From an uncultured Fodinibius sp. (GTDB lineage: Bacteria; Bacteroidota; Rhodothermia; Balneolales; Balneolaceae): a stretch of 64,000 nt of DNA. Numbering within the stretch: position 1 is the first letter of the stretch; the number at the start of each line of letters is the position of its first letter. The notes below the pieces were generated by a model, which had not been told where the DNA came from, ran no database searches, and saw nothing but the letters and a program-made list of their open reading frames with translations. This document shows positions 1 through 64,000 of this stretch, piece by piece. The stretch lies in assembly GCA_913056235.1 (NCBI GenBank), contig CAJXMW010000001.1, positions 992,001-1,056,000 of the forward strand, written 5' to 3'. The translations under genes and the position numbers were made by a program.

Positions 1-201
1 TCAAGCGTGCCTGTTATTTACCTATCTGGCAGCGGCGACCGATATTCTTTTGAGAGGGCTAAGAAAACGGGCTTTACCGATTATTTAACGAAGCCGGTAA
101 CGAGTGGTGATCTTGAAGAACCGCTGCATTCAGCTCTTCATCAGAATGGATCATCGGATACACAAACTTCTTCTTCGCGCAAATTTGACAAAACGGCTTA
201 A
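1..201 (+). CDS. Response regulator, receiver domain C-terminal end (partial)
   Basis: Only the last 66 codons lie in the window; the gene enters from the left edge, so no start can be given. The visible part matches the second half of a CheY-like receiver: a beta strand PVIYLSG carrying the conserved Ser/Thr position, then an alanine/glycine segment (AKKTGFTDYLTKP) with the invariant lysine followed by a cis-proline. About 25 polar residues follow the receiver, so it ends with the receiver or with a receiver that is the last domain of a larger protein such as a hybrid histidine kinase. Its stop overlaps the stop of the opposite-strand reductase gene by 4 bases. The partner kinase and output cannot be seen. 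Confidence 0.75.
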   Translation, partial: SSVPVIYLSGSGDRYSFERAKKTGFTDYLTKPVTSGDLEEPLHSALHQNGSSDTQTSSSRKFDKTA

Positions 202-1196
202 TCCCGGAGGCTAACGAGCACCCTTCCTACTTGCTTGCCGTCCAGTATTTGGTCAATCTCATTGTTGAGCTCTTGGAGACTGCATGTTTTGGCTAATTGC
301 CCTAGATTATCAGGTTTCCAATCATCCGACAGTTTATTCCATAGTTCTTTTCGCAAGTCCATCAGGCAGTTGCCACTGTCCATGCCCGCCAAAGTAACGC
401 CCCGAAGAATAAAGGGATAGACATTAGTGTTCAGTTCGTGTCCCAGTACGTTGCCGCAACAGGCCACGGTACCGTTGTGCTTCGTTTGCCGAATAGCTGT
501 GTCCAACATAATGCCGCCCACAGTATCAATGACACCAGCCCACCGGCCGCTGAGCAGCGGTTTTGAAGATTTGTCTTGCACCTCATCGCGGTGAATTACA
601 GAAGCAGCGCCCATCTGTTTTAGGAAGTCTGTCTGATCCATTTTGCCCGTGGCGGCAGTGACCTCATATCCTAACTTGTCAAGGATCGCTATCGCCAGCG
701 ACCCCACACCGCCGGTGGCCCCGGTTACCAAGACGTTGCCGCTGTCCGGGTAAATTTCGTTGTGGCGAAGATGATGTACGCCGATGGCAGCAGTAAATCC
801 GGCCGTGCCCAGGATCATGCTTTCGCGCATGCTAAGCTTTTCCGGTATAGGCACAATCCAGTCAGCGGGAACTCGTATGTACTCACCGAATCCGCCAAAC
901 GTATTTTGGCCCAGGTCGTACCCGGTTACTAGTACGGAGTCCCCTTTATTAAATCGGTCATCATCACTGTTTGTTACTTTGCCAGCGGCATCAATACCGG
1001 GAATGTGGGGAAAATCCCTGGTAACGCCCTTGTTGCCGGTGGCTGAGAGCGCGTCTTTATAATTTAGCGAGGAGTAGTGGACTTCGATTAAAACATCGCC
1101 GTCAGGGAGATCATCGATAGACCAGTCCCGGACCGATCGATTAAATGTGCCATCTTCCTGTTCGGTAACCACAAGGGCTTTGAATGAATTGTTCAT
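198..1196 (-). CDS. YhdH/AcuI-type quinone oxidoreductase (MDR family)
   Basis: Medium-chain dehydrogenase/reductase without structural zinc, resembling E. coli YhdH (acrylyl-CoA reductase AcuI). These cytoplasmic NADPH enzymes reduce activated C=C bonds. The N-terminal block SSLNYKDALSATG and FPHIPGIDAAG, and the nucleotide-binding loop VTGATGGVGSLAI near residue 160, fit the family, as does the length of 332 residues. I chose the ATG at 1196 because it forms an ATGA overlap with the stop of the upstream aldehyde dehydrogenase and aligns with the YhdH start; an in-frame ATG at 1223 would add nine residues. It is the last gene of a three-gene leftward operon of reductases. The exact substrate is not known. 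Confidence 0.85.
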   Translation of the reverse strand: MNNSFKALVVTEQEDGTFNRSVRDWSIDDLPDGDVLIEVHYSSLNYKDALSATGNKGVTRDFPHIPGIDAAGKVTNSDDDRFNKGDSVLVTGYDLGQNTFGGFGEYIRVPADWIVPIPEKLSMRESMILGTAGFTAAIGVHHLRHNEIYPDSGNVLVTGATGGVGSLAIAILDKLGYEVTAATGKMDQTDFLKQMGAASVIHRDEVQDKSSKPLLSGRWAGVIDTVGGIMLDTAIRQTKHNGTVACCGNVLGHELNTNVYPFILRGVTLAGMDSGNCLMDLRKELWNKLSDDWKPDNLGQLAKTCSLQELNNEIDQILDGKQVGRVLVSLRD

Positions 1197-2563
1197 AGGA
1201 ATTTCGTCAATCGTTTTAACCATTTGAGTTTACCGCTGTATGGCGGATATCGCATCGGGATATCCAGCCAGTTTGCTTTCTTCATTACGCTCTTTTGGTG
1301 AGAAAACGTATCAAAACTCTGTTTGCCGTGATAGCTGCCAAAACCACTTTGCCCCACGCCGCCGAACGGGAGGTCCATGTTGCCCAAATGGGTAACGGTA
1401 TCGTTGATGCATCCACCGCCAAACGGGATTTCTTTAATAATGCGCTCTTGTGTCGAGGAATCCGTTGAAAAAAGGTATAGGGCAAGCGGCTTTGGTTTGG
1501 AGCGGATGGTAGTAATGGCTTCATCCAACTTATCGTAGGTAAGAATAGGTAACACAGGCCCAAAAATTTCTTCCTGCATCACGGCGTCATCCCAGCTGAT
1601 ATCGGTCATCACCGTGGGAGCAATATATCGATCATCGGGATTAGTCTGTCCGCCGATGCGGACTTTCTCAGGATCAATAAGGTTTTGCAACCGCTCGAAG
1701 TGCTTGCGGTTGAGGATACGCGCGAAGTCGGGGCTTTTACTCGGATCATCGCCGTAAAATTCATTGATTTGTTGTGCCATCAATTCGCAAAATTGGTTTT
1801 CCAGCGACTCATGGAGGTACACGTAATCGGGACTAACGCATGTTTGTCCAGCATTGATAAATTTACCCCAGGCAATACGCTTAGCAGCTAACGGAAGGTC
1901 TGCCGTTTGGTCGATGATTGTTGGGGATTTGCCCCCCAGCTCCAACGTTACCGGCGTCAGTTGTTCGGCGGCCCCCTTCATGATAATCTTGCCAACGCGT
2001 GTGCTGCCGGTAAAGAAAATATGATCCAATGGCTGACTTAGCAGCGATTGGGTGACTTCCGCATCCCCTTCCACAACGTGCAGGTAACCGGCATCAAAAT
2101 TAGGGTTTATGAGTCCAGCCAATAACGATGAGCTATTTGGCGCCAGTTCAGAAGGTTTTAGAATCGAACAGTTGCCGGCCGCTATGGATCCCAGCAGTGG
2201 AGCAATGGTCAGTTGAATTGGATAATTCCAGGCACCGATAATCAAGCTGACGCCATAGGGCTGGGAATGGATATAGTTTTTAGAGGGAAAATTTATAATA
2301 GAATCGCTTACCTTCTGTGGTTTGGCCCAGCCGGAAAGGTGTTTTATGAAATGATCAATTTCCTGATAGATCAGCAGAAGCTCAGTCTCATAAGTCTCAA
2401 ACACAGGCTTTTTAAAATCAGCATGAAGCGCATCAAAAATCTCCTGTTCGTGCTGTTGAAAAATATTCTTCAGCTTTCGCAGCTGTTTCTTTCGAAAGTC
2501 AACATCTCGGCTTTGTCCCTCGCGGAAAAAATTGTGTTGCTTTTCAACAATGTTGTCCATCAT
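1193..2563 (-). CDS. Aldehyde dehydrogenase family protein (class 3-like)
   Basis: NAD(P)-dependent aldehyde dehydrogenase of about 456 residues, the short form typical of class 3 / coniferyl-aldehyde or fatty-aldehyde enzymes (YwdH-like). Visible signatures are the general-base motif LELGGKSPT and the catalytic cysteine in NAGQTCVSPDYV, plus the conserved EEIFGPVLP and PFGGVGQSG segments toward the C terminus. It oxidises aldehydes to carboxylic acids. It starts 2 bases after the SDR stop and overlaps the downstream YhdH-like reductase by 4 bases, so the three genes are almost surely one transcript. Two methionines in a row open the protein; the first was used. The operon suggests clearance of reactive aldehydes and enoyl compounds, perhaps from lipid peroxidation; this is inference. 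Confidence 0.88.
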   Translation of the reverse strand: MMDNIVEKQHNFFREGQSRDVDFRKKQLRKLKNIFQQHEQEIFDALHADFKKPVFETYETELLLIYQEIDHFIKHLSGWAKPQKVSDSIINFPSKNYIHSQPYGVSLIIGAWNYPIQLTIAPLLGSIAAGNCSILKPSELAPNSSSLLAGLINPNFDAGYLHVVEGDAEVTQSLLSQPLDHIFFTGSTRVGKIIMKGAAEQLTPVTLELGGKSPTIIDQTADLPLAAKRIAWGKFINAGQTCVSPDYVYLHESLENQFCELMAQQINEFYGDDPSKSPDFARILNRKHFERLQNLIDPEKVRIGGQTNPDDRYIAPTVMTDISWDDAVMQEEIFGPVLPILTYDKLDEAITTIRSKPKPLALYLFSTDSSTQERIIKEIPFGGGCINDTVTHLGNMDLPFGGVGQSGFGSYHGKQSFDTFSHQKSVMKKANWLDIPMRYPPYSGKLKWLKRLTKFL

Positions 2564-2565
2564 AG

Positions 2566-3387
2566 TTACTGAGTTGATTTTCGACCTTTAAACGTATCCA
2601 TCGATTGGTAAACCTGAAAAAGTTTGCCGGCTATAAAATCAAATGCCTTTTGTGGCAGGATTCCCTTGAGGAAGGGAATCAACTTGACCATGAATGGTGC
2701 GCGTAGGTGAATCTTGTTGGCTTCAACAGCTTGGATTATGCGATCGGCAATATCATCTTTTTCTAGGAAGGGTGTCAGTAGCGGTGGTTTTACCCCCTCA
2801 AACATACCCGTCTTGATATAGCTGGGCTGCACGGTTGTAACGTTGATGCCCGTGGATTTCCGTTCAAGCTCGATACGGAGCGACTCCGACCAGCCGATCA
2901 TTCCCCACTTGCTGCCGGCATAAACCGACATATTGGGATTCGGCATCAGTCCGGCTGCCGAAGCAATGTTGACGATGTGTCCGGACTGCCGTTGTTTCAT
3001 ATCCGGCAAAAAAGCACGGCAGACATGCATTGCTCCCAGAAGGTTAATGCGGATGCCTTGGTCAATTTGTTCCCGGCTTTGCTGCTCAAACGGTCCGCCT
3101 ACTACAATACCGGCATTGTTGATGAGGATATCCACGGAACCTATATTTTTAATGAGGTCCTTGGCTGCTGAATAGATTTGCTCGGCATTACCAATATCGA
3201 CTATTCTCGTTTGTATGCTGGTTTGAAATCCATTGAGCTCCCCTCGGGCCCCTTCGAGTGCGTCTTTATTGATATCCCAAAGCGAGAGGGTAGTGGCCTT
3301 TTTGCGGGCAATATGCTTGGCCATCTGCAGGCCGATACCACTAGCGCCACCTGTAATCAGAATGTGTTTGTCAGCAAATGTACTCAT
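2566..3387 (-). CDS. Short-chain dehydrogenase/reductase (SDR)
   Basis: Classical SDR of 273 residues. It shows the Rossmann motif TGGASGIG at residues 13-20, the NNAG strand, the catalytic serine in VNIASAAG and the YxxxK pair in YAGSKWGMIGW. These enzymes interconvert alcohols and ketones using NAD(P)H. The C-terminal 70 residues, with basic and hydrophobic stretches, resemble SDRs that act on lipophilic substrates at membranes. First gene of the leftward SDR / aldehyde dehydrogenase / YhdH operon; it faces the DUF2339 gene across an 88-base divergent region that must hold the promoters. Substrate unknown. Confidence 0.87.
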   Translation of the reverse strand: MSTFADKHILITGGASGIGLQMAKHIARKKATTLSLWDINKDALEGARGELNGFQTSIQTRIVDIGNAEQIYSAAKDLIKNIGSVDILINNAGIVVGGPFEQQSREQIDQGIRINLLGAMHVCRAFLPDMKQRQSGHIVNIASAAGLMPNPNMSVYAGSKWGMIGWSESLRIELERKSTGINVTTVQPSYIKTGMFEGVKPPLLTPFLEKDDIADRIIQAVEANKIHLRAPFMVKLIPFLKGILPQKAFDFIAGKLFQVYQSMDTFKGRKSTQ

Positions 3388-3487
3388 TGTAAATCAACTC
3401 CTAGGTTTGTAAAAGTATACTGATAAATAGAGAAGAAGGTGAAAATTTCTTATATCAACGATAGTCATCATAAAGTTGAGTCATGTT

Positions 3488-5266
3488 ATGGCCGAATTAG
3501 ATAATAATGACCTGCAAGCGCGCATTGAGCGTCTCGAAAAAAAGGTAGCCCTTCTTGAGCAGAAGCTGAAATCTGAGCGTTCTGGGGATCAAAAATTGAA
3601 GGCTAAACAAAAGACGGAAACGTCCCAAAAACCGTCATCGGTTCAAGAAGAGCAGCATCGGTCTGATACCTCGCGTTTGGAAACGGCTAACGTAGAGCTG
3701 GGTGAAGAGTGGCTCAATCGTATTGGCATTGGTCTTTTGCTGGTGGGCGTGGCGTTTTTGTTCAAGTATTCGATTGATCAAGGTTGGCTAATTCCGCCGG
3801 TCCGCAGTGCCATTGGTCTCGGCATCGGGATGGTGCTTTTTGGAGCTGGCTTGCGCATGGCTGAAGAGATGAAGCCCCTGAAACAAATCTTGCTGGGTGG
3901 GGGAATAGCCGCTTTTTATATTACCGGGTTTGCAACCTTTCAGTTCTATGCCTTTCTCCCTGCAGCGGTGGTGTGGACGTTCATGGTTGTGGTGACGCTG
4001 TTATCGCTTTCACTTTCACTGCAGCAGGACGAAGCAATTCTCTCTGTGGTGGGAACGCTCGGAGCATTTGGGACTCCGTTTATGCTTTACAGCGGTGGCG
4101 GCAGCGTGGTGTTGTTGATGTGCTATACTGCGTTGGTGATGGCGGGCACGATTGCTGTTTACATGAATAAAGGCTGGAAATCACTGCTCTGGAGTATTTC
4201 GCTGGGTGGTGCATTGGTCATATTTGTTGGGATTGTGAATACGACCTATGATAGTGAGCCTGCTTCACACTTCGAGCACTGGTCGCTGCAGATGGGTGCA
4301 CTTTTTTGGCTTACCTGCGCATGGCTGTTACCTGTGTATCGCGAAATACTAAGCAGCAACAACCTGGCCCGCTGGCCCAACCCTGATATGTTGCTGGAAG
4401 ATGGTACTATTGACAAAAATATGCCTTATCACACAAGTTCCACCGCCCACCTCATGGTTTTTATCGTTCCGTTGCTAATGTTGGTGATGACTATTGGCTT
4501 GTGGGATCTTTCGATGAATCATGCGGGATTGGTGTCCATGGGGTTGGCTGTAGTCGGTGCTGGATTTTATCTGTTATTAAAAGATCGTTCGTTACCTACA
4601 CTGGGGGCAACCAACGGTTTTCTTGCACTCAGCATGTTGACCATCGGTTTTGTGCTGATGCTGGAAGGGAACTTCCTGTTCATCGTACTTTCTGTTGAGG
4701 CCGTGGCCCTGCGTTTTATTGCCAATCAAACCGGCGATACCAGACTGGGTATTAGTTCGCATCTGCTCTTCGGTTTTGTATTACTTTGGGTGATTAACTC
4801 GTTGTATTATTCGCTGGGGATGCCTTCATCAGTCGGCAGTATCGAATCGTTGACACAGTTGCTGGCTATTGTGGCAGGTGGTATTCTTATACCCCGTTGG
4901 TTGGAAAAATCGGACGCTGCCCAAGTTTATCAAACTACCAGTCACCTGCTGTTTTTGTTCTGGCTGTATCAGAAGCTATCTGTTGGCGGCAATGGCCAGG
5001 CGTGGGTGACAATATCCTGGGCAGCCTACGCTATTGGATTGCTGGTCTTTGGGTTTGTGCGGTATCGCAAAACTGTGCGACTCGTAGCCATGGCAACTAT
5101 CTTTCTCGTGGTCGGCAAACTATTCTTGATTGATTTGTCAAAGCTTGAGGCTATTTGGCGAATCTTGATCTTTATGACATTTGGTGCTGTATTTTTGATG
5201 CTGGGCTACTATTGGCAGTCCAGATGGAGTGATGGTGAAGTGGAATCCGATGTTAGCAATCAGTAA
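3488..5266 (+). CDS. DUF2339 multi-spanning membrane protein
   Basis: Large integral membrane protein of 592 residues. The first 40 residues form a heptad-rich coiled coil (ARIERLEKKVALLEQKL), followed by a charged linker, then a long series of hydrophobic segments from about residue 85 to the end, broken by a soluble loop near residues 295-320. This layout matches the DUF2339 family, whose function is not known. The motif GEEWLNRIGIGLLLVGVAFLFKY just before the first helices is typical of the family. I placed the start at the ATG at 3488; a TTG four codons earlier is also in frame. No strong Shine-Dalgarno is visible. It is not clearly co-transcribed with the peptidase 50 bases downstream. 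Confidence 0.82.
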   Translation: MAELDNNDLQARIERLEKKVALLEQKLKSERSGDQKLKAKQKTETSQKPSSVQEEQHRSDTSRLETANVELGEEWLNRIGIGLLLVGVAFLFKYSIDQGWLIPPVRSAIGLGIGMVLFGAGLRMAEEMKPLKQILLGGGIAAFYITGFATFQFYAFLPAAVVWTFMVVVTLLSLSLSLQQDEAILSVVGTLGAFGTPFMLYSGGGSVVLLMCYTALVMAGTIAVYMNKGWKSLLWSISLGGALVIFVGIVNTTYDSEPASHFEHWSLQMGALFWLTCAWLLPVYREILSSNNLARWPNPDMLLEDGTIDKNMPYHTSSTAHLMVFIVPLLMLVMTIGLWDLSMNHAGLVSMGLAVVGAGFYLLLKDRSLPTLGATNGFLALSMLTIGFVLMLEGNFLFIVLSVEAVALRFIANQTGDTRLGISSHLLFGFVLLWVINSLYYSLGMPSSVGSIESLTQLLAIVAGGILIPRWLEKSDAAQVYQTTSHLLFLFWLYQKLSVGGNGQAWVTISWAAYAIGLLVFGFVRYRKTVRLVAMATIFLVVGKLFLIDLSKLEAIWRILIFMTFGAVFLMLGYYWQSRWSDGEVESDVSNQ

Positions 5267-5316
5267 AAAAGTATTACCTTCTTTTGAAGATTTAATAACC
5301 AATTTATTCAGTAGAT

Positions 5317-6984
5317 ATGATGAAGGTAGCGAAAAGACTATTCTTATTTACGGCGGCGTTGTTGGTCACCGCCAGTTGTATGCAATCACCCGTTGACCAG
5401 GTGGCAAAAACTATTACCCAAGAAACACTGATAGAACCCATTGAGGTGCTCTCATCGGATGAATTTCAGGGTCGTAGTACCGGTGCAATAGGAGAGAAGA
5501 AAACAGTTAACTATCTGGTTGGTAAGCTCAAAGATTATGGGCTCAAGGGTGGGGCCGACGATGGCAGCTTTGTGCAGGAAGTGCCGCTTACGGGCCAGAA
5601 GACGGCTCAAGATGCCCAGGTTACAATCACTAAGAATGGTTCCACTGTCCACCAATTTGATTACTATACTGATTTTATGGCTTGGCCCAGCAACCTGGCC
5701 GAAGAGGTGTCCATCGATCAGGCCGAGCTGGTGTATGTGGGCTACGGGATTCAGGCGCCAGAAGAGAATTGGGACGACTTCAAAGAGGCCGATGTGAAGG
5801 GAAAAATACTGGTTGTTAAGAATAATGATCCCAACGAGGATCCGGATCTGTTCAAAGGTAAAACACGACTGTACTATGGGCGCTATGATTATAAATATGA
5901 GAAGGCAAAGGAGTTGGGCGCGGCCGGTGTACTCATTATTCACACAACGCCTTCGGCCGGTTACGGCTGGAATGTAGTGGCCAACAGCTGGAGTCGAGAG
6001 CGGTTCTATCTGCGCGGCAATGAAACCATCCAGGATTCTCCCACCAAGTTTAATGGCTGGCTTACGAAAGAAGCCAGCACGGCGCTATTCGAAAGTGCGG
6101 GACTTGATCTGGAGCAACAGCTTGAAGCGGCTGAGAGCCGATCATTTGAACCGGTTTCGCTCGAGGGACTTCGCCTGAGCCTGGACCTTTCGGCCACCTA
6201 TCGGGAGCAAAATGCTAAGAATGTGCTGGGCATGATTGAAGGATCCAATGAAAGCCTCAAGGATGAGTATATGATATTTACAGCACATCATGATCACCTG
6301 GGTATTACGCAGCCTGTAGAAGGGGATTCCATTAATAATGGCGCACTTGATAACGCGGCCGGAGTAAGTGCGCTGTTGAATATGGCGCGTGGTTACAAAA
6401 AATTGCAGCCACAGCTCAAGCGCAGCGTGCTCTTTCTGATTGTAGGCGCTGAGGAGGTAGGGTTGCTGGGATCCAAATACTGGGCCGAACATCCGACCGT
6501 TCATCCCGGCAAAGTTACGGCTAATATCAACCTGGATGGCATGAATGTGTATGGCAAAACCAATGACTTGGTGCTGGTGGGCTATGGACGCAATGGAGTA
6601 AGTGATGTGATCGAGAAGGTAGCAGATGAACGGGGCCGGGACGTTAAGCCGGATGCCCATCCCGATAAGGGATACTTTTATCGCTCAGATCACTTTTCGC
6701 TGGCCAAGAAAGGAATCCCGGCGGTATTTCCCAATTCTGGCAACGAATTTATCGACAAGCCGGAAGATTATGCAGCTACGGTTGATAGTCTGCAAAATGC
6801 CAACTACCATACGGTGAATGATGAGATTAATGAATACTGGGATCTCGCTGGGATGGTGCAGGATGTGCGGCTCTTTTTTGATGCCGGCTATCGCATTATT
6901 AATGACAGTGAGATGCAGAGATGGCAGCAGGGCGATGAATTTAAACAGGTTCGCCTGGATATGATTCAGGCGGCCTCAGAATAA
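5317..6984 (+). CDS. M28 family zinc aminopeptidase with PA domain, exported
   Basis: Exported metallopeptidase of 555 residues. The N terminus is a signal peptide with a possible lipobox ending at Cys21 (VTASC), so it may be a lipoprotein. A protease-associated domain lies at about residues 130-270. The M28 catalytic core follows with the usual two-zinc ligand order: His324 and Asp326 in the AHHDHLG motif, Asp345 in NGALDNAAG, Glu379/Glu380 in GAEEVGLLG, Asp407 in NLDGMN and His459 in YRSDHFSLAKKG. All key residues are present, so it should be active, removing N-terminal amino acids from peptides in the periplasm or at the cell surface. Two in-frame ATG codons open the gene; the first is given. 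Confidence 0.9.
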   Translation: MMKVAKRLFLFTAALLVTASCMQSPVDQVAKTITQETLIEPIEVLSSDEFQGRSTGAIGEKKTVNYLVGKLKDYGLKGGADDGSFVQEVPLTGQKTAQDAQVTITKNGSTVHQFDYYTDFMAWPSNLAEEVSIDQAELVYVGYGIQAPEENWDDFKEADVKGKILVVKNNDPNEDPDLFKGKTRLYYGRYDYKYEKAKELGAAGVLIIHTTPSAGYGWNVVANSWSRERFYLRGNETIQDSPTKFNGWLTKEASTALFESAGLDLEQQLEAAESRSFEPVSLEGLRLSLDLSATYREQNAKNVLGMIEGSNESLKDEYMIFTAHHDHLGITQPVEGDSINNGALDNAAGVSALLNMARGYKKLQPQLKRSVLFLIVGAEEVGLLGSKYWAEHPTVHPGKVTANINLDGMNVYGKTNDLVLVGYGRNGVSDVIEKVADERGRDVKPDAHPDKGYFYRSDHFSLAKKGIPAVFPNSGNEFIDKPEDYAATVDSLQNANYHTVNDEINEYWDLAGMVQDVRLFFDAGYRIINDSEMQRWQQGDEFKQVRLDMIQAASE

Positions 6985-7031
6985 TAGAAAAACAGCAAAA
7001 TTTTTAAGCTCACGAACAGTTATATCAACTA

Positions 7032-7664
7032 ATGTTAAAAGAACTCTTACTAGTGATGAATAAAGTATCTTTGATTGCATTGCTTGTTGTCGGCTTGATG
7101 CTGGGAGCAGGTACCATTTCTCAAACTCAGGCACAAAGCAGCTCTGATGAATCAGATGAAAAGGTGTCTATCACCATGACGGAGTATAGCGATTATCAGT
7201 GCCCCGCCTGTGCGTATTTTTATCCTATAGTGAAAAAGCTAAAGGATAAATATGGCAGCCAGCTGAAGATGAATTACAAGTTTTTTCCACTGAATAGTCA
7301 CCGATATTCTGCATTGGCAGCGCGCGCAGCGCAAGCGGCTAAAAATCAGGGTAAATTTCTTGAGATGCACAACTTGTTGTTTGAAAATCAAAAGCAATGG
7401 TCGGAATCTCCGAATCCGGGTCCCACGTTTGTGAACTATGCCCGTGAACTCAATTTGGATATCGAACAGTTTAGAGATGAATTGAATGCCCGCGAAACGC
7501 AGGAGACAGTAATGAAACAGAAGAAGGAGGGACGGCAAGCAGGAGTTAATGCAACACCCACCTTTATTATTGAGGGTGAAATGTTAAGTTCGTTGCCGGA
7601 ATCCTTTTCTGAGTTTGACCGTATTGTGGAACAGTATCTCAACGAAAAGAAAAAAGAAAGCTGA
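7032..7664 (+). CDS. DsbA-like thioredoxin-fold protein, exported
   Basis: Thioredoxin-fold protein of the DsbA/DSBA-like oxidoreductase group, 210 residues. A hydrophobic export signal ends near an Ala-X-Ala-like site (QTQAQ). The active site is CPAC in the YSDYQCPACAYFYP segment, followed by an inserted helical domain and the cis-proline loop NATPTFII, as in DsbA and in bacterial extracellular thioredoxin-like proteins. It probably makes or isomerises disulfides in periplasmic proteins. A second start at 7056 gives a more typical signal peptide (MNKVSLIALL) and may be the real one. It is followed 8 bases later by the carbonic anhydrase gene. No DsbB/VKOR partner is in the window. Confidence 0.85.
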   Translation: MLKELLLVMNKVSLIALLVVGLMLGAGTISQTQAQSSSDESDEKVSITMTEYSDYQCPACAYFYPIVKKLKDKYGSQLKMNYKFFPLNSHRYSALAARAAQAAKNQGKFLEMHNLLFENQKQWSESPNPGPTFVNYARELNLDIEQFRDELNARETQETVMKQKKEGRQAGVNATPTFIIEGEMLSSLPESFSEFDRIVEQYLNEKKKES

Positions 7665-7672
7665 GTTAACCG

Positions 7673-8215
7673 ATGGTTTACGAATTTTTGGGCAAGGAGC
7701 CTGATTTCCCCGATTCGGTATTTGTAGCTCCCAGCGCTGATATTATTGGAGATGTTACCTTTGGTGAGGAGAGTAGTGCTTGGTTTAATGTCACGATACG
7801 AGGCGACGTCAACTGGATTGAAGTTGGTGAACGCAGCAATGTGCAGGATAATACGTGCATCCACGTGATGAACCAAACGGGTCCTACCGAAATTGGGGAC
7901 GAAGTCACCATTGGGCACAACGCTATGATTCACGGCTGTACGATTCACGACCGTGCGCTGATTGGCATCCATGCAACTATTCTGGATGAGGCGGTGATCG
8001 AATCCGACGTGATTGTAGCAGCGGGTAGTTTGGTTCCGCCGGGCAAGCGATTGGAATCAGGTTATATGTATATGGGCTCTCCGGTGGAGCAGACCCGTAA
8101 GCTCACGGATGAAGAAATTGTTTCCATCAAAGAGCACGCTGACAACTACGTCAAATATTCCCGTGCGTATATGCAGAAGGATACCTACGAGGAGAATCCG
8201 TTCTATTCCAGGTAG
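7673..8215 (+). CDS. Gamma-class carbonic anhydrase family protein
   Basis: Left-handed beta-helix protein of 180 residues, made of hexapeptide repeats (for example IGDVTFGEESSAWFNVTIRGDV). It matches the YrdA/PaaY/gamma carbonic anhydrase family, trimeric cytoplasmic enzymes with a metal held by three histidines between subunits. The likely ligands are the histidine in CIHVMNQT and the pair in TIGHNAMIHGC, all present. Family members hydrate CO2, or act as CoA-ester hydrolases or chaperones. The C-terminal helix (residues about 145-180) is normal for the family. It starts 8 bases after the DsbA-like gene and ends before a weak hairpin terminator. Confidence 0.88.
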   Translation: MVYEFLGKEPDFPDSVFVAPSADIIGDVTFGEESSAWFNVTIRGDVNWIEVGERSNVQDNTCIHVMNQTGPTEIGDEVTIGHNAMIHGCTIHDRALIGIHATILDEAVIESDVIVAAGSLVPPGKRLESGYMYMGSPVEQTRKLTDEEIVSIKEHADNYVKYSRAYMQKDTYEENPFYSR

Positions 8216-8263
8216 TTTCTTCTTAAGAACACCCCGTCCCGTACTTTAACCCACAAGCTGCCC

Positions 8264-8283
8264 ACCCTTGATAGAGGGTTTTT
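8264..8283 (+). terminator. Weak hairpin terminator after carbonic anhydrase gene
   Basis: A 5-base-pair stem (ACCCT / AGGGT) with a 6-base loop runs directly into five T residues. It lies about 50 bases past the stop of the gamma carbonic anhydrase gene, between convergent genes. The stem is short, so efficiency is doubtful. Confidence 0.4.
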
Positions 8284-8346
8284 CCTAAGAGTTCGGGTAG
8301 AGTATATGGGAGTCAGATCTTCATTTAATTATTGAATTACGATATC

Positions 8347-11181
8347 CTATTCCTCAGAATTATCTTCGTTTTCCTCTTTCCGGGGACGCTCCGGCCAGTT
8401 GGTTCGCAGGTCATCCCAGTTGAGTAAGGTATTGAAAACCAGGCCGTGGCTGCCGTGTGTTTGCCACCGCCAGAACGTATGTGGTGCAAACATCACCACG
8501 TGTCCCTTGCCAACGGGCACATCAACAACTGCAGGCGTTCCGGCCAGCTCCTTTCCGCCTTTCAGCATCCCGCTCATCAAAAGATCGTGGCTGTTTTTTC
8601 GAAATCGCATTACGACCCGGGGATAATCTTCCTTCCATTGGGCGTCTTTTAGCCAATCAGGATCCATATAATTATCACGTCCGCCCACGGTGGTATCCAC
8701 GCTAAAAACAGGATTTTGACGAAAATAAATGCCAAGCGTATCAGGATATCCGTAGGCAATGGGACTAGTTGAATCCACCATCTCTGCTTTGAAGACGCTG
8801 CCGTGGGTTTCCAGGTTGCGCGTTTGCTGAATACTAATATGGCGCGTGAACCCGAGATCGATGGGGATTGATGCACTGCCCGCATCGGTGATAATGACGC
8901 CGCCTTGCTCTACAAATGTTTTGAGATTGGCCACGCCTTTGTATCCCATGCCTTCGCGCTGATCCTTTGTCTGATCGATAAGCCCAAGATTCGGGGTAAG
9001 TTCTGTTTTCATCCACGGAATGGCCGGCCCGGCCTTGCTGGTCCCCTGTACCAGGTCAGCAGTGCTGCCGTAGGTTTCGGGCAGTATAATCACATCATAG
9101 TCTTTGGGATCCATATCGCGGAAATCCTGCGTGGAAAGATAGTCATACGGAATTCCCAGCTTATCAAAAGCCAGTCGCCACCAACCGGCATTTTGCGGGG
9201 TAGGAATCCAGGTGTGTACCAGTGCCACGCGCGGGATATTGGCCTCGTGCATAGCAACATCTGGAGTAGAAGTGCCGGTCAGATCAAGACCGAGTTCAGT
9301 CGCTTTGTCGGTGACTTGTGCTTGTTCGTCGTCGCTCAGATTATCCGTATTGATAACCAGCGAGCCCGAAGCATATTTTGTGTCATTTATTTTAAATGAT
9401 TCCTCAGCAATTTGCATCGGGATGTCCGGAAGTTGCAGCCGCAGCATCGCGACCTGACTTTCGGTGGTGTTGTTTACAACATAGATTGATTTCCTCTTTT
9501 TCGCGATGGTTCCCCGGGGCTGCAAGTCATTATCCAGCAGTTTCATATCCGCATCTAAAATAGATTGATCTTCGACTTTAAAGGATTGTACCTGGTAAAG
9601 GTAGGGCAGCGTCCATCCCACATCATCATAGGGGGCATCGTAGCGGTCGGGAAAATTCTGGACATCCAGTAACGTGCCCACCAGCGTGCGATAGGGCTGG
9701 TCCATCCGTACGATGTAAGCGCCGTCCGTCAGTGTGTGGTCAGCCTTTTTTTCTTTGTTCTTGTCGGATACATCCTTCTTCTCATTGAACCATGAGAGCT
9801 TTTTATTGGTCTCATGGACTTCAATTCCATTTTCTCGAAGCAAATTAATGAGCCGAGCCGTAGCTAGTGAACGCCGTTGGTGCTTAGGAATCACAAAAGC
9901 ATACGGGGCTTTATTTTTGCCATCAGTGATCGCTTTCTGCGATCGCCGGTAGAAATTTTCCAGAAATTCCTGCTTATGGATAGCCGTATAGTCCAGCGTG
10001 GAAAGGACGCCCGTTTCCATGTAGTTGGTGTTATCCCGCAGCGACCACATTGTTTCTTCGACTGGGGGATTCATGCGATACCATTCCGTCGAGGTGGAGC
10101 TTTTGCTCAGGTGGCGTTCGACTGTTTGTGGAATGGAGTTGCCAAAGGTCTCATAGAAGCGACCAATGGAGTTGCGGTTGTTGGCAATCCAAACGAGGTA
10201 ATTGCCTGCCCAGCCGTTAAAGAATCCCCATGTCCAGACACCGGGCATATCGCGGCGCGTGAGGGCATTTACATCGTTGTACGCCAGTTTATTCCACTCA
10301 TCCACGGTGGTGGCATCGAAATAGGGATTGTATGGGCCTTTACCCGTTTGTACATACAGAAACGGGATAGACTCGTGCAGGTCGTGCATGATCGTTGGCT
10401 TCCAATGCAGGTAGCTGTCTAAAATGTTGTTGGTGAGATTAAGCGCCAGCCCGTAGGCATCCCGGTTGTTGTCGTGGGCTACATAGTGTCCCCAGTAGGT
10501 CAGGTTGGGAGTTACATTGTTATTGGCTGATCGCCAGCGATAGATATCCACCACGCGATCGCGTCCATCGGGTTCGGTCACCGGCGAAATACCGACAATT
10601 ACATTTTCACGTATATTTTTGATCATGTCGGATTCGCCTACGGCCAGCCGATAAACCAGTTCGGTCACCATCTCGGGACTACCGGTTTCCGTTGAGTGGA
10701 GTCCGGCCGTTAGATAGTAAATGGGTTTGGCTTTGGGAATTATTTCTTCGGACTGTTTCTTATTAAGCGATCGTGGATCCGAGAGTTGATTTAAGTAGCT
10801 TCGATAGGTATTAATATTTTCGAGGGTTGAGGCGTCGCCGATAAAGACCTCGATCATATCACGTCCTTCCTCAGTCTTGCCAATATTGCGCACCATAACC
10901 CGCGGAGATTTCTCCGCCAGTGTGCGCATATAATCGTAAATCTGCTTGGTATAATGCAGGGTATCAGCAGCTCCAGCGATGGTCCCGAAGTAATCCAGAG
11001 GGGTGGGGATGTCTGCCGAAGCCGGCAGGTGATCGACCATATCATTCAGGTATTCCGACTGCGTAGTATATTCTTTGATTTTTTTTGCGTATTCGGTGTC
11101 CATCTTTTGTTGGGCACGGGCGGGAATTATCATCCCACAAAAAAGGAAGGCGAACAGTGTTAGATGTGATAGTGATTTCAT
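8347..11181 (-). CDS. Large M14-type zinc carboxypeptidase family protein, exported
   Basis: Exported metallopeptidase of 944 residues. I chose the ATG at 11181, which gives a clean signal peptide (MKSLSHLTLFAFLF, cleavage near ARAQ); the ATG at 11193 adds four residues. The M14 domain covers about residues 70-400 and has the HxxE zinc pair in GLHSTETGSPE, a substrate-binding stretch HDNNRDAYG and the third zinc histidine in MHDLHES. Beyond it lie several hundred residues, including a segment near 700-900 that looks like a class I glutamine-amidotransferase fold (VIILPETYG, GGVIITDAGSAS, GHVVMFAPHTFWRW), common in this group of large secreted M14 peptidases. Likely degrades external peptides. 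The gene stands alone, divergent from hemW. Confidence 0.85.
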   Translation of the reverse strand: MKSLSHLTLFAFLFCGMIIPARAQQKMDTEYAKKIKEYTTQSEYLNDMVDHLPASADIPTPLDYFGTIAGAADTLHYTKQIYDYMRTLAEKSPRVMVRNIGKTEEGRDMIEVFIGDASTLENINTYRSYLNQLSDPRSLNKKQSEEIIPKAKPIYYLTAGLHSTETGSPEMVTELVYRLAVGESDMIKNIRENVIVGISPVTEPDGRDRVVDIYRWRSANNNVTPNLTYWGHYVAHDNNRDAYGLALNLTNNILDSYLHWKPTIMHDLHESIPFLYVQTGKGPYNPYFDATTVDEWNKLAYNDVNALTRRDMPGVWTWGFFNGWAGNYLVWIANNRNSIGRFYETFGNSIPQTVERHLSKSSTSTEWYRMNPPVEETMWSLRDNTNYMETGVLSTLDYTAIHKQEFLENFYRRSQKAITDGKNKAPYAFVIPKHQRRSLATARLINLLRENGIEVHETNKKLSWFNEKKDVSDKNKEKKADHTLTDGAYIVRMDQPYRTLVGTLLDVQNFPDRYDAPYDDVGWTLPYLYQVQSFKVEDQSILDADMKLLDNDLQPRGTIAKKRKSIYVVNNTTESQVAMLRLQLPDIPMQIAEESFKINDTKYASGSLVINTDNLSDDEQAQVTDKATELGLDLTGTSTPDVAMHEANIPRVALVHTWIPTPQNAGWWRLAFDKLGIPYDYLSTQDFRDMDPKDYDVIILPETYGSTADLVQGTSKAGPAIPWMKTELTPNLGLIDQTKDQREGMGYKGVANLKTFVEQGGVIITDAGSASIPIDLGFTRHISIQQTRNLETHGSVFKAEMVDSTSPIAYGYPDTLGIYFRQNPVFSVDTTVGGRDNYMDPDWLKDAQWKEDYPRVVMRFRKNSHDLLMSGMLKGGKELAGTPAVVDVPVGKGHVVMFAPHTFWRWQTHGSHGLVFNTLLNWDDLRTNWPERPRKEENEDNSEE

Positions 11182-11279
11182 AAATAACCCCATATCTTAA
11201 TTGATCACACTAATAACGGTTTAATTTGATAAAAAGCTGTCAAAAAGCTGGATAAGCGGCAAATTGGGATCGTAAAAAG

Positions 11280-11309
11280 TTGTTTCTGCCCTGCCTAATT
11301 ATATCTTAA
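11280..11309 (+). promoter_or_regulatory. Candidate Bacteroidota-type promoter for hemW
   Basis: TTG at 11280-11282, 19 bases, then TATCTTAA at 11302-11309. This fits the Bacteroidota housekeeping promoter pattern (TTG, 19-21 bases, TAnnTTTG) at all but the last two positions. Transcription would start near 11315, about 35 bases before the TTG start codon of hemW. Confidence 0.4.
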
Positions 11310-11349
11310 GTTAACTTAGCCGTTAATTTCTGAGGCCTAAGAGGTTGTT

Positions 11350-12474
11350 TTGTCTGGACTGTATCTTCATATTCCTTTTTGTAAGCAGGCTTGCTCGTAC
11401 TGCGATTTCTATTTTGTGACGCGAACCTCCGAACGTGAGCATTTTGTTCAGCGACTTATCGAAGAGGTCCAAGAATATCGGGATACCAAATTCATCGACG
11501 AGGAAGTTGAGACCATTTATTTTGGAGGTGGCACGCCCTCGCTTCTTGAGCCCAAACAGGTAGAGCAAATATTGCAGGCTATTGAGCAAGTCTTTGAGGT
11601 GGATGCCCGCGAAATTACCTTCGAAATGAATCCCGATGACGTGAATAAAGAGTTCTTGGGCAGCCTGAAATCAGTAGGCATTAACCGGGCCAGCATGGGC
11701 GTGCAGTCGTTTCAGCCAGAACTGCTTGAATTTATGAATCGTGCCCACTCCAGTGACGAAGCTCTGCGGTGCCTGGAGTTGTTGAGTCAGTCCCGCTTTG
11801 AGTCCTACACAGTGGATCTTATCTATGGCAATCCCGGCGAAACAAAAGAGCAGCTCAATGATGATCTGAATCGGCTTCTGCAGTTCAATCCACCGCATGT
11901 GTCGGCTTATTCGCTGACGGTAGAACCCAAAACACGGTTGGGCAAGATGGTGGATCTCGGGCGCATAGCACCTCCCAAGGACGACCGGGTAGCAGAACAG
12001 TTTGACCTGGTTAATGAGCAACTTAACGAGCAAGGAATTGAACGATATGAAGTGAGTAATTATGCCCGGTCCGGGCGCGAGGCAGTTCACAATAGCAGGT
12101 ATTGGGAGCACCATAACTATGTTGGCTTTGGCCCCGGCGCGCACTCTTTTTGGTGGGGTGATCAGGCCATCCGTTGGGAAAATAAACGCAACCTGCGTGG
12201 CTATCTGCGCGACCGAAACCTGCGGGAAGAAGAACAATTGAGTTATGAGCAGTTAGCCGAGGAACGCATTATGATGGGGCTCCGCACGGCCAAAGGGATT
12301 GGCTTTGAAGAATTGTCGCAGAAGTATCACTATCAATTAAACGATCGCCAGCAAAAGTACTTGAAAAAAGTGGCCGAAGAGGGTAAGGCTACTGTCGACG
12401 ATCGCATCAAGTTGACCGATAAGGGCATCAAGCTTGCCGATGCAATAATCCTTGACTTAGTGACGCTTCATTAG
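11350..12474 (+). CDS. hemW: HemW-type radical SAM protein (heme chaperone)
   Basis: Radical SAM protein of 374 residues. The 4Fe-4S cysteine motif CxxxCxxC is at residues 10-17 (CKQACSYC), preceded by LYLHIPF, the N-terminal signature that separates HemW from true HemN. Further family motifs are FGGGTPSLL, SMGVQSFQ and FGPGAHSF. HemW binds heme and is thought to deliver it to respiratory enzymes; older names call it oxygen-independent coproporphyrinogen oxidase-like. The start must be TTG: an in-frame stop lies four codons upstream and no other start codon falls between. An AAGAGG ribosome-binding site at 11339-11344 sits 5 bases before it and supports this choice. Confidence 0.9.
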   Translation: MSGLYLHIPFCKQACSYCDFYFVTRTSEREHFVQRLIEEVQEYRDTKFIDEEVETIYFGGGTPSLLEPKQVEQILQAIEQVFEVDAREITFEMNPDDVNKEFLGSLKSVGINRASMGVQSFQPELLEFMNRAHSSDEALRCLELLSQSRFESYTVDLIYGNPGETKEQLNDDLNRLLQFNPPHVSAYSLTVEPKTRLGKMVDLGRIAPPKDDRVAEQFDLVNEQLNEQGIERYEVSNYARSGREAVHNSRYWEHHNYVGFGPGAHSFWWGDQAIRWENKRNLRGYLRDRNLREEEQLSYEQLAEERIMMGLRTAKGIGFEELSQKYHYQLNDRQQKYLKKVAEEGKATVDDRIKLTDKGIKLADAIILDLVTLH

Positions 12475-12523
12475 ATTGCTTTTCTTCCGCAAATAGAACA
12501 ACTTTATGGCGTCATAATCAGCT

Positions 12524-13528
12524 ATGAATCCAACCGACGAGGGACTAATGTTATCCAGTTTTAAAGCCTTTATGAATGGTATTATCGACTATGCGGGGCT
12601 CTTTCCGCCCGCGGATCTTTCACTGGATACCTCTATCCAGAAATACAGTCGATATCGCAAAGACAATGACGCTTGGATGTTATCGCGGTATATTATTCCA
12701 GCATCAAGACTAGCAGAATTGAACCCTTACAGGGAAACGCTATTTGCAGAGGGCAACCCATTTGCGTTTTCCGTGTTGGGTAAAGGTACCGAAACGGTAT
12801 CAGAATACCGTGAGCATTTGCAAACGCTGTCCGACCAAATTGAACAGTTTCATAATGAGCACGGAGACCGTGTGACTACTGATATTCTTGAAATTAAGCT
12901 TCCCCGTGAAGCAGTATTCGCCAATGATGCGGATCTTTTGGCGGATGTGTATAGTGAGACGGTCAGTCATCTCGATCGATCTGCTGATTTGCCCAGTCAG
13001 GTATTTTTTGAAGGGTTTTTTGAAGAAAACTGGAAGAAGGAGATTGGCCTGATTTTGGAAATGATGCAGGACTTTAATCAGAATTTTGAAGCGGACACCG
13101 TTCAGGAAGCCGGTTTTAAACTACGCTGTGGTGGGGTGGAAGCACACATGTTTCCCTCGGTTGAAGAGGTGGCGTTTGCAGTGAATACGGCCCGGCGATG
13201 CAATGTGGCGATGAAGGGTACGGCCGGATTGCATCATCCTATTCGTCATTATGCTGATTCAGTGCAGACTAAGATGCACGGTTTTTTTAACGTATTCGGC
13301 GGTGCCATGCTGAGTTATGCCCACGATCTTACCGATGAGGAGTTGGTAAAAGTGGTACGTGATGAAGATCCCGAGCACTTTTCTTTTACTGATGAAGGAT
13401 TTCACTGGAAAGATCTGACGGTTTCGACTGATGAAATATCGGAGCTGCGTGAGGTGGCACTCATTTCATTTGGAAGCTGCAGTTTCGACGAACCGCGCGA
13501 AGACTTGAGAAAACTAGAGATATTATAA
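12524..13528 (+). CDS. Conserved protein of unknown function next to fumarylacetoacetase
   Basis: Soluble protein of 334 residues with no signal peptide or membrane segment. I do not recognise a named domain. The sequence alternates predicted strands and helices (IIDYAGLFPPADLSLD, GFKLRCGGVEAHMFPSVEEV, KGTAGLHHPIRHY, GFFNVFGGAML), which suggests a TIM-barrel-like enzyme. The HH in TAGLHHPIRH, the CGG in LRCGGVEAH and a series of acidic residues could be catalytic or metal-binding. It ends 45 bases before fahA in the same direction, so a role in aromatic amino acid breakdown is plausible but is inference from position only. A later in-frame ATG at 12548 (MLSSF) is possible. Confidence 0.75.
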   Translation: MNPTDEGLMLSSFKAFMNGIIDYAGLFPPADLSLDTSIQKYSRYRKDNDAWMLSRYIIPASRLAELNPYRETLFAEGNPFAFSVLGKGTETVSEYREHLQTLSDQIEQFHNEHGDRVTTDILEIKLPREAVFANDADLLADVYSETVSHLDRSADLPSQVFFEGFFEENWKKEIGLILEMMQDFNQNFEADTVQEAGFKLRCGGVEAHMFPSVEEVAFAVNTARRCNVAMKGTAGLHHPIRHYADSVQTKMHGFFNVFGGAMLSYAHDLTDEELVKVVRDEDPEHFSFTDEGFHWKDLTVSTDEISELREVALISFGSCSFDEPREDLRKLEIL

Positions 13529-13573
13529 ATTGTGCGATTGAACTAATTCCTAAATTTAATTCTTACTTTATAT

Positions 13574-14869
13574 ATGCATCCAACCAACGATCCTAGTTTA
13601 GAATCATTTATTGACGTTGATGACAATTCGCATTTCCCAATTCAGAATTTGCCGTACGGCGTAGCACGCTCAAAAGAGAGTGGTGAAGTCTTTATTTGCA
13701 CGGCCATTGGCGATCAGGTAGTGAACCTGGCAGAGCTGGAGGCTGCCGGAGCATTTGACGGTCCGCAGCTGGATGGCAAGCGCGTGTTTCGCGAGCGTAC
13801 ACTGAACAGTTTTATGGAGCTTGGCCGCGAAGCTTGGGCGGAGGCGCGATCGTATTTGAGCACACTGTTAAGCGCTGATGAACCCGCGCTCCGTGATAAT
13901 CAAGCGCTGCGCGAACGTGTCATTACCCCGATGGATGAGGTTGAGATGATGCTGCCGGTGGATATCGGTGACTACACAGATTTTTACTCCTCTGAGCAGC
14001 ATGCCACCAATGTGGGCAGCATGTTTAGGGATCCCGAAAATGCCCTGAAAGATAATTGGAAACACCTGCCGGTAGGTTATCACGGTCGCGCAAGTTCGGT
14101 GGTTATCAGTGGAACGGAGCTTCATCGTCCACAGGGACAGATTTTGCCGCCCGACAGCGATGACACTCCTATTTTTAGTGCATGCAAGCTTTGTGATTTT
14201 GAACTCGAGATGGGATTTCTGACCGGCCCCGGAAATGAGCTGGGTGATCCCATTTCAGTCAAAGATGCCGAAGACCATATCTTTGGATTAATGCTCGTCA
14301 ACGACTGGAGTGCCCGCGATATTCAGAAGTGGGAGTACCAGCCGCTGGGACCGTTCTTGGCTAAAAACTGGGCCACGTCAGTTTCTCCCTGGATTGTGAC
14401 GCTGGACGCGCTGGAGCCGTTCCGTATCGAGGGTCCTGAGCAAGATCCGGAGCCGCTGCCGTATCTGCAGTCTGAAGGTAACTGGACGTTCGACATCAAC
14501 CTTGACGTGTACCTGCAGGGCGAAGAGATGGAAGAGCCGCACCAAATATGTGCATCCAACGCCAAGAACCTGTACTGGAATATTGCCCAGCAACTGGCGC
14601 ATCAGACGATCACGGGATGTAACGTTCGTGCCGGTGATTTATACGCTTCAGGCACCATCAGTGGTCCTACGGAGGATTCTTACGGAAGCATGCTTGAGCT
14701 GAGCTGGAAAGGTGAAAATCCGTTGCAGTTTCCCAACGGAGAAGAGCGAACCTTCCTTGAAGACGGCGACGAAGTAACTATGACCGGATATGCCGATACC
14801 GACGATTATCGCATTGGTTTTGGCGAAGTGACCGGGAAAGTGCTTCCTGCTAAAGATCTTGATGTATAG
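13574..14869 (+). CDS. fahA: Fumarylacetoacetase
   Basis: Last enzyme of tyrosine/homogentisate breakdown: hydrolyses 4-fumarylacetoacetate to fumarate and acetoacetate. The 431-residue length equals the family norm. The N-terminal FAA_hydrolase_N region covers about residues 20-120; the catalytic domain follows with FYSSEQHATNVG (catalytic His region), the YHGRASSVV loop, acidic metal ligands in CKLCDFELEMGF and LVNDWSARDIQKWEY. It sits downstream of an unknown gene and is closed by a very strong hairpin. The other pathway genes (hmgA, maiA, hppD) are not in the window. Assignment is firm because the motifs are nearly invariant in this family. Confidence 0.95.
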   Translation: MHPTNDPSLESFIDVDDNSHFPIQNLPYGVARSKESGEVFICTAIGDQVVNLAELEAAGAFDGPQLDGKRVFRERTLNSFMELGREAWAEARSYLSTLLSADEPALRDNQALRERVITPMDEVEMMLPVDIGDYTDFYSSEQHATNVGSMFRDPENALKDNWKHLPVGYHGRASSVVISGTELHRPQGQILPPDSDDTPIFSACKLCDFELEMGFLTGPGNELGDPISVKDAEDHIFGLMLVNDWSARDIQKWEYQPLGPFLAKNWATSVSPWIVTLDALEPFRIEGPEQDPEPLPYLQSEGNWTFDINLDVYLQGEEMEEPHQICASNAKNLYWNIAQQLAHQTITGCNVRAGDLYASGTISGPTEDSYGSMLELSWKGENPLQFPNGEERTFLEDGDEVTMTGYADTDDYRIGFGEVTGKVLPAKDLDV

Positions 14870-14883
14870 TGAAACGGCAAGCG

Positions 14884-14918
14884 TGAGACGGCAGATGACT
14901 TCTGCCGTCTCATGTTTT
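14884..14918 (+). terminator. Strong hairpin terminator after fahA
   Basis: A perfect 12-base-pair inverted repeat (TGAGACGGCAGA at 14884-14895 and its complement at 14901-14912) with a 5-base loop is followed by TGTTTT. It lies between fahA and the convergent protease gene, so it may act on both strands, although the T-rich tail faces rightward transcription. Confidence 0.85.
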
Positions 14919-14925
14919 ACTTTTG

Positions 14926-16716
14926 CTACTTTACCAGTGTCATCTTTTTAACAAAAGTCTGCTGATCTGTTTTGAGCTGATAAAAATAAACGCCGGATGC
15001 CAGTCCGCTGCCATCAAATACTGGTTCGTATAGCCCCGCAGACAGTTGTTCACCATCAAAAAGTGTTTGCACTAGTTGGCCTGCTGAATTATATATTTTC
15101 AGTTCTACCTGGCTTCTTTGTTGCAGGGTAAACCGGATCCGGGTCTGTGGATTAAATGGATTGGGATAATTTTGACTCAGCGTGCTGTTTAAATTATTAC
15201 TGCCAACACCTACAATCATTGGCTCTGTGGAGGTACCCGCACCAGTAGTGGCTGAGTTTGTCAGTACAAGTCCAAGCTGATCGATATTTTCCCAGTTCAA
15301 CGTTGATGTTTTTAACGGTTGATTGCTATTGGTTGATGTGATAGCTGAACTTTGCACACTGCCATCCTGGTAGTAGGCAATCAGCCCAATACCTTCGCTG
15401 GCGTTTTGTTTGGTGATGTCCAGACTTATCTCTCCCTTCGTTTGCGCAGAGACCGGTATCTTATAGTATTGTGCTGAAAGCAGATTTAGGGTATCTGCCG
15501 GTGATGATCTTGGGATGGTAAAATTCTTGTTATAGAATTTCTCTTCGGTCTGAATTGGCGGTGAGGGGTAGTTTTTACTCTCCTCGAATCCGAAGTTCGG
15601 TGAACTGTTGGCGCCGGAGGCGAAGTGCCACAGCTGAGAGACAATAAAGTTTCTGTTATAGGCTTCAGGTCCGCCCAGCTGTTTTGTGATGGCTTCTATC
15701 ATGGTGATGAAAGGATTGTCTTTGATGATTTTCCAAACATTTACCCAGAATTGGGACCCATATCGCTGCTCAAAGTAAAGTGCCCAGCTAACATGCTCGT
15801 ATGATCCAGGATAAAATCCACTACTGGGATTATTAAAAATCGAGTTATCCCAGGTTATATAGTTGTAGTAATCGTTGACATTGTCATAAACCACTTCCTC
15901 CATAAGCGTGGCATCCATCTCCAGCCAGTTGGCCGTTTCGCCGCGCCCCTGGTTTGCTGTAAAATGGATTGCATGTTTAAACTCATGGGCCATCGTAACC
16001 TCAATGGCACCATTGGTTTTATTCTGGGCGGTATTGTTATGAAAGCGGGGGTCATCCAATTCATTATTGATAACAATAATGGTTCGGTCGTTGCTCCCTT
16101 TATACGATCCCGGATGCGTTTCGCCATAGGTATTTGCACCTGTAAATGGTTGTTCAATATAAATCTGATACGGACTTGTTGTACCGTAAATCGGATCTGA
16201 GTATCCTAGCGTTGCTACCTCGTGATTCCAGGACGAGTCGGCTGCGACAGCTAGGACCTCTACGTAATCAGGAATGCCATTTGTATTTTGGTCATCGGCG
16301 GGAACCGCCTCGGGGCCGGTGGTGTTGTAGTGAATCGTAAATTTACCCGATTGTGTCTGATAGGTCTGGTCGGTCTGGCTGACGCTTTGCCTCATAGACT
16401 CAATCTCAGTGATCGTCGACCGAGAAAGTTTGCCGCGATTTTTCCGATATTCAGATGCGGCAGGTAGCCCGCATTTAATGAGCTTATCGCCTTGTGATTG
16501 GAATTCTGGCGGTAGCTTTTTAGGGGCTCGGCCGGCATAAAACTTGAATAGAATCTTTTTGTCCAGGCTTAGTCTCCCCTTCTGGTAAGCATTTTCAATT
16601 TGTTGATAAATAGCATGATTATGCCGGCCTTCGGTGACATCTTGAGCAAAAAGGGGAGGTGCTAACGCATGAAAGAGAAGCACTGACAAAACTAAAACGT
16701 ACCGCATAAACTTCAT
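14926..16716 (-). CDS. Secreted zinc metalloprotease with T9SS C-terminal sorting domain
   Basis: Exported protein of 596 residues resembling the MXAN_6640 family of putative metalloproteases. Signal peptide at residues 1-24 (ending FAQ). The catalytic motif HEFKH is at 244-248 (AHEFKHAIHF), with a downstream acidic cluster (WLEMDATLMEEVVYD) that may supply the third zinc ligand. The last 85 residues form a type A T9SS sorting domain: NYPNPFNPQTRIRF, LKIYNSAGQLV, ASGVYFYQLKT and a C-terminal KKMTLVK. So it should cross the outer membrane through the type IX system and be attached or released outside. No partner gene is adjacent; it is divergent from trhO and convergent with fahA. Confidence 0.87.
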   Translation of the reverse strand: MKFMRYVLVLSVLLFHALAPPLFAQDVTEGRHNHAIYQQIENAYQKGRLSLDKKILFKFYAGRAPKKLPPEFQSQGDKLIKCGLPAASEYRKNRGKLSRSTITEIESMRQSVSQTDQTYQTQSGKFTIHYNTTGPEAVPADDQNTNGIPDYVEVLAVAADSSWNHEVATLGYSDPIYGTTSPYQIYIEQPFTGANTYGETHPGSYKGSNDRTIIVINNELDDPRFHNNTAQNKTNGAIEVTMAHEFKHAIHFTANQGRGETANWLEMDATLMEEVVYDNVNDYYNYITWDNSIFNNPSSGFYPGSYEHVSWALYFEQRYGSQFWVNVWKIIKDNPFITMIEAITKQLGGPEAYNRNFIVSQLWHFASGANSSPNFGFEESKNYPSPPIQTEEKFYNKNFTIPRSSPADTLNLLSAQYYKIPVSAQTKGEISLDITKQNASEGIGLIAYYQDGSVQSSAITSTNSNQPLKTSTLNWENIDQLGLVLTNSATTGAGTSTEPMIVGVGSNNLNSTLSQNYPNPFNPQTRIRFTLQQRSQVELKIYNSAGQLVQTLFDGEQLSAGLYEPVFDGSGLASGVYFYQLKTDQQTFVKKMTLVK

Positions 16717-16811
16717 TTGTGCCGGAGGTTCATTTCTTCCGAAATTACCCTTATTTTTGGGTTCTGCAAAATAGTAGGTTTTGAATATCGATATTGCGAA
16801 AACGAAGCATT

Positions 16812-17777
16812 ATGTACGAAGTTATACTCTATTACAAATTTAATACGGTTGAAGATCCCGAGAGCTTTTGCGAGCAGCACAAGGCGTTTTGCAAAGAGTT
16901 GGGAGTTAAGGGACGAATTTATATCAGCGATGAAGGCATCAACGGCACGCTGGGTGGGACGCCTGAGCAGGTGGCTAAATATAAAGAGCATCTGACGAGT
17001 ATTCCCGGATTTGACGGTATCGACTTTAAGACCGATACCAGTGATTACATCCCCTTTGCCAAGCTCAAATGCAAGACGCGTGATGAGCTTGTGGCAATCC
17101 ACGAAGAAGGCGTAGATCCCGAAGAGGGCGGCAAGTATCTGGAGCCCGAGGAGTGGAAAGAGGTTATGGAGTCGGATGAAGATTATGTAATTATCGATGT
17201 GCGTAATGATTATGAGTCCAAGATCGGCCACTTTAAAGGTGCTATAACACCGGAAGTAGAGAATTTTTATAATTTTCCGGAATGGCTTGAGCAGTTTGAA
17301 GGCAAGGTGGATAAAGACAAAAAAGTGCTGATGTACTGCACGGGCGGTATTCGCTGCGAGAAATTCTCTGTGTTGATGAAGGAGAAGGGCTGGCATGATG
17401 TAAATCAACTGCACGGCGGTATCCTACGCTACGCCAACGAAGAGGGCGGTAAGCACTACAAGGGCAAATGTTTTGTGTTTGATGATCGCCTGGTGGTTCC
17501 GGTGAACGAGGATGATATGGAGCCGATCGCAAGATGCGAGATTACCGGCAAGCCTGCTGATACTTATATCAATTGTGCGAATATGCAGTGCAACAAGCTG
17601 TTTGTCTGCTCCGAGGAGGGCGCACGCAAGATGGAAGGATGCTGTAGCGAAGAGTGTCGCCAGAGCGAATACAAGCGTCCGTTTGATCCGGAGAACGCTT
17701 TTCGCCCTTTCCGCAAGTGGTACAACTATTTCGATGAGGATTTCAAGGACCGCGAAATGGAAAGCGAAGAAGGATAA
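16812..17777 (+). CDS. trhO: tRNA uridine(34) hydroxylase TrhO (rhodanese family)
   Basis: Matches TrhO (formerly YceA), which uses oxygen to hydroxylate U34 of certain tRNAs toward 5-methoxyuridine. About 321 residues. The N-terminal UPF0176 domain shows KGRIYISDEGINGTLGG; the rhodanese domain (about 120-225) carries the active cysteine in YCTGGIRCEKFS; the C-terminal part has a cysteine-rich segment (CANMQCNKLFVC, CCSEEC) typical of the family. I took the ATG at 16812, which matches the family start MYEVILYYKF; a TTG six codons earlier is in frame but adds an unusual basic leader. A 36-base palindromic repeat follows one base after the stop. Confidence 0.92.
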   Translation: MYEVILYYKFNTVEDPESFCEQHKAFCKELGVKGRIYISDEGINGTLGGTPEQVAKYKEHLTSIPGFDGIDFKTDTSDYIPFAKLKCKTRDELVAIHEEGVDPEEGGKYLEPEEWKEVMESDEDYVIIDVRNDYESKIGHFKGAITPEVENFYNFPEWLEQFEGKVDKDKKVLMYCTGGIRCEKFSVLMKEKGWHDVNQLHGGILRYANEEGGKHYKGKCFVFDDRLVVPVNEDDMEPIARCEITGKPADTYINCANMQCNKLFVCSEEGARKMEGCCSEECRQSEYKRPFDPENAFRPFRKWYNYFDEDFKDREMESEEG

Positions 17778-17814
17778 ACTTCATCTGGCTTCTGGGCTTG
17801 AAGCCTGATGAATT
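17778..17814. repeat. 36-base palindromic repeat, copy A
   Basis: Imperfect inverted repeat right after the trhO stop: arms TTCATC/GATGAA and GGCTT/AAGCC separated by one T-T mismatch, loop of 9 bases. A second copy at 52741-52776 is identical at 33 of 36 positions in the same orientation. Both lie between convergent gene ends. It may be a bidirectional terminator that has been copied, or a REP-like dispersed element. Confidence 0.7.
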
Positions 17815-17875
17815 AAATGGGCCTTACCATAGAGTCTGAACTCTTGGTGTGACTTCTTCGCAGTATTCAAAATTA

Positions 17876-18673
17876 CTACCCTTTGAAAAACGCCTTGGCA
17901 ATAGAAGCAAAATGCGATGGTCGGTCGAGGAAGGCGTAGTGCCCGGCGTGATCTATTACGACTAAAGCCGCATTTTCAATACCCTTTTCCATGCGTTCGG
18001 CTTGGTACAGTGGGGCGGCCTCGTCATTGTGTCCCCAAAGGAGTAACACTTCATGCGGGATTTGTGGCAAACATGGCTCCAGGTATTCCGTCACAGTTTT
18101 GACGAATGTTTCGCGCATGACGCCACTCAGTTTACTGTAGTCACTGGAGCCGAGCATCTGCCAAAGGGATGTTTGACGCAGCCAGTTGAGAGCTTTTTCT
18201 CTCGGGCTGGACGGCAAAATATAGAAGGGCGTCTTCAGGAGCTTGGCAGTGTATTTTTTGAGATAATACTTCCAGCTGCGCTTGGGTTTCATTCCGGCTC
18301 CACCGGTAATTAACACCTTATCGATCAGTTCTTTTGCTTGGGGACGTGCGCAAAGCTTCAGTGCAATGCGTCCACCGAAAGAGTGCACCAGCAGATCAGC
18401 TTTTTCCAGTTCCAGATCTTGGATAAACTGCTGAATAAGATCTGCATAGTCGCTTACATTCCACGGTTGATCGAGTACCGAGGAATTGCCAAAGCCCGGA
18501 AGGTCTAGCACGTAGCAATCCCGCAGTGAGGAAAGCTCTTTGGCCAGCGGCATCATCACCTGCTTATTGCTGCCCCAGCCGTGCAGGACAATCAGCGGTT
18601 TTTCCTGCTTCAGGCCCACCCGCGAATAGGAGATTGAAAGATTCTGGTAGTGATATATGTTGGTCGTTTCCAT
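17876..18673 (-). CDS. Alpha/beta hydrolase
   Basis: Alpha/beta-fold hydrolase of 265 residues. It has the oxyanion HGWGSNK motif near residue 31, the nucleophile elbow in LLVHSFGGRIAL (Ser about 98), an acidic residue in LWGHNDEAAP and the catalytic histidine in DHAGHYAFLDRP near the C terminus, so the full triad is there. A cap region of about 60 mostly basic and aromatic residues (KPKRSWKYYLKKYTAKLLKTP) lies in the middle. No signal peptide, so cytoplasmic. The substrate cannot be told: esterases, MenH-like and BioH-like enzymes share this pattern. It is divergent from the helix-hairpin-helix gene and convergent with trhO. Confidence 0.85.
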   Translation of the reverse strand: METTNIYHYQNLSISYSRVGLKQEKPLIVLHGWGSNKQVMMPLAKELSSLRDCYVLDLPGFGNSSVLDQPWNVSDYADLIQQFIQDLELEKADLLVHSFGGRIALKLCARPQAKELIDKVLITGGAGMKPKRSWKYYLKKYTAKLLKTPFYILPSSPREKALNWLRQTSLWQMLGSSDYSKLSGVMRETFVKTVTEYLEPCLPQIPHEVLLLWGHNDEAAPLYQAERMEKGIENAALVVIDHAGHYAFLDRPSHFASIAKAFFKG

Positions 18674-18789
18674 CAGAAGCCAAACATCGAATTATTTTGG
18701 CCATCAAACAAGATCGATTTCAGGTGTTTTGTAAGGATGCACCTGTTTAGGGGTCTTACTTTATAAATCAATAACGAAGGGAGCGTGCG

Positions 18790-19332
18790 ATGAAGCGAAA
18801 AATATTTTTCTGGCTGGAACGCCTTAAAATTACCCCAACAGAACGAAAAACAATATCGGGATTGATGGTATTGCTCGTTGTGCTGGGCAGTATAAATCTG
18901 GGGCTTTCACCATCAGTGCCTTTTGAGAATAACGACTATCTCGAACTTGAGAAACAGTTCAAAAACCGAACGGCTAAGCTCGAGGCAAAAGAGCAGGAGC
19001 TGATGAAGCAATATTTCCCGACCCCGAAACCGAACCAGCAGGTTAATACAAGCCAGGATATGTTGGCAGATACTACCGATTCCACCACTTCTGAAATGAG
19101 CGTTCAACCTACTCAAGATGCTCAGAAGGAACGAATAAATATCAATAAAGCTGATCTTGCAACATTGAAAAGCCTGCCCGGTATTGGTCCTACTTATGCC
19201 CGACGTATCGTGGAATACCGAAATACCAATAGTGGATTTGGGAGCTTGGATGAGCTCAAAAAAATAAAGGGAATAGCTGAAAAACGACTGGAAAAATTGA
19301 AGCCTTTTATCAAACTTAAGGATTCAAAATAA
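18790..19332 (+). CDS. ComEA-like helix-hairpin-helix membrane protein
   Basis: Protein of 180 residues with an N-terminal membrane anchor (residues about 24-42, ISGLMVLLVVLGSINLGL), a coiled-coil stretch (DYLELEKQFKNRTAKLEAKEQEL), a Ser/Thr/Gln-rich linker and a C-terminal tandem HhH DNA-binding domain (INKADLATLKSLPGIGPTYARRIVEYR ... IKGIAEKRLEKLKPF, described here in pieces of residues 117-175). This is the ComEA layout, so it probably binds DNA in the periplasm, as in natural transformation. Only 18 bases separate it from porX, suggesting a shared transcript, though the two functions are not obviously linked. Confidence 0.8.
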   Translation: MKRKIFFWLERLKITPTERKTISGLMVLLVVLGSINLGLSPSVPFENNDYLELEKQFKNRTAKLEAKEQELMKQYFPTPKPNQQVNTSQDMLADTTDSTTSEMSVQPTQDAQKERININKADLATLKSLPGIGPTYARRIVEYRNTNSGFGSLDELKKIKGIAEKRLEKLKPFIKLKDSK

Positions 19333-19350
19333 GTAACATCTTGGATCCGC

Positions 19351-20904
19351 ATGGTTACCCGCATTTTATGGGCTGATGATGAGATTGATCAGTTGAAGCC
19401 CCACATCATTTTTTTAGAAAATAAAGGCTTTGAAGTCACTCCTGTGACCAATGGGAATGATGCTGTGACGTTGATCCAGGAGCGTCCCTTTGATATCATT
19501 TTTCTGGATGAGCAGATGCCCGGTATGGATGGGCTGGCCACGCTCAATCGTATCAAGACGATTCAGTCGTCGCTTCCAGTGGTGATGATTACCAAAAGCG
19601 AGGAAGAGTCGATCATGGAGGAGGCGATTGGGGCCAAGATTTCCGACTATCTTATTAAGCCGGTGAATCCCAACCAGATTGTGCTTACCATCAAGCGGAT
19701 TCTAGAGCGCCACCGCATTCGCAATGAGAAATTTGCCCAATCCTATTTGCGGAATTTCAATAAAATTTCGGAGCGTATCCACGAAGAAGCGAGTTGGGAG
19801 GAGTGGATTAAAATATATAAGCAGCTCACACGCTGGGATATCGATCTGGAGTCGGGCGAAGAGTCGCTCCGTCAGGTTTTGGCCGATCAGTACGAAGAGG
19901 CTAACAAAATGTTTGGCCAATTTATAACGCAAAACTACAAGTCTTGGCTTAATGAATCCACGCCTCAGCGGCCGGCTCTGTCGATTGATATTGTAAATGA
20001 ATACGTGCTGCCACACATCAAAAATGGGCAGAAGACGCTTTTTTTTGTGATCGATTGTATGCGCTATGATCAGTGGCTGCTGTTCCAAGAGCTGCTGAAT
20101 GAAGATTTCAGTATCGACACTGATTTTTACTATTCTATTTTGCCCACGGCGACGCCCTATTCCCGCAATGCAATTTTTTCGGGTCTCTTTCCGCTGGAGA
20201 TTGAAGATGTGTATCCGGATCTGTGGCACCAGGGAGAAGATGAAAGTTCACTTAACCAGTATGAGAAGGAGCTGCTTACTAAACAGTTGCAGCGCAAGGG
20301 TATCGACAAGAAAATCAAGTATGAAAAGGTGCTGAACGCCGACGAGGGACAGAATGTAGCCGATCAGATCCACAACTATCTGCAGGTACCGCTCAGTACA
20401 TTTGTGTATAATTTTGTGGATACGCTGGTGCACTCCCGCTCTGATTCTGATGTGCTGAAGGAGATCGCTCCGGATGTGCCGGCTTTTCGCTCGCTGACCA
20501 AAACCTGGTTTCAGCATTCTACGTTGTATGAGATTTTCAAGGCGTTGGCAGAAGAAGAAGTGGTCATTGTCGTAACCAGCGATCATGGGGCGGTGCGTGC
20601 CCTACGCGATACGAAGGTTCGGGGCGATCGCGATACTTCTACGAGCCTGCGATACAAGTATGGCCGTAATCTTTCGGCAGATGAAGATACCACATTTATC
20701 ATTGAGGACCCTGCCGAATATAAGTTGCCTACGCCGGGTCACTCGAACAACTATCTCATTGCTAAAGAGGATTACTACTTTGTGTATCCCACTAATTATC
20801 ATCGCTACCAGAGTCGTTATAAGGATACCTTTTTGCATGGCGGTGCCAGCATGGAAGAGATGATTTTGCCCATTGCCACCCTTCGTCCCAAGGGCATGTT
20901 GTAG
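19351..20904 (+). CDS. porX: T9SS response regulator PorX (receiver + PglZ phosphatase domain)
   Basis: Response regulator of 517 residues with the special PorX layout: CheY-like receiver (residues 1-120), helical linker (about 125-205) and an alkaline-phosphatase-fold PglZ domain (about 208-510). The receiver keeps the acid pair Asp9/Asp10, the phosphorylation site Asp53, Thr81 and Lys103. The PglZ part keeps metal- and substrate-site blocks [35 protein letters not shown] and [11 protein letters not shown]. In Porphyromonas, PorX works with the kinase PorY and the sigma factor SigP to control type IX secretion genes. The neighbour tsaE is also found beside porX in other Bacteroidota. A PorY-like kinase lies 11 kb downstream. 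Confidence 0.9.
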
Positions 20905-20960
20905 TGGCATTCTCTTGCCAGACCTTGTATTTTCTTTCCTTTTAAGAATATCAATGAATT

Positions 20961-21389
20961 ATGGATACCGAGTTCGTCAGTCACAGTCCTGAGGAGACCA
21001 TTGCTCTGGGCAAACAATTTGCCGGGGAACTTAGCCCGGGCGTTATAGTATGTTTGAATGGTGAGCTTGGCGCGGGCAAAACCCATTTTGTGAAGGGCAT
21101 GGCTGAAGCTCTGGGCGTGGACCAGAACGATGTTCAGTCGCCGACTTTTACGTTGATAAATGAATACATGAGTGATCCGCCCCTGTATCATTTTGATTGT
21201 TACCGGATGGAGTCGCCGCGTGAAGCGCTCGAAATTGGAGCTGAAGAATATTTTTACGGTGATGGCATTTGCGTGATCGAATGGCCGGAGCGCATTACCT
21301 CAATACTGCCGCCCGAAGCAATCTGGATTTCCATTGAGGCTACTGACAAGGAAACCCGAAAATTTGTCATTAGAAAAATAGGATCGTAA
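20961..21389 (+). CDS. tsaE: tRNA threonylcarbamoyladenosine biosynthesis ATPase TsaE
   Basis: P-loop ATPase of 142 residues. It has Walker A GELGAGKTHFVKG at about residues 37-49, the QSPTFTLINEY switch segment and FDCYRMESPREALEIGAEEYF. TsaE works with TsaB and TsaD to make the t6A modification at position 37 of ANN-decoding tRNAs; it is essential in most bacteria. Length is normal for the family. It follows porX by 56 bases in the same direction and is followed 18 bases later by a small gene of unknown function, so the three may be one operon. The other tsa genes are not in the window. Confidence 0.92.
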   Translation: MDTEFVSHSPEETIALGKQFAGELSPGVIVCLNGELGAGKTHFVKGMAEALGVDQNDVQSPTFTLINEYMSDPPLYHFDCYRMESPREALEIGAEEYFYGDGICVIEWPERITSILPPEAIWISIEATDKETRKFVIRKIGS

Positions 21390-21407
21390 TCCCGTATATT
21401 AGGAACC

Positions 21408-21689
21408 ATGGGTACGAAGAAACGCCTTTCATATCGTCTCGACAGACTGCCGGTTATATATCCCTATAACCGTAGGGCGGATAACAACATCCAGCTTGGA
21501 GATTTGGTGTACTACGGTCCATGCCCAGAGTTTTATGGGATCGGTGAAGTGGTACGCTCCTTCGAGGGGTATTGCATCGTTGACTTCCGTGGCACTGGTA
21601 TGCTGGATATCCAAAAGGATGCCATGGCCATGAAATATTTGATTCCCATCCACAAGTTGAACCTGGGGCACATCCTCAAAAGCACCTAG
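21408..21689 (+). CDS. Small conserved-looking protein of unknown function (93 aa)
   Basis: Not recognised. A 93-residue soluble basic protein opening with MGTKKRLSYRLDRL. The middle (residues about 28-70: IQLGDLVYYG, GIGEVVRSFEGYCIVDFRG, MLDIQKDAM) reads as five short beta strands with glycine turns, as in small SH3-like or KOW/Tudor-like barrels; this is a visual guess. It starts 18 bases after tsaE behind a GGAA stretch, and is read in the same direction, so it is likely translated from the porX-tsaE transcript. A hairpin follows its stop. No membrane segment or signal peptide. Confidence 0.65.
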   Translation: MGTKKRLSYRLDRLPVIYPYNRRADNNIQLGDLVYYGPCPEFYGIGEVVRSFEGYCIVDFRGTGMLDIQKDAMAMKYLIPIHKLNLGHILKST

Positions 21690-21694
21690 CGGGA

Positions 21695-21723
21695 TGACGC
21701 AAGCAAGACGTTTGCGCCATTTT
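21695..21723 (+). terminator. Hairpin terminator after tsaE-linked small gene
   Basis: TGACGCAA at 21695-21702 pairs with TTGCGCCA at 21712-21719 (one A-C mismatch), loop of 9 bases, then TTTT. Located just past the small gene and before the convergent symporter gene. Confidence 0.45.
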
Positions 21724-21742
21724 GATCATAACGCTGATTCAG

Positions 21743-23182
21743 TTAATTTTCTTCCAAAACCTCTTTGGTAAAGTCTGTTTCTTCCAGCAAGTGACCATTC
21801 TGCACGCGTCCTATCAGCCAAAAAAGAATGCTTGTTGCTAATCCTGGGTAAAACGGCTCAATGCCTTGATAAGTGTAGCCGGAATTTGTGCTCAGTGTGC
21901 CTAAAATCAACCAGAGTAGAGAAACGCCAATACTGCCAATCATCGTAGGCAGTACCCAGGCTTTGCGAAGTGAGAAGAGGCGCAGATAAACGCCAAGCAC
22001 AGGAATTAGCAGGCCGGGAATCATCACCGAGCCAATAACATACCAGAGGTCGATGACACTGGGGTACAGGATGATCAGCAGTATCCCGATCAGGGCAGCA
22101 ACAAGCGTGCTGATGCGGGTAAGCGTGTTGTTTTCGGTATTTGGAAATATTTTTACCAACAGGTCGCGCCCGAGCGTTTGTCCCGATAAGAATAGGTAGC
22201 TGTCGAGAGTAGACATGATCGTAGCCAGTAGAGCAACGAAGAATAATCCCTTGAGGCCGATGGGTAAAATTTCGTTTGCCAGATAGGGATACACCATGAT
22301 GGGTTCGGTCAGTTCGGGACCCAGGATTGCCCATCCGTAAAGACCACTGAAGATAGTCAGGAAGTCGAATACCGACCACAATAGAATGGAAATCAGAATG
22401 CCGTGTTTAGCCGTTTGGGGATTTTTGGCGGCGGCGGCGCGCTGGTGAAAGCTGGGATCCACGAAGGTCCACAAGGCGATGAAAAACCAGACCAGAATAT
22501 ATTGCCAGTCTTGGCCACCAGTGATATTACTGTAATCCGTGGGCACTGTCGTGAGCAGTTTCCCAAATCCACCGAACTCCATGCCGGCGAATGCAATCAG
22601 GAAGATAAATCCGCCAAACATGAGCGCGATCTGCAGCATGTCGGTATGGACTACGGCGCTGAACCCTCCAAAGCTAACATATGCAACGGAGAAGAGAGCA
22701 ACAGCGCCGGCGTACCAAAGGAAATTACCTGCTCCACCGGTGAGATATTGAAAGATCAGCCCCAGCATTAAAATGTATGGAGCCGGGCTGACGAGAATGA
22801 AAATCGGGATTGCTGAGAAGCGTCCGGCAGCATCTCCGTAAAAATTGCCGACCGCTTCGGGCAAGGAAAGCGCTTTGTTCATCCTGATGCGACCGGCCAG
22901 TAGCCAGGCAAAAAGAGCCGAAAAAACATAAAAGGGGAAACCCAGAATCAGCCAGGTTGAAAGCCCATTCTGATAGCTGAACTCACCAACACCCAGGATG
23001 CCCCCGTACCAGGTAGATACCAGTGTAGCTACAAAAGCAGCCAGGCTCATCTTTCGCCCCGAGAGAAGAAATGATTCTTCGTCTGCATCTTGCCAGTCGC
23101 GTTGCCAGGTCAGGTACACAAGTAGTGCAAAGTACAGGAAGATAATGCCCCAGTCGAGAAGCGTAAATTCGAGTTCAGTCAC
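21743..23182 (-). CDS. Sodium:solute symporter family (SSS) transporter
   Basis: Integral membrane transporter of 479 residues with about 12-13 hydrophobic helices, matching the sodium:solute symporter family (LeuT fold). Family-type segments include LSGRKMSLAAFVATLVSTWYGG near residues 41-62 (helix 2, sodium-site region), ILVSPAPYILMLG and FVALLATIMSTLDSYLFLSGQTLGRD (the conserved Ser/Thr-rich helix with the second sodium site). The substrate is not readable from sequence. It lies 61 bases downstream of thiamine pyrophosphokinase on the same strand, so thiamine or a precursor is one candidate; sugars, amino acids and carboxylates are equally possible for the family. Confidence 0.85.
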   Translation of the reverse strand: MTELEFTLLDWGIIFLYFALLVYLTWQRDWQDADEESFLLSGRKMSLAAFVATLVSTWYGGILGVGEFSYQNGLSTWLILGFPFYVFSALFAWLLAGRIRMNKALSLPEAVGNFYGDAAGRFSAIPIFILVSPAPYILMLGLIFQYLTGGAGNFLWYAGAVALFSVAYVSFGGFSAVVHTDMLQIALMFGGFIFLIAFAGMEFGGFGKLLTTVPTDYSNITGGQDWQYILVWFFIALWTFVDPSFHQRAAAAKNPQTAKHGILISILLWSVFDFLTIFSGLYGWAILGPELTEPIMVYPYLANEILPIGLKGLFFVALLATIMSTLDSYLFLSGQTLGRDLLVKIFPNTENNTLTRISTLVAALIGILLIILYPSVIDLWYVIGSVMIPGLLIPVLGVYLRLFSLRKAWVLPTMIGSIGVSLLWLILGTLSTNSGYTYQGIEPFYPGLATSILFWLIGRVQNGHLLEETDFTKEVLEEN

Positions 23183-23243
23183 AGTGTATTGGTTGATTCA
23201 AAATGCTTAAAGATATTTTAAATAGGGAAGGAGGCAAAAGTTA

Positions 23244-23861
23244 TCATTCAGCCACGAAAAGCAGCAGGTCACCGCTTTTGTGGGTGATGCAAACCGGGGT
23301 TTCGACTACTTCGTTGGAGGAACCGTCGCGCACGCCGTTTTTTAGTATTTCATCCGTCAGGGGATATTTGAGTCCACTCGTGGTAATGCCCGATACCGTG
23401 CCCGAAAGGGGAAACAGTGACAACGTAGTGCCGATGGCAAATTCTTCCTCAAATGGTGAGTCCAGTAGGCGTATTTCTCCAAAGGTATCCCGCATCCGAA
23501 GTACCTGAAATTGGTCGTGAAACTGCTTTAGTACGGATAGGTTTTTCAGCGAGTGATCCATTCGCTGACCGGTAGCACCCAAAATATGAACATGGGTACC
23601 CTGTTTTTGCTGGGCCAGCTGCAGTGCTTTTTCAAGATCATTGGCATACTGATCGGGCTTTTGGATGATCTCAAAATCGACATTTTCAGGCTTTTTAAAA
23701 CTATCTAAATCACCGATGACAGCGTCAGGTGGGATGCCAAAATCCAAGGCGATATTACCCCCGCCATCGGCGGCAATAAAGTAATCAGCGTTCGCTCGAT
23801 ACTTGCGTAATAACTCCTCTGCTGGCGGCTGGCCGTTGCAAAGTATGAGCATTTTTTTCAT
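23244..23861 (-). CDS. thiN: Thiamine pyrophosphokinase (thiamine diphosphokinase)
   Basis: Transfers pyrophosphate from ATP to thiamine to make thiamine diphosphate. At 205 residues it is the usual length. Signature parts are the nucleotide-site block AADGGGNIALDFGIPPDAVIGDLDSF (residues about 31-56, given in part) and the thiamine-site block GATGQRMDHSLKNLSVL. The C-terminal half forms the beta domain with FPLSGTVSGITTSGLKYPLT. First gene of a leftward pair with an SSS symporter. I looked for a THI-box (TPP riboswitch) in the 150 bases upstream and saw none. Confidence 0.9.
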   Translation of the reverse strand: MKKMLILCNGQPPAEELLRKYRANADYFIAADGGGNIALDFGIPPDAVIGDLDSFKKPENVDFEIIQKPDQYANDLEKALQLAQQKQGTHVHILGATGQRMDHSLKNLSVLKQFHDQFQVLRMRDTFGEIRLLDSPFEEEFAIGTTLSLFPLSGTVSGITTSGLKYPLTDEILKNGVRDGSSNEVVETPVCITHKSGDLLLFVAE

Positions 23862-24009
23862 AAGAACATCACTTTAAGCGTTTCTAAGGGTGTTTTAACT
23901 GTTATGATACGATAAATTGCGTTAAGATTTTACTGTGAAAAAAATATTGCTTTCTTCTATGCTATGTACCATTTTAATAAGCTTATTTTTCGCGGTAAAG
24001 CCCGTTATC

Positions 24010-24993
24010 ATGTTTGAAGAACTCGTCAAAAAATTGAAGCAGTACGACACCGTGGGCGTCTTTTCTCACATCCGCCCGGACGGGGATTGTATTGGTGCGC
24101 AGATTGCAACATGTCTCTGGCTTAAAAGAAACGGTATTCGCGCCTATGCTTTCAATGATGATGATGTACCACTGAACCTCCGCTGGCTTTCAGATTTTTT
24201 TCCGGTTCAAAAACCCGAGGAAAAAGAGCTGAAGCAGTGCGATGCGTTTGTTCTTTTAGATGGTAATTCGCCCAAGCGCTTTGGCAGCTATTCTGATTAT
24301 ATCCAGGATGATCCCAAGCCAACCTACATGGTTGATCACCACCCGGATCCGCACGACGGATTCGAGTTTAGTATTTCAGTTGAAGAGGCTTCCTCGACCT
24401 GTGAACTTATTTTTCATCTCTTTTTGCAGAATGATATCAATCAGGTTGACGAAAAGGTCGCTAAATCATTGTACACCGGCATACTCACTGATACCGGGTC
24501 GCTGCAGTACGACAGCGTAACGCCGGAAACCATGAACATTGCCTCGGAATTATTACGACTTGGAGAGTTCCGACCTAATGAAGTTGCCGAGAGAGTGTTC
24601 TCGAATAAGAGCTTAAACCAGCTCCATCTGCTTAGTAAGGCGATGAGTACGATTGAGTTATTTGAGGACAATCAGATCGCGATTATGTACGTTACCAAAG
24701 AGATGCTGGAAGAAACCAACACAACCAATGACGATTGTGAAGGCTTTGTAGCCTATCCGCTGAGTGTAACAGGCATTAAAGCTGCTATTTTATTTAAGGC
24801 ACTCGGCGATGGTGTTAAAATGAGTCTCCGTTCTAAGAGTAACGATGTCGATGTGAATAAATGGGCTCGTGAAATAGGCGGTGGCGGCCACAAGAAGGCG
24901 TCCGGTGCATGGCATCCGGGTCCGCTTGAAAAGGCAATCAAAGATTTGGTGGAGATTGGTTCCAAGCAGCTAGTTAGTGTAGATAAGTCGTAA
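24010..24993 (+). CDS. nrnA: DHH-family phosphoesterase (NrnA-type oligoribonuclease / pAp phosphatase)
   Basis: About 327 residues from the ATG at 24010, the usual NrnA length. The DHH domain has HIRPDGDCIGAQIA (first metal site) and the signature VDHHPDPH near residue 110; the DHHA1 domain near the C terminus has the GGGGHKKASGA motif. NrnA removes nucleotides from very short RNAs and dephosphorylates pAp, the by-product of sulfate reduction. An in-frame GTG at 23935 would add 25 residues that look like a signal peptide; I rejected that start because NrnA works in the cytoplasm, but it is worth noting. cysH lies 2.2 kb downstream. Confidence 0.88.
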   Translation: MFEELVKKLKQYDTVGVFSHIRPDGDCIGAQIATCLWLKRNGIRAYAFNDDDVPLNLRWLSDFFPVQKPEEKELKQCDAFVLLDGNSPKRFGSYSDYIQDDPKPTYMVDHHPDPHDGFEFSISVEEASSTCELIFHLFLQNDINQVDEKVAKSLYTGILTDTGSLQYDSVTPETMNIASELLRLGEFRPNEVAERVFSNKSLNQLHLLSKAMSTIELFEDNQIAIMYVTKEMLEETNTTNDDCEGFVAYPLSVTGIKAAILFKALGDGVKMSLRSKSNDVDVNKWAREIGGGGHKKASGAWHPGPLEKAIKDLVEIGSKQLVSVDKS

Positions 24994-25011
24994 TAAAATT
25001 AGCCATTTCCG

Positions 25012-26274
25012 ATGGAAAAGAGCACCGTTTACACCTTTGCGGTTTCCCTGTCTCTGATTTTTATTTTGTGCCATTGCTCTACAAAACAATCGGCGCCCCA
25101 GTCGTCGAATGCCGGAAAAATGAATCGTGCTTACGGAGCAACCATGTCACAGGTTATCCACGATTCAATGGCCGAGCCGGATGAAGCCCCGGACACACCG
25201 GCTACACAGGCAATGAACGTTGATGATGAATCCCAAAATGTAGGTATCCAGATTAACACGAGTAGGCGCACGGCCATTACCAAGGCTGTGAAAGAGGTGA
25301 GCCCCGCAGTGGTAAGTATTACTGTCACTGAGATGGTACAGGGCGGGCGACGTTTGGCGTTTGACAAGTTTTACAATCAGTTCTTTTCGGTCCCTATCGA
25401 GCGCGAGGTGAGCAGCATGGGATCAGGTTTTATCATCAGCGATGATGGATTGGTGGTGACCAATCAGCATGTAGCCAATAAACACGCCAAAAAAATTGTA
25501 GTTTCCCTGCCCGATGGATCACAATACGAAGCCAAGGTGCTTGGCGCTGATGAGTTGGCCGATTTGGCACTATTAAAGATTCAGGGCGACCGGGCATTTC
25601 CTACTGTTGATTTTGGCAATTCCGACAGCGTGTTGGTGGGCGAATGGTCGCTGGCTGTGGGCAATCCATTTGGGCTGTTTGAGTCGGCGCAGCCATCAGT
25701 AACGGTAGGGGTAATCAGCGCGGTAAATCGCGACTTTCGTCCTAATCCCAATGAGCCCCGTGTGTATATGGATATGATCCAGACCGATGCTGCCATTAAT
25801 CGCGGAAATTCGGGCGGCCCACTGGTTGACAGTGAGGGGAAAGTCATAGGTGTGAATACTTTTATTTACACCGGTGGCACAAGCAACGGTTTTGTAGGGC
25901 TCGGTTTTGCTATTCCAAGCAATAGGGTACAAAAGATTATCGAGCAGCTACAGTCGTCGGGAGAGGTGCAGTTATCGTATGATCCCGGTTTTAAGACGGT
26001 AGAAATGAGCTATAACCTAGCGGCTCAGTATAATTTGCCGGCTATCAGGGGGTTGTTAGTGAAGAGCGTAAACCGGGATGGTCCGGCTTTCAAAGCAGGT
26101 ATTGTGCCCGGGGATATTATCCTAAAAATCGGAAAGGAGAGTGTTCAGAGTAAAATGCACGCTCAGGCCCTGTTTCGCGAATTTGCCGAGGGCGATTCAA
26201 TGCGCGTGGAGCTGTTTCGTGATGGTGAACGTTATGAGACCAAGATGTATTTGCGCAAAAAAGTGCAGGAATGA
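25012..26274 (+). CDS. HtrA/DegP-type serine protease with one PDZ domain
   Basis: Periplasmic S1C protease of 420 residues. A hydrophobic N-terminal segment (residues 5-20) exports or anchors it; the cysteines at 20 and 22 could be lipid sites but fit the lipobox poorly. A disordered linker runs to about residue 85. The trypsin-like domain keeps the full triad: His153 (TNQHVANK), Asp184 (ELADLALLKI) and Ser267 (NRGNSGGPL). One PDZ domain follows (about 325-415: GLLVKSVNRDGPAFKAGIVPGDIILKIG in part). Such proteases clear misfolded envelope proteins. It starts 18 bases after nrnA in the same direction. The single PDZ is like DegS or HhoA rather than DegP. Confidence 0.9.
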   Translation: MEKSTVYTFAVSLSLIFILCHCSTKQSAPQSSNAGKMNRAYGATMSQVIHDSMAEPDEAPDTPATQAMNVDDESQNVGIQINTSRRTAITKAVKEVSPAVVSITVTEMVQGGRRLAFDKFYNQFFSVPIEREVSSMGSGFIISDDGLVVTNQHVANKHAKKIVVSLPDGSQYEAKVLGADELADLALLKIQGDRAFPTVDFGNSDSVLVGEWSLAVGNPFGLFESAQPSVTVGVISAVNRDFRPNPNEPRVYMDMIQTDAAINRGNSGGPLVDSEGKVIGVNTFIYTGGTSNGFVGLGFAIPSNRVQKIIEQLQSSGEVQLSYDPGFKTVEMSYNLAAQYNLPAIRGLLVKSVNRDGPAFKAGIVPGDIILKIGKESVQSKMHAQALFREFAEGDSMRVELFRDGERYETKMYLRKKVQE

Positions 26275-26327
26275 TTAGCTATAAGACAATAGGCGAATAG
26301 GGTAGTAAAGTCTTTCCACATTTTAAT

Positions 26328-26362
26328 TATCTCATTATGATACTCTTCGCCATAATGAGATA
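26328..26362. terminator. Inverted repeat between convergent htrA-like and enoyl-CoA hydratase genes
   Basis: Perfect 12-base-pair inverted repeat (TATCTCATTATG at 26328-26339 and complement at 26351-26362), loop of 11 bases, in the 115-base gap between two converging genes. There is no T tract on either side, so it may be a bidirectional, AT-rich terminator or RNA-end stabiliser. Confidence 0.4.
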
Positions 26363-26389
26363 GAAATTCTTATACCTTATACCAAATAA

Positions 26390-27151
26390 CTAATTTTTAT
26401 CTCTATTCAAGAACTTCTCCACGCGCTGTTCGTGGAGATCGCTTTCCCAGAATTTGGCAAAGGAATCCAGTTCGGCCTCGATTGCTTCCCACCGCGTCTT
26501 GGCCAGCCGCATGGCGCCTTGTTTTAAATTGTTGATAAATGGACGGTCGTTGTAGGTAAGTTCTTGGGCCCATTTCCAGCTTTCATTTTTCAGGTTTCCC
26601 TCAATTGCAACCCGATTGATCAGTTTGTGTTTAAGAGCAGTTTCGGCATCAACGATTTTGGTTTCTGCCAGCCACTGGAGGGCGGTGGAACGTCCTACTC
26701 TTTCAACAAGCCGCGTAAGTCCACCCCAGCCGGGCGGCAGGTAGAACTTACCCTGCGTAAACCCAAAAGTGGCGTTCTGTGCAGCTATCCGGAAATCAAA
26801 AGCCAGCATGATTTCACATCCCCCGCCGTAAGCAGCTCCGTTAATAGCAGCTATAGTCCAGCAGGGGAGTTCTTCAATGCGTTTCAGGATGGAGAGCATG
26901 CGTTCAGCCATGGGCCTGGCTTCCTCGGCCGTTTTGAGGGTGTGGAATTCACGCAGGTCGCCCCCTGATATGAAAACGTCATCTCCGGCGCCGGTCAGGA
27001 TGAAGCAACGAATTTCTTCGTTTGTGTCCAGCTCATCAAGTAAATCTTCCAGCTGATCCATCACGGAAAAGTTTATGGCATTGCGCGATTTGGGCTGGTC
27101 GATGGTAGCGCGACAGATATGATTTTTTTGTTCGACTTTTAGTACGCTCAC
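26390..27151 (-). CDS. Enoyl-CoA hydratase/isomerase family protein
   Basis: Crotonase-fold protein of 253 residues. It shows DDVFISGGDLREFH (first half of the CoA oxyanion hole), AAINGAAYGGGCEIMLAFDFRIA (second half, signature motif) and FGFTQGKFYLPPGWGG. Family members add water to or isomerise enoyl-CoA esters in fatty acid or amino acid breakdown. In the signature region, an acidic residue expected of true hydratases is replaced by the glycine-rich GWGG stretch, so it may be an isomerase, decarboxylase or hydrolase variant (methylmalonyl-CoA decarboxylase-like). It stands alone, divergent from cysH. Substrate unknown. Confidence 0.83.
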   Translation of the reverse strand: MSVLKVEQKNHICRATIDQPKSRNAINFSVMDQLEDLLDELDTNEEIRCFILTGAGDDVFISGGDLREFHTLKTAEEARPMAERMLSILKRIEELPCWTIAAINGAAYGGGCEIMLAFDFRIAAQNATFGFTQGKFYLPPGWGGLTRLVERVGRSTALQWLAETKIVDAETALKHKLINRVAIEGNLKNESWKWAQELTYNDRPFINNLKQGAMRLAKTRWEAIEAELDSFAKFWESDLHEQRVEKFLNRDKN

Positions 27152-27206
27152 TGTTAGATTGTGATTTGTTTAAAATTCCAATGACGCTAACAAGTCAGGA
27201 ATCTAT

Positions 27207-27863
27207 ATGTATCTCGTTAATAAAGAAAAGATAAATCGGTCACTTTCGGCAAAGATCGTAGATGCACGGGTGGCACAAGTTTTTAATTCTTTTAAAGATG
27301 TACTGTTTACCTCATCGTTTGGCACGACCTCGGGAGTGCTTCTACATATGGTGAGTCGTATTGCCCCCGATTGTCCGGTTTATTTTATTGATACGGGATA
27401 TCATTTCGACGAAACCATTGCCTATAAAGAACGGCTGACCCGGCTACTTGACCTCAATGTGATTGATTTACGGCCTAAGCCGGCTGATCACTCCACAACG
27501 CAGAACGATCAGCTTTGGGCACAGGATCCCGATAAATGTTGCCACATCAATAAAGTAGAGCCCCTGCAGCGTGTGAAGGGTAACTACAAGGTGTGGATGT
27601 CGGGACTGATTGGTTTTCAGAACCGTGAGCGTAGCTCTCTTCCGATCATGGATGAGAAAGACGAAATTATTAAATTTTATCCATTGATTGACTGGAATAG
27701 CTCATTGGTCAACGAATATATCGAAGTTCACGGTTTGCCGCAGCACCCTTTGAAAGAGGAAGGCTATAACTCGGTAGGATGCACGCATTGCACTGTGCCT
27801 GGCAGTGGGAGAAATGGACGATGGAGCGATTCCGGTAAAACCGAGTGTGGGCTTCATCAGTAG
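27207..27863 (+). CDS. cysH: Phosphoadenylyl/adenylyl-sulfate reductase (assimilatory)
   Basis: Reduces APS or PAPS to sulfite in sulfate assimilation. Of 218 residues. The PP-loop-like start TSSFGTTSGVLLHMV is modified from the usual SGG form as in this family. Four cysteines in CCHINKVEP (about 112-113) and GCTHCT (about 193-196) are the 4Fe-4S ligands that mark APS reductases and iron-sulfur PAPS reductases; the C-terminal KTECGLHQ carries the catalytic cysteine. So it is probably the iron-sulfur form using APS. No cysD/N/C gene is near. It faces cutA tail to tail. An AGGAAT stretch precedes the ATG. Confidence 0.9.
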   Translation: MYLVNKEKINRSLSAKIVDARVAQVFNSFKDVLFTSSFGTTSGVLLHMVSRIAPDCPVYFIDTGYHFDETIAYKERLTRLLDLNVIDLRPKPADHSTTQNDQLWAQDPDKCCHINKVEPLQRVKGNYKVWMSGLIGFQNRERSSLPIMDEKDEIIKFYPLIDWNSSLVNEYIEVHGLPQHPLKEEGYNSVGCTHCTVPGSGRNGRWSDSGKTECGLHQ

Positions 27864-27873
27864 ATATCAGAAA

Positions 27874-27913
27874 TTAGGATCAATACGGGTTTGTACGGAT
27901 TCCGTATTCCTAA
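27874..27913. terminator. Hairpin between convergent cysH and cutA
   Basis: AATACGG (27882-27888) pairs with CCGTATT (27902-27908), and after a 3-base bulge TTAGG (27874-27878) pairs with CCTAA (27909-27913), 12 pairs in all. It spans the whole gap between two converging genes and reaches into the cutA stop codon. No T tract follows. Confidence 0.45.
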
Positions 27914-28269
27914 ATATCCTCAATTTCGTAGTTGATCGTCTGCTTTTTGGAGTTTTTAAGCAGCCAGTGTTGGTACTCTTCGTTGCCTTCCTGTTCGGTT
28001 AGCTGAAGCGATATCACGCATGGGCACTCGTAGCTGTGCAACTCTTTGACACGCTCGGTCAGTTCCTTCACGTTGTGATAGGGCGTCTTAGCAATCAGGA
28101 TGGTCTCTTGGTCTTCTACAATTTCGCCTTCCCAGCGGTAAATAGATTCCATGCCATCAACGATATTCACGCAGGCAGCCAGCTTTTCCTTCACTAGTTT
28201 TTTGCCGATGGTCTTGGCTTCTTGCTTGTCTTTGGTGGTGATGTAAACCAAGCGGAGGTTAAAAAACAT
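27910..28269 (-). CDS. cutA: Divalent cation tolerance protein CutA
   Basis: Small trimeric protein of 119 residues of the CutA1 family. It has the family core VYITTKDKQEAKTIGKKLV, LAACVNIV, SIYRWEGEIVEDQE and the late segment HSYECPCVISL with WLLKNSKK at the end. CutA has been tied to copper tolerance in E. coli, but its true role is unclear; the fold resembles PII signal proteins. Start: the ATG at 28269 gives MFFNLRLVYITT. It lies convergent with cysH and divergent from the tRNA-Leu gene. Confidence 0.92.
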   Translation of the reverse strand: MFFNLRLVYITTKDKQEAKTIGKKLVKEKLAACVNIVDGMESIYRWEGEIVEDQETILIAKTPYHNVKELTERVKELHSYECPCVISLQLTEQEGNEEYQHWLLKNSKKQTINYEIEDI

Positions 28270-28370
28270 GAACGCGGAATTCAGGGGATTAAAGTTATGT
28301 TTAACCTGAAATCTACAAAAATGATCAAATGACTCCTAGCTTTTTTAGCGACCAAAGGTAGTTATTGATG

Positions 28371-28401
28371 TTGAAAACTGAGTAAAAAAGCCGTAGTTTT
28401 C
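28371..28401 (+). promoter_or_regulatory. Possible promoter of tRNA-Leu
   Basis: TTG at 28371-28373, 20 bases, then TAGTTTTC at 28394-28401, close to the Bacteroidota pattern TTG-N19/21-TAnnTTTG. The predicted start near 28407 lies about 40 bases before the tRNA. Weak match, no other support. Confidence 0.3.
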
Positions 28402-28447
28402 GTGGCTCTGAAAATCCAGTAGTATGTATTATAACTGGATAGAACCT

Positions 28448-28530
28448 GCGAGAGTGGCGGAATTGGTAGACGCGCTAGATTTAGGATCTAGTGCCTTTTA
28501 GGCGTGGGGGTTCGAGTCCCCCCTCTCGTA
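28448..28530 (+). tRNA. tRNA-Leu (anticodon TAG)
   Basis: Full cloverleaf of 83 bases. Acceptor stem GCGAGAG (28448-28454) pairs with CTCTCGT (28523-28529, one G-T pair), discriminator A at 28530. D arm GGCGGAATTGGTAGACGC. Anticodon stem CTAGA/TCTAG encloses the loop TTTAGGA, giving anticodon TAG (reads CUN codons). A long variable arm with TGCC/GGCG pairing marks a class II tRNA, as expected for leucine. T arm GGGGGTTCGAGTCCCCC. CCA is not encoded. It lies 67 bases before tig. Confidence 0.97.
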
Positions 28531-28597
28531 CACATATTCAATTATGAAGTATTATTCATTCTTACCGTTTTAATTTAAATCTGTTTGGAGAAGTTCT

Positions 28598-29884
28598 GTG
28601 GAAATAACTGTTAATGATATTACCTCTGTAGACAAAGAACTAATTATTTCGGCCGATCGAGAGGATCTGGAGCCGAAATTTAAAGAGGCCTACAAGAAGT
28701 ACAAGGGCCAGATTAATATGCCTGGCTTTCGTCCTGGGAAGGTGCCGATCAAAATTATTCGCAAGCGATTTGGCGATGAGATCGAGCAGGAAGAGGTGAG
28801 CAACTACGTTCAGGAAGTGTTTGAAGAGAAAGTTGTTCCCGAATATGAACCCGTCGGCGAAAGCCAGATGCTGGAGCTCAACTGGGAGAACGATGAGCTC
28901 GAAGCCAAGTTTAAAATTGGTGCTCGTCCCGAATTTGAGCTAACTGATCTCAGTGAAATTGAAGTTGATCGTCTTGTTCATGACGTGACCGACGAAGAAG
29001 TGCAGGACGAAATCGAGCAACAGCTCAAGCAGCAGGGCAACTGGGAAGTGGTTGAAGAAGAGATTACCGAAGATCACCGCGTGACGGTTGATGCCATACC
29101 GTTGGATGACGACGGAGAGCCCGACGAGGAGAACAAAGCCGAAGAGACCATTGATCTCTCGAAGGAAGAATCTGAACAATTTCGCGATGACCTGATCGGT
29201 CAGGAAGTTGGAGACGAAGTGAATGTTGAGATTGGTCACGAAGATCACACGCACAGTTTTAAGCTGGTCGTTAAGAAAGTCGAAAAGATGCACAAGGCCG
29301 ATCTGACGGATGAATTTGCCAAAAAGGCCTCCAACGGCGAAGCCAAGAACGTAGATGAGCTTAAAAGCCTGATCAAAAGTAAGATACAGGAACAGTACGA
29401 TCAGTCCTCAGACGACTTGTTCAAGAACGATATTATTGATGCCCTTGTTGATAAACATGACTTCGAAGTTCCCGAGGTTTTCAAGAAGCAGGTACAAAAC
29501 CAGTATGTGGAACGTGTGAAGCAGCAGTCGCAGGGTCAGCTGCCGCCAGACTTTGACGAGGAAGAGTATAAGGCCAATATGGAGGATCGTGCGATCCGCG
29601 ATGCGAAGTGGTATTTCCTCAATGAAGAGCTGCAAGAAAAATTTGAGGATATCGAGATAAAACCCGAAGATATAGACGAACACTTAGAGGCCGAAGCTTC
29701 TCGTTATGGTATAGAAGTTGACCAGATGCGAAACATGTTTGCTCAGAATCCGCAGCAGCTCGAGAGCCTGCGAAACAGTATTCGCGAAGACAAAGTTTTT
29801 GACAAGCTCAAGGATGAAGTTGAGGTCAACGAGATTGATAAAGATGAGTATCAGAAGAAACACGATGAGAAAGTGAAGGCTTAA
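28598..29884 (+). CDS. tig: Trigger factor (ribosome-associated chaperone)
   Basis: Peptidyl-prolyl isomerase and chaperone that binds nascent chains at the ribosome exit. Of 428 residues, normal for the family. The N-terminal ribosome-binding domain carries GFRPGKVPIKIIRKRFG (the FRxGxxP signature); the FKBP-like domain spans about 150-245; the long helical C-terminal domain follows, rich in Glu/Lys/Asp/Gln. The start is GTG at 28598 with a GGAG ribosome-binding site at 28587-28590. It opens the tig-clpP-clpX cluster, a gene order shared by many bacteria that links folding and degradation. It may share a transcript with the tRNA-Leu gene just upstream. Confidence 0.95.
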   Translation: MEITVNDITSVDKELIISADREDLEPKFKEAYKKYKGQINMPGFRPGKVPIKIIRKRFGDEIEQEEVSNYVQEVFEEKVVPEYEPVGESQMLELNWENDELEAKFKIGARPEFELTDLSEIEVDRLVHDVTDEEVQDEIEQQLKQQGNWEVVEEEITEDHRVTVDAIPLDDDGEPDEENKAEETIDLSKEESEQFRDDLIGQEVGDEVNVEIGHEDHTHSFKLVVKKVEKMHKADLTDEFAKKASNGEAKNVDELKSLIKSKIQEQYDQSSDDLFKNDIIDALVDKHDFEVPEVFKKQVQNQYVERVKQQSQGQLPPDFDEEEYKANMEDRAIRDAKWYFLNEELQEKFEDIEIKPEDIDEHLEAEASRYGIEVDQMRNMFAQNPQQLESLRNSIREDKVFDKLKDEVEVNEIDKDEYQKKHDEKVKA

Positions 29885-29931
29885 CGCCTGCAAATTATTT
29901 ATTGAATTAAATTATTAGCACCTACCAGCTT

Positions 29932-30588
29932 ATGGAAAAGCAACCACTGTACGAAATGCCAAACGACGGCGAAAGCAACTTCACGCGACCGCAAAACAAT
30001 AACCTTGTACCAATGGTGGTCGAGAAGACCGAACGTGGAGAGCGCGCCTTTGATATTTATTCGCGCCTGCTAAAGGATCGTATTATTTTTCTGGGAACAC
30101 CTGTTAATGATGCAGTCGCGAGCTCGATTGTAGCACAGATGCTCTTTTTGGAGTCCGAGGATCCCGAGAAAGATATTAACCTCTATATAAATAGCCCTGG
30201 TGGCGTTGTTTCCTCCGGTTTCGCTATTTATGACACAATGCAGTATGTTAAGTGCGATGTGGCTACAACCTGCGTTGGGATGGCTGCTTCCATGGGTGCT
30301 GTATTACTGGCCGGTGGCGCTGATGGTAAGCGCAACCTTCTGCCCAATGCTCGTGTGATGATCCACCAGCCACTCGGAGGCGTTCGCGGTCAAGCCAGCG
30401 ATATTGAAATTGAGGCGCAAGAGATTCTGCGTATCAAAAAACTGATTAGCTCAATTCTTGCAGAACACAGCGGCAAGTCTGTTGATCAAGTAATGGAGGA
30501 TACCGACCGTAACAAGTGGATGACTTCCGAAGAGGCACAAGAGTACGGTTTGGTGGATAATATTATGAGGCGAAACAAAGAAAAGTAA
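29932..30588 (+). CDS. clpP: ATP-dependent Clp protease proteolytic subunit
   Basis: Serine protease subunit of the ClpXP machine, 218 residues. Catalytic Ser120 lies in [12 protein letters not shown] and His145 in [10 protein letters not shown]; the aspartate is near residue 190 in the C-terminal [20 protein letters not shown] block. ClpP forms two stacked heptamers and is fed by ClpX, encoded 24 bases downstream. The N-terminal 25 residues hold a short polar extension before the conserved [24 protein letters not shown] block, as usual for a processed propeptide. All key residues are intact. Confidence 0.97.
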
Positions 30589-30612
30589 TTTCGAATTTCA
30601 GTATAGAGGACA

Positions 30613-31875
30613 ATGAGCGACCAAAATAATAACGACGAAAAGACAATCCATTGTTCGTTTTGTGGACGGTCAAGCCATGAAGTAAATAGCATGGTCGCTG
30701 GTCCCAATGATGTGTATATCTGCGATCGATGTGTAGCTGACGCTTCAGGTATTGTGAAGAGTGACCTTGCATCGATGTCAGAGAAGCGCGAACAAAATTA
30801 TAAGCCGCTGCTCAAGCCGGCAGAGATTAAATCTCGACTTGATGAGTATGTGATCGGCCAAGAAGGAGCAAAGAAGACGCTCTCAGTAGCCGTTTATAAT
30901 CACTACAAACGTATTAGTTCTGAACTCGAGGATGAGTTTGACGACACTGAAGTGGAGAAGAGCAACATTATTTTACTTGGGCCCACCGGCTGTGGAAAAA
31001 CGCTGCTGGCCCGTACGATGGCCAATATCATTGATGTACCTTTCACTATTGCCGATGCGACGGTGCTTACCGAAGCCGGTTATGTAGGTGAAGATGTTGA
31101 AAGTATTCTCTCCAGCTTGCTACAGTCTGCCGACTATGATGTAGAACAGGCTACTCGAGGGATCGTGTATATCGATGAGGTGGACAAAGTGGCCCGCAAG
31201 AGCGACAACCCGTCCATCACACGCGACGTATCGGGTGAAGGTGTACAGCAGGCACTGCTCAAAATTCTGGAGGGCACGACTGCAAATATCCCCCCAAAGG
31301 GTGGACGTAAGCACCCGGAGCAAAGTTTTATTCAAGTTGATACGTCAAATATTCTGTTTATATGCGGCGGAGCCTTCAGTGGTCTCGAAAAAATTATAGC
31401 CAAACGACTGTCGGTTAGCTCGCTTGGATTTCATTCCGATGAGCAGGTCACGTTCGACAAAGATGATCCCGACATTTTTACGCATGTCGAGGCTCAGGAT
31501 CTGCAGCGTTACGGCCTTATTCCGGAATTGATTGGACGCTTGCCGGTAATTTCTGGCTTGCATCAGCTTGACAAAGATGCCATGATCGAAATCCTGGTAC
31601 AGCCTAAAAATGCGCTGACTAAACAGTATAAAAAGCTGTTTCAGATGGAAGGGGTAGAGTTGATCTTCGAAGAAGAAGCACTCGAAAAAATTGTTGAAAA
31701 AGCACTTAAGCGTGGCACAGGTGCCCGTGGACTTCGTTCTATAATGGAGTCGTCAATGCTGGATATCATGTTTACTCTGCCATCGATGGACAATATTGAG
31801 CGGTGTGTTATTACCCGTGAAACGATCGAGAATGATGCTCCGCCCGTCTACGAAAAACGGAAAGCATCTGCTTAA
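30613..31875 (+). CDS. clpX: ATP-dependent Clp protease ATP-binding subunit ClpX
   Basis: AAA+ unfoldase of 420 residues that recognises tagged proteins and threads them into ClpP. An N-terminal four-cysteine zinc domain ([23 protein letters not shown]) recruits substrates. Walker A is [15 protein letters not shown], Walker B is [12 protein letters not shown], and the pore GYVGEDVES and RKHPEQSF loops are present, as is the [13 protein letters not shown] ClpP-docking tripeptide region (here GLEKII precedes the IGF-like loop SLGFHSD). It closes the tig-clpP-clpX operon and is followed by a strong terminator. Confidence 0.97.
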
Positions 31876-31897
31876 TACAGATCATATTTTTCTATAG

Positions 31898-31927
31898 AAG
31901 GCATCATCATTCGGTGATGCCTTTTTT
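31898..31927 (+). terminator. Rho-independent terminator after clpX
   Basis: Nine-base-pair stem AAGGCATCA (31898-31906) / TGATGCCTT (31915-31923), 8-base loop, then a run of six T. It closes the tig-clpP-clpX operon. Confidence 0.9.
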
Positions 31928-31984
31928 ATTTTGTAAAATATACGAGCTGAATGATATGAACCTTGGTTATCTGCACGAGCGTGT

Positions 31985-33304
31985 ATGAAAATTCATCTCA
32001 CATCAAATAGGATTAACATTGTCCTAATCGGGCTGCTGATTTTGCTCGGCATTGGTTCATTTGCCTACAATCAGTACCTGATCAATCGTATTCTTACCCA
32101 AGAGCGTTCGAGTATTGAATTGTGGGCCAAAGCCATTGAATATACCAGCAATCCGCTGCAGGAGGAGATCAGCCGAAATCTATTAGAGGCTTCGAACTAC
32201 CTGCAGAATAATACATCAGTACCTGACAGTATTATATCGATGATTGAAGAAGCCGAAGCTGACCGGACGTCCCAAACGTTTGTGACGCAAGAAATTTTGC
32301 TGAATGAAGAACGGTTCCAGGTGCCAAGAATTATTGTCAATGAGAATGGCGAAATTGTATTTGCCAATCATGTAGAGGACAAACAGAACCAAGAGCTGAT
32401 TGACCGTTTTGCCAAGATGCATGATCCCATTGAGATTAAACTTGGCAATGACCAGTACTCACTGACCCAGCATGTGTACTATGGCGAAAGTCCAACCGTG
32501 CGCTACCTGCGATATTTTCCGTATATCCAGTTAAGCCTATTGGCTCTGTTGTTGGGGATTGGCTACGTGAGCTACCGAGCGATCACGAAGTCAGAACAGT
32601 CGAATCTCTGGGTGGGGATGACCAAAGAGGCCGCCCACCAGCTAGGTACTCCGCTATCCAGTTTGTACGGTTGGGTTGAGCTGCTGCGCGAAGAAAAGGA
32701 CGACGATTTTACACAGCACATTTGTAATGAATTAGAAAATGATATTTCCCGCTTGCGTGGGGTGGCTGAACGCTTTAACAAAATTGGATCGGAGCCTGAG
32801 CTGAGGCTCCAAAAGATACAGCCAATCTTGGAAGAAGTGGTGGATTATATGGAGCAGCGACTGCCTCAGCTGGGAAAGAATGTGGAGGTGCGCCGCGATA
32901 TGGATTCCGGGGTGCAGGCTCGCGTTAATTCCGATCTGTTCCAGTGGGCTATGGAGAACCTGATTAAAAATGCAATGGATGCTATCAAATCGACGACCAA
33001 AGCCCACGTATCAGTGAAATTACATCGAGTAGAAAATGAAGTATTCATCGACATCAAGGATTCAGGTGTAGGTATCGAAAAGAAATTCCAGAGCGAAGTC
33101 TTCAAGGCCGGCTACAGTACCAAGAAACGTGGTTGGGGACTGGGGCTCAGCCTAACCAAGCGGATTGTTGAGCAATATCACAATGGCAAGCTGATAGTGC
33201 ACAAGTCGGAACTTGGGGGTGGCACGACGATGCGAATTACTCTTAGCGCCAATGATCCTAAAGAACAACGTCAGGAATCAACAGCATCTACCACAAAAGC
33301 CTGA
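31985..33304 (+). CDS. Membrane sensor histidine kinase, PorY-like
   Basis: Histidine kinase of 439 residues. Two membrane helices (about 9-27 and 180-200) enclose a periplasmic sensor of about 150 residues that opens with RSSIELWAKAIEY. The dimerisation helix holds the phosphorylated His218 in KEAAHQLGTPLSSLYGW; the ATP-binding domain shows N, G1 and G2 boxes (NLIKNAMDAI, DSGVGIEKK, GWGLGLSLTKRIVEQ). There is no HAMP domain or receiver. The short N-terminal ELWAKA block and the KEAAHQLGTPLSSL form resemble PorY-family kinases as I recall them, which phosphorylate PorX; a porX gene lies 11 kb upstream. This link is inference. It ends 5 bases from the convergent ECF sigma gene. Confidence 0.82.
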   Translation: MKIHLTSNRINIVLIGLLILLGIGSFAYNQYLINRILTQERSSIELWAKAIEYTSNPLQEEISRNLLEASNYLQNNTSVPDSIISMIEEAEADRTSQTFVTQEILLNEERFQVPRIIVNENGEIVFANHVEDKQNQELIDRFAKMHDPIEIKLGNDQYSLTQHVYYGESPTVRYLRYFPYIQLSLLALLLGIGYVSYRAITKSEQSNLWVGMTKEAAHQLGTPLSSLYGWVELLREEKDDDFTQHICNELENDISRLRGVAERFNKIGSEPELRLQKIQPILEEVVDYMEQRLPQLGKNVEVRRDMDSGVQARVNSDLFQWAMENLIKNAMDAIKSTTKAHVSVKLHRVENEVFIDIKDSGVGIEKKFQSEVFKAGYSTKKRGWGLGLSLTKRIVEQYHNGKLIVHKSELGGGTTMRITLSANDPKEQRQESTASTTKA

Positions 33305-33309
33305 GTAGA

Positions 33310-33885
33310 TCAGTCGGCCTGGAATCCTCGTTTTTCGGCATATTCTTTCAGCTCCGCTTTCAGCAGGTTCCGTCCGCGGTGTAGGCGCGACCGAATAGTG
33401 CCGATGGGTACATCCAGCATGTTAGCGATTTCTTCGTAGGTAAAGCCTTCTATATCACAAAGTAGCACCACCGTTCGGAAATCTTCGGGCAGCTCTTCGA
33501 GAGCTTGTGAGATATCGTCATCTATCAGATCGCGAAACATCTTGTCTTCCAGATCGGAGGTATCGGTACGCTCGGCGCGAATAGTCTCATAGAATGTAGA
33601 CACCTCATCATAATCTACCTGATTAGGCTGCTTTGATTGTTTACGGTAGTTGTTGATGTAGGAGTTCTTGAGGATACGGAACAGCCATGCCTTGGCGTTG
33701 GTTCCTTTTTCGTAACTGCTGAAGAAACGGAATGCCTTTACAATAGTATCCTGGACCAGGTCTTCAGCATCGCTGGGATCAGACGTAAGGCGAAGTGCAA
33801 AATTGTACATAGCATCCAAATGTGGAATAATTTCTTCTTCGAAATCTTCCTGCTTTTGGACTTCCTCTTTAGTTAGTTCGGCCAT
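33310..33885 (-). CDS. ECF-type RNA polymerase sigma factor (SigP/SigW-like)
   Basis: Sigma factor of 191 residues. Region 2 (about 25-95) has the DAEDLVQDTIVKAFRFF core with KAWLFRILKNSYINNYRK; region 4 (about 130-180) has LPEDFRTVVLLCDIEGFTYEEIA and MLDVPIGTIRSRLHRGR. This is a typical sigma-70 ECF layout. A variant with KGTNAKAWLFRILKN and YRKQSK, as here, is widely conserved in Bacteroidota and includes Porphyromonas SigP, partner of PorX. It lies tail to tail with the PorY-like kinase, 5 bases apart. No anti-sigma gene is adjacent, which agrees with a two-component partner instead; this is inference. Confidence 0.87.
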   Translation of the reverse strand: MAELTKEEVQKQEDFEEEIIPHLDAMYNFALRLTSDPSDAEDLVQDTIVKAFRFFSSYEKGTNAKAWLFRILKNSYINNYRKQSKQPNQVDYDEVSTFYETIRAERTDTSDLEDKMFRDLIDDDISQALEELPEDFRTVVLLCDIEGFTYEEIANMLDVPIGTIRSRLHRGRNLLKAELKEYAEKRGFQAD

Positions 33886-34149
33886 CCCGGATAATTAGCT
33901 GTTTATTGCTAAAAATAATTTCTTCTGTTTGTACGACTATCAATCCAGTAATCTTTTTTATTGCAGAAACGGGCTTTTGTTTCTGATTCTAAAATATAAC
34001 GATTTTAGTATATCAATTCTGTTAATAAAACGTTAATCAGTTTAGTTGATACCCCTTATAGTCAAATCAAATGTTTTATAACATACCAATATGATATGAA
34101 TTGCATTTGAAGATGAGATGCAGGGATAAATTCTTACTTAAAAAAGTAA

Positions 34150-34875
34150 CTACACGATAACCATCAGATCGTAAATCGCATGGGTCCAGGCTGCCATCCC
34201 AAATCCCCGCCAGATGTAGATGGCATTCAGAGCTAATCCAAATAAGAAACGGAACAGAAAAGAGCTCATTGTAAAGGGATCTCCCAGAACTCCCACATAA
34301 TGTACAAAACTAAAGATAGCGGCAGCTACCACCATCGCCAAGCCATATGACATTAATTTTTTGTCAAACAGTTGTTTGAATAAAAAGAGTAGTACCGAAA
34401 CCAGAATTACGCGAAAAAAGAGTTCTTCATATAGACCGGCGCCGAGCGACAAGGCCAGCTGCTGCAGTACCGATAAGTGTTCAATCGGGGAGTTTTGGAT
34501 CATTTGGAAGAGCCCCGCAATGGCAGATGTAATAAGTAGTGCTAGCAGGAAGGCGTAGGCCGAAGCCTCGATCAGCATTGTGAGGAAATAGCTCAGCTTA
34601 AGTGACGAGAGCCTTTCGCGTTCCCGGTAGAGCACAAAAACGCCAAGCAGTGCAACAAATATCAACGTGATCGAAAGCACGTTGGGCCCGATGTATGAAA
34701 ACAGCGTTTTGATCCATACATCCACCGAAATACGCACAATATGCTCGGTGTCGGGCTGCGAGAGAAAAATCAGAATTTCGTACAGCAAGAGCAGCGGAAG
34801 GCTAATCAAATAGCTATACAGTATTGAATGTGTCGATGAAAAGTAATCTTTGACGGAGTTTCTGAAGGTGCTCAT
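34150..34875 (-). CDS. CPBP family intramembrane metalloprotease (Rce1-like)
   Basis: Membrane protein of 241 residues with about seven hydrophobic helices. The CPBP/Abi signature YEELFFRVIL (two glutamates and an arginine, about residues 144-153) and the later FSFVHYVGVLGD histidine motif place it with Rce1-type glutamic intramembrane proteases. Family members process prenylated peptides, handle bacteriocin self-immunity or have unknown targets. Its start overlaps the end of the LysM gene by 4 bases (ATGA), so it is in one operon with LysM and TPR genes and may be tied to envelope upkeep. It ends before a 264-base AT-rich gap. Confidence 0.83.
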   Translation of the reverse strand: MSTFRNSVKDYFSSTHSILYSYLISLPLLLLYEILIFLSQPDTEHIVRISVDVWIKTLFSYIGPNVLSITLIFVALLGVFVLYRERERLSSLKLSYFLTMLIEASAYAFLLALLITSAIAGLFQMIQNSPIEHLSVLQQLALSLGAGLYEELFFRVILVSVLLFLFKQLFDKKLMSYGLAMVVAAAIFSFVHYVGVLGDPFTMSSFLFRFLFGLALNAIYIWRGFGMAAWTHAIYDLMVIV

Positions 34876-35996
34876 TTATTTTGATAAATAGTGACTGAGG
34901 GCGAATTGCTATTAAAATCAAGCGCCTGCCAAGCAGTGGATGAAAGTTTTAGTCCGTTTCCCGAATCACGATCATTGATGCGCACGTAAATACCTTTCTT
35001 ATTTTCTTGGTTTTCGATAAAGATTACTGATCCCAGGGAAATATTAGAATGTGCGGCTGTCAACGCTTGGGGGTTATAAAGCTCTCCACTGGTGGTTGTT
35101 TTGGCACGTTCGCTTTTACTGTATTGCGTGACTGCCGTTGAGCCAAGATTTTCCAAGTTTGTGCTCTTCAGGTAAGGGTTGTCGTAATTTCGACTGGGGG
35201 GAGCCAGCATCGTAAAAGTTCGACCAGAACGAAAAGTAGTGCTGCTGAGTCCTGGATTTAATTCTCGGAATTCCTCTTCGCTCATTTTAAATTTGCTGAG
35301 GAGATTTTCCAGTGAAATAGAGCTCTCAGAAACTTTGTACTCAATAAATTTGCCCTGTGGAGATGATTCCATGGATTTTGCCACCGATGGCGGAGCCGAG
35401 TTGCTGCGTACGGTAAGTCGCTGTCCCACACGGATAGTGTTGGATGACAGGTCGTTTATTTTTTTCAGTTCATCAATCGTCATGCCATGCTGCTGGGCAA
35501 TACGGTAAAGTGAGTCACCGCTTTTGACTGTGTAGTACGAGTTTTGTTGTGTTTCCTTGTCAACCACTACAGATTGTTGTGGTTGCTTGCTGGCTTTCGA
35601 CGGGTAGATCGTAAGTTCCTGTCCGACCTCAAGGTTGTTTGTAGATAAATCATTCCAGCTTTTGAGCTCGGCGATGCGCACATTATACTGCTTGGAGATA
35701 GAAAAAAGAGTTTCCTGAGACTTAACGGTGTGGGTAATAGCATCGCTGTTATTCTTAGAATTAGATGCATTATCCTGTGGTTTAATGATCAGCGACTGTC
35801 CCACCTCGATGCTGTTGCCCTGCAGGTTATTCCAATCTTTCAATTGACTGACCTCAACTCCGTATTTTTGAGCAATACCGAAGAGGGTTTCACTCTTTTG
35901 AACGGTGTGAGTATTCTGTTGTGCGGTCGCCGAAAAGCTCAAGCACAGCAATAATACTACAATAGAAAAACTATACTTTAAGATATTATCCATCAT
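34872..35996 (-). CDS. LysM-repeat protein with RlpA-like double-psi barrel domain
   Basis: Exported protein of 374 residues with an export signal at 1-25 (ending ATAQQ). Three clear LysM repeats (about 29-72, 88-133, 153-198), each with TxxSG/QDSLxxIAxxxG pattern, bind peptidoglycan. A fourth, weaker repeat (about 218-262) follows. The last 75 residues (GELYNPQALTAAH, ISLGSVIFIENQ, GIYVRINDRDSG) resemble the double-psi beta-barrel of RlpA, an enzyme or binder of denuded glycan strands. It likely works on the cell wall. Its start overlaps the stop of the upstream TPR gene by one base and its end overlaps the CPBP gene by four, so all three are tightly coupled. Confidence 0.85.
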   Translation of the reverse strand: MMDNILKYSFSIVVLLLCLSFSATAQQNTHTVQKSETLFGIAQKYGVEVSQLKDWNNLQGNSIEVGQSLIIKPQDNASNSKNNSDAITHTVKSQETLFSISKQYNVRIAELKSWNDLSTNNLEVGQELTIYPSKASKQPQQSVVVDKETQQNSYYTVKSGDSLYRIAQQHGMTIDELKKINDLSSNTIRVGQRLTVRSNSAPPSVAKSMESSPQGKFIEYKVSESSISLENLLSKFKMSEEEFRELNPGLSSTTFRSGRTFTMLAPPSRNYDNPYLKSTNLENLGSTAVTQYSKSERAKTTTSGELYNPQALTAAHSNISLGSVIFIENQENKKGIYVRINDRDSGNGLKLSSTAWQALDFNSNSPSVTIYQNK

Positions 35997-36343
35997 CAGG
36001 TTGAACGTTCTTCCATTTCAATTTTAAGTTGTTCCAGCGCTTCGCCGAGCTCTTTTTTGGTCCGGGTTTCCTTCTGCTCATCCGCCTTGTTTATGCCTTG
36101 TTCATAAAGTTCCCTGGCATCCTTCAGGCGATCAAGCGCTTCGTACAATTTTCCCAGGTGATAATATACGCCTACATAATCGGGGTCGCTGGAGAGAATA
36201 TCTTCAAACAAAATGCGTGCTTTTTTAAAATCTCCCTCTTTCCGGAACTCAAGAGCCAAGGCAAACTTAGAGAACGAATCACCGGGATTGTTCTTAATCT
36301 GTCGGGCCAGCTGTTTTATTTTCGCTTTCTGATTCTCACTCAT
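35996..36343 (-). CDS. Small tetratricopeptide-repeat protein
   Basis: Soluble 115-residue protein made of helical TPR repeats: about residues 20-53 (DSFSKFALALEFRKEGDFKKARILFEDIL in part) and 54-87 (VGVYYHLGKLYEALDRLKDARELYEQGI in part), with flanking helices. TPR folds bind other proteins; no enzymatic motif is seen. The highly charged last part (KKELGEALEQLKIEMEERST) is coiled-coil-like. It is the first gene of the tightly coupled TPR-LysM-CPBP group and lies 64 bases after aroC on the same strand. Its partner is unknown, but the one-base overlap with the LysM gene suggests they act together. Confidence 0.8.
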   Translation of the reverse strand: MSENQKAKIKQLARQIKNNPGDSFSKFALALEFRKEGDFKKARILFEDILSSDPDYVGVYYHLGKLYEALDRLKDARELYEQGINKADEQKETRTKKELGEALEQLKIEMEERST

Positions 36344-36407
36344 AACTGCTTACGCTAACGTATAGCTTCTGATGGTATTTCGTGTTCCAATGGAAAGATA
36401 CTGAAAA

Positions 36408-37586
36408 TTACTTTTCGTATCGTTCTTCGATCTCCTCGATCGAGTCGCCGCCGTATTTTTCAAGGAAGGCGTTTGCCAGTACCGGTGCAATCACGCTCTC
36501 TACAACCACAATAGCCCTTGGCAAGGCGCAGACATCGGATCGTTCATAACGAGTATCTGTTTCTTCCTTGGTTTCAATATCCACCGTATCGATGGGCGTA
36601 AGCATAGTGGGGATCGGCTTCATAACGCCGCGAATAATCAACGGCATGCCCGTTGTAACACCGCCTTCGAGGCCGCCCATGCGGTTGGTTCGTCGCTTGA
36701 ACTTATCATCTTCGTACTCAATTTCGTCGTGCACCACTTGCCCGTGGCGTCGGCCGGCTTCAAAGCCTTGCCCAATTTCAACACCTTTCATCGCTTGTGT
36801 GCCGATTATAGCTTGGGCAATTTGTCCGCCGATTTTGCGATCCCAGTGAACAAAACTGCCGAGTCCTTCGGGCAGGCCGGTTACCAACACTTCCCAGTGG
36901 CCACCCAGCGAGCTACCCTCTTTACGCCGCTTGATAATCAGATCACGCATTTGCTGGGTGAGCTCTTCATCCAGGCAACGCACCGGCGATTCATCTGAGT
37001 GTTTGAAGACTGTTTCTGCGCCTTTCTCGAGCATGGGATCTACGATTTTGCGTACATCCTCCCACGAATTTTCATATCCCACGCTGCCAATTCGGGTCAC
37101 GTGTCCGCCAATCTCAATACCAAAATGTTTCAAAAATTTTCGAGCAATGGAGCTGCAAGCCACGCGCATAGCTGTCTCACGCGCACTGGAACGTTCAATG
37201 GCCGGACGAATATCATCATAACGATACTTTTGGACGCCAGTCAGGTCGGCATGGCCCGGGCGGGGCACCGTAATGGGATCCACATCGTCGCCGTCGCCTT
37301 CTTTGGCCAGTACCTTTGGCCAGTTGGAGTCATCTTTTTCGTGGGCCCGATTGGGCATTTGCAGGGCAATGGGGGCGCCGGTCGTTTTGCCAAATCGAAC
37401 GCCGGATAAAATTTCGGCTCGGTCTTTCTCAAAGGCCATGCGGCCACCACGCCCATACCCTTTCTGGCGGCGCGCCAGGTGCAGTGCTATTTCATCTTCG
37501 GTGATAGGTAGTCCTGCCGGAACTCCTTCGATGATGCCCGTCAGTTGTGGTCCGTGCGATTCGCCAGCTGTTAAATATCGTATCAT
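36408..37586 (-). CDS. aroC: Chorismate synthase
   Basis: Last step of the shikimate pathway: converts 5-enolpyruvylshikimate 3-phosphate to chorismate with reduced FMN. Of 392 residues, somewhat longer than the common 360. Signature blocks: LTAGESHGPQLTGIIEGVPAG at the N terminus, GRGGRMAFEKDRAEILSGVRFGKTTGAPIAL, RPGHADLTG, RSSARETAMRVA and GGLEGGVTTGMPL. All conserved arginine and histidine residues are present. Its ATG forms an ATGA overlap with the stop of the upstream potassium channel gene, which is an odd pairing but suggests one transcript. Confidence 0.96.
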   Translation of the reverse strand: MIRYLTAGESHGPQLTGIIEGVPAGLPITEDEIALHLARRQKGYGRGGRMAFEKDRAEILSGVRFGKTTGAPIALQMPNRAHEKDDSNWPKVLAKEGDGDDVDPITVPRPGHADLTGVQKYRYDDIRPAIERSSARETAMRVACSSIARKFLKHFGIEIGGHVTRIGSVGYENSWEDVRKIVDPMLEKGAETVFKHSDESPVRCLDEELTQQMRDLIIKRRKEGSSLGGHWEVLVTGLPEGLGSFVHWDRKIGGQIAQAIIGTQAMKGVEIGQGFEAGRRHGQVVHDEIEYEDDKFKRRTNRMGGLEGGVTTGMPLIIRGVMKPIPTMLTPIDTVDIETKEETDTRYERSDVCALPRAIVVVESVIAPVLANAFLEKYGGDSIEEIEERYEK

Positions 37587-38689
37587 GCAGATTGGGTATT
37601 ACTTTGGTGAGGTTTGATATGCTTCATAAAATCATGTCTGGAGACGCGTTCTTCCAGCGTTCGAAAATCCTTGCATCCATCTTCCCGGAGGTGCTTGATG
37701 CGGTCGACATCGCCAAGGACGATCAGCGAGTCGCCGACGGAGATTTTGTCGTTGCTGCCGGGATTAAACCGAATATTATCTTTGTCTTCGGGAATAATAG
37801 CAATGATTACGACGAAATACTTTTGACGTATCTCGGCTTCTGATAACGTTTTGCCGGCAAGTTCCGATCCGCTGAATATCTTGACCTCATCAAACACATG
37901 ATCTTGGGTCGTTCCGCCAAGAATGCGATCCATAAACTGATCAACATGCGGCCGCAGAATTACATTTGCCATGCGGTCAGCACCAATTTCGTAGGGCGAA
38001 ATAACTTTATTTGCCCCGGCACGTAGAATTTTCTTGGTGTTTTGATGTTGATTTGTGCGCACAAGAATAAAGATATCCGGATTCAAGTCCCGTCCAATCA
38101 GCGTGACAAAGACGTTATCCTGGTCGCGTGACAAGGTGCAAATAAGTCCCTTGGCGCGTTCAATGCCTGCTTCTTTCAGAATATCTTCGTCCTGTGCGTC
38201 GCCTTCTACATAGAGATGCCCGTTTTCACGGATACGTTCAATACTGCTCTCACGGTTTTCAATCACCACAAGAGGGATATTGGCATCTTTCAACACCTCT
38301 GCAATACGGTGGCCGATGCGTCCATATCCAGCTACAATGTAATGTTGTTCCATTTTTTCCAGCTGTTTTCTCATAGCTCTTCGTCTAAAAATTTCACTTT
38401 CAAATATTAGCTGCGTAGTTTGTGAGGCGATGTATGATATCACTCCAATGCCCATCACAAACAGGACCATGGTTAATACACGGCCGCCCGAGGAAAGATT
38501 TTTCAGTTCGGAAAAGCCGATGGTAGTGATGGTAATAAAAGTCATATAAAACCCATCAAAGAATTCCATGCCTTCTACGATGTGATATCCAACGGAACCA
38601 ATAAAGAAAACAACAACTAAAACGCTCAGGGCAATCGCTATCCGGAGCGCTATAATATTGTCAATGATATCATTGTAAAATCGGTTCAT
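37583..38689 (-). CDS. Two-helix potassium channel with RCK/TrkA-N domain
   Basis: Channel subunit of 368 residues. The two-helix pore module covers about residues 10-90: first helix IAIALSVLVVVFFIGS, pore helix FYMTFITITTIGFSEL, second helix VLTMVLFVMGIGVISYIAS. The filter reads TIGFS in place of TVGYG; this variant occurs in some bacterial RCK channels. A TrkA-N Rossmann domain follows (YIVAGYGRIGHRIAEVL, about 113-129), then a TrkA-C domain (about 260-340). Such channels gate K+ in response to nucleotide or Ca2+ binding. First gene of the kch-aroC pair; divergent from mlaE across a region with a large hairpin. Confidence 0.87.
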   Translation of the reverse strand: MNRFYNDIIDNIIALRIAIALSVLVVVFFIGSVGYHIVEGMEFFDGFYMTFITITTIGFSELKNLSSGGRVLTMVLFVMGIGVISYIASQTTQLIFESEIFRRRAMRKQLEKMEQHYIVAGYGRIGHRIAEVLKDANIPLVVIENRESSIERIRENGHLYVEGDAQDEDILKEAGIERAKGLICTLSRDQDNVFVTLIGRDLNPDIFILVRTNQHQNTKKILRAGANKVISPYEIGADRMANVILRPHVDQFMDRILGGTTQDHVFDEVKIFSGSELAGKTLSEAEIRQKYFVVIIAIIPEDKDNIRFNPGSNDKISVGDSLIVLGDVDRIKHLREDGCKDFRTLEERVSRHDFMKHIKPHQSNTQSA

Positions 38690-38751
38690 AGAAGGTGTTA
38701 CCGCCGTAATTGATTAGAACTCGTAATATAGGTTAAAAATTAACGCGTTTG

Positions 38752-38796
38752 AAATGACAACGAGCTGGAAATTTAATAGTTTCCAGCTCGTCATTT
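38752..38796. promoter_or_regulatory. Long hairpin in the mlaE upstream region
   Basis: ACGAGCTGGAAA (38760-38771) pairs perfectly with TTTCCAGCTCGT (38780-38791), 8-base loop; after a 3-base bulge, AAATG (38752-38756) pairs with CATTT (38792-38796). It lies between divergent genes, 16 bases before the mlaE ATG, so it is unlikely to be an ordinary terminator of either gene. It could be a 5' leader structure or attenuator of the mla operon. Confidence 0.5.
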
Positions 38797-38812
38797 TAGC
38801 AAATTCAAAAGT

Positions 38813-39550
38813 ATGAACGCACTTGAGAAATTAGGAAAATACAGCTTACTGCTGTACCGTTCGTTACGCTCGTTATATGAGTTTGATACATACAAAAAGA
38901 ATCTCATTAACGAGCTGCTGAAGATTGGTTATGAGTCGGTACCCATTGTATTGTTGACCGGTGTTTTTACCGGCGCTGTGATGACGATTCAAACAGCCTA
39001 TCAGCTTGATATGGCATTTATTCCAATTTCGGTGATTGGCGCCATTACGTCGGAATCATTGCTTATAGAGCTTGCAGCAGTGATTACGAGTCTGGTGCTG
39101 GCCGGAAAGGTGGGGGCGCGCATTGCTACAGAGCTGGGCACAATGCGCGTGAGTGAGCAGGTCGATGCCCTCGAGTCGATGGGGTTTAATTCGGTGTCTT
39201 TTTTGGTATTACCCAGAGTATTATCGGGGCTCATCATGTTTCCGCTGCTCTACATTTTTGCCAGTGCTTCAGGAATTATTGGAGGTGTGGTTGCCGGTTA
39301 TTTGTCGGGAGCACTACCGCCGGCTGAGTTTATGCAGGGCGCACGAGAATTCTTCTATCCATGGGATGTAACCTTCGGAATTTTGAAAGCGTTCGTCTTT
39401 GGATTTGTGATTACGTCAATTTCTTGTTTCAAAGGGTATTATGCTACCGGCGGTGCCGAAGGCGTGGGCAATAGTACCACTCAGGCTACTGTTTTAAGTT
39501 GTATTTATGTATTATTGGCTGATTTCGTACTGGCTGCTGTATTTTTATAA
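38813..39550 (+). CDS. mlaE: ABC transporter permease, MlaE family
   Basis: Membrane permease of 245 residues of the MlaE/YrbE family, with about five to six hydrophobic helices. The conserved parts are IVLLTGVFTGAVMTIQTAYQL, LAAVITSLVLAGKVGARIATELGTMRVSEQVDALESMG (given in part) and FVITSISCFKGYYATGGAEGVGNSTTQAT, the last being the family signature that docks the ATPase. With MlaF and MlaD it moves phospholipids between inner and outer membranes to keep the outer membrane asymmetric. It opens the rightward mlaE-mlaF-mlaD operon. MlaB and MlaC are absent here, as is usual outside Proteobacteria. Confidence 0.92.
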   Translation: MNALEKLGKYSLLLYRSLRSLYEFDTYKKNLINELLKIGYESVPIVLLTGVFTGAVMTIQTAYQLDMAFIPISVIGAITSESLLIELAAVITSLVLAGKVGARIATELGTMRVSEQVDALESMGFNSVSFLVLPRVLSGLIMFPLLYIFASASGIIGGVVAGYLSGALPPAEFMQGAREFFYPWDVTFGILKAFVFGFVITSISCFKGYYATGGAEGVGNSTTQATVLSCIYVLLADFVLAAVFL

Positions 39551-39561
39551 GAACAGGTAAT

Positions 39562-40302
39562 ATGATAGAGATACGCAATCTCAAAAAAAGTTTTGGCTCT
39601 AATCTCGTCTGGGATGATGTTTCGCTCCAGATTGAGGATGGAGAAACCATTGCCATCATCGGTCGTTCGGGATGTGGGAAGTCTGTGTTGGTAAAACATC
39701 TGAATGCTCTGATGTATCCCGATTCTGGAGAAGTGATTATTGACGGCGAAAATGTATTTGATCTCGAATACGTAGCTCTGCGAAAAATGCGGCAGCGTTT
39801 TGGGGTACTGTTTCAGGGTTCTGCGCTTTTTGATTCGTTGGACACCTCCCAGAATATCGCGTTTCCTCTGGAATATTTTACTGATTTGTCGGATAAGGAG
39901 ATTGATCAAAAGGTTGAAGAGGCCCTTGAACGGGTTAACTTAGCCGGTTCCGGTGACAAGTCGCCGGCTGAACTGTCAGGAGGTATGCGGCGACGGGTGG
40001 CACTGGCAAGGGCTACGATTCTACAGCCGGATTTTTTAATTTATGATGAGCCTACCTCAGGACTCGATCCTCAGACGTCAGAGGAGATTAACCGGCTAAT
40101 TATTTCGATGGCCGAAAACTTAAAGATCACTTCCATTGTTGTAACTCACGATATCCACAGCGTACTAGAGATTGCCGAAAAAATTGCCTTTTTGGCAAAT
40201 CAGAGTCTTTGGTGGTACGGAACAGTGGATGAGATGCGCCAGAGCGACAATAAGGAACTTTTGGATTTTGTAACTGCAAGCGAGTATCAAATAAGAAATT
40301 AA
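39562..40302 (+). CDS. mlaF: ABC transporter ATP-binding protein, MlaF family
   Basis: ABC ATPase of 246 residues: Walker A IIGRSGCGKSVL (about residues 34-45), Q-loop VLFQGSALFDSL, signature LSGGMRRRVALARA, Walker B FLIYDEPTSGLD and H-loop VVTHDIHSV are all intact. The VLFQGSALFDSLDTSQNIAFPL stretch is typical of MlaF/MKL-type ATPases. It powers the MlaE permease encoded 11 bases upstream and is followed 11 bases later by the MCE protein MlaD. An acceptor GAACAGG ribosome-binding region precedes the ATG. Confidence 0.94.
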   Translation: MIEIRNLKKSFGSNLVWDDVSLQIEDGETIAIIGRSGCGKSVLVKHLNALMYPDSGEVIIDGENVFDLEYVALRKMRQRFGVLFQGSALFDSLDTSQNIAFPLEYFTDLSDKEIDQKVEEALERVNLAGSGDKSPAELSGGMRRRVALARATILQPDFLIYDEPTSGLDPQTSEEINRLIISMAENLKITSIVVTHDIHSVLEIAEKIAFLANQSLWWYGTVDEMRQSDNKELLDFVTASEYQIRN

Positions 40303-40313
40303 CAGGAGTTATT

Positions 40314-41243
40314 TTGAAAATTAGCAACGAATTAAAAGTAGCATTGACCATATTGGCCGCCATCCTGGTGGGTTTTGTAGGATACCGAGTGATGAGCGAT
40401 TTGCCTCTGTTCCGTCAGTCTAACGTTATTCATTCTTACTTTAACCGAACCGATGGGTTGTCGCCCGGCAATTACGTGTACGTCAATGGAGTTAAGGTAG
40501 GATCCGTCAAAAAGATGGAGCTTCTTAAAGGAGATAGCGTTGAGGTGACGATGACTTTCGATCTGGGCGTGGAGATTCCACGCAATTCGGTGGCATATCT
40601 GCAATCGTCGGGTCTGCTTGACGAAAAAGCAATTATCGTACAACGGGGCGATGCTAAAGAGAATCTGCAATATGGAGATTATATAAAAGGAGAGTACCGG
40701 GGCGGCATGATGGAAACCCTCAAAGATAAGGGAGAGGAACTGAGCGAAGATGTTTCTGAGTCGTTTGGTAAACTCAACCAGTTGCTTGCTCAGCTCAACA
40801 CTATGCTTGATGACACCACCAAGGGTAGGGTGGATAGTGTGCTGATGAACCTCAAAAATACATCGGAACAGATTTCTACGCTGTTCAAAAATAAGCGGGG
40901 GGATATTGAATCGAGTATTGAGCATGCTCAGCAGTTTCTGGCAAATGTGGACACGGTAAGTGCCCGAAACAAGACGCGTGTCGATTCGGTCATGGATGGC
41001 CTGGACAGGACACTGGATGAGCTTGAAACCCTGAGTCGTGATCTGAATGCGACCAACAGCGAGCTCAACCAGATCCTGGTTAAGATTAACGAGGGACAAG
41101 GAAGTCTGGGTAAGATGGTGAATGATCCGTCGTTGTATAATAACCTTGAAAGCCTCTCTTCCGAAATGAATTCATTGGTCAAAAACATCAACGAAAATCC
41201 GCGGAAATACCTCAAACATATGCGACTCATAGAGGTGTTTTAG
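40314..41243 (+). CDS. mlaD: MCE-domain lipid-binding protein, MlaD family
   Basis: Protein of 309 residues with an N-terminal membrane anchor (about 7-25), one MCE domain (about 38-115: YFNRTDGLSPGNYVYVNGVKVGSV in part) and a long helical C-terminal part with heptads (LNQLLAQLNTMLDDTTKG, LDRTLDELETLSRDLNATNSELNQ) that likely forms a hexameric tube or needle crossing the periplasm. MlaD receives lipids from the MlaEF pump. The start is TTG at 40314 with an AGGAG ribosome-binding site at 40304-40308; no ATG fits the family start. Last gene of the mla operon. Confidence 0.9.
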   Translation: MKISNELKVALTILAAILVGFVGYRVMSDLPLFRQSNVIHSYFNRTDGLSPGNYVYVNGVKVGSVKKMELLKGDSVEVTMTFDLGVEIPRNSVAYLQSSGLLDEKAIIVQRGDAKENLQYGDYIKGEYRGGMMETLKDKGEELSEDVSESFGKLNQLLAQLNTMLDDTTKGRVDSVLMNLKNTSEQISTLFKNKRGDIESSIEHAQQFLANVDTVSARNKTRVDSVMDGLDRTLDELETLSRDLNATNSELNQILVKINEGQGSLGKMVNDPSLYNNLESLSSEMNSLVKNINENPRKYLKHMRLIEVF

Positions 41244-41314
41244 GATAAGCAATATGTTTTTTTGTGGATACTCTGTTGCCAGCAAATGCCGTTGTAATTT
41301 CTCTGAGAGCGAAA

Positions 41315-41345
41315 TTGCTCTTAGCACAGCCTTCTTGTATATTTG
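41315..41345 (+). promoter_or_regulatory. Bacteroidota-type promoter upstream of the PpiD-like gene
   Basis: TTG at 41315-41317, 20 bases, then TATATTTG at 41338-41345: a perfect match to the TTG-N19/21-TAnnTTTG pattern of Bacteroidota housekeeping promoters. Start expected near 41351, leaving a leader of about 60 bases. It supports both the taxonomic placing and an own promoter for the foldase gene. Confidence 0.55.
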
Positions 41346-41413
41346 GAAGCTTATAAAAAGATGACAAAACGATTTTTTTGAATTAATAAAAGACGTAGAT
41401 ACGAGGATTTTTT

Positions 41414-43189
41414 ATGGGTGTAATGGACAAAATGAGAAAAAGTACCGGCGTGATTTTGTGGGTACTTATTTTCTCATTCGGAGTTTTATGGATGCTTGCC
41501 GATACCGATTTTTTTAATGTTATCCAGCGAGGTCCCCAATCGCTTGGAGCTGTTAATGGAGAGACGATCTCTCTCGAAGAATATAATAACCGCTTGCAGT
41601 ATTATACGAAGCAGTACACGCAGCAAACCGGCAATTCGATGACGCCGGAAGTTCGTGCGCAGTACGAAGAGCAGTCTTGGAATGACTTGGTAAACAGCAA
41701 GTTACTGCAGCAGAAAATGGACGATCTCGGAATTAAGGTCACCAACCAAGAGGTTGTGGATATGATTACCGGCGAAAACCCGGCTCCATTTATAAAGAAG
41801 CAATTTGGCCGCGAAGATGGCACTATTGACCGTGCGGCACTGCGCCAGGCAATTAATTCGCCCGAAAATACCCAGTTGTGGATTAATGTAGAGCAACAGA
41901 TGCGCCAGCAGCGTCGCCAGCAAAAAATGAGCAACTTCCTGCAATCCTCGATGGAAGTGAGTAGTTACGAAGTGGAGCAGCAGTATATCCGCAATAATAC
42001 GTTTGCTGATGTTTCTTTTGTGCGTTTCCCTTACGCCGATGTATCCAACAGTGATGTTAAGGTAGCTGAGTCGGATCTCAGAAACTATTACAACAATCAC
42101 CAGAAAAAGTACAAGCGTAAAGAGTCGTATCGTATCAAATATGTGAGTTTCGATAAGACACCTACCAAGCAGGATACGATGCGTACGATCAAAGAGATGA
42201 AAGATCTGCGGTCGGAATTTGCAGCAGCTGAAAACGATTCGCTGTTTCTGAATCGTTACCAGTCCACTACCTCCTACAGCGCTGAAATGGTTGATAAAGA
42301 TGACGTGCGAGAGCTCTTTAAGCCCGTGCTAGAGGTTGGAGAAGGTGAAGTGACAGAGCTTATTCAAGAGCAAGGACGGTTGTATTTAATCAAGAAGCTC
42401 GAAGAAACTGCCGACCAAGTTAGGTTTGTGGTCTTTAGCATGGATATTACAGCCGATCCTATTGCCACGATCGACAAGCGCGCCGAGACGGCCAATGACT
42501 TTAGTTTTTATGCCCAGGAAGATGGGTTTGAAAGTGAGGCCAAACGCCGCGACCTTGAAATTAATGAAGGGTTTGCGACCAAGGGCAACAACTTTGTTTC
42601 TGGTATTGGACAAAGCCGGCAGATTATGAGTTTTCTGGAATCTGCGGCTGAGGGAACCATCTCCAAGGCTATTGAGCTTTCCGGACAGTTCGTGGTTGCA
42701 AAAGTATCTGAAGTTACCCCTGCCGGAACGCAGCCTTTTGATGAGGTGAAGGAGCAAATCCGCACGGTAGTAACGAATCAGAAGCGCAAGCAGCAGGTGC
42801 TCGATCGCGTGAACAAGCTGGCTTCCGATAACGCAGGTCTTCAGCAGTTGGCACAGGCTGCCGGTAAAGAACTTCAAGCAGTTGAAGGTCTTTCAATGGA
42901 CGCTGAAACTATTCAAGGAGCTGGTCGAGAACCCAAAGTGGTGGGCGCTATTTTTGGTCTCCAGCAAGGTCAGCAATCGAATGCTATAGAGGGCACAAGC
43001 GCAGTCTTTGTGGTGCGTGTCGACAGTAGACAGGAAGCGGATCTGGACAACCTTGCCCCCACAACGCAACAGCAAATTCGCAGGCAGTTGCAGCAGCAAA
43101 AGAGCCAGGCCTTCATGGATACCTGGATTGAGCAGCTTAAAGAAGAAGCTGAAATCGAAGATAATCGTGCTCAGCTGTTACGTAGCTAA
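41414..43189 (+). CDS. PpiD/SurA-like periplasmic peptidyl-prolyl isomerase
   Basis: Protein of 591 residues with an N-terminal membrane anchor (about 10-30, TGVILWVLIFSFGVLWML), as in PpiD, a SurA_N-type chaperone region (about 40-190: GAVNGETISLEEYNNRL and a following helical stretch), one or two parvulin-like regions (about 220-345 and 360-480) and a C-terminal helical arm. The parvulin parts are divergent, so isomerase activity is not sure; chaperone action on outer-membrane proteins is likely. Its neighbours mlaEFD and, further on, lptD fit envelope assembly. It has its own promoter-like element and a clear terminator. Confidence 0.85.
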   Translation: MGVMDKMRKSTGVILWVLIFSFGVLWMLADTDFFNVIQRGPQSLGAVNGETISLEEYNNRLQYYTKQYTQQTGNSMTPEVRAQYEEQSWNDLVNSKLLQQKMDDLGIKVTNQEVVDMITGENPAPFIKKQFGREDGTIDRAALRQAINSPENTQLWINVEQQMRQQRRQQKMSNFLQSSMEVSSYEVEQQYIRNNTFADVSFVRFPYADVSNSDVKVAESDLRNYYNNHQKKYKRKESYRIKYVSFDKTPTKQDTMRTIKEMKDLRSEFAAAENDSLFLNRYQSTTSYSAEMVDKDDVRELFKPVLEVGEGEVTELIQEQGRLYLIKKLEETADQVRFVVFSMDITADPIATIDKRAETANDFSFYAQEDGFESEAKRRDLEINEGFATKGNNFVSGIGQSRQIMSFLESAAEGTISKAIELSGQFVVAKVSEVTPAGTQPFDEVKEQIRTVVTNQKRKQQVLDRVNKLASDNAGLQQLAQAAGKELQAVEGLSMDAETIQGAGREPKVVGAIFGLQQGQQSNAIEGTSAVFVVRVDSRQEADLDNLAPTTQQQIRRQLQQQKSQAFMDTWIEQLKEEAEIEDNRAQLLRS

Positions 43190-43216
43190 CACAGCTTGAA
43201 TTACTAATTGAATTTG

Positions 43217-43248
43217 AGGGCAAGGAGGAACTCTTCTTGCCCTTTTTT
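43217..43248 (+). terminator. Rho-independent terminator after PpiD-like gene
   Basis: AGGGCAAG (43217-43224) pairs with CTTGCCCT (43236-43243), 11-base loop, followed by a run of T to 43248. It separates the foldase gene from ribD. Confidence 0.88.
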
Positions 43249-43304
43249 ATTTTAGTAGCATTACATTAGACATAGGGTAATTTTGTGGAAATACATATGA
43301 TGTT

Positions 43305-44420
43305 ATGAGCGAAGCAGATAAAAAATGGATGAGCCTGGCGCTGGAGATAGCGGAACGCGGAGCGGGCTATGTATCTCCCAACCCTATGGTTGGCTGCGTA
43401 ATTGTCTCAGCTGATGGAAAAAAAGTAGGACAAGGTTTTCACGAGCGATATGGACAGGCACATGCTGAGCGCAACGCTCTGGATTCGGTTAATCACGAAG
43501 GATTGCTGGAAGGCGCTACGGTTTATATAACGCTTGAGCCATGTGCTCATCATGGCAACACGCCGCCATGCTGTGAGATGCTGGCCGAGCTGCCCATCAG
43601 TCGTGTAGTGGTGGCGATGGAAGATCCAACGCCGAAGGTTGCAGGCAAAGGAATTCAATATCTGCGTGATCATGATATTACCGTAGATGTTGGATTGATG
43701 AAAGAAGAGGCTGAACGTCTCAATAAGTTCTTTTTGCACTATCAGACGCATAACCGCCCCTTTGTGACACTTAAAATTGCCCAGACGCTGGATGGTTATA
43801 TTGCGGCGCCCGATGGCAGCTCAGAATGGATCAGCGGGCCAGAGTCGCGTGCTATGGTCCACAAGTGGCGTAGCGAGTACGATGCGGTGATGGTGGGGCG
43901 TAACACCGCGCTGCTGGATAATCCGCGCCTGACCGTACGGCACGTAGAAGGCCGCCAGCCCAAGCGTATTGTGATTGATGGGCCACTGGATTTGCCGCGC
44001 GATCTCAATCTGTTTACTGATCAGTACGAGGAAAAAACGATCGTGCTGACGCATAACAAAGAAAAGTTTGAAAATGAAGCTGATCCCATGTTGAATATGC
44101 TGCAGTCGGATTACTTTCGGGGGCAGACGTTGCTGGTGGGTGAAAAAGAAGGGCACACTGATCTGGACGAGGCTTTCCGCGAGCTGGGTCATCTGCCGAT
44201 GACGTCGGTGCTTGTCGAAGCAGGACAGAGCTTGGCTTCGGCGCTGTTGCGTCAGAGGTTGGTGGACAAGGTGGAGTGCTTTATTGCACCCAAGATGCTG
44301 GGCGGTGGCACAAAATCGGTGTTAGGTGTAGGTATCAACCGTATGTCGGAGATTATGGAATTCCGCGACGTGCAGTGGCGACAAGTAGGCGACGATCTGT
44401 TGTTCAGTGGGTATTTCTAG
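43305..44420 (+). CDS. ribD: Bifunctional riboflavin deaminase/reductase RibD
   Basis: Catalyses the second and third steps of riboflavin synthesis. Of 371 residues. The N-terminal deaminase (about 1-145) has the zinc motif HAERNAL and EPCAHHGNTPPCC; the reductase (about 146-371) has the NADPH block FVTLKIAQTLDGYIAAPDG (in part), DAVMVGRNTALLDNPRLTVR and the end block EAGQSLASALL. Both domains look intact. ribE starts 79 bases later on the same strand. I looked for an FMN riboswitch in the 115 bases upstream of ribD and saw no RFN-like conserved sequence. Confidence 0.95.
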   Translation: MSEADKKWMSLALEIAERGAGYVSPNPMVGCVIVSADGKKVGQGFHERYGQAHAERNALDSVNHEGLLEGATVYITLEPCAHHGNTPPCCEMLAELPISRVVVAMEDPTPKVAGKGIQYLRDHDITVDVGLMKEEAERLNKFFLHYQTHNRPFVTLKIAQTLDGYIAAPDGSSEWISGPESRAMVHKWRSEYDAVMVGRNTALLDNPRLTVRHVEGRQPKRIVIDGPLDLPRDLNLFTDQYEEKTIVLTHNKEKFENEADPMLNMLQSDYFRGQTLLVGEKEGHTDLDEAFRELGHLPMTSVLVEAGQSLASALLRQRLVDKVECFIAPKMLGGGTKSVLGVGINRMSEIMEFRDVQWRQVGDDLLFSGYF

Positions 44421-44499
44421 TACCAGACACTGCATGGATTGCGAATCCCTTTTCAGTGTATATTATTACTAATTTAATTTACAAAATAAGCGATCGACA

Positions 44500-45102
44500 G
44501 TGTTTACAGGAATTATAAAATCAGTTGGTACGGTAGAAAAAATTACAAGTCTGGATGGCGGCAAGGAAATCACCATTGCCAGTGATTTTGCCAGTGAGGT
44601 ACAAATTGATCAGAGTATTAGCATCAACGGAGTTTGTCATACGGCTACAGCTACCGATGATACGACCTTTACCGTGCAGAGTGTGGAGGAGACCCTGCGC
44701 AAAACCAATATTGGTGATCTGTCCAAAGGAGATCATGTGAATCTGGAGCGCTCGCTCCGGGCCGATCAGCTGATGGACGGGCACATTGTGCAGGGCCATG
44801 TGGATGCGACCGGCACTATTCAACAGATTGAGCAGGAAGGCACCGACTGGCTGTTTACGGTCGAATATCCCGAAGAGTATTCAAATTTAATTGTGGGGCG
44901 TGGCAGTATTGCCATCGACGGCATTAGCCTGACGGTGGCCAATGAGCAGGAGAATAGTTTTACCGTGGCTATCATCCCTTATACTTACGAGCACACCAAT
45001 CTATACGAGAAACAGGCTAGCGACACTGTGAATCTCGAGTTTGACGTCATTGGGAAATATGTAGCAAAGTACCTGTCCAATCGCGACAATGAGTTATCCT
45101 AA
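44500..45102 (+). CDS. ribE: Riboflavin synthase alpha subunit
   Basis: Turns two 6,7-dimethyl-8-ribityllumazine molecules into riboflavin and the pyrimidine precursor. Of 200 residues with the two lumazine-binding repeats: MFTGIIKSVG with SINGVCHTATA (repeat 1) and GHVDATGTI with SIAIDGISLTV (repeat 2), ending in VIGKYVAKYL. The trimer puts the active site between repeats of neighbours. The start is GTG at 44500, fixed by the invariant MFTGI. It follows ribD in the same direction; ribBA and ribH must be elsewhere. Confidence 0.95.
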   Translation: MFTGIIKSVGTVEKITSLDGGKEITIASDFASEVQIDQSISINGVCHTATATDDTTFTVQSVEETLRKTNIGDLSKGDHVNLERSLRADQLMDGHIVQGHVDATGTIQQIEQEGTDWLFTVEYPEEYSNLIVGRGSIAIDGISLTVANEQENSFTVAIIPYTYEHTNLYEKQASDTVNLEFDVIGKYVAKYLSNRDNELS

Positions 45103-45167
45103 AAGCGATAACATTTTTCAGGTTCTGAAAAATGGAACTCTGAAAGGTTATTAAAATATTTCCCGAC

Positions 45168-45201
45168 CTGACAGCGAATCGCGTAGATTCCTGTCAGCGT
45201 T
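45168..45201 (+). terminator. Hairpin terminator after ribE
   Basis: CTGACAG (45168-45174) and GAATC (45176-45180) pair with GATTC (45186-45190) and CTGTCAG (45191-45197), one bulged base, 5-base loop, then CGTTTT. Located 65 bases after ribE. Confidence 0.55.
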
Positions 45202-45260
45202 TTCACGAAAAAACTTTTCAGATCTTAAGGAACTGGACACTCAGTTTTAAACATAAACGC

Positions 45261-45283
45261 TTTCCGGTTCCCCAACCGGGAAA
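45261..45283 (-). terminator. Hairpin past the end of lptD
   Basis: CCGGTT (45264-45269) pairs with AACCGG (45274-45279), 4-base loop, extended by T-G and T-A pairs. It lies 17 bases after the lptD stop on the leftward strand and is followed by a moderately T-rich stretch; likely the lptD terminator. Confidence 0.5.
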
Positions 45284-45299
45284 TGTTGAAAGGTTGTTG

Positions 45300-48017
45300 C
45301 TAGAAGCCCTGTGGGCGGCGGCCGGTGGGACTTGAAGAGCGCTGTAGGTTGTTGAGGCCGGGAAGCTTCTGGAAAATGGTTTGCAGTCGCCCGGCATTTA
45401 CCTTCAGTGAGAAGAAATAATATTTGTTGTCCCCAAATGGGTTCATGGTAAACGAGAGATCCCAGCAGTGTAGGTTCCGGCTCAGCGAAAATTGCGAAGG
45501 GGTCAGCTTTTTGCGGACGAAATCGTAGCCTATCTCGGTACGGAAATCCCACTTGGGCGTCAGCTTCAGATTAATATTGCGGGCATTGATGGTAGCTGAT
45601 TTATTGTCTTCGCCATTGGGATTGAGCGACCATCGGTAGCTGAAATCAACTGAAAAAGAAAAAGGGGAGTTGAACTCCTGTACGGGCCGGTCATTAAAGT
45701 GGGGATCCACCGGGTGAAAAATGTTCTGATTCAGGGGGTTGTAATTGGCAGGATAGTACGGTTTGTCGGCCGGTTCAAATCCGCTTTCGCCCCACTGCAC
45801 TGAGTAACTTGTACTGGTTGAAAACTGAGTGAGCTCCAGTGGTTTGCCGGACTCAGCAATCAGAAATTTATCAATCTTCTGCCCGCGGTCGTTACGCTCG
45901 TAAAAGTTGAACCGCGCGTTGGCTCGAATATCCAATCCCGGGAGAATGCGGGCCGTCAGCGAGCTGTTAAGGTCGGCAAGTTTGACACTGTCAGCCGCAA
46001 AATTGTAGTTGGTGTTAAAGTTTAGCTGATCAATCAGGTCAATCACCTCTTCCTGTTTTTCACCAGTGGAATCGCGCTCAACCCGTTTAGCCTCGAACCG
46101 GTTGTTAATGCTTAAGCCGATGGATCGCTGTTCACCGCTGCCAGGCCCCCCAAACACTTGATTTTCAAAAATCGAGTATTGCTGGGTGGGAATAGTTCCA
46201 TCATCTCGCTGAGGACCGGTTTGCACTGTGCGATAAAAACCCCAGTAGTCACTACTGAAGTCCGGCCGATAATTGAGCGAAATATTCGGTTTAAAGACGT
46301 GACGAAAACTCTGGATATTACCGACCTTTAGATTCATCATCCCATAAACCGTAGTGTTAAAGTTAAGGCTGGTATTAAACTCACGGCCGGAAGTAAAGCC
46401 ACGCACCTTGCGTTCTCTGACTTCGTTGGAGTCAGGATCAAACGATTTACGAACGGAGGTAGGATACCAATATTCCGTAAAGTTTCCGCGGACACTTACA
46501 TTGAGGAATTGGTTGGGAATGATCTGGTTCATGTTGAGAGACAGATTTTGCTGGAAGCCAAATTTGTAGTGTTCATTATTATCGGTCGCCTGGCGATACT
46601 TCGAGGGATCCAGCAATGCATCGAACCAGCCAATGCGAGCTGAGTCGCCACGGACAGGTACAAAGTTGTAGTTGGACTTAAAGCTGTTATCGTATCCTAC
46701 CGTTATAGTCTCATACCACTTGCTGTCCTGTCCTGAGGTTTGATCGTTGGCAAAAGGGGAAAATGTTTTAAGCCGAAAATTCATTTCCGGTCCGGAAATA
46801 GTAGTTTTGTTGCTCAGGAAGTTACGGTTCTGCCTGACAGACAAATTTAAATTGTAGGTATCCTCGGGATGTCGGTACCGGTAATTGATATTTGAGCTGG
46901 CGTTGGTTTGTGCCCGCTCCGAGGGGTTGTAGGAATTTTGTTGGTAATAATCGGCCGTACGCAACTCGATAGAGCTGTTAAGGCTGGCATAGGGCGAAAA
47001 CTGCTGGTCGTGGGTTATCCGTATGTTCTTTTGTACAGTAGATCGAAACCCCGGATCCGTTGGTTCCAGTCCGCTGTTATCTTTAGAATAGCCAATACGG
47101 ACGTTACCGCTCAGTTTGTTACGAATTCGATAATTGACCTGACCGTTCACGTAGTAGGTGCCTGAGGTAAAAATATCTCCGGAAATTTGGCCCGTCAGGT
47201 AGTCGTTGAAGTATTGGAACCAGCCGATATTTTGTAAGCCGATGCCTCTGTTTTGCCGATCCTGATAAGCATAGGTGGGTTCCAGGATACCGGACTGTCG
47301 CTTGTCGATTTTACCCGGTAGATAGCCAAAAGGGAAAACCAGCGGATAGGGAATATCCAGGATAAAAAGCCGGGCCCGCTCAAAGAACACTTTTTCTTGG
47401 TCAACCACCTTCATTTTGGCCGCTTTGATATAATAGTGGGGATGGTCGAGCTGGCAGGTCGAGTAAATGGCGTCCTCGAGGAATACCACGTGCGGACTCG
47501 TATTTTTAACTTTAGTGCCAATCAGGTTCCCATCCTGCACCTTAACACGTGCTACCTCAAAGCGTCCCTGCTCGGTCTTGTAATTAAATTTGATATTATT
47601 GCTGCGTACCCGGTCTTGTTCGCGGATCAGAACGGGTTGCGATAGCGTATCTTGAGGTGTTTGCGTGTTGGCCCTAACCAAGCTGCTGTCGAGGTTCATG
47701 GCTACTTTGCCAGCTTTAAGCTGGCCGGCGCTATGATTGACGGAAGCCGAACCATAGAGTGTGGCTACACGATTTTTCTTAAAGTCGAAGACAAGCGAAT
47801 CGCTGGATTGAAAATTAACCTGCCCTTCCTGTTCCGGCTCACTGGTTCCCTGACCTCTGCCCGCCTGGGGACGTCCTGTACCTGCACCGCCGCGCCCGAT
47901 GCGAGCCGAATCTTGCACTGCAGTAGTATCCTGGGCCTGCGCCAGCTGTCCACATCCCAACAAAAGCACCAGCACCAATAAGGGGCACCAACCGGAATAT
48001 TTAGAAGTTATTTTCAT
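45300..48017 (-). CDS. lptD: LPS-assembly protein LptD homologue (outer-membrane barrel)
   Basis: Outer-membrane protein of 905 residues. Export signal at 1-29 (ending AQAQ). An OstA/LptA-like beta-jellyroll runs from about 65 to 200 (VATLYGSASVNHSAGQLKAGKV in part, GTKVKNTSPHVVFLEDAIYSTC in part), and the rest is a long series of alternating polar/aromatic strands of a large barrel (for example NKYYFFSLKVN, WDFRTEIGYDFVRKKL). This is the layout of the Bacteroidota LptD, which inserts LPS into the outer leaflet. A Gly/Gln/Arg-rich low-complexity stretch (GRGGAGTGRPQAGRGQG) precedes the jellyroll. Convergent with ribE; the FtsB-like gene lies upstream on the same strand. Confidence 0.87.
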   Translation of the reverse strand: MKITSKYSGWCPLLVLVLLLGCGQLAQAQDTTAVQDSARIGRGGAGTGRPQAGRGQGTSEPEQEGQVNFQSSDSLVFDFKKNRVATLYGSASVNHSAGQLKAGKVAMNLDSSLVRANTQTPQDTLSQPVLIREQDRVRSNNIKFNYKTEQGRFEVARVKVQDGNLIGTKVKNTSPHVVFLEDAIYSTCQLDHPHYYIKAAKMKVVDQEKVFFERARLFILDIPYPLVFPFGYLPGKIDKRQSGILEPTYAYQDRQNRGIGLQNIGWFQYFNDYLTGQISGDIFTSGTYYVNGQVNYRIRNKLSGNVRIGYSKDNSGLEPTDPGFRSTVQKNIRITHDQQFSPYASLNSSIELRTADYYQQNSYNPSERAQTNASSNINYRYRHPEDTYNLNLSVRQNRNFLSNKTTISGPEMNFRLKTFSPFANDQTSGQDSKWYETITVGYDNSFKSNYNFVPVRGDSARIGWFDALLDPSKYRQATDNNEHYKFGFQQNLSLNMNQIIPNQFLNVSVRGNFTEYWYPTSVRKSFDPDSNEVRERKVRGFTSGREFNTSLNFNTTVYGMMNLKVGNIQSFRHVFKPNISLNYRPDFSSDYWGFYRTVQTGPQRDDGTIPTQQYSIFENQVFGGPGSGEQRSIGLSINNRFEAKRVERDSTGEKQEEVIDLIDQLNFNTNYNFAADSVKLADLNSSLTARILPGLDIRANARFNFYERNDRGQKIDKFLIAESGKPLELTQFSTSTSYSVQWGESGFEPADKPYYPANYNPLNQNIFHPVDPHFNDRPVQEFNSPFSFSVDFSYRWSLNPNGEDNKSATINARNINLKLTPKWDFRTEIGYDFVRKKLTPSQFSLSRNLHCWDLSFTMNPFGDNKYYFFSLKVNAGRLQTIFQKLPGLNNLQRSSSPTGRRPQGF

Positions 48018-48131
48018 TTAACGATGCTGGTACGGGATTAAAGCTAAAGGGGTGTTGTAATAACAGAATTTCAAATTCCATATTATAAGGTAGCAGCAAT
48101 ACGTGACGTAGATAAGCCACAAGCAGATTTA

Positions 48132-48437
48132 TTAGTCAATCTCTTTGATTTTATAAACCGTTTCTCCCTCTTTCTTCATGCCATATTCCTCACGGGCAAT
48201 GCGTTCCAACAAAAAGGGATCGGTTTTTAAATTCTCAATTTTCTGCTTTAAAAGACGGGTTTCGGCTTTAAGTTGTTCCTTTTTGGCCTTAAGCTCTGCT
48301 TTGCGCTGGCCAAGCTTGATACGCGTCCAGATACTGTAGGTGTCGATAAAGGTGAACCAGATCACCACAAAGCCGCCCAGAATCAAGAAGAGGAACGACT
48401 TTCGCCACCGTAAAGGATTAAGCACTTGAAGGTTCAT
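48132..48437 (-). CDS. FtsB/DivIC-type septum formation initiator protein
   Basis: Small bitopic protein of about 101 residues from the ATG at 48437. One membrane helix (FLFLILGGFVVIWFTFI) is followed by a heptad-rich coiled coil (RKAELKAKKEQLKAETRLLKQKIENLK in part) and the family end block FLLERIAREEYGMKKEGETVYKI. FtsB/DivIC joins FtsL and FtsQ in the divisome and helps switch on septal wall synthesis. A GTG at 48491 would add 18 residues of non-family sequence, so I prefer 48437. The gene lies between lptD and the divergent PLD gene. Confidence 0.85.
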   Translation of the reverse strand: MNLQVLNPLRWRKSFLFLILGGFVVIWFTFIDTYSIWTRIKLGQRKAELKAKKEQLKAETRLLKQKIENLKTDPFLLERIAREEYGMKKEGETVYKIKEID

Positions 48438-48500
48438 CTGTAAGTTGCTTAAGGCCACATTATTGCCGAATATTATGTCCGAAAATACCACAAATTATAG

Positions 48501-50459
48501 ATGAAAAACAACCTAATGCATTTCAGGCGTTGGCTGGTCACGTTGGCTTTTTGTTTGATACCTCTTTTCGTGCATTCCATGCAGCCCCATCCAGATAGCA
48601 GTTCCGTTGAGTGGATTAAACCCTATTTTAATATGCCGGCCGATTATTCGGTGGCGCTATCAGGTAATATGAGCAAAAGCAGTGCAGATCTGATCGGGTC
48701 GCTGGAACAACTTATTGAGCAGGCTACCCATAGCATTGATTTGGCTATTTATGATCTTGAACATCCACGGATTGCCCAGTCGTTGGCTGAAGCGAAAAAG
48801 CGAGGCGTGTCGGTGCGTATTGTTACTGATAATTACCATCGTACTGATGCCGAAGAAATTGATTCTACCATCTGGGCAACACTCCGCCAGGCCCGAATTA
48901 CTTCCATTGACGATGACGGGGATATCTATCGGGCTGAAGGCGGTATTGTTGATCATTCACTAACCAACTCAGGCGCCGATATGCATCACAAGTTTGCGAT
49001 AATTGATGCCGAGAATGCTAGGCCTGACGACGATTATCTCTGGACTGGATCCACGAATCTCACCCTGACCGGTGCGTACAACACGAATAATACAATTGTG
49101 ATTAAAGACAGTGGCATTGCCGATGCTTATTTGGCGGAGTTTGAGCAGATGTGGGGCAGTCCCGGTGACAACCCCAATGCTCGGCGCGCGCGTTTTCATA
49201 AAGATAAAAAGGAGGTCAGTGCTCATACTTATTTCGTGGATGATACGCGCGTGGAGGTCTATTTTTCACCAATCAATCGTGATGATACCAAACCTAGTAT
49301 TATGAACCGGCTGGTGGAGGTGATCCGCAGTGAGGCCCAACACGATATTGCATTCCAAGCCTTTGCTATCACACCAAGTATTCCCCTGAGCCGTACCATC
49401 TGGGATATGTCAGCTACTGGAGAGGTAGCGTTATACGGTCTCATTGATCCGCTGTTTTATTACCGTTATAAAAACAATGGAGATATCTGGGCATCACCAG
49501 CATCAAAGGTGAAAAATCGCACCATATTGCCAGCTAATGAGATGCGCAAACTCCACCACAAGGTGATGTTGTTGGATGGCAACCATCCCGATTCTTCAGA
49601 TCAGGGTGTAACCATTGCAGGGTCATATAACTTTTCAAAAAATGCCGAAGTAAATAACGATGAGAATCTGCTGATTATTTATTCGGATCGAATCACGAAC
49701 CAGTATTACCAGGATTTTAAGGGTGCAATCCGTCGAGCCAAACGGCAGGCAAAAGTGCCGGCGCCGCCCATCAAAAGTGAGCAGTGGTACACCGTCAAAG
49801 AAGTAAGGGATGGTAGCCGGTTTACCATCGAGGTGTTGCCGGGTTTTGAATACGACGTAGAATTTCTGGGGGTGGATATGCCGCGTGTGTATGCCGGTAA
49901 CGACTCGTCGGAGTACTATTCGGCAGAGGCGTCCGAGTATCTGCGCAATCTTATTTCCGGAGCTGAAGTTCGGCTGCAAGGCCCATCCGGAGAGGAGCCT
50001 GAGGCGCGCTATGGGGCGTTCCAATCATATGTAACGCTTCAAAAGGAGGGCAGAAAGATCCCGCTAAACAGACAGTTGTTGCAAAGAGGTTTTGGGCAAT
50101 ACGATAAATATTATGCTCAGCATCCTGATTCGGTGAGCGCGTACCGACAGTACGAGCAGCAGGCCCGATCAGGAGGAGTGGGTTTCTGGAAGCATCCCGA
50201 AAAAATTGGCCAGCGATTTTCCAGGGCAGAGATTATCGACAAGCAGTCGGAGCCTTCGGATGCTTTTCCAATCAATATCAACACGGCGGATGAAGCCCTG
50301 CTTGACTTGTTGCCGGGCATCGGGCCGGCTTATGCGGGACGTATTATTGCCTACCGCAAGCAACACGGCAACTTCACGGATGTGGATCAGCTCCGGAATA
50401 TCAGGGGTATTGGTCCCAAGACAATGCAGAAATTACGTCCCAATGTAGTAGTAGAGTAG
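48501..50459 (+). CDS. Exported phospholipase D-like protein fused to SNase-like and HhH domains
   Basis: Protein of 652 residues with a signal peptide at 1-26. Two PLD catalytic motifs are intact: HHKFAIID at 162-169 with WTGSTNLT, and HHKVMLLD at 352-359 with AGSYNFS, so it can form a PLD active site, most likely nuclease or phosphodiesterase. A staphylococcal-nuclease-like domain follows (about 428-563), but its catalytic positions look lost: DGS where DGD is expected, Glu454 and Arg462 where Arg and Glu are expected, and YGA for YGR. A tandem helix-hairpin-helix ComEA-like domain (about 590-648) ends it. Probably a periplasmic or external DNA-acting enzyme; the domain trio is unusual. Confidence 0.85.
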   Translation: MKNNLMHFRRWLVTLAFCLIPLFVHSMQPHPDSSSVEWIKPYFNMPADYSVALSGNMSKSSADLIGSLEQLIEQATHSIDLAIYDLEHPRIAQSLAEAKKRGVSVRIVTDNYHRTDAEEIDSTIWATLRQARITSIDDDGDIYRAEGGIVDHSLTNSGADMHHKFAIIDAENARPDDDYLWTGSTNLTLTGAYNTNNTIVIKDSGIADAYLAEFEQMWGSPGDNPNARRARFHKDKKEVSAHTYFVDDTRVEVYFSPINRDDTKPSIMNRLVEVIRSEAQHDIAFQAFAITPSIPLSRTIWDMSATGEVALYGLIDPLFYYRYKNNGDIWASPASKVKNRTILPANEMRKLHHKVMLLDGNHPDSSDQGVTIAGSYNFSKNAEVNNDENLLIIYSDRITNQYYQDFKGAIRRAKRQAKVPAPPIKSEQWYTVKEVRDGSRFTIEVLPGFEYDVEFLGVDMPRVYAGNDSSEYYSAEASEYLRNLISGAEVRLQGPSGEEPEARYGAFQSYVTLQKEGRKIPLNRQLLQRGFGQYDKYYAQHPDSVSAYRQYEQQARSGGVGFWKHPEKIGQRFSRAEIIDKQSEPSDAFPININTADEALLDLLPGIGPAYAGRIIAYRKQHGNFTDVDQLRNIRGIGPKTMQKLRPNVVVE

Positions 50460-50541
50460 CTTGGTGAAACATCTTTTTTGGAGCGCACATTTTTTAGACA
50501 TTACTATTTTGTGATCAAGTAATTGTTAAAAGTGAGCAGCA

Positions 50542-51468
50542 ATGAATGAATCAATTGATGCAATTCGGTTAAACCTGGGTGATGGCGGGTTGATGGTGAT
50601 GAATATCTCGCTGGCCATTATCATGTTTGGGGTAGCATTGGAACTGAGTGTTCGTGATTTTGAGCGGCTGATCAATGAACCCAAATCGACGTTGGTGGGA
50701 GTGTTTTCACAGTTTATGCTGTTGCCTGCGTTGACTTTTTTGCTGGTGCTGTTTTTTGAGCCGCATCCCAGCATGGCGCTTGGGATGTTTATGGTGGCGG
50801 CCTGTCCGGGGGGTAATATTTCCAATTTCTTTTCACTGCTGGCCAACGGCAACGCGGCACTTTCGGTAAGTATGACGGCCATCGCCACGCTGTTGGCAAT
50901 CATTATGACGCCTTTCAATTTTGCGCTTTGGGCCAGCTTCTACGAGCCGACCCATGCTATTCTGAGAGATATCCACATTAATATCTGGGAGGTGTTTAAA
51001 ATTATTGGGCTCATTTTGGGTATTCCGTTGATTGCGGGAATGCTGGTCCGCCATTTCAAAGAATCGTTGGCCGACCGCATTGGAGGGTGGATCAAATGGT
51101 TTGGGATCGTCTTTTTTGCCGGTTTCATACTGGTGGCATTCAGCATGAATTTCAAAAATTTTCTGAATTATGTGCATTTGGTTATTGCACTGGTCTTTTT
51201 CCATAATGCCTTTGCTCTGCTTGGGGGATACGGCCTGGCGGCAGTTTTTAATCTGCCAAAGCGCGACCGAAAATCGATCGCTATTGAAACCGGAATCCAA
51301 AATTCAGGTTTGGGTCTGCTTTTGATCTTTAATTTTTTCGACGGTCTTGGCGGAATGGCGCTGGTGGCGGCCTGGTGGGGGATCTGGCACGTCATTACCG
51401 GGCTGGCGATTGGTTGGTACTGGTCGATTGGAAAGGCAGCCCTCCAAGGTGTATTCAGCAATGCGTAG
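50542..51468 (+). CDS. Bile acid:sodium symporter family transporter
   Basis: Membrane transporter of 308 residues with about nine to ten helices, of the BASS/SBF (ASBT-like) family. It shows the core block FMVAACPGGNISNFFSLLANGNAALSVSMTAIAT (given in part, about 92-125), with the crossing-helix sodium-site sequence, and the second repeat block IETGIQNSGLGLLLIF, with the E-x-G-x-Q-N sodium motif. Substrates of bacterial members include pantoate, bile acids and other carboxylates; here unknown. Its last 8 bases overlap the start of the acyltransferase gene, so the two are one transcript. Confidence 0.87.
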   Translation: MNESIDAIRLNLGDGGLMVMNISLAIIMFGVALELSVRDFERLINEPKSTLVGVFSQFMLLPALTFLLVLFFEPHPSMALGMFMVAACPGGNISNFFSLLANGNAALSVSMTAIATLLAIIMTPFNFALWASFYEPTHAILRDIHINIWEVFKIIGLILGIPLIAGMLVRHFKESLADRIGGWIKWFGIVFFAGFILVAFSMNFKNFLNYVHLVIALVFFHNAFALLGGYGLAAVFNLPKRDRKSIAIETGIQNSGLGLLLIFNFFDGLGGMALVAAWWGIWHVITGLAIGWYWSIGKAALQGVFSNA

Positions 51469-52726
51469 TAACTACCTCTGGTATCAGTTTTTTCGGTATG
51501 GCGTAGTATGTCCAGCCCTGCAGATGTTTCATTCTGAGATTACCGTGGGCGGTGCCGATAAGATCCCGCAAGATAAGCCGGTCATTTTTGTGGGCAACCA
51601 TCAGAATGCACTGATGGATGCCCTGCACGTCGTAACCAATACCCAATTGTTTGTGCATTTTTTGACGCGGGCCGAGCCATTCCAGATGCCAGTGTTGAAG
51701 CATTTTTTTCGCTCGCTGAATATGCTCCCGGTCTACCGTATCCGTGATGGTTTTAGTACAATCCGTAAAAATGCCGCAACCTTTGGACAGTGTTACCAAC
51801 GGCTGGCACAGGGCGATGCGGTGCTCGTTTTTGCGGAGGCGAATCACGACCTCAAACGGAGAGTGCGCCCGCTAAGCAAAGGGTTTACCCGCATTGCTTT
51901 TGGCGCAGAGCAGAATTATAACTGGTCGCTGGATCTGCAAGTACAACCGGTGGGACTAAGTTATGGTCGGCATCGGAAATCACAGACGCCCGTCCATGTT
52001 GAGTTTGGAGATTGTATTCCGGTGGCAGATTTCAAGCAGCAATATGAGAAAGACAAGCGAGAGGCGGCTCATCAGCTCAAATTGGCAGCTGCCCAAGAAC
52101 TCAAGCAAGTGACCATGCACGTTCCATCCTTGGACAACTATCCCATTTATCACTTACTGCTGGATGAGTTGGAGTCGGATAGAAGTAAGGTGTTGGTCCC
52201 GGATATTGTGAATGATAGGGTGTCTGTGACTGCGGATTATGTCAATGAAGAGAGGGTGGAGGAATCAAAAAAGTTAATCAAAAAGGCTGATAGCAATGGG
52301 GTTAAGTTAGCCGATTTTGTAAACTCGACATCCTTTAGTGTTGGTGATTTACTGTTGAGTCCGCTGTACATTTTTGCCCTGATCAACAATGCCATTCCAT
52401 ACGGATTTGTACACTGGGTTACGAGCGACTATATCGAGGATCATGTCTTTGACGCCACGGCCAAGTTTCTGCTGGGGTTGTTTATGCTACCTGTTTATTA
52501 CTTGGTGATTAGTGTACTGTTGGGATTTGCAGGAGTGAACTTTTCATGGATAGGAGGATATTTTGTAGCAAGTGTGCTTACAGCACCGTTTTTCGTCCGG
52601 GCCAAAAATCTGTTGTCGACAAACAGTGCCCAGAAACTCAAGCAAAAAAAGCCGGTAGCCTATGAATCGCTAAAAACAGGACTGGATGAGTTTGAGGAAC
52701 TACGCGAGAAAATTTTAAAAGGATAG
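51461..52726 (+). CDS. 1-acylglycerol-3-phosphate acyltransferase family protein
   Basis: About 421 residues from the ATG at 51461, which overlaps the stop of the symporter gene by 8 bases. The PlsC-type domain has the catalytic motif NHQNALMD (HxxxxD variant, about residues 43-50), the substrate block FVHFLTRAEPF and RSLNMLPVYR, and VFAEANHD as the third motif. The C-terminal third holds two membrane segments near 310-370 and a basic tail. It likely adds an acyl chain to a lysophospholipid or another glycerol-phosphate lipid. A larger open reading from 51347 exists but lies inside the symporter gene. Confidence 0.87.
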   Translation: MRSNYLWYQFFRYGVVCPALQMFHSEITVGGADKIPQDKPVIFVGNHQNALMDALHVVTNTQLFVHFLTRAEPFQMPVLKHFFRSLNMLPVYRIRDGFSTIRKNAATFGQCYQRLAQGDAVLVFAEANHDLKRRVRPLSKGFTRIAFGAEQNYNWSLDLQVQPVGLSYGRHRKSQTPVHVEFGDCIPVADFKQQYEKDKREAAHQLKLAAAQELKQVTMHVPSLDNYPIYHLLLDELESDRSKVLVPDIVNDRVSVTADYVNEERVEESKKLIKKADSNGVKLADFVNSTSFSVGDLLLSPLYIFALINNAIPYGFVHWVTSDYIEDHVFDATAKFLLGLFMLPVYYLVISVLLGFAGVNFSWIGGYFVASVLTAPFFVRAKNLLSTNSAQKLKQKKPVAYESLKTGLDEFEELREKILKG

Positions 52727-52740
52727 TTGCTAGGTTATAG

Positions 52741-52776
52741 CTTCATCTGGGTTCTGAGTTTGAAGCCTGATGAATT
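52741..52776. repeat. 36-base palindromic repeat, copy B
   Basis: Second copy of the repeat at 17778-17814 (33 of 36 bases the same, same orientation). Arms TTCATC/GATGAA are kept; the inner arm GGGTT/AAGCC has one extra mismatch, so its stem is weaker than in copy A. It also lies just past a rightward gene end, before a convergent gene. Confidence 0.7.
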
Positions 52777-52803
52777 GTAATATAAGATGATAATTATCTT
52801 AAA

Positions 52804-53181
52804 TTATCGTCCCGGACTAAAAGCGTCCTCGAAATGTTTGATGTCGGGAGCTTCATTCTCATCCTGCAGAATGGAAATCACATCAAAACGAACGGGCACC
52901 CCGTCCATTTTGCGCTCGTAGATCCAGGCTTCGGCTGCCTTATACACATTCTGGATCTTTTCCTCATCCACATACTCTTCTGGTTCGCCATAACGGTTGC
53001 TCGAGCGGGTCTTAACCTCGGCAAAAATGATCCAGGAGTCATTGTCATAGGCTACAATATCAACTTCTGCACGCTCAAAGTGATAGTTTTGGTCCAGAAT
53101 AGTATAGCCTTTGGATTCCAGGTATGCTGCGGCAATCTCTTCGCCTTCGTCACCGATTTCTCTCGTGGTTTTGTCGCTCAT
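52804..53181 (-). CDS. YraN family (UPF0102) endonuclease-like protein
   Basis: Small protein of 125 residues. It has the YraN core GDEGEEIAAAYLESKGYTILDQNYHFERAEVDIVAYDNDSWIIFAEVKTRSS (in part): an E-D-ExK restriction-endonuclease-like set in which Glu, Asp and the EVK pair line the metal site. The function of the family is uncertain; members are thought to act in DNA recombination or repair, or to be inactive. It overlaps the end of the GbsR-type regulator gene by 4 bases, as the last gene of a three-gene leftward operon. Confidence 0.9.
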   Translation of the reverse strand: MSDKTTREIGDEGEEIAAAYLESKGYTILDQNYHFERAEVDIVAYDNDSWIIFAEVKTRSSNRYGEPEEYVDEEKIQNVYKAAEAWIYERKMDGVPVRFDVISILQDENEAPDIKHFEDAFSPGR

Positions 53182-53774
53182 TGCTGCTCAGTTGGTTCTT
53201 CAGAGTCAGTTCCGGATCCTGTGATCGAGTGCTTCATCTCGGCCAGTTTTACGAGATGTTTTAAAAACTTCAGATTCTTTTTGTTGATGTAAGGCAGCAG
53301 CGCTTCGGTGAAGCGTTCGAACATCTCCAAGAATTCAGTAAAGTTCTCAATGCGTTCCTGGAAGGCGGCTTCCTCATCAGAAAGAGATTCTTTTTCTTCG
53401 AGAAGTGATAGCGTTTCGTTGAGATTTTCTCGAATGGGTGCTACTTCGCGCTGCTGACGCTCGCTGATGATAGTAGAAACGATATTCCAGACGTCCTTTT
53501 CGGCCGTGTAATAATCTTTTCGCTTGCCCTTGAAATGCACTTTGTGAATCAGCTGCCACTGCAACAAGTTGCGCAAGTTCATGTTGGCGTTGCCGCGGCT
53601 GATGTCAAGCTGCTCCATGATAGCATCGGTATCAAGTGGATCAGACTCAGCGTAAAGCAGTGCGTGAATCTGCGCCATGGTTCGATTGATGCCCCAGGCC
53701 GATGCCATTTCTCCCCAAAGCAATATAAATTGCTCTAAGGCCTCTTCATGCGTTTGGGAGCGATCAGGAGTCAC
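53178..53774 (-). CDS. GbsR/MarR-type transcriptional regulator
   Basis: DNA-binding protein of 198 residues. The winged-helix domain (about 25-95) has MAQIHALLYAESDPLDTDAIMEQLDISRGNANMNLRNLLQW (in part), with the LDISRGNANMNLRNL recognition helix typical of GbsR-like regulators of osmolyte uptake or synthesis. The C-terminal half is a long, acidic coiled coil likely used for dimerisation. It lies between the FmdB-like gene (3 bases upstream) and yraN. An inverted repeat lies just before the FmdB-like gene and could be its own operator. The ligand and targets are unknown. Confidence 0.82.
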   Translation of the reverse strand: MTPDRSQTHEEALEQFILLWGEMASAWGINRTMAQIHALLYAESDPLDTDAIMEQLDISRGNANMNLRNLLQWQLIHKVHFKGKRKDYYTAEKDVWNIVSTIISERQQREVAPIRENLNETLSLLEEKESLSDEEAAFQERIENFTEFLEMFERFTEALLPYINKKNLKFLKHLVKLAEMKHSITGSGTDSEEPTEQQ

Positions 53775-53777
53775 GGG

Positions 53778-54035
53778 TTAACTGTCTGAGCTGTTTTCTG
53801 AAGATGCTGATGATTCCGATTCACCATTATCGGACGATTCGTTGGAGCCGTTTTTGCCATTCTTATAGTCGTTCACGTAGAAGCCTTCGCCTTTATAGAC
53901 CACACCTCCGCCGCCCGAAATGACGCGCTTCACTTTTTGGCCGGTTTCTGGACATTCTTCCAACGCATCGTCTTTAATACTTTGTCGTACTTCAAAAGTC
54001 GTTCCGTCTTCGCGTTTGTACTTGTATGTAGGCAT
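53778..54035 (-). CDS. FmdB-family protein that has lost most zinc cysteines
   Basis: Protein of 85 residues. Its frame follows the FmdB/zinc-ribbon family (MPTYKYKREDG, FEVRQSIKDDALEECPETGQKV, KRVISGGGGVVYKGEGFYVNDY), but of the usual four zinc cysteines only one remains (ECPET). A Ser/Glu/Asn-rich tail of about 25 residues follows. The original family has no firm role; loss of the metal site suggests a changed or structural role here. First gene of the operon fmdB-like / gbsR / yraN; a palindrome lies upstream. Confidence 0.8.
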   Translation of the reverse strand: MPTYKYKREDGTTFEVRQSIKDDALEECPETGQKVKRVISGGGGVVYKGEGFYVNDYKNGKNGSNESSDNGESESSASSENSSDS

Positions 54036-54062
54036 AGTTCCTTAATTTCTTTATCGTTTAGC

Positions 54063-54086
54063 GCACAATATCTGCATAAATTGTGC
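54063..54086. promoter_or_regulatory. Inverted repeat before the FmdB-like/GbsR operon (possible operator)
   Basis: GCACAAT (54063-54069) and ATTGTGC (54080-54086) are perfect inverted repeats 10 bases apart, spanning 24 bases and ending 28 bases before the FmdB-like start. That size and position fit a dimeric winged-helix regulator such as the GbsR-type protein coded in the same operon. Confidence 0.4.
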
Positions 54087-54119
54087 CAAAGTCGTTTGCT
54101 GGTACAAAATTGCAGGTTT

Positions 54120-55313
54120 TTAGGATAATGCTGTAAGTCCTGCTTTGAGGCGTTCCATGGCTTTGTCCAGCTCCTCCATCGACGCGGCATAACTCAGGCG
54201 CAGGCCGTTGGGTTCGCCAAAAGCATCGCCCGGCACGGCCGCCAGTCCATGTTCCTCGATCAGATACATGCAGAGCTCGGTGCTGTTTTCAATGGTTCGG
54301 CCGTTATCCGTTGACTTGCCGAGGTAGTGTGAGACATCCGGAAAGACATAAAATGCTCCGGATGGTTTGAAGCATTTGACGCCTTCAATATTTGAAAGCT
54401 CATTGATGATAAAATCGCGACGCTTTTTGAAGGCTTCTCTCATCTTGTGAACGGCATCGAGGCTACCGGCATAAGCCGCTTCGCCTGCTTTTTGGGAGAT
54501 ACATGATGGAGCTGAGGTTTCCTGGCTCTGGATCTTGGCTACTGCATCAGCAAACTCCTGCGGGGCTGCCAGGTATCCCAAGCGCCAGCCGGTCATCGCA
54601 AAACCTTTTGAAAACCCGTTGATCAGCACTGTCCGTTCTTTGAGTTCCGGTGCCACGTTCAGGATGCTGACGTGCTCATCCTCAAAAATGATATACTCGT
54701 AAATTTCGTCAGAGATGATGTTCACCTCAGGATGATCATTCAGCACATCCGCCAGTGCTCTCAGTTCATCAGCCGTGTAGCGGGTCCCTGTGGGATTGGA
54801 GGGAGAACAAAGCATTACCGCCTTGGTGTTTTCGGTAATGGCATCTTCGAGCTGCTTTGGGGTCATCCGGTAGTTGTTTTCAAAGGATGAGCGCACGGTA
54901 ACGGGCGTCCCGCCGGCCACGTTTACCATCTGCGGATAGGAAACCCAATACGGCGCGGGAATAATGACTTCGTCGCCTTCATCAATCATAGCCAGCATGC
55001 TAAAGCCCAGCGCCTGCTTGGCGCCATTGGTGCATACGATCTGGGAAGGATCGTAGTCGAGATTGTTATCCCGCTGAAGTTTGTTTGAAATATTTTCACG
55101 CAGTTCTGGCGTCCCGGTATTCATGGTATAACCGTGGAACCCATTGTTAATGGCCTTGATGGCATTTTCACAAATGTGTTTGGGCGTTTTAAAATCAGGT
55201 TCACCGGCACTTAGTGAAATGACGGATTTACCCTGTCGTTTGAGCTCTTTGGCTTTGGCCGAGATAGCTAACGTTTCGGATGGAGATACCGACTGCGCGC
55301 GCTTTGAAATCAT
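54120..55313 (-). CDS. Aspartate aminotransferase (PLP-dependent, class I)
   Basis: Class I/II aminotransferase of 397 residues, resembling the aspartate/prephenate aminotransferases of the I-gamma group (AspB-like). It has SLSAGEPDFKTPKHI near the N terminus, CTNGAKQALG, the NPTGTRY block that binds the substrate carboxylate, the PLP lysine in INGFSKGFAMTGWRLGYLAAP (about residue 237) and the C-terminal arginine in NGLRLSYAAS. It moves amino groups between aspartate or glutamate and oxo acids. It lies downstream of coaD on the same strand, with a GC-rich hairpin between them. Confidence 0.9.
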   Translation of the reverse strand: MISKRAQSVSPSETLAISAKAKELKRQGKSVISLSAGEPDFKTPKHICENAIKAINNGFHGYTMNTGTPELRENISNKLQRDNNLDYDPSQIVCTNGAKQALGFSMLAMIDEGDEVIIPAPYWVSYPQMVNVAGGTPVTVRSSFENNYRMTPKQLEDAITENTKAVMLCSPSNPTGTRYTADELRALADVLNDHPEVNIISDEIYEYIIFEDEHVSILNVAPELKERTVLINGFSKGFAMTGWRLGYLAAPQEFADAVAKIQSQETSAPSCISQKAGEAAYAGSLDAVHKMREAFKKRRDFIINELSNIEGVKCFKPSGAFYVFPDVSHYLGKSTDNGRTIENSTELCMYLIEEHGLAAVPGDAFGEPNGLRLSYAASMEELDKAMERLKAGLTALS

Positions 55314-55401
55314 GATGTTATGGATGAGTTGCTAATGCAGATTTAGAAAGTACTGAAAATAGAAAAAAGCGCACTCTAATTCTATTGCGGCTTTTTAACT
55401 T

Positions 55402-55426
55402 CCCCGGCACTTCTAAAGTGCCGGGG
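55402..55426. other. GC-rich 11-base-pair hairpin between coaD and aminotransferase genes
   Basis: CCCCGGCACTT (55402-55412) pairs perfectly with AAGTGCCGGGG (55416-55426), loop CTA. No T tract follows on either strand, unlike a standard terminator. It lies in the leftward transcript just past coaD, so it may stabilise the 3' end or partly uncouple the downstream aminotransferase. Confidence 0.55.
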
Positions 55427-55437
55427 ACATGTAAAAA

Positions 55438-55944
55438 CTATTGCAACTCTTTCTGATCTTTATACTTGTCGTGCAATGCTTCTGCCACATGCTGGGGTAC
55501 AAAAGAGGAGAGGTCGCCATCCCAGTAGGCAATTTCTTTGACCAGGGAGGCGGAGATAAAGGTGAGCTGCTCGTTGGGCATCAAAAACACAGTATCCACA
55601 TCGGGGGCCAGCCGACGATTGGTAAGCGCCATGCGGAACTCGTATTCAAAATCGGAGACCTGCCGGACGCCCCGTACCAGCGTCTGGGCGTCTTTTTCTT
55701 TAGCGAAATCGACCAACAGGCCGGTAAACTGCTGGATCTCCACGCGTTCAGCCCACTCCTTGTCTTCCAGGCATTCGGCAATCAGTGCTTCGCGTTCATC
55801 CCCGGAAAAGACTGTGTCTTTCTTACTATTAATAGCAATAGTGATGATAACCTTGTCGAACAGTTCGGTCGCCCGCTCCAGGATGTCAAGGTGTCCGTAC
55901 GTGATGGGATCAAACGAGCCGGGGTAGAGTGCCAGCGTTTCCAT
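55438..55944 (-). CDS. coaD: Phosphopantetheine adenylyltransferase
   Basis: Fourth step of coenzyme A synthesis: joins 4'-phosphopantetheine to AMP from ATP. Of 168 residues, normal size. It has the nucleotidyltransferase motif LYPGSFDPITYGHLDILERA (its TxGH-like part YGHLD), VRGVRQVSDFEYEFRMALTNR and ISASLVKEIAYWDG (family ISSSLVKEIA). All catalytic positions are in place. It lies 15 bases after rsmD on the same strand, the common rsmD-coaD pairing. Confidence 0.96.
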   Translation of the reverse strand: METLALYPGSFDPITYGHLDILERATELFDKVIITIAINSKKDTVFSGDEREALIAECLEDKEWAERVEIQQFTGLLVDFAKEKDAQTLVRGVRQVSDFEYEFRMALTNRRLAPDVDTVFLMPNEQLTFISASLVKEIAYWDGDLSSFVPQHVAEALHDKYKDQKELQ

Positions 55945-55959
55945 AAAATGTTGATTTGG

Positions 55960-56514
55960 TTAAAATTCGATTCCTTCCTCGGCCAGAAAAATACTTAGGT
56001 GCGTACGGCCATACTCTTTGTAATAGGCGCAATGTGGATGATCCGTAAAGTCGTGTCGCTTGTCATGTTCAAGCAGCATCCATCCACCTTCGGCCAGCCA
56101 GCCGTCGCTGGTGATCGTGTCGATCATCTCGTGCATGTGCTCATAGTCATAAGGGGGATCCGAAAAAATAATATCGTAGGGCAGGGGCATGCCCTCCAGG
56201 AATTTTTCCACCGGCGACGTTACCGTGCGAATCTGATCCGAAATTTCAAACTCGCGTCCCACACTTTCGATATGACGGATGTTGCGGCGATCGTTATCCA
56301 CAAACAGAACTTTGGATGCCCCCCTTGAAATTGCTTCTACTCCCAGGTTGCCGGAGCCTGCAAACAGATCCAGCACATTAGCTCCGCGGATATATTTGCG
56401 GGCATCAAGGACAGAGAAGAGCCCTTCTTTGGTACGGGCGGCGGTGGGACGAACGTTCAGGGTATTGGGAATATTAATTTGACGTCCCTTGAGTGTACCG
56501 GTGATGATGCGCAT
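55960..56514 (-). CDS. rsmD: 16S rRNA (guanine(966)-N2)-methyltransferase RsmD
   Basis: SAM-dependent methyltransferase of 184 residues. It has the start block MRIITGTLKGRQI with RPTAARTKEGLFSVL, the SAM site NVLDLFAGSGNLGVEAISRGA and the catalytic DPPYDYE motif (residues about 121-127), matching RsmD, which methylates G966 in 16S rRNA. It is followed 15 bases later by coaD. The 211 bases between it and the DUF3822 gene upstream hold no gene, only a short GAGAGT/ACTCTC hairpin at 56633-56647. Confidence 0.93.
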   Translation of the reverse strand: MRIITGTLKGRQINIPNTLNVRPTAARTKEGLFSVLDARKYIRGANVLDLFAGSGNLGVEAISRGASKVLFVDNDRRNIRHIESVGREFEISDQIRTVTSPVEKFLEGMPLPYDIIFSDPPYDYEHMHEMIDTITSDGWLAEGGWMLLEHDKRHDFTDHPHCAYYKEYGRTHLSIFLAEEGIEF

Positions 56515-56725
56515 GTAACTATGAGTTTGTGGTGATCAGTACTGCTGAAACGGAAGGTAAGAAAAATTATAGAATCCAATAAGCTTGGAGCAGGTATTTG
56601 GTACAAGGTATATGTTCCATAAGCTGTAGGAGAGTTGCACTCTCGAACCGTCAAAACAGGAAGAAGGAGTATAACGCCTTTTTAGCTGGTTCCAATTTCC
56701 CTATAACTTATTTCCTTATACCAAC

Positions 56726-57589
56726 TCAGTCGTAATCCAGGGCCAGCATCATGGCGGGAAAGGCATTTTCCAAGTTGAAGCCATAGGTTTGTTCATCAGC
56801 CTGCACCTGAATCTTGTCTAGTGTATCCATCTTGGTGACGCTTCCGGCTTCATCCCAGAAAGGCTGCAGGATTTCAATCACATGGAAGGCCTCTTTGCCA
56901 TACACATAAATTTCCTCATGGAGCCCCTGCATCCAGTTGAGTTCTTTGCTGTGTTGCAGCCACAGATAAGGCAGGTCGTGAATTTCATCGAAGGTAATAT
57001 AGGTAGCGCCACGCAATTTGCCGAGGATAAATGAAGCCACCGATATGCAATTTTGGAAACAGCAGATAGTAATAAACGATCCCCCTGGGTTGGCGTGTTG
57101 CACCCAGCGCGAGCCGATTTCGAAATCGCTGATCAGATCGGTGGTAGAAGCGTTGGACGCCAGCTTTTGCATCCCTTTGAAGGCTTTTTCGGTACGGAGC
57201 AACAGGAATTTGTAATCCTGATTGCTCAGGTTATACCAGGTGGGATGAATGTCTTTCCGATCCATACCACTCATGAGGATATTGATATGCTTTTCCCGCT
57301 CATCAGAATTGTCGTAGACAATCTTGGGGACGGCGGTCCAGCATTCTTGGGTAGGGAATGACAGGATCCGAAGATGGTTAACCTCGTATTCCTGCTGAAC
57401 TTGATTGATGGTTTGCTGGATGCCCCGAAAATGCTGCCCGGTATCGCCAAGCAGCGCTTCGGTAACATCAAAATTGAAATCAAAACATCCTATGTGAGCC
57501 AGCTTATTAGGTTCGTGTTGATCGTTGACAGCATAAAAAAGCTGATTGCCAAAAAAGCAAAGCCCTAAGCTAGGATGTTGTTCGCCCAT
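56726..57589 (-). CDS. DUF3822 family protein
   Basis: Protein of 287 residues of a family seen almost only in Bacteroidota-type genomes, usually beside rsmD, as here (its end is 211 bases before rsmD). It has an RNase-H/actin-like feel: SLGLCFFGNQLFYAVND at the N terminus, then a second repeat-like half near residue 150 (GGSFITICCFQNCISVASFILGKLRGATYITFDEI in part). This resembles a duplicated ATPase fold like PilM or ASKHA proteins, but I cannot confirm active residues. A cytoplasmic location is likely. It lies 6 bases after the pseudopilin-like gene. Function unknown. Confidence 0.8.
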   Translation of the reverse strand: MGEQHPSLGLCFFGNQLFYAVNDQHEPNKLAHIGCFDFNFDVTEALLGDTGQHFRGIQQTINQVQQEYEVNHLRILSFPTQECWTAVPKIVYDNSDEREKHINILMSGMDRKDIHPTWYNLSNQDYKFLLLRTEKAFKGMQKLASNASTTDLISDFEIGSRWVQHANPGGSFITICCFQNCISVASFILGKLRGATYITFDEIHDLPYLWLQHSKELNWMQGLHEEIYVYGKEAFHVIEILQPFWDEAGSVTKMDTLDKIQVQADEQTYGFNLENAFPAMMLALDYD

Positions 57590-57595
57590 CTTTCA

Positions 57596-58075
57596 TTATT
57601 CCCAACTGGCGGCATTAAGGTTTGTAGTATTTTCAAGAGAGCCAATCTTGTCTTCGGTCGCGGGATCCTTCAGCAAATAAATTTGAGGACGCAGCGTATC
57701 GTTGAGCGTATATTCGAACTTTGGATGAGGAGGCCGTGGTGAATAAATCAGAGAATCCGGGTTGTAGCTTGCATTTGAATTCTTAGGAGCAAACAAAGAA
57801 TCACCTCTGGCTACCATCATTGAATCGGTCTTCAAAAACTTAACCAAAGTATCGAGTCCACCTTCAGTGGGAGGGAAGTTTCCTATCTTGCGCTCATATT
57901 GAACAAGAGCATCACGAACAGACCCCATCCGGTAGCGGACTTTTTTGGTCATTTGCTCACGTTCAACAACTTCTTGATAGGGATCAACAATAGAATGGTA
58001 GAGGTAGTATCCCAGAACGACGATAATAATGCCGAGTGCAATGCTTAACAATCGATTACGCTTTTCAATATCCAT
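57596..58075 (-). CDS. GspG/pseudopilin-like single-pass membrane protein
   Basis: Bitopic protein of 159 residues: one membrane helix (residues about 10-28, LLSIALGIIIVVLGYYLYH) and a periplasmic part. The block SVRDALVQYERKIGNFPPTEGGLDTLVKFL (in part) resembles the major pseudopilin GspG segment (ALxxYxxxxGxYPTTEQGLxALV). But the classical prepilin peptidase site (Gly before Phe, Glu at position 5) is missing, so it may be an uncleaved relative. No other secretion or pilus gene is near. It lies 6 bases upstream of the DUF3822 gene, which also resembles an actin-like (PilM-like) protein. Confidence 0.68.
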   Translation of the reverse strand: MDIEKRNRLLSIALGIIIVVLGYYLYHSIVDPYQEVVEREQMTKKVRYRMGSVRDALVQYERKIGNFPPTEGGLDTLVKFLKTDSMMVARGDSLFAPKNSNASYNPDSLIYSPRPPHPKFEYTLNDTLRPQIYLLKDPATEDKIGSLENTTNLNAASWE

Positions 58076-58213
58076 GTGGAGATACGTATGTAATTATTAA
58101 AGTGGTTTCAAAATGTGACTTTGAAAATACATGCCGACTTGTTGATATGCAACTGCAAGTATAAAATGGCTTTATAGCTCATAAACTTTAATAGTTACGG
58201 CCTGTAGAAGTGG

Positions 58214-58888
58214 TTATTCCCGATGAACGGGTTTTAGATGATATACTTTTTCGATAAGATAGCTCGACAGCCCACGCCGTTGAAATTTACTAAGTTCATC
58301 CATCTTTGATTGTTCGTGCATTAACGTAAACTCAAAATGTTTCCCCAAAAGTTGATTGAGTTCTTCCTCAGTCACCGAAAAAGGAGGGCCGTTCATTTCC
58401 TCCTGATTGTATTCAAAAGTTTGTAATAGAATTTGAGTGTGTTTGCCGCAGCACTCGAGCAGCTTGCGAGCATACAGTTCACGCCTCTCGGGCGGCAGGG
58501 CCACAATCGCAGCTTTGTCATAGATAATGTCGGGCTTGGGAATTTCATTAGCCGGCAGTTTTAAGAAGTCTCCCTCCCAAAGTTCCAGTAATTCCGAGCG
58601 ATAAATGGTAAATCCGTGGCTGGCATCCTCAGTAAAATCACCAGAATGCCGGTCCATCACTTTGCGCAGTGCTTTTCGGGATACTTCAACTCCAGTGACA
58701 TGATGGCCGCGATCGGTCAGCCAGTGCAGATCCAGGCTTTTGCCACAAAGTGGAACAAGTACGTTGGTGTCTGGTTTTATAGAAAGACGGGGCCATAATT
58801 TAGTCAGCAGTGGGTATATGTCGTCCATATGCCATCCCGTGTTGTTTTTGTGCCAGCGGCTTTGCCAGTAACTAATTTCCATCGGCAA
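58214..58888 (-). CDS. Thiopurine S-methyltransferase family protein
   Basis: SAM-dependent methyltransferase of 224 residues resembling the TPMT family. It has the start block YWQSRWHKNNTGWH and the SAM site LVPLCGKSLDLHWLTDRGHHVTGVEVSRKAL (given in part), with DIIYDKAAIVALPPERRELYA later. Bacterial members methylate selenium, tellurium or thiol compounds; some act on thiopurines. Two ATG codons (58888 and 58882) are possible; the longer is given. It is divergent from the MgtC gene, with 59 bases between, and lies 138 bases upstream of the pseudopilin-like gene's end region on the same strand. Confidence 0.88.
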   Translation of the reverse strand: MPMEISYWQSRWHKNNTGWHMDDIYPLLTKLWPRLSIKPDTNVLVPLCGKSLDLHWLTDRGHHVTGVEVSRKALRKVMDRHSGDFTEDASHGFTIYRSELLELWEGDFLKLPANEIPKPDIIYDKAAIVALPPERRELYARKLLECCGKHTQILLQTFEYNQEEMNGPPFSVTEEELNQLLGKHFEFTLMHEQSKMDELSKFQRRGLSSYLIEKVYHLKPVHRE

Positions 58889-58947
58889 TAGAATTTCTCT
58901 GAAATTTTTGTAAACCTGTACTTAATCAAGAAATAAGATAACACAAA

Positions 58948-59448
58948 ATGATCAGCATAGAGTTTGATTTGATTTGGTTGCCCATCATCAAGGTGATTTT
59001 TGCCATGTTTTTGGGCGGACTGATGGGGCTGGAGCGTGAACTGGCTCAAAAACCAGCCGGTCTGCGCACGCACATGCTTGTGGCTGGGGCCTCTTCGCTG
59101 CTGGTAATACTCGGTGATGTTATGATCAAGCATTACGGTGGCAGTTCATTTGGACAAGTTATTCGGGCTGATCCCATCCGTATCATGGAGGCTATTATTA
59201 CCGGTATCAGCTTTCTCGGGGCAGGTACCATTATTTTCAGGAACCGGGATGAAACCGTCGAGGGACTCACCACAGCTGCATCAATACTGTTTGCTGCAGC
59301 AATCGGTATCGCGGTGGCCCTGCAACGCTATTTTCTTGCAGGCATACTTACCGTTATCGCCATCGTAATTTTGTTCGGCTTGGGTTATATTGAACGCTTT
59401 ATCAGACGGCTGGGAAAGCGCCTTTACGACGATAATTCCAACGAGTAA
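58948..59448 (+). CDS. MgtC/SapB family membrane protein
   Basis: Membrane protein of 166 residues with four to five helices. The first part matches MgtC/SapB: MFLGGLMGLERELAQKPAGLRTHMLVAGASSLLVILGD (in part), then RIMEAIITGISFLGAGTIIFR and VEGLTTAASILFAAAIGIAVA, the family signature. MgtC proteins take part in growth at low magnesium and in virulence, partly by binding the F1Fo ATPase; some act as regulators or transporters. A short basic tail ends it. It is 15 bases before the MATE gene on the same strand, so likely co-transcribed. Confidence 0.9.
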   Translation: MISIEFDLIWLPIIKVIFAMFLGGLMGLERELAQKPAGLRTHMLVAGASSLLVILGDVMIKHYGGSSFGQVIRADPIRIMEAIITGISFLGAGTIIFRNRDETVEGLTTAASILFAAAIGIAVALQRYFLAGILTVIAIVILFGLGYIERFIRRLGKRLYDDNSNE

Positions 59449-59463
59449 ATAAGCTCCGATCGG

Positions 59464-60777
59464 TTGAACCGGAAAATTCTTAACCTTGCGATTCCCAACA
59501 TCATCAGTAACCTTTCTGTGCCTCTTTTGGGCGCAGTAGATACCGCCCTGGTGGGGCATCTCGAAGAAGCCTACTATCTTGGAGCGATTGCCGTGGGCAG
59601 CATGATTTTTAACTTCATTTTCTGGGGATTCGGGTTCCTGCGGATGGGCACAACCGGCATCACGGCCCAAGCTTTTGGCGAAGAAAACCGCACCGAAAGC
59701 ATCATGACGCTGGCACGTGCCTTAACCGTGGCCGGCGTATTCAGCTTGCTGATTTTGTTGCTGCAGGTTTGGATTGCCGACCTCAGTTTCTGGCTCGTCG
59801 AGGCATCGCCTGAAGTGGAGCGATACACGCGCATCTATTTCAATATTCGGATTTACACGGCACCCGCCACGCTTTCACTCTATGCAATCAATGGGTGGTT
59901 CCTGGGAATGCAGAATGCCCGCTACCCGATGATTGTGACGATCTTTCTAAATGCGCTCAACATCGGGCTGGATGTACTCTTTGTGTACGGTATGGGGATG
60001 AATGTAGATGGCGTGGCCACGGGTACGCTTATCGCTCGTTACGCCGGACTAACACTGGCTGTTGTTCTGTTGGTTTACAAATACAAGGATTGGATTACCA
60101 GTTACGTGCATGAACTGCTGCTCGAGGTTGAGGCTATCAAAAACTTTTTTTCGGTCAATCGGGATATCTTCATCCGGACACTCTGCCTCATTTTTACCTT
60201 CTCGTTCTTTACGGCAAAATCAGCCGAATTTGGGGATGTAATCCTGGCGGCAAACTCTATCCTGCTACAGCTCTGGATGATGGTTTCCTACGGTGTTGAC
60301 GGTTTTGCCTATGCTGCTGAAAGTTTAATTGGACGCTATACGGGATCGCAGCAACAGAAGCGTGTAAAATTGACGGTAAAATACTGTTTTATCTGGGGCA
60401 TCGGCATTGGAATACTGGCTTCTGCGATTTACGCTATCTTTGATATACAGATTCTACGACTTTTTACTGATCAACAGGATGTAATTAATACGGCCATGGC
60501 GGTGTTTTTGTGGACTATTGCCGGGCCCACGGTAAGCAGTTTCTCCTACATTTGGGATGGCATCTTTATTGGAGCTACCGAAACGGGACCGATGCGCGAT
60601 TCGATGATTATTGCCACTGTTGTGGTATTTTTGCCTGCCTATTTCATCGGGGTGCAGTATCTTGGCAATCACGCTATTTGGCTGGCGATGACTCTTTTTA
60701 TGATTGCGCGCGGAGTAACGCTTACTTTCTATGCTCCTAAACATATTTTGCGAGCAAATGCTGCCCAAAAAACGTAA
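59464..60777 (+). CDS. MATE family efflux transporter
   Basis: Multidrug/toxin exporter of 437 residues with twelve hydrophobic helices in two halves. Family parts: LNLAIPNIISNLSVPLLGAVDTALVGHLE (in part, helix 1 with the P-x-x-x-x-x-D motif), GFLRMGTTGITAQAFGEEN and the second-half VDGFAYAAESLIGRYTG. It is a DinF-like MATE, which expels organic cations with Na+ or H+. Start: an in-frame TAA lies six codons upstream and TTG at 59464 is the only start codon before the conserved helix 1, so TTG is used. It follows the MgtC gene by 15 bases. Confidence 0.9.
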   Translation: MNRKILNLAIPNIISNLSVPLLGAVDTALVGHLEEAYYLGAIAVGSMIFNFIFWGFGFLRMGTTGITAQAFGEENRTESIMTLARALTVAGVFSLLILLLQVWIADLSFWLVEASPEVERYTRIYFNIRIYTAPATLSLYAINGWFLGMQNARYPMIVTIFLNALNIGLDVLFVYGMGMNVDGVATGTLIARYAGLTLAVVLLVYKYKDWITSYVHELLLEVEAIKNFFSVNRDIFIRTLCLIFTFSFFTAKSAEFGDVILAANSILLQLWMMVSYGVDGFAYAAESLIGRYTGSQQQKRVKLTVKYCFIWGIGIGILASAIYAIFDIQILRLFTDQQDVINTAMAVFLWTIAGPTVSSFSYIWDGIFIGATETGPMRDSMIIATVVVFLPAYFIGVQYLGNHAIWLAMTLFMIARGVTLTFYAPKHILRANAAQKT

Positions 60778-60840
60778 TTTTTAATATTGCAGTCTTAAGC
60801 AATTATTCTGTGGGTAAATGATTAGAAGGTATCTCCTGAT

Positions 60841-61389
60841 ATGAAAACGATTATGCTTTTGCGTCATGCCAAGTCTTCGTGGGATGATTCCAGTCTCAAA
60901 GATTTTGATCGACCGTTGGCCAAGCGGGGCAAGAAAGATACACTGCGGATGGGACGATTTACAAAGGATGTGAAGTCGTTGCCGGGATCGATCATTAGTT
61001 CACCGGCAAAGCGCGCCGAACAAACTGTGCAGCTATTTGCCAAATCAGCGGATATTGATCTTTCGATGATTACCTGGAGCGAAAATTTGTATTACGGCGG
61101 CGCACGTGATTACCTCTCGGCCGTCCAAAAGGCACCGGAGGGCGTTGATGATATCATGCTGGTTGGCCATAACCCGCTTTTGGAAGAAACAGTGTCGTTG
61201 CTCAGCAACGAGGGTGGAGGATATACAGTACGGATTCCCACGGCTGCTCTGGTGTGTCTTGAACACCCCGCTATTGAGTGGGGACAGGTAAAGCCCGGCA
61301 CGGCCCGCATCAAATGGATGATGATTCCCAAGCTCTTAAAAAATGGGACGTTTAGCTATTCCGGGGAATTGCCTGTTACTTCTTTGTAG
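60841..61389 (+). CDS. SixA-type phosphohistidine phosphatase
   Basis: Histidine phosphatase of 182 residues, of the RHG branch: LLRHAKSSWDD at the start carries the nucleophile His (residue 8) in the RHAKS motif, and VGHNPLLEE carries the second catalytic His. SixA removes phosphate from histidine in phosphorelay proteins such as the nitrogen PTS Hpr. The last 34 bases overlap the end of the convergent SulP gene, an odd arrangement. No PTS gene is near. Confidence 0.87.
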   Translation: MKTIMLLRHAKSSWDDSSLKDFDRPLAKRGKKDTLRMGRFTKDVKSLPGSIISSPAKRAEQTVQLFAKSADIDLSMITWSENLYYGGARDYLSAVQKAPEGVDDIMLVGHNPLLEETVSLLSNEGGGYTVRIPTAALVCLEHPAIEWGQVKPGTARIKWMMIPKLLKNGTFSYSGELPVTSL

Positions 61390-63101
61390 TCTTCCAGGCG
61401 CGACTTTTGATCCTGTTGGTCCATGATCTTGAGAATTTCCGTTACGGCCTCGTGGGGTTCGCGATAATAGTGATCTTTGCCCAGAAAATCCCGCAATCCT
61501 GATTTGTTAATTACATCACGAACCGGCCCTTTAAGGCCCGTAATGTAGAGTTCGATATTCCAGTTACGCAAGGTGGTGATCATTGACTTAAGCTGATCGG
61601 TCGCCGTGGTATCCAGCGAGTTGATACTGCTGCCGTCAATAATCACGAAGCGGGTTGATTCGTTACGCTCGCGGCTTTTTTGTAGGATGAAATCTCGGAA
61701 AAATTCTGCATTCACAAACGAAAATGAGGCGTCGACCCGAAGAATAAGTATCCCGTCGAGCGTTTGTGCCTCTGGATTTCGAGCTAGGTTTTGAAAAAGG
61801 CGGGTGTCGGGAATAATTCCCAGTTCAGCTACATTCGGCCGGCTATACTGGTATAAGATATTGAGCATAGAGGCCACGATGCCAAGAAGGATGCCTTCCT
61901 GAATACCGATGAGAAGCGTACAAGCAGCGGTAAAAATGGCAATTAATCCTTCACTTCTTTTAGTTTCGTATAGCAATTTGAATTCCGAAAGATCAATAAG
62001 ATTGAGGGCCGAAATGATAATAATGGCCGCTAGTATCGGCATTGGCAAATAATAAAAGATCGGAGTCAGAAACAGCAGGGTTGCAATGATGACGGCAGAG
62101 GTGATAATATTTGCCAGTGGCGTTTGTACGTTGGCTTGCTCTGAGGCGGCTGACCGTGAAAAGCTGCCCGAAACGGGGATAGACTGAAAGAAGCTGCCAA
62201 AAAAGTTAGAAGCCCCGATGGCCACCAGCTCGTGGTTGGAATCGATGGTATAGTTGTGTCGTTTGGCAAATGTGCGTCCCAGCGAGGCTACACTCATAAA
62301 CTGGACCAGCGCCAGCGTTAGAGCAGTTGGTAGCAGCTCCCGCATATTGTTAAAGTTAATTTCTGGTAAATCAATAGGGGGTAATCCCTTTGGAATTTCA
62401 CCAACCAGATGGATTCCGTTTGAACCGGCATTGGTAAACCATGCCAGAAAAATACTGAGTCCTAGAATTAGGACTGATGCCGGCAGCGCCGGCTTCCAGT
62501 ATTTTAAGCTAGCCAGAAGCCCCGTGGCAGAAAGTCCCCAGAACAGGGTTTGCAGATGAATCTCATCGATTTTAAAAAGAACTTTCTCAATAATAAGAAT
62601 GATGTACTGTGTATTGGGTAGTTCAATGCCCAGTAGGTTATGCAGTTGGGTAAAGGCAATAATGAGTGGTGCCGCCAGCGTAAAGCCGGCGATCACGGGA
62701 CGTGAGAAAAAGTTAAAGATGGCCCCCAGTTGCATTGATCCCATCAGTAGTTGCATTCCCCCGGCCATCATCGTGAGCAGAATAGTTAGTGTGATATATC
62801 GCTCGGAGTTCGGTTCGGCCAGCAGGCTCACCCCGGCAGCAACGATCAGCATATCTACGGCAACGGGGCCGACAGAGAGATTCTTAGAGGTACCGAGCAA
62901 TGGGTAGGTCAGCAGGGGAATGACTCCGGCATACAGACCGTAAATAGGGGGCACGCCTGCAATGACGGCATAGGCCATCCCTTGAGGAATAAACATAACA
63001 CCGGTGGTGAGTCCGGCTGTTAAATCGCCGCTAAGCTTTGATCGGTCGTAATCAGGCAGCCAAGTGGCAATTCTGAAGGTTTTCTTAAGCCAATCTTTCA
63101 T
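61356..63101 (-). CDS. SulP family anion transporter with STAS domain
   Basis: Membrane transporter of 581 residues. About twelve to fourteen helices (residues 30-430) include the SulP start GLTTGVMFIPQGMAYAVIAGVPPIYGLYAGVIPLLTY (in part). A STAS domain at about 450-560 has RFVIIDGSSINSLDTTATDQLKSM, the usual regulatory loop. Family members carry sulfate, bicarbonate or chloride. It starts 13 bases after the SLC13 gene end, so the two are one leftward transcript; both families can move sulfate, but substrate is not proven. Its 3' end overlaps sixA by 34 bases. Confidence 0.9.
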   Translation of the reverse strand: MKDWLKKTFRIATWLPDYDRSKLSGDLTAGLTTGVMFIPQGMAYAVIAGVPPIYGLYAGVIPLLTYPLLGTSKNLSVGPVAVDMLIVAAGVSLLAEPNSERYITLTILLTMMAGGMQLLMGSMQLGAIFNFFSRPVIAGFTLAAPLIIAFTQLHNLLGIELPNTQYIILIIEKVLFKIDEIHLQTLFWGLSATGLLASLKYWKPALPASVLILGLSIFLAWFTNAGSNGIHLVGEIPKGLPPIDLPEINFNNMRELLPTALTLALVQFMSVASLGRTFAKRHNYTIDSNHELVAIGASNFFGSFFQSIPVSGSFSRSAASEQANVQTPLANIITSAVIIATLLFLTPIFYYLPMPILAAIIIISALNLIDLSEFKLLYETKRSEGLIAIFTAACTLLIGIQEGILLGIVASMLNILYQYSRPNVAELGIIPDTRLFQNLARNPEAQTLDGILILRVDASFSFVNAEFFRDFILQKSRERNESTRFVIIDGSSINSLDTTATDQLKSMITTLRNWNIELYITGLKGPVRDVINKSGLRDFLGKDHYYREPHEAVTEILKIMDQQDQKSRLEDYKEVTGNSPE

Positions 63102-63114
63102 CTATTGTTATTAT

Positions 63115-64000
63115 TTAAAAAGACCATATAATCGGGATGAATGCTGTAGCAAGAATCCAAAATATGAGGTTCAGAGGCAAGCCAACTTTTGTAAAATCTG
63201 AAAATTTGAATTGGCCAGGTCCGTAAATCAAGGTATTGGCATGATGGCCAAATGGCGTAATAAAGGTCAGAGAAGCTGCATAACTGACCGCCAGAACAAG
63301 TGGCGCTGCATTTACATCGATTTGGCTGGCAACTTCGTAAGCAATGGGCGCAAGCAAAGCTACCGAAGCATTTACAGAAATGATAGCTGTAACTAACATC
63401 GTGAGAAAGTAAAATCCGGACAGGATTGCAACCGGCCCCAAACTATGAAGCAGATTAATTAATGATTCGGCCAGGAGTCCGGCCGCACCGGTTTTGTCCA
63501 TCGCCATACCCAGGGGTAATACTCCTACTAAAAGCATAATCACTTTCCAATTGATGGCTTTATAGGCTTCTTCGGCCGTAATACAGCCGGTAAGTATCAT
63601 GAGAATAACACCGGCCGGAGCCGATACAACAATTGGTGCAAGGTTAAAGGCAGCAGTACCAACGACTCCGGCCAGAATGGTGAGGGCCACAGGTATCTTG
63701 TTGGTGCGAGGTCGCATAATGTCCAACTCTGAAGAAATAACGAAATTGGGATCCTCGTTAAGGTCGTGCACGCGATCGGTACTTAGGCTGAGCAAGAGGG
63801 CATCCCCGCCAGCTAGCGATATTTCACTGAGATCTTCTTGCTGGAGCTCACCATGATGGCGAATAGCCAGCGGGATGGCACCAAAACGTTCATAGAAGTC
63901 AATATCACTGAGCGTAATACCTGCTAATGTTGATTCCGGAGCAACGGCAGCCTCGACGAGAGCATCTCTACCGTGTTCGAGGTCTACGTCCACCCACCTG
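63115..64000 (-). CDS. SLC13 family permease with TrkA-C domain (partial, N-terminus outside)
   Basis: C-terminal 294 residues of a larger gene whose start lies past the right edge. The visible part opens in a TrkA-C-like (RCK_C) domain (DYERFGAIPLAIR-type strand, EEISLAGGDALLLS), with transmembrane blocks after about residue 100 (IPVALTILAGVVGTAAFNLAPIVVSAPAGVILMILTGCITAEEAYKAINWKVI in part) and the end block NASVALLAPIAYEVA, SYAASLTFITPFGHHANTLIYG. This is the end half of an SLC13/DASS-type permease with inserted TrkA-C domains, seen in sulfate or dicarboxylate transporters. It is 13 bases ahead of the SulP gene. Confidence 0.85.
   Translation of the reverse strand, partial: RWVDVDLEHGRDALVEAAVAPESTLAGITLSDIDFYERFGAIPLAIRHHGELQQEDLSEISLAGGDALLLSLSTDRVHDLNEDPNFVISSELDIMRPRTNKIPVALTILAGVVGTAAFNLAPIVVSAPAGVILMILTGCITAEEAYKAINWKVIMLLVGVLPLGMAMDKTGAAGLLAESLINLLHSLGPVAILSGFYFLTMLVTAIISVNASVALLAPIAYEVASQIDVNAAPLVLAVSYAASLTFITPFGHHANTLIYGPGQFKFSDFTKVGLPLNLIFWILATAFIPIIWSF

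Follow-up and report, generated by a model that had tools for sequence, protein, structure and literature searches.

What purpose is served by a staphylococcal nuclease (SNase) domain that has lost its catalytic residues, when it sits in an apparently exported protein between an intact PLD region and a putative DNA-binding tail? The question is raised by an open reading frame at 48501-50459 (+ strand) of the window, meaning the whole 64,000-nucleotide stretch of an uncultured Fodinibius sp. genome analysed here. Its 652-aa product has a signal-peptide-like start followed by PLD, SNase-fold and HhH domains. Against Pfam it gives two PLDc_2 matches (4e-35), one to SNase at residues 453-564 (5e-11; 43.5 bits against a cut-off of 21) and one to HHH_3 at residues 590-649 (1e-20). 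These matches and the conservation of the motifs bear out the initial annotation, which had read a signal peptide, two intact HKD motifs, an SNase-like domain and a tandem HhH domain in one protein. The PLD-SNase-HhH layout is not due to chance, since there are 55 orthologues across Balneolales. A full-length AF2 model built from three sequences was poor (pLDDT 41), and for that reason no inter-domain geometry is claimed.

The predicted signal peptide, MKNNLMHFRRWLVTLAFCLIPLFVHS (48501-48578, +), was read from the sequence and its cleavage site is approximate. A hydrophobic leader can be read in 41/41 distinct orthologues, which supports the exported-type leader proposed at the outset, and one of these, L015, has the lipobox LASC. 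The mature part of the 652-aa protein contains zero cysteines, as is consistent with an exported protein. We infer that the fusion protein is exported and is either periplasmic or secreted.

The tandem PLD region (residues 60-415; 48678-49745, +) carries the superfamily signature, HxKx4D with a downstream GSxN, in the two copies that an active site uses. The first HKD motif, H162-x-K164-x4-D169 (48984-49007, +), is followed by GSTN at 49047-49058 (G183-S184-x-N186), and the second, H352-x-K354-x4-D359 (49554-49577, +), by GSYN at 49620-49631 (G374-S375-Y-N377). The H, K, D and GS columns are unchanged in 41/41 orthologues, and both motifs with their complete GSxN, including N186, are invariant in an alignment of 16. 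A profile of the region matches Nuc (1byr, 5.6e-15), MitoPLD (mitochondrial cardiolipin hydrolase/Zucchini) and NucT in the PDB; all eight PDB sequences at E<=0.01 belong to this group, not to the lipid PLDs. By this comparison the PLD part is closest to the nuclease PLDs. The architecture differs, however: Nuc, NucT and MitoPLD have one HKD motif per chain, and PLDs of this single-HKD type dimerise, whereas the fusion has both motifs in one chain and adds SNase and HhH. NucT itself is a membrane-associated periplasmic endonuclease that is cation-independent, prefers single strands and is implicated in purine salvage and transformation in H. pylori (PMC5714352).

The C-terminal HhH pair (residues 590-650; 50268-50450, +) is of the ComEA type. 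Both GIG hairpins are kept in the alignment, and the pair matches ComEA structures in the PDB (8dss, 1.9e-14). The likeness is confined to this part: against the whole-protein ComEA model (TIGR01259, cut-off 152 bits) the fusion reaches 67.2 bits, over profile positions 48-120 only, and, unlike ComEA, it lacks the N-terminal part and has its HhH joined to PLD-SNase. The window also encodes, at 18790-19332, a ComEA-like protein of 180 aa that has a hydrophobic segment at its N-terminal end as well as a tandem HhH (HHH_3). The echo of this protein that had been noticed in the fusion's HhH holds up, with 45% identity over 66 aa.

The central domain (residues 428-566; 49782-50198, +) resembles staphylococcal nuclease (PF00565) in fold and in strand and helix order. 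Searched against the PDB, a profile of the region built on 26 sequences of the family hits staphylococcal nuclease at 1.5e-9. When a domain-only AF2 model (pLDDT 58) was used in a fold search, staphylococcal nuclease was the match in all 50 entries listed, the best among these being 4yij (Z 9.8, 2.8 Å over 97 residues), with 1stn at Z 9.5. An SNase OB-type fold is thus confirmed.

What the domain does not have is the catalytic set. In the staphylococcal nuclease frame, D437 corresponds to Asp19, S439 to Asp21, E454 to Arg35, D459 to Asp40, R462 to Glu43 and A506 to Arg87, so that the assignment of Ser, Glu, Arg and Ala to the positions of Asp21, Arg35, Glu43 and Arg87 was correct (Ser439, 49815-49817; Glu454, 49860-49862; Arg462, 49884-49886; Ala506, 50016-50018; all +), and Asp40 is kept, as D459. 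Among 41 distinct full-length orthologues, Asp21, which binds Ca2+, and Glu43, which serves as general base, are replaced in every one, the Glu43 position being S in 21, R in 17, T in two and W in one. The other residues survive in part: Arg35 in 24/41, Asp40 in 20/41 and Arg87 in 12/41. The same losses, looked for across homologues, are therefore general for the two acids but not for the two arginines. In contrast, Asp21, Arg35, Glu43 and Arg87 are all kept in 11/11 closely related single-domain SNases; the phylum sample supplied ten of these and Balneolales one (G034). As these relatives can be aligned across the region and retain all four residues, the acids and arginines of the catalytic set have not merely shifted to other positions in the fusion. 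Most simply read, the mosaic seen on a midpoint-rooted tree with one long row suggests that Asp21 and Glu43 were lost in an ancestor and the rest piecemeal afterwards. Every member seen of this bacterial family has lost the canonical SNase active site, and intact close controls stand beside them. No second SNase was found in a search of the Fodinibius sp. genome. Genome G034, which is without the fusion, carries a stand-alone SNase (L100, C77:8413-8739) whose catalytic residues are intact and whose C-terminal extension contains Cys.

Loss of the catalytic set has not been followed by decay, which is ruled out by a dN/dS of 0.04-0.16 for the SNase domain in close pairs (dS 0.26-0.83), similar to that of the PLD region. 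Judged by these ratios, the catalytically dead domain is under purifying selection. The pattern of conservation within it is the reverse of that in active SNases. In the latter, mean entropy is low in the strands that bear the catalytic residues (0.93 and 1.11 bits), which form the conserved part, and highest in the loop that follows Glu43 (2.30 bits). Among eleven diverse fusion proteins, the value for strands 4-5 rises to 1.73 bits, while loop 463-473 drops to 1.25 bits and loop 537-545 to 1.37 bits, against 1.84 in active SNases. Thus conservation has visibly relocated, on the alignments, from the catalytic strands to two rim loops.

Each of these loops holds a family-specific motif: AGxDS at residues 465-469 (49893-49907, +), with D468 in 40/41 orthologues and S469 in 41/41, and QxxDS at residues 540-544 (50118-50132, +), with Q540, D543 and S544 each in 40/41. 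By profile alignment they correspond to residues 46-50 and 117-121 of staphylococcal nuclease, which flank the nucleotide cleft. At the positions of the two aspartates, Lys or Arg predominates in active SNases (mostly K/R at 468 and mostly R/S/K at 543). Acidic residues at the rim of the old cleft disfavour ordinary DNA binding there and favour docking or a metal. Many members of the group come from salty places and their proteins tend to be acidic, which weakens the argument from charge; a general acidity, however, does not account for single positions that stay invariant. The initial proposal that the SNase fold has become a binder or scaffold is therefore upheld in that the domain looks repurposed and conserved, but the old cleft is probably not where DNA would be bound, and a site for docking or for a metal is more likely. 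More tentatively, and with the odds somewhat against it, the old cleft may have been rebuilt as a conserved acidic site, made up of AGxDS, QxxDS and D437, that docks a PLD lobe, a partner or a metal and gates the PLD nuclease. If so, this would be a bacterial pseudonuclease serving as an allosteric or docking module.

The distribution of the gene gives some indication of how it has been maintained. Orthologues occur in 55 of 128 Balneolales genomes, one gene each; the count excludes G126, where matches lie in the PLD part only, and two matches are cut by contig ends. Of 394 genomes sampled from the phylum, none outside Balneolales had a full-length match, and a plasmid search returned no record with 80% coverage. 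A close-relative scan of 84,980 species genomes gave two loci, one in a named Balneolaceae and the other with a protein identical to that of the Balneolales genome G023. In the phylum sample and this one scan, then, the PLD-SNase-HhH fusion was found only in Balneolales. The domain order is thus common within one bacterial order, and a literature search for the fusion returned no relevant paper that describes it.

Thirteen genomes in which the gene is intact were examined; in these its neighbour is divIC, oriented divergently, and beyond that comes an LptD-like gene. Among nine examined genomes that lack the fusion and have yraN near divIC, eight show an empty slot of ~60-280 bases between the two; in G021 there is instead ~1.8 kb of sequence (L114, 4801-6593) at this place. 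A relic in G009 (L088, 5115-5628, between divIC and a symporter gene) has suffered a large internal deletion; what survives is the final 60 residues and, interrupted by stops, ~120 residues of the N-terminal part. A further locus, G065:C162:2625-4550, has an in-frame TAG within an otherwise full-length match and is either a pseudogene or an assembly error. A single syntenic slot, empty sites and one deletion relic indicate that the gene is accessory and vertically kept. As judged from these arrangements, it is old in Balneolales, dispensable and outside any mobile or defence island. A phage or defence origin is rejected in view of the fixed synteny and of PHROGs and PADLOC matches that are weak only. 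Identity with the defence PLDs is likewise rejected, the NCBIfam scores being 39.6 bits against a cut-off of 133 for DISARM DrmC and 13.7 against 100 for DpdK.

How might these parts work together? The protein is probably an exported Balneolales nuclease in which the PLD part cuts, the HhH pair holds DNA and the pseudo-SNase docks. The tandem HKD motifs would form one two-lobed, metal-independent active site cutting nucleic acid, and the ComEA-type pair at the C terminus would hold double-stranded DNA without sequence preference. The pseudo-SNase, deprived of its Ca2+ ligand and general base, keeps its fold and its new conserved rim; it most likely serves as a docking scaffold that contacts the PLD part or a partner, or acts through a bound cation, and that helps to bring DNA into place for cleavage by the PLD part. 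Such an enzyme would probably digest extracellular or periplasmic DNA for scavenging, a role that is a guess prompted by the NucT precedent and by export. The fusion would extend the few described Gram-negative ways of handling external DNA. Moreover, the role of a dead nuclease domain inside a predicted live nuclease is directly testable with one small protein.

Nutrient DNA and uptake had both been suggested initially, and the second deserves consideration. A NucT-like competence factor would nick or trim incoming periplasmic DNA for natural transformation, its HhH passing the DNA to ComEA/ComEC. The ComEA-type HhH, the ComEA-like gene in the same window, the presence of ComEC in the genome and the implication of NucT, a periplasmic PLD nuclease, in transformation as well as purine salvage (PMC5714352) would all suit such a role. 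However, ComEC is present in 81/83 good genomes and the fusion gene in about 43/83 (a figure that leaves out the PLD-only G126), so that the two are not tied and the fusion is no obligate part of competence. ComEC co-occurrence says nothing about a facultative role, because ComEC is nearly universal. The gene also lies by divIC and yraN, away from competence genes. A competence role is thus possible but not indicated, and we consider it rather unlikely; scavenging fits better than an obligate role of this kind, and the uptake half of the initial suggestion fared poorly.

Two further alternatives concern the chemistry of the fusion protein. The best-known degenerate SNase-fold domains are those of the eukaryotic Tudor-SN. 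The main caution on a dead SNase comes from Tudor-SN, whose SN domains can still cut with one Ca2+ ligand although most of their catalytic residues have degenerated (PMC5900569); D459 is present here. Like SN1 and SN3 of Tudor-SN, the fusion's domain might act as a weak Ca2+-dependent nuclease through its remaining acids, D437, which is invariant in 41/41 orthologues, and D459. However, the Asp40 position that D459 occupies is N, E, K or R in 21/41, Glu43 is absent throughout, both arginines are also gone in the 652-aa protein, and, compared with active SNases, conservation is lower in the catalytic strands and higher in the rim loops, all of which makes residual cleavage decidedly improbable. 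The resemblance to Tudor-SN/SND1 in degenerate SNase-fold domains (PMC5900569) goes no further, since that protein is eukaryotic, with several SN repeats plus Tudor and no PLD or HhH, whereas the fusion is bacterial and apparently exported. The other alternative starts from the PLD part. Phospholipids, too, are substrates within the PLD superfamily, and the fusion's PLD region is acidic; both facts count against an exported nuclease. An enzyme acting on phospholipid or another cell-envelope phosphodiester, with the other domains as adaptors, would agree with the exported-type leader and with a position adjoining divIC and an LptD-like gene on the opposite strand. Yet the nearest PLDs by profile are nucleases, the HhH is a DNA-binding module, and the neighbours are divergent and stay when the gene is lost, which leaves an envelope function very little chance.

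Balneolales also possess large tandem-HKD PLD proteins (L019-L024, in genomes G024, G035, G027, G036, G029 and G033) that are 32-36% identical to the fusion in the tandem HKD region. They are likely to be an extracellular sister family without SNase or HhH, a location that counts in favour of export of the fusion protein as well. In L019, the one scanned, Ig/ASH, DUF5689 and Por_Secre_tail domains replace SNase and HhH, the last being a sorting tail for type IX secretion (T9SS).
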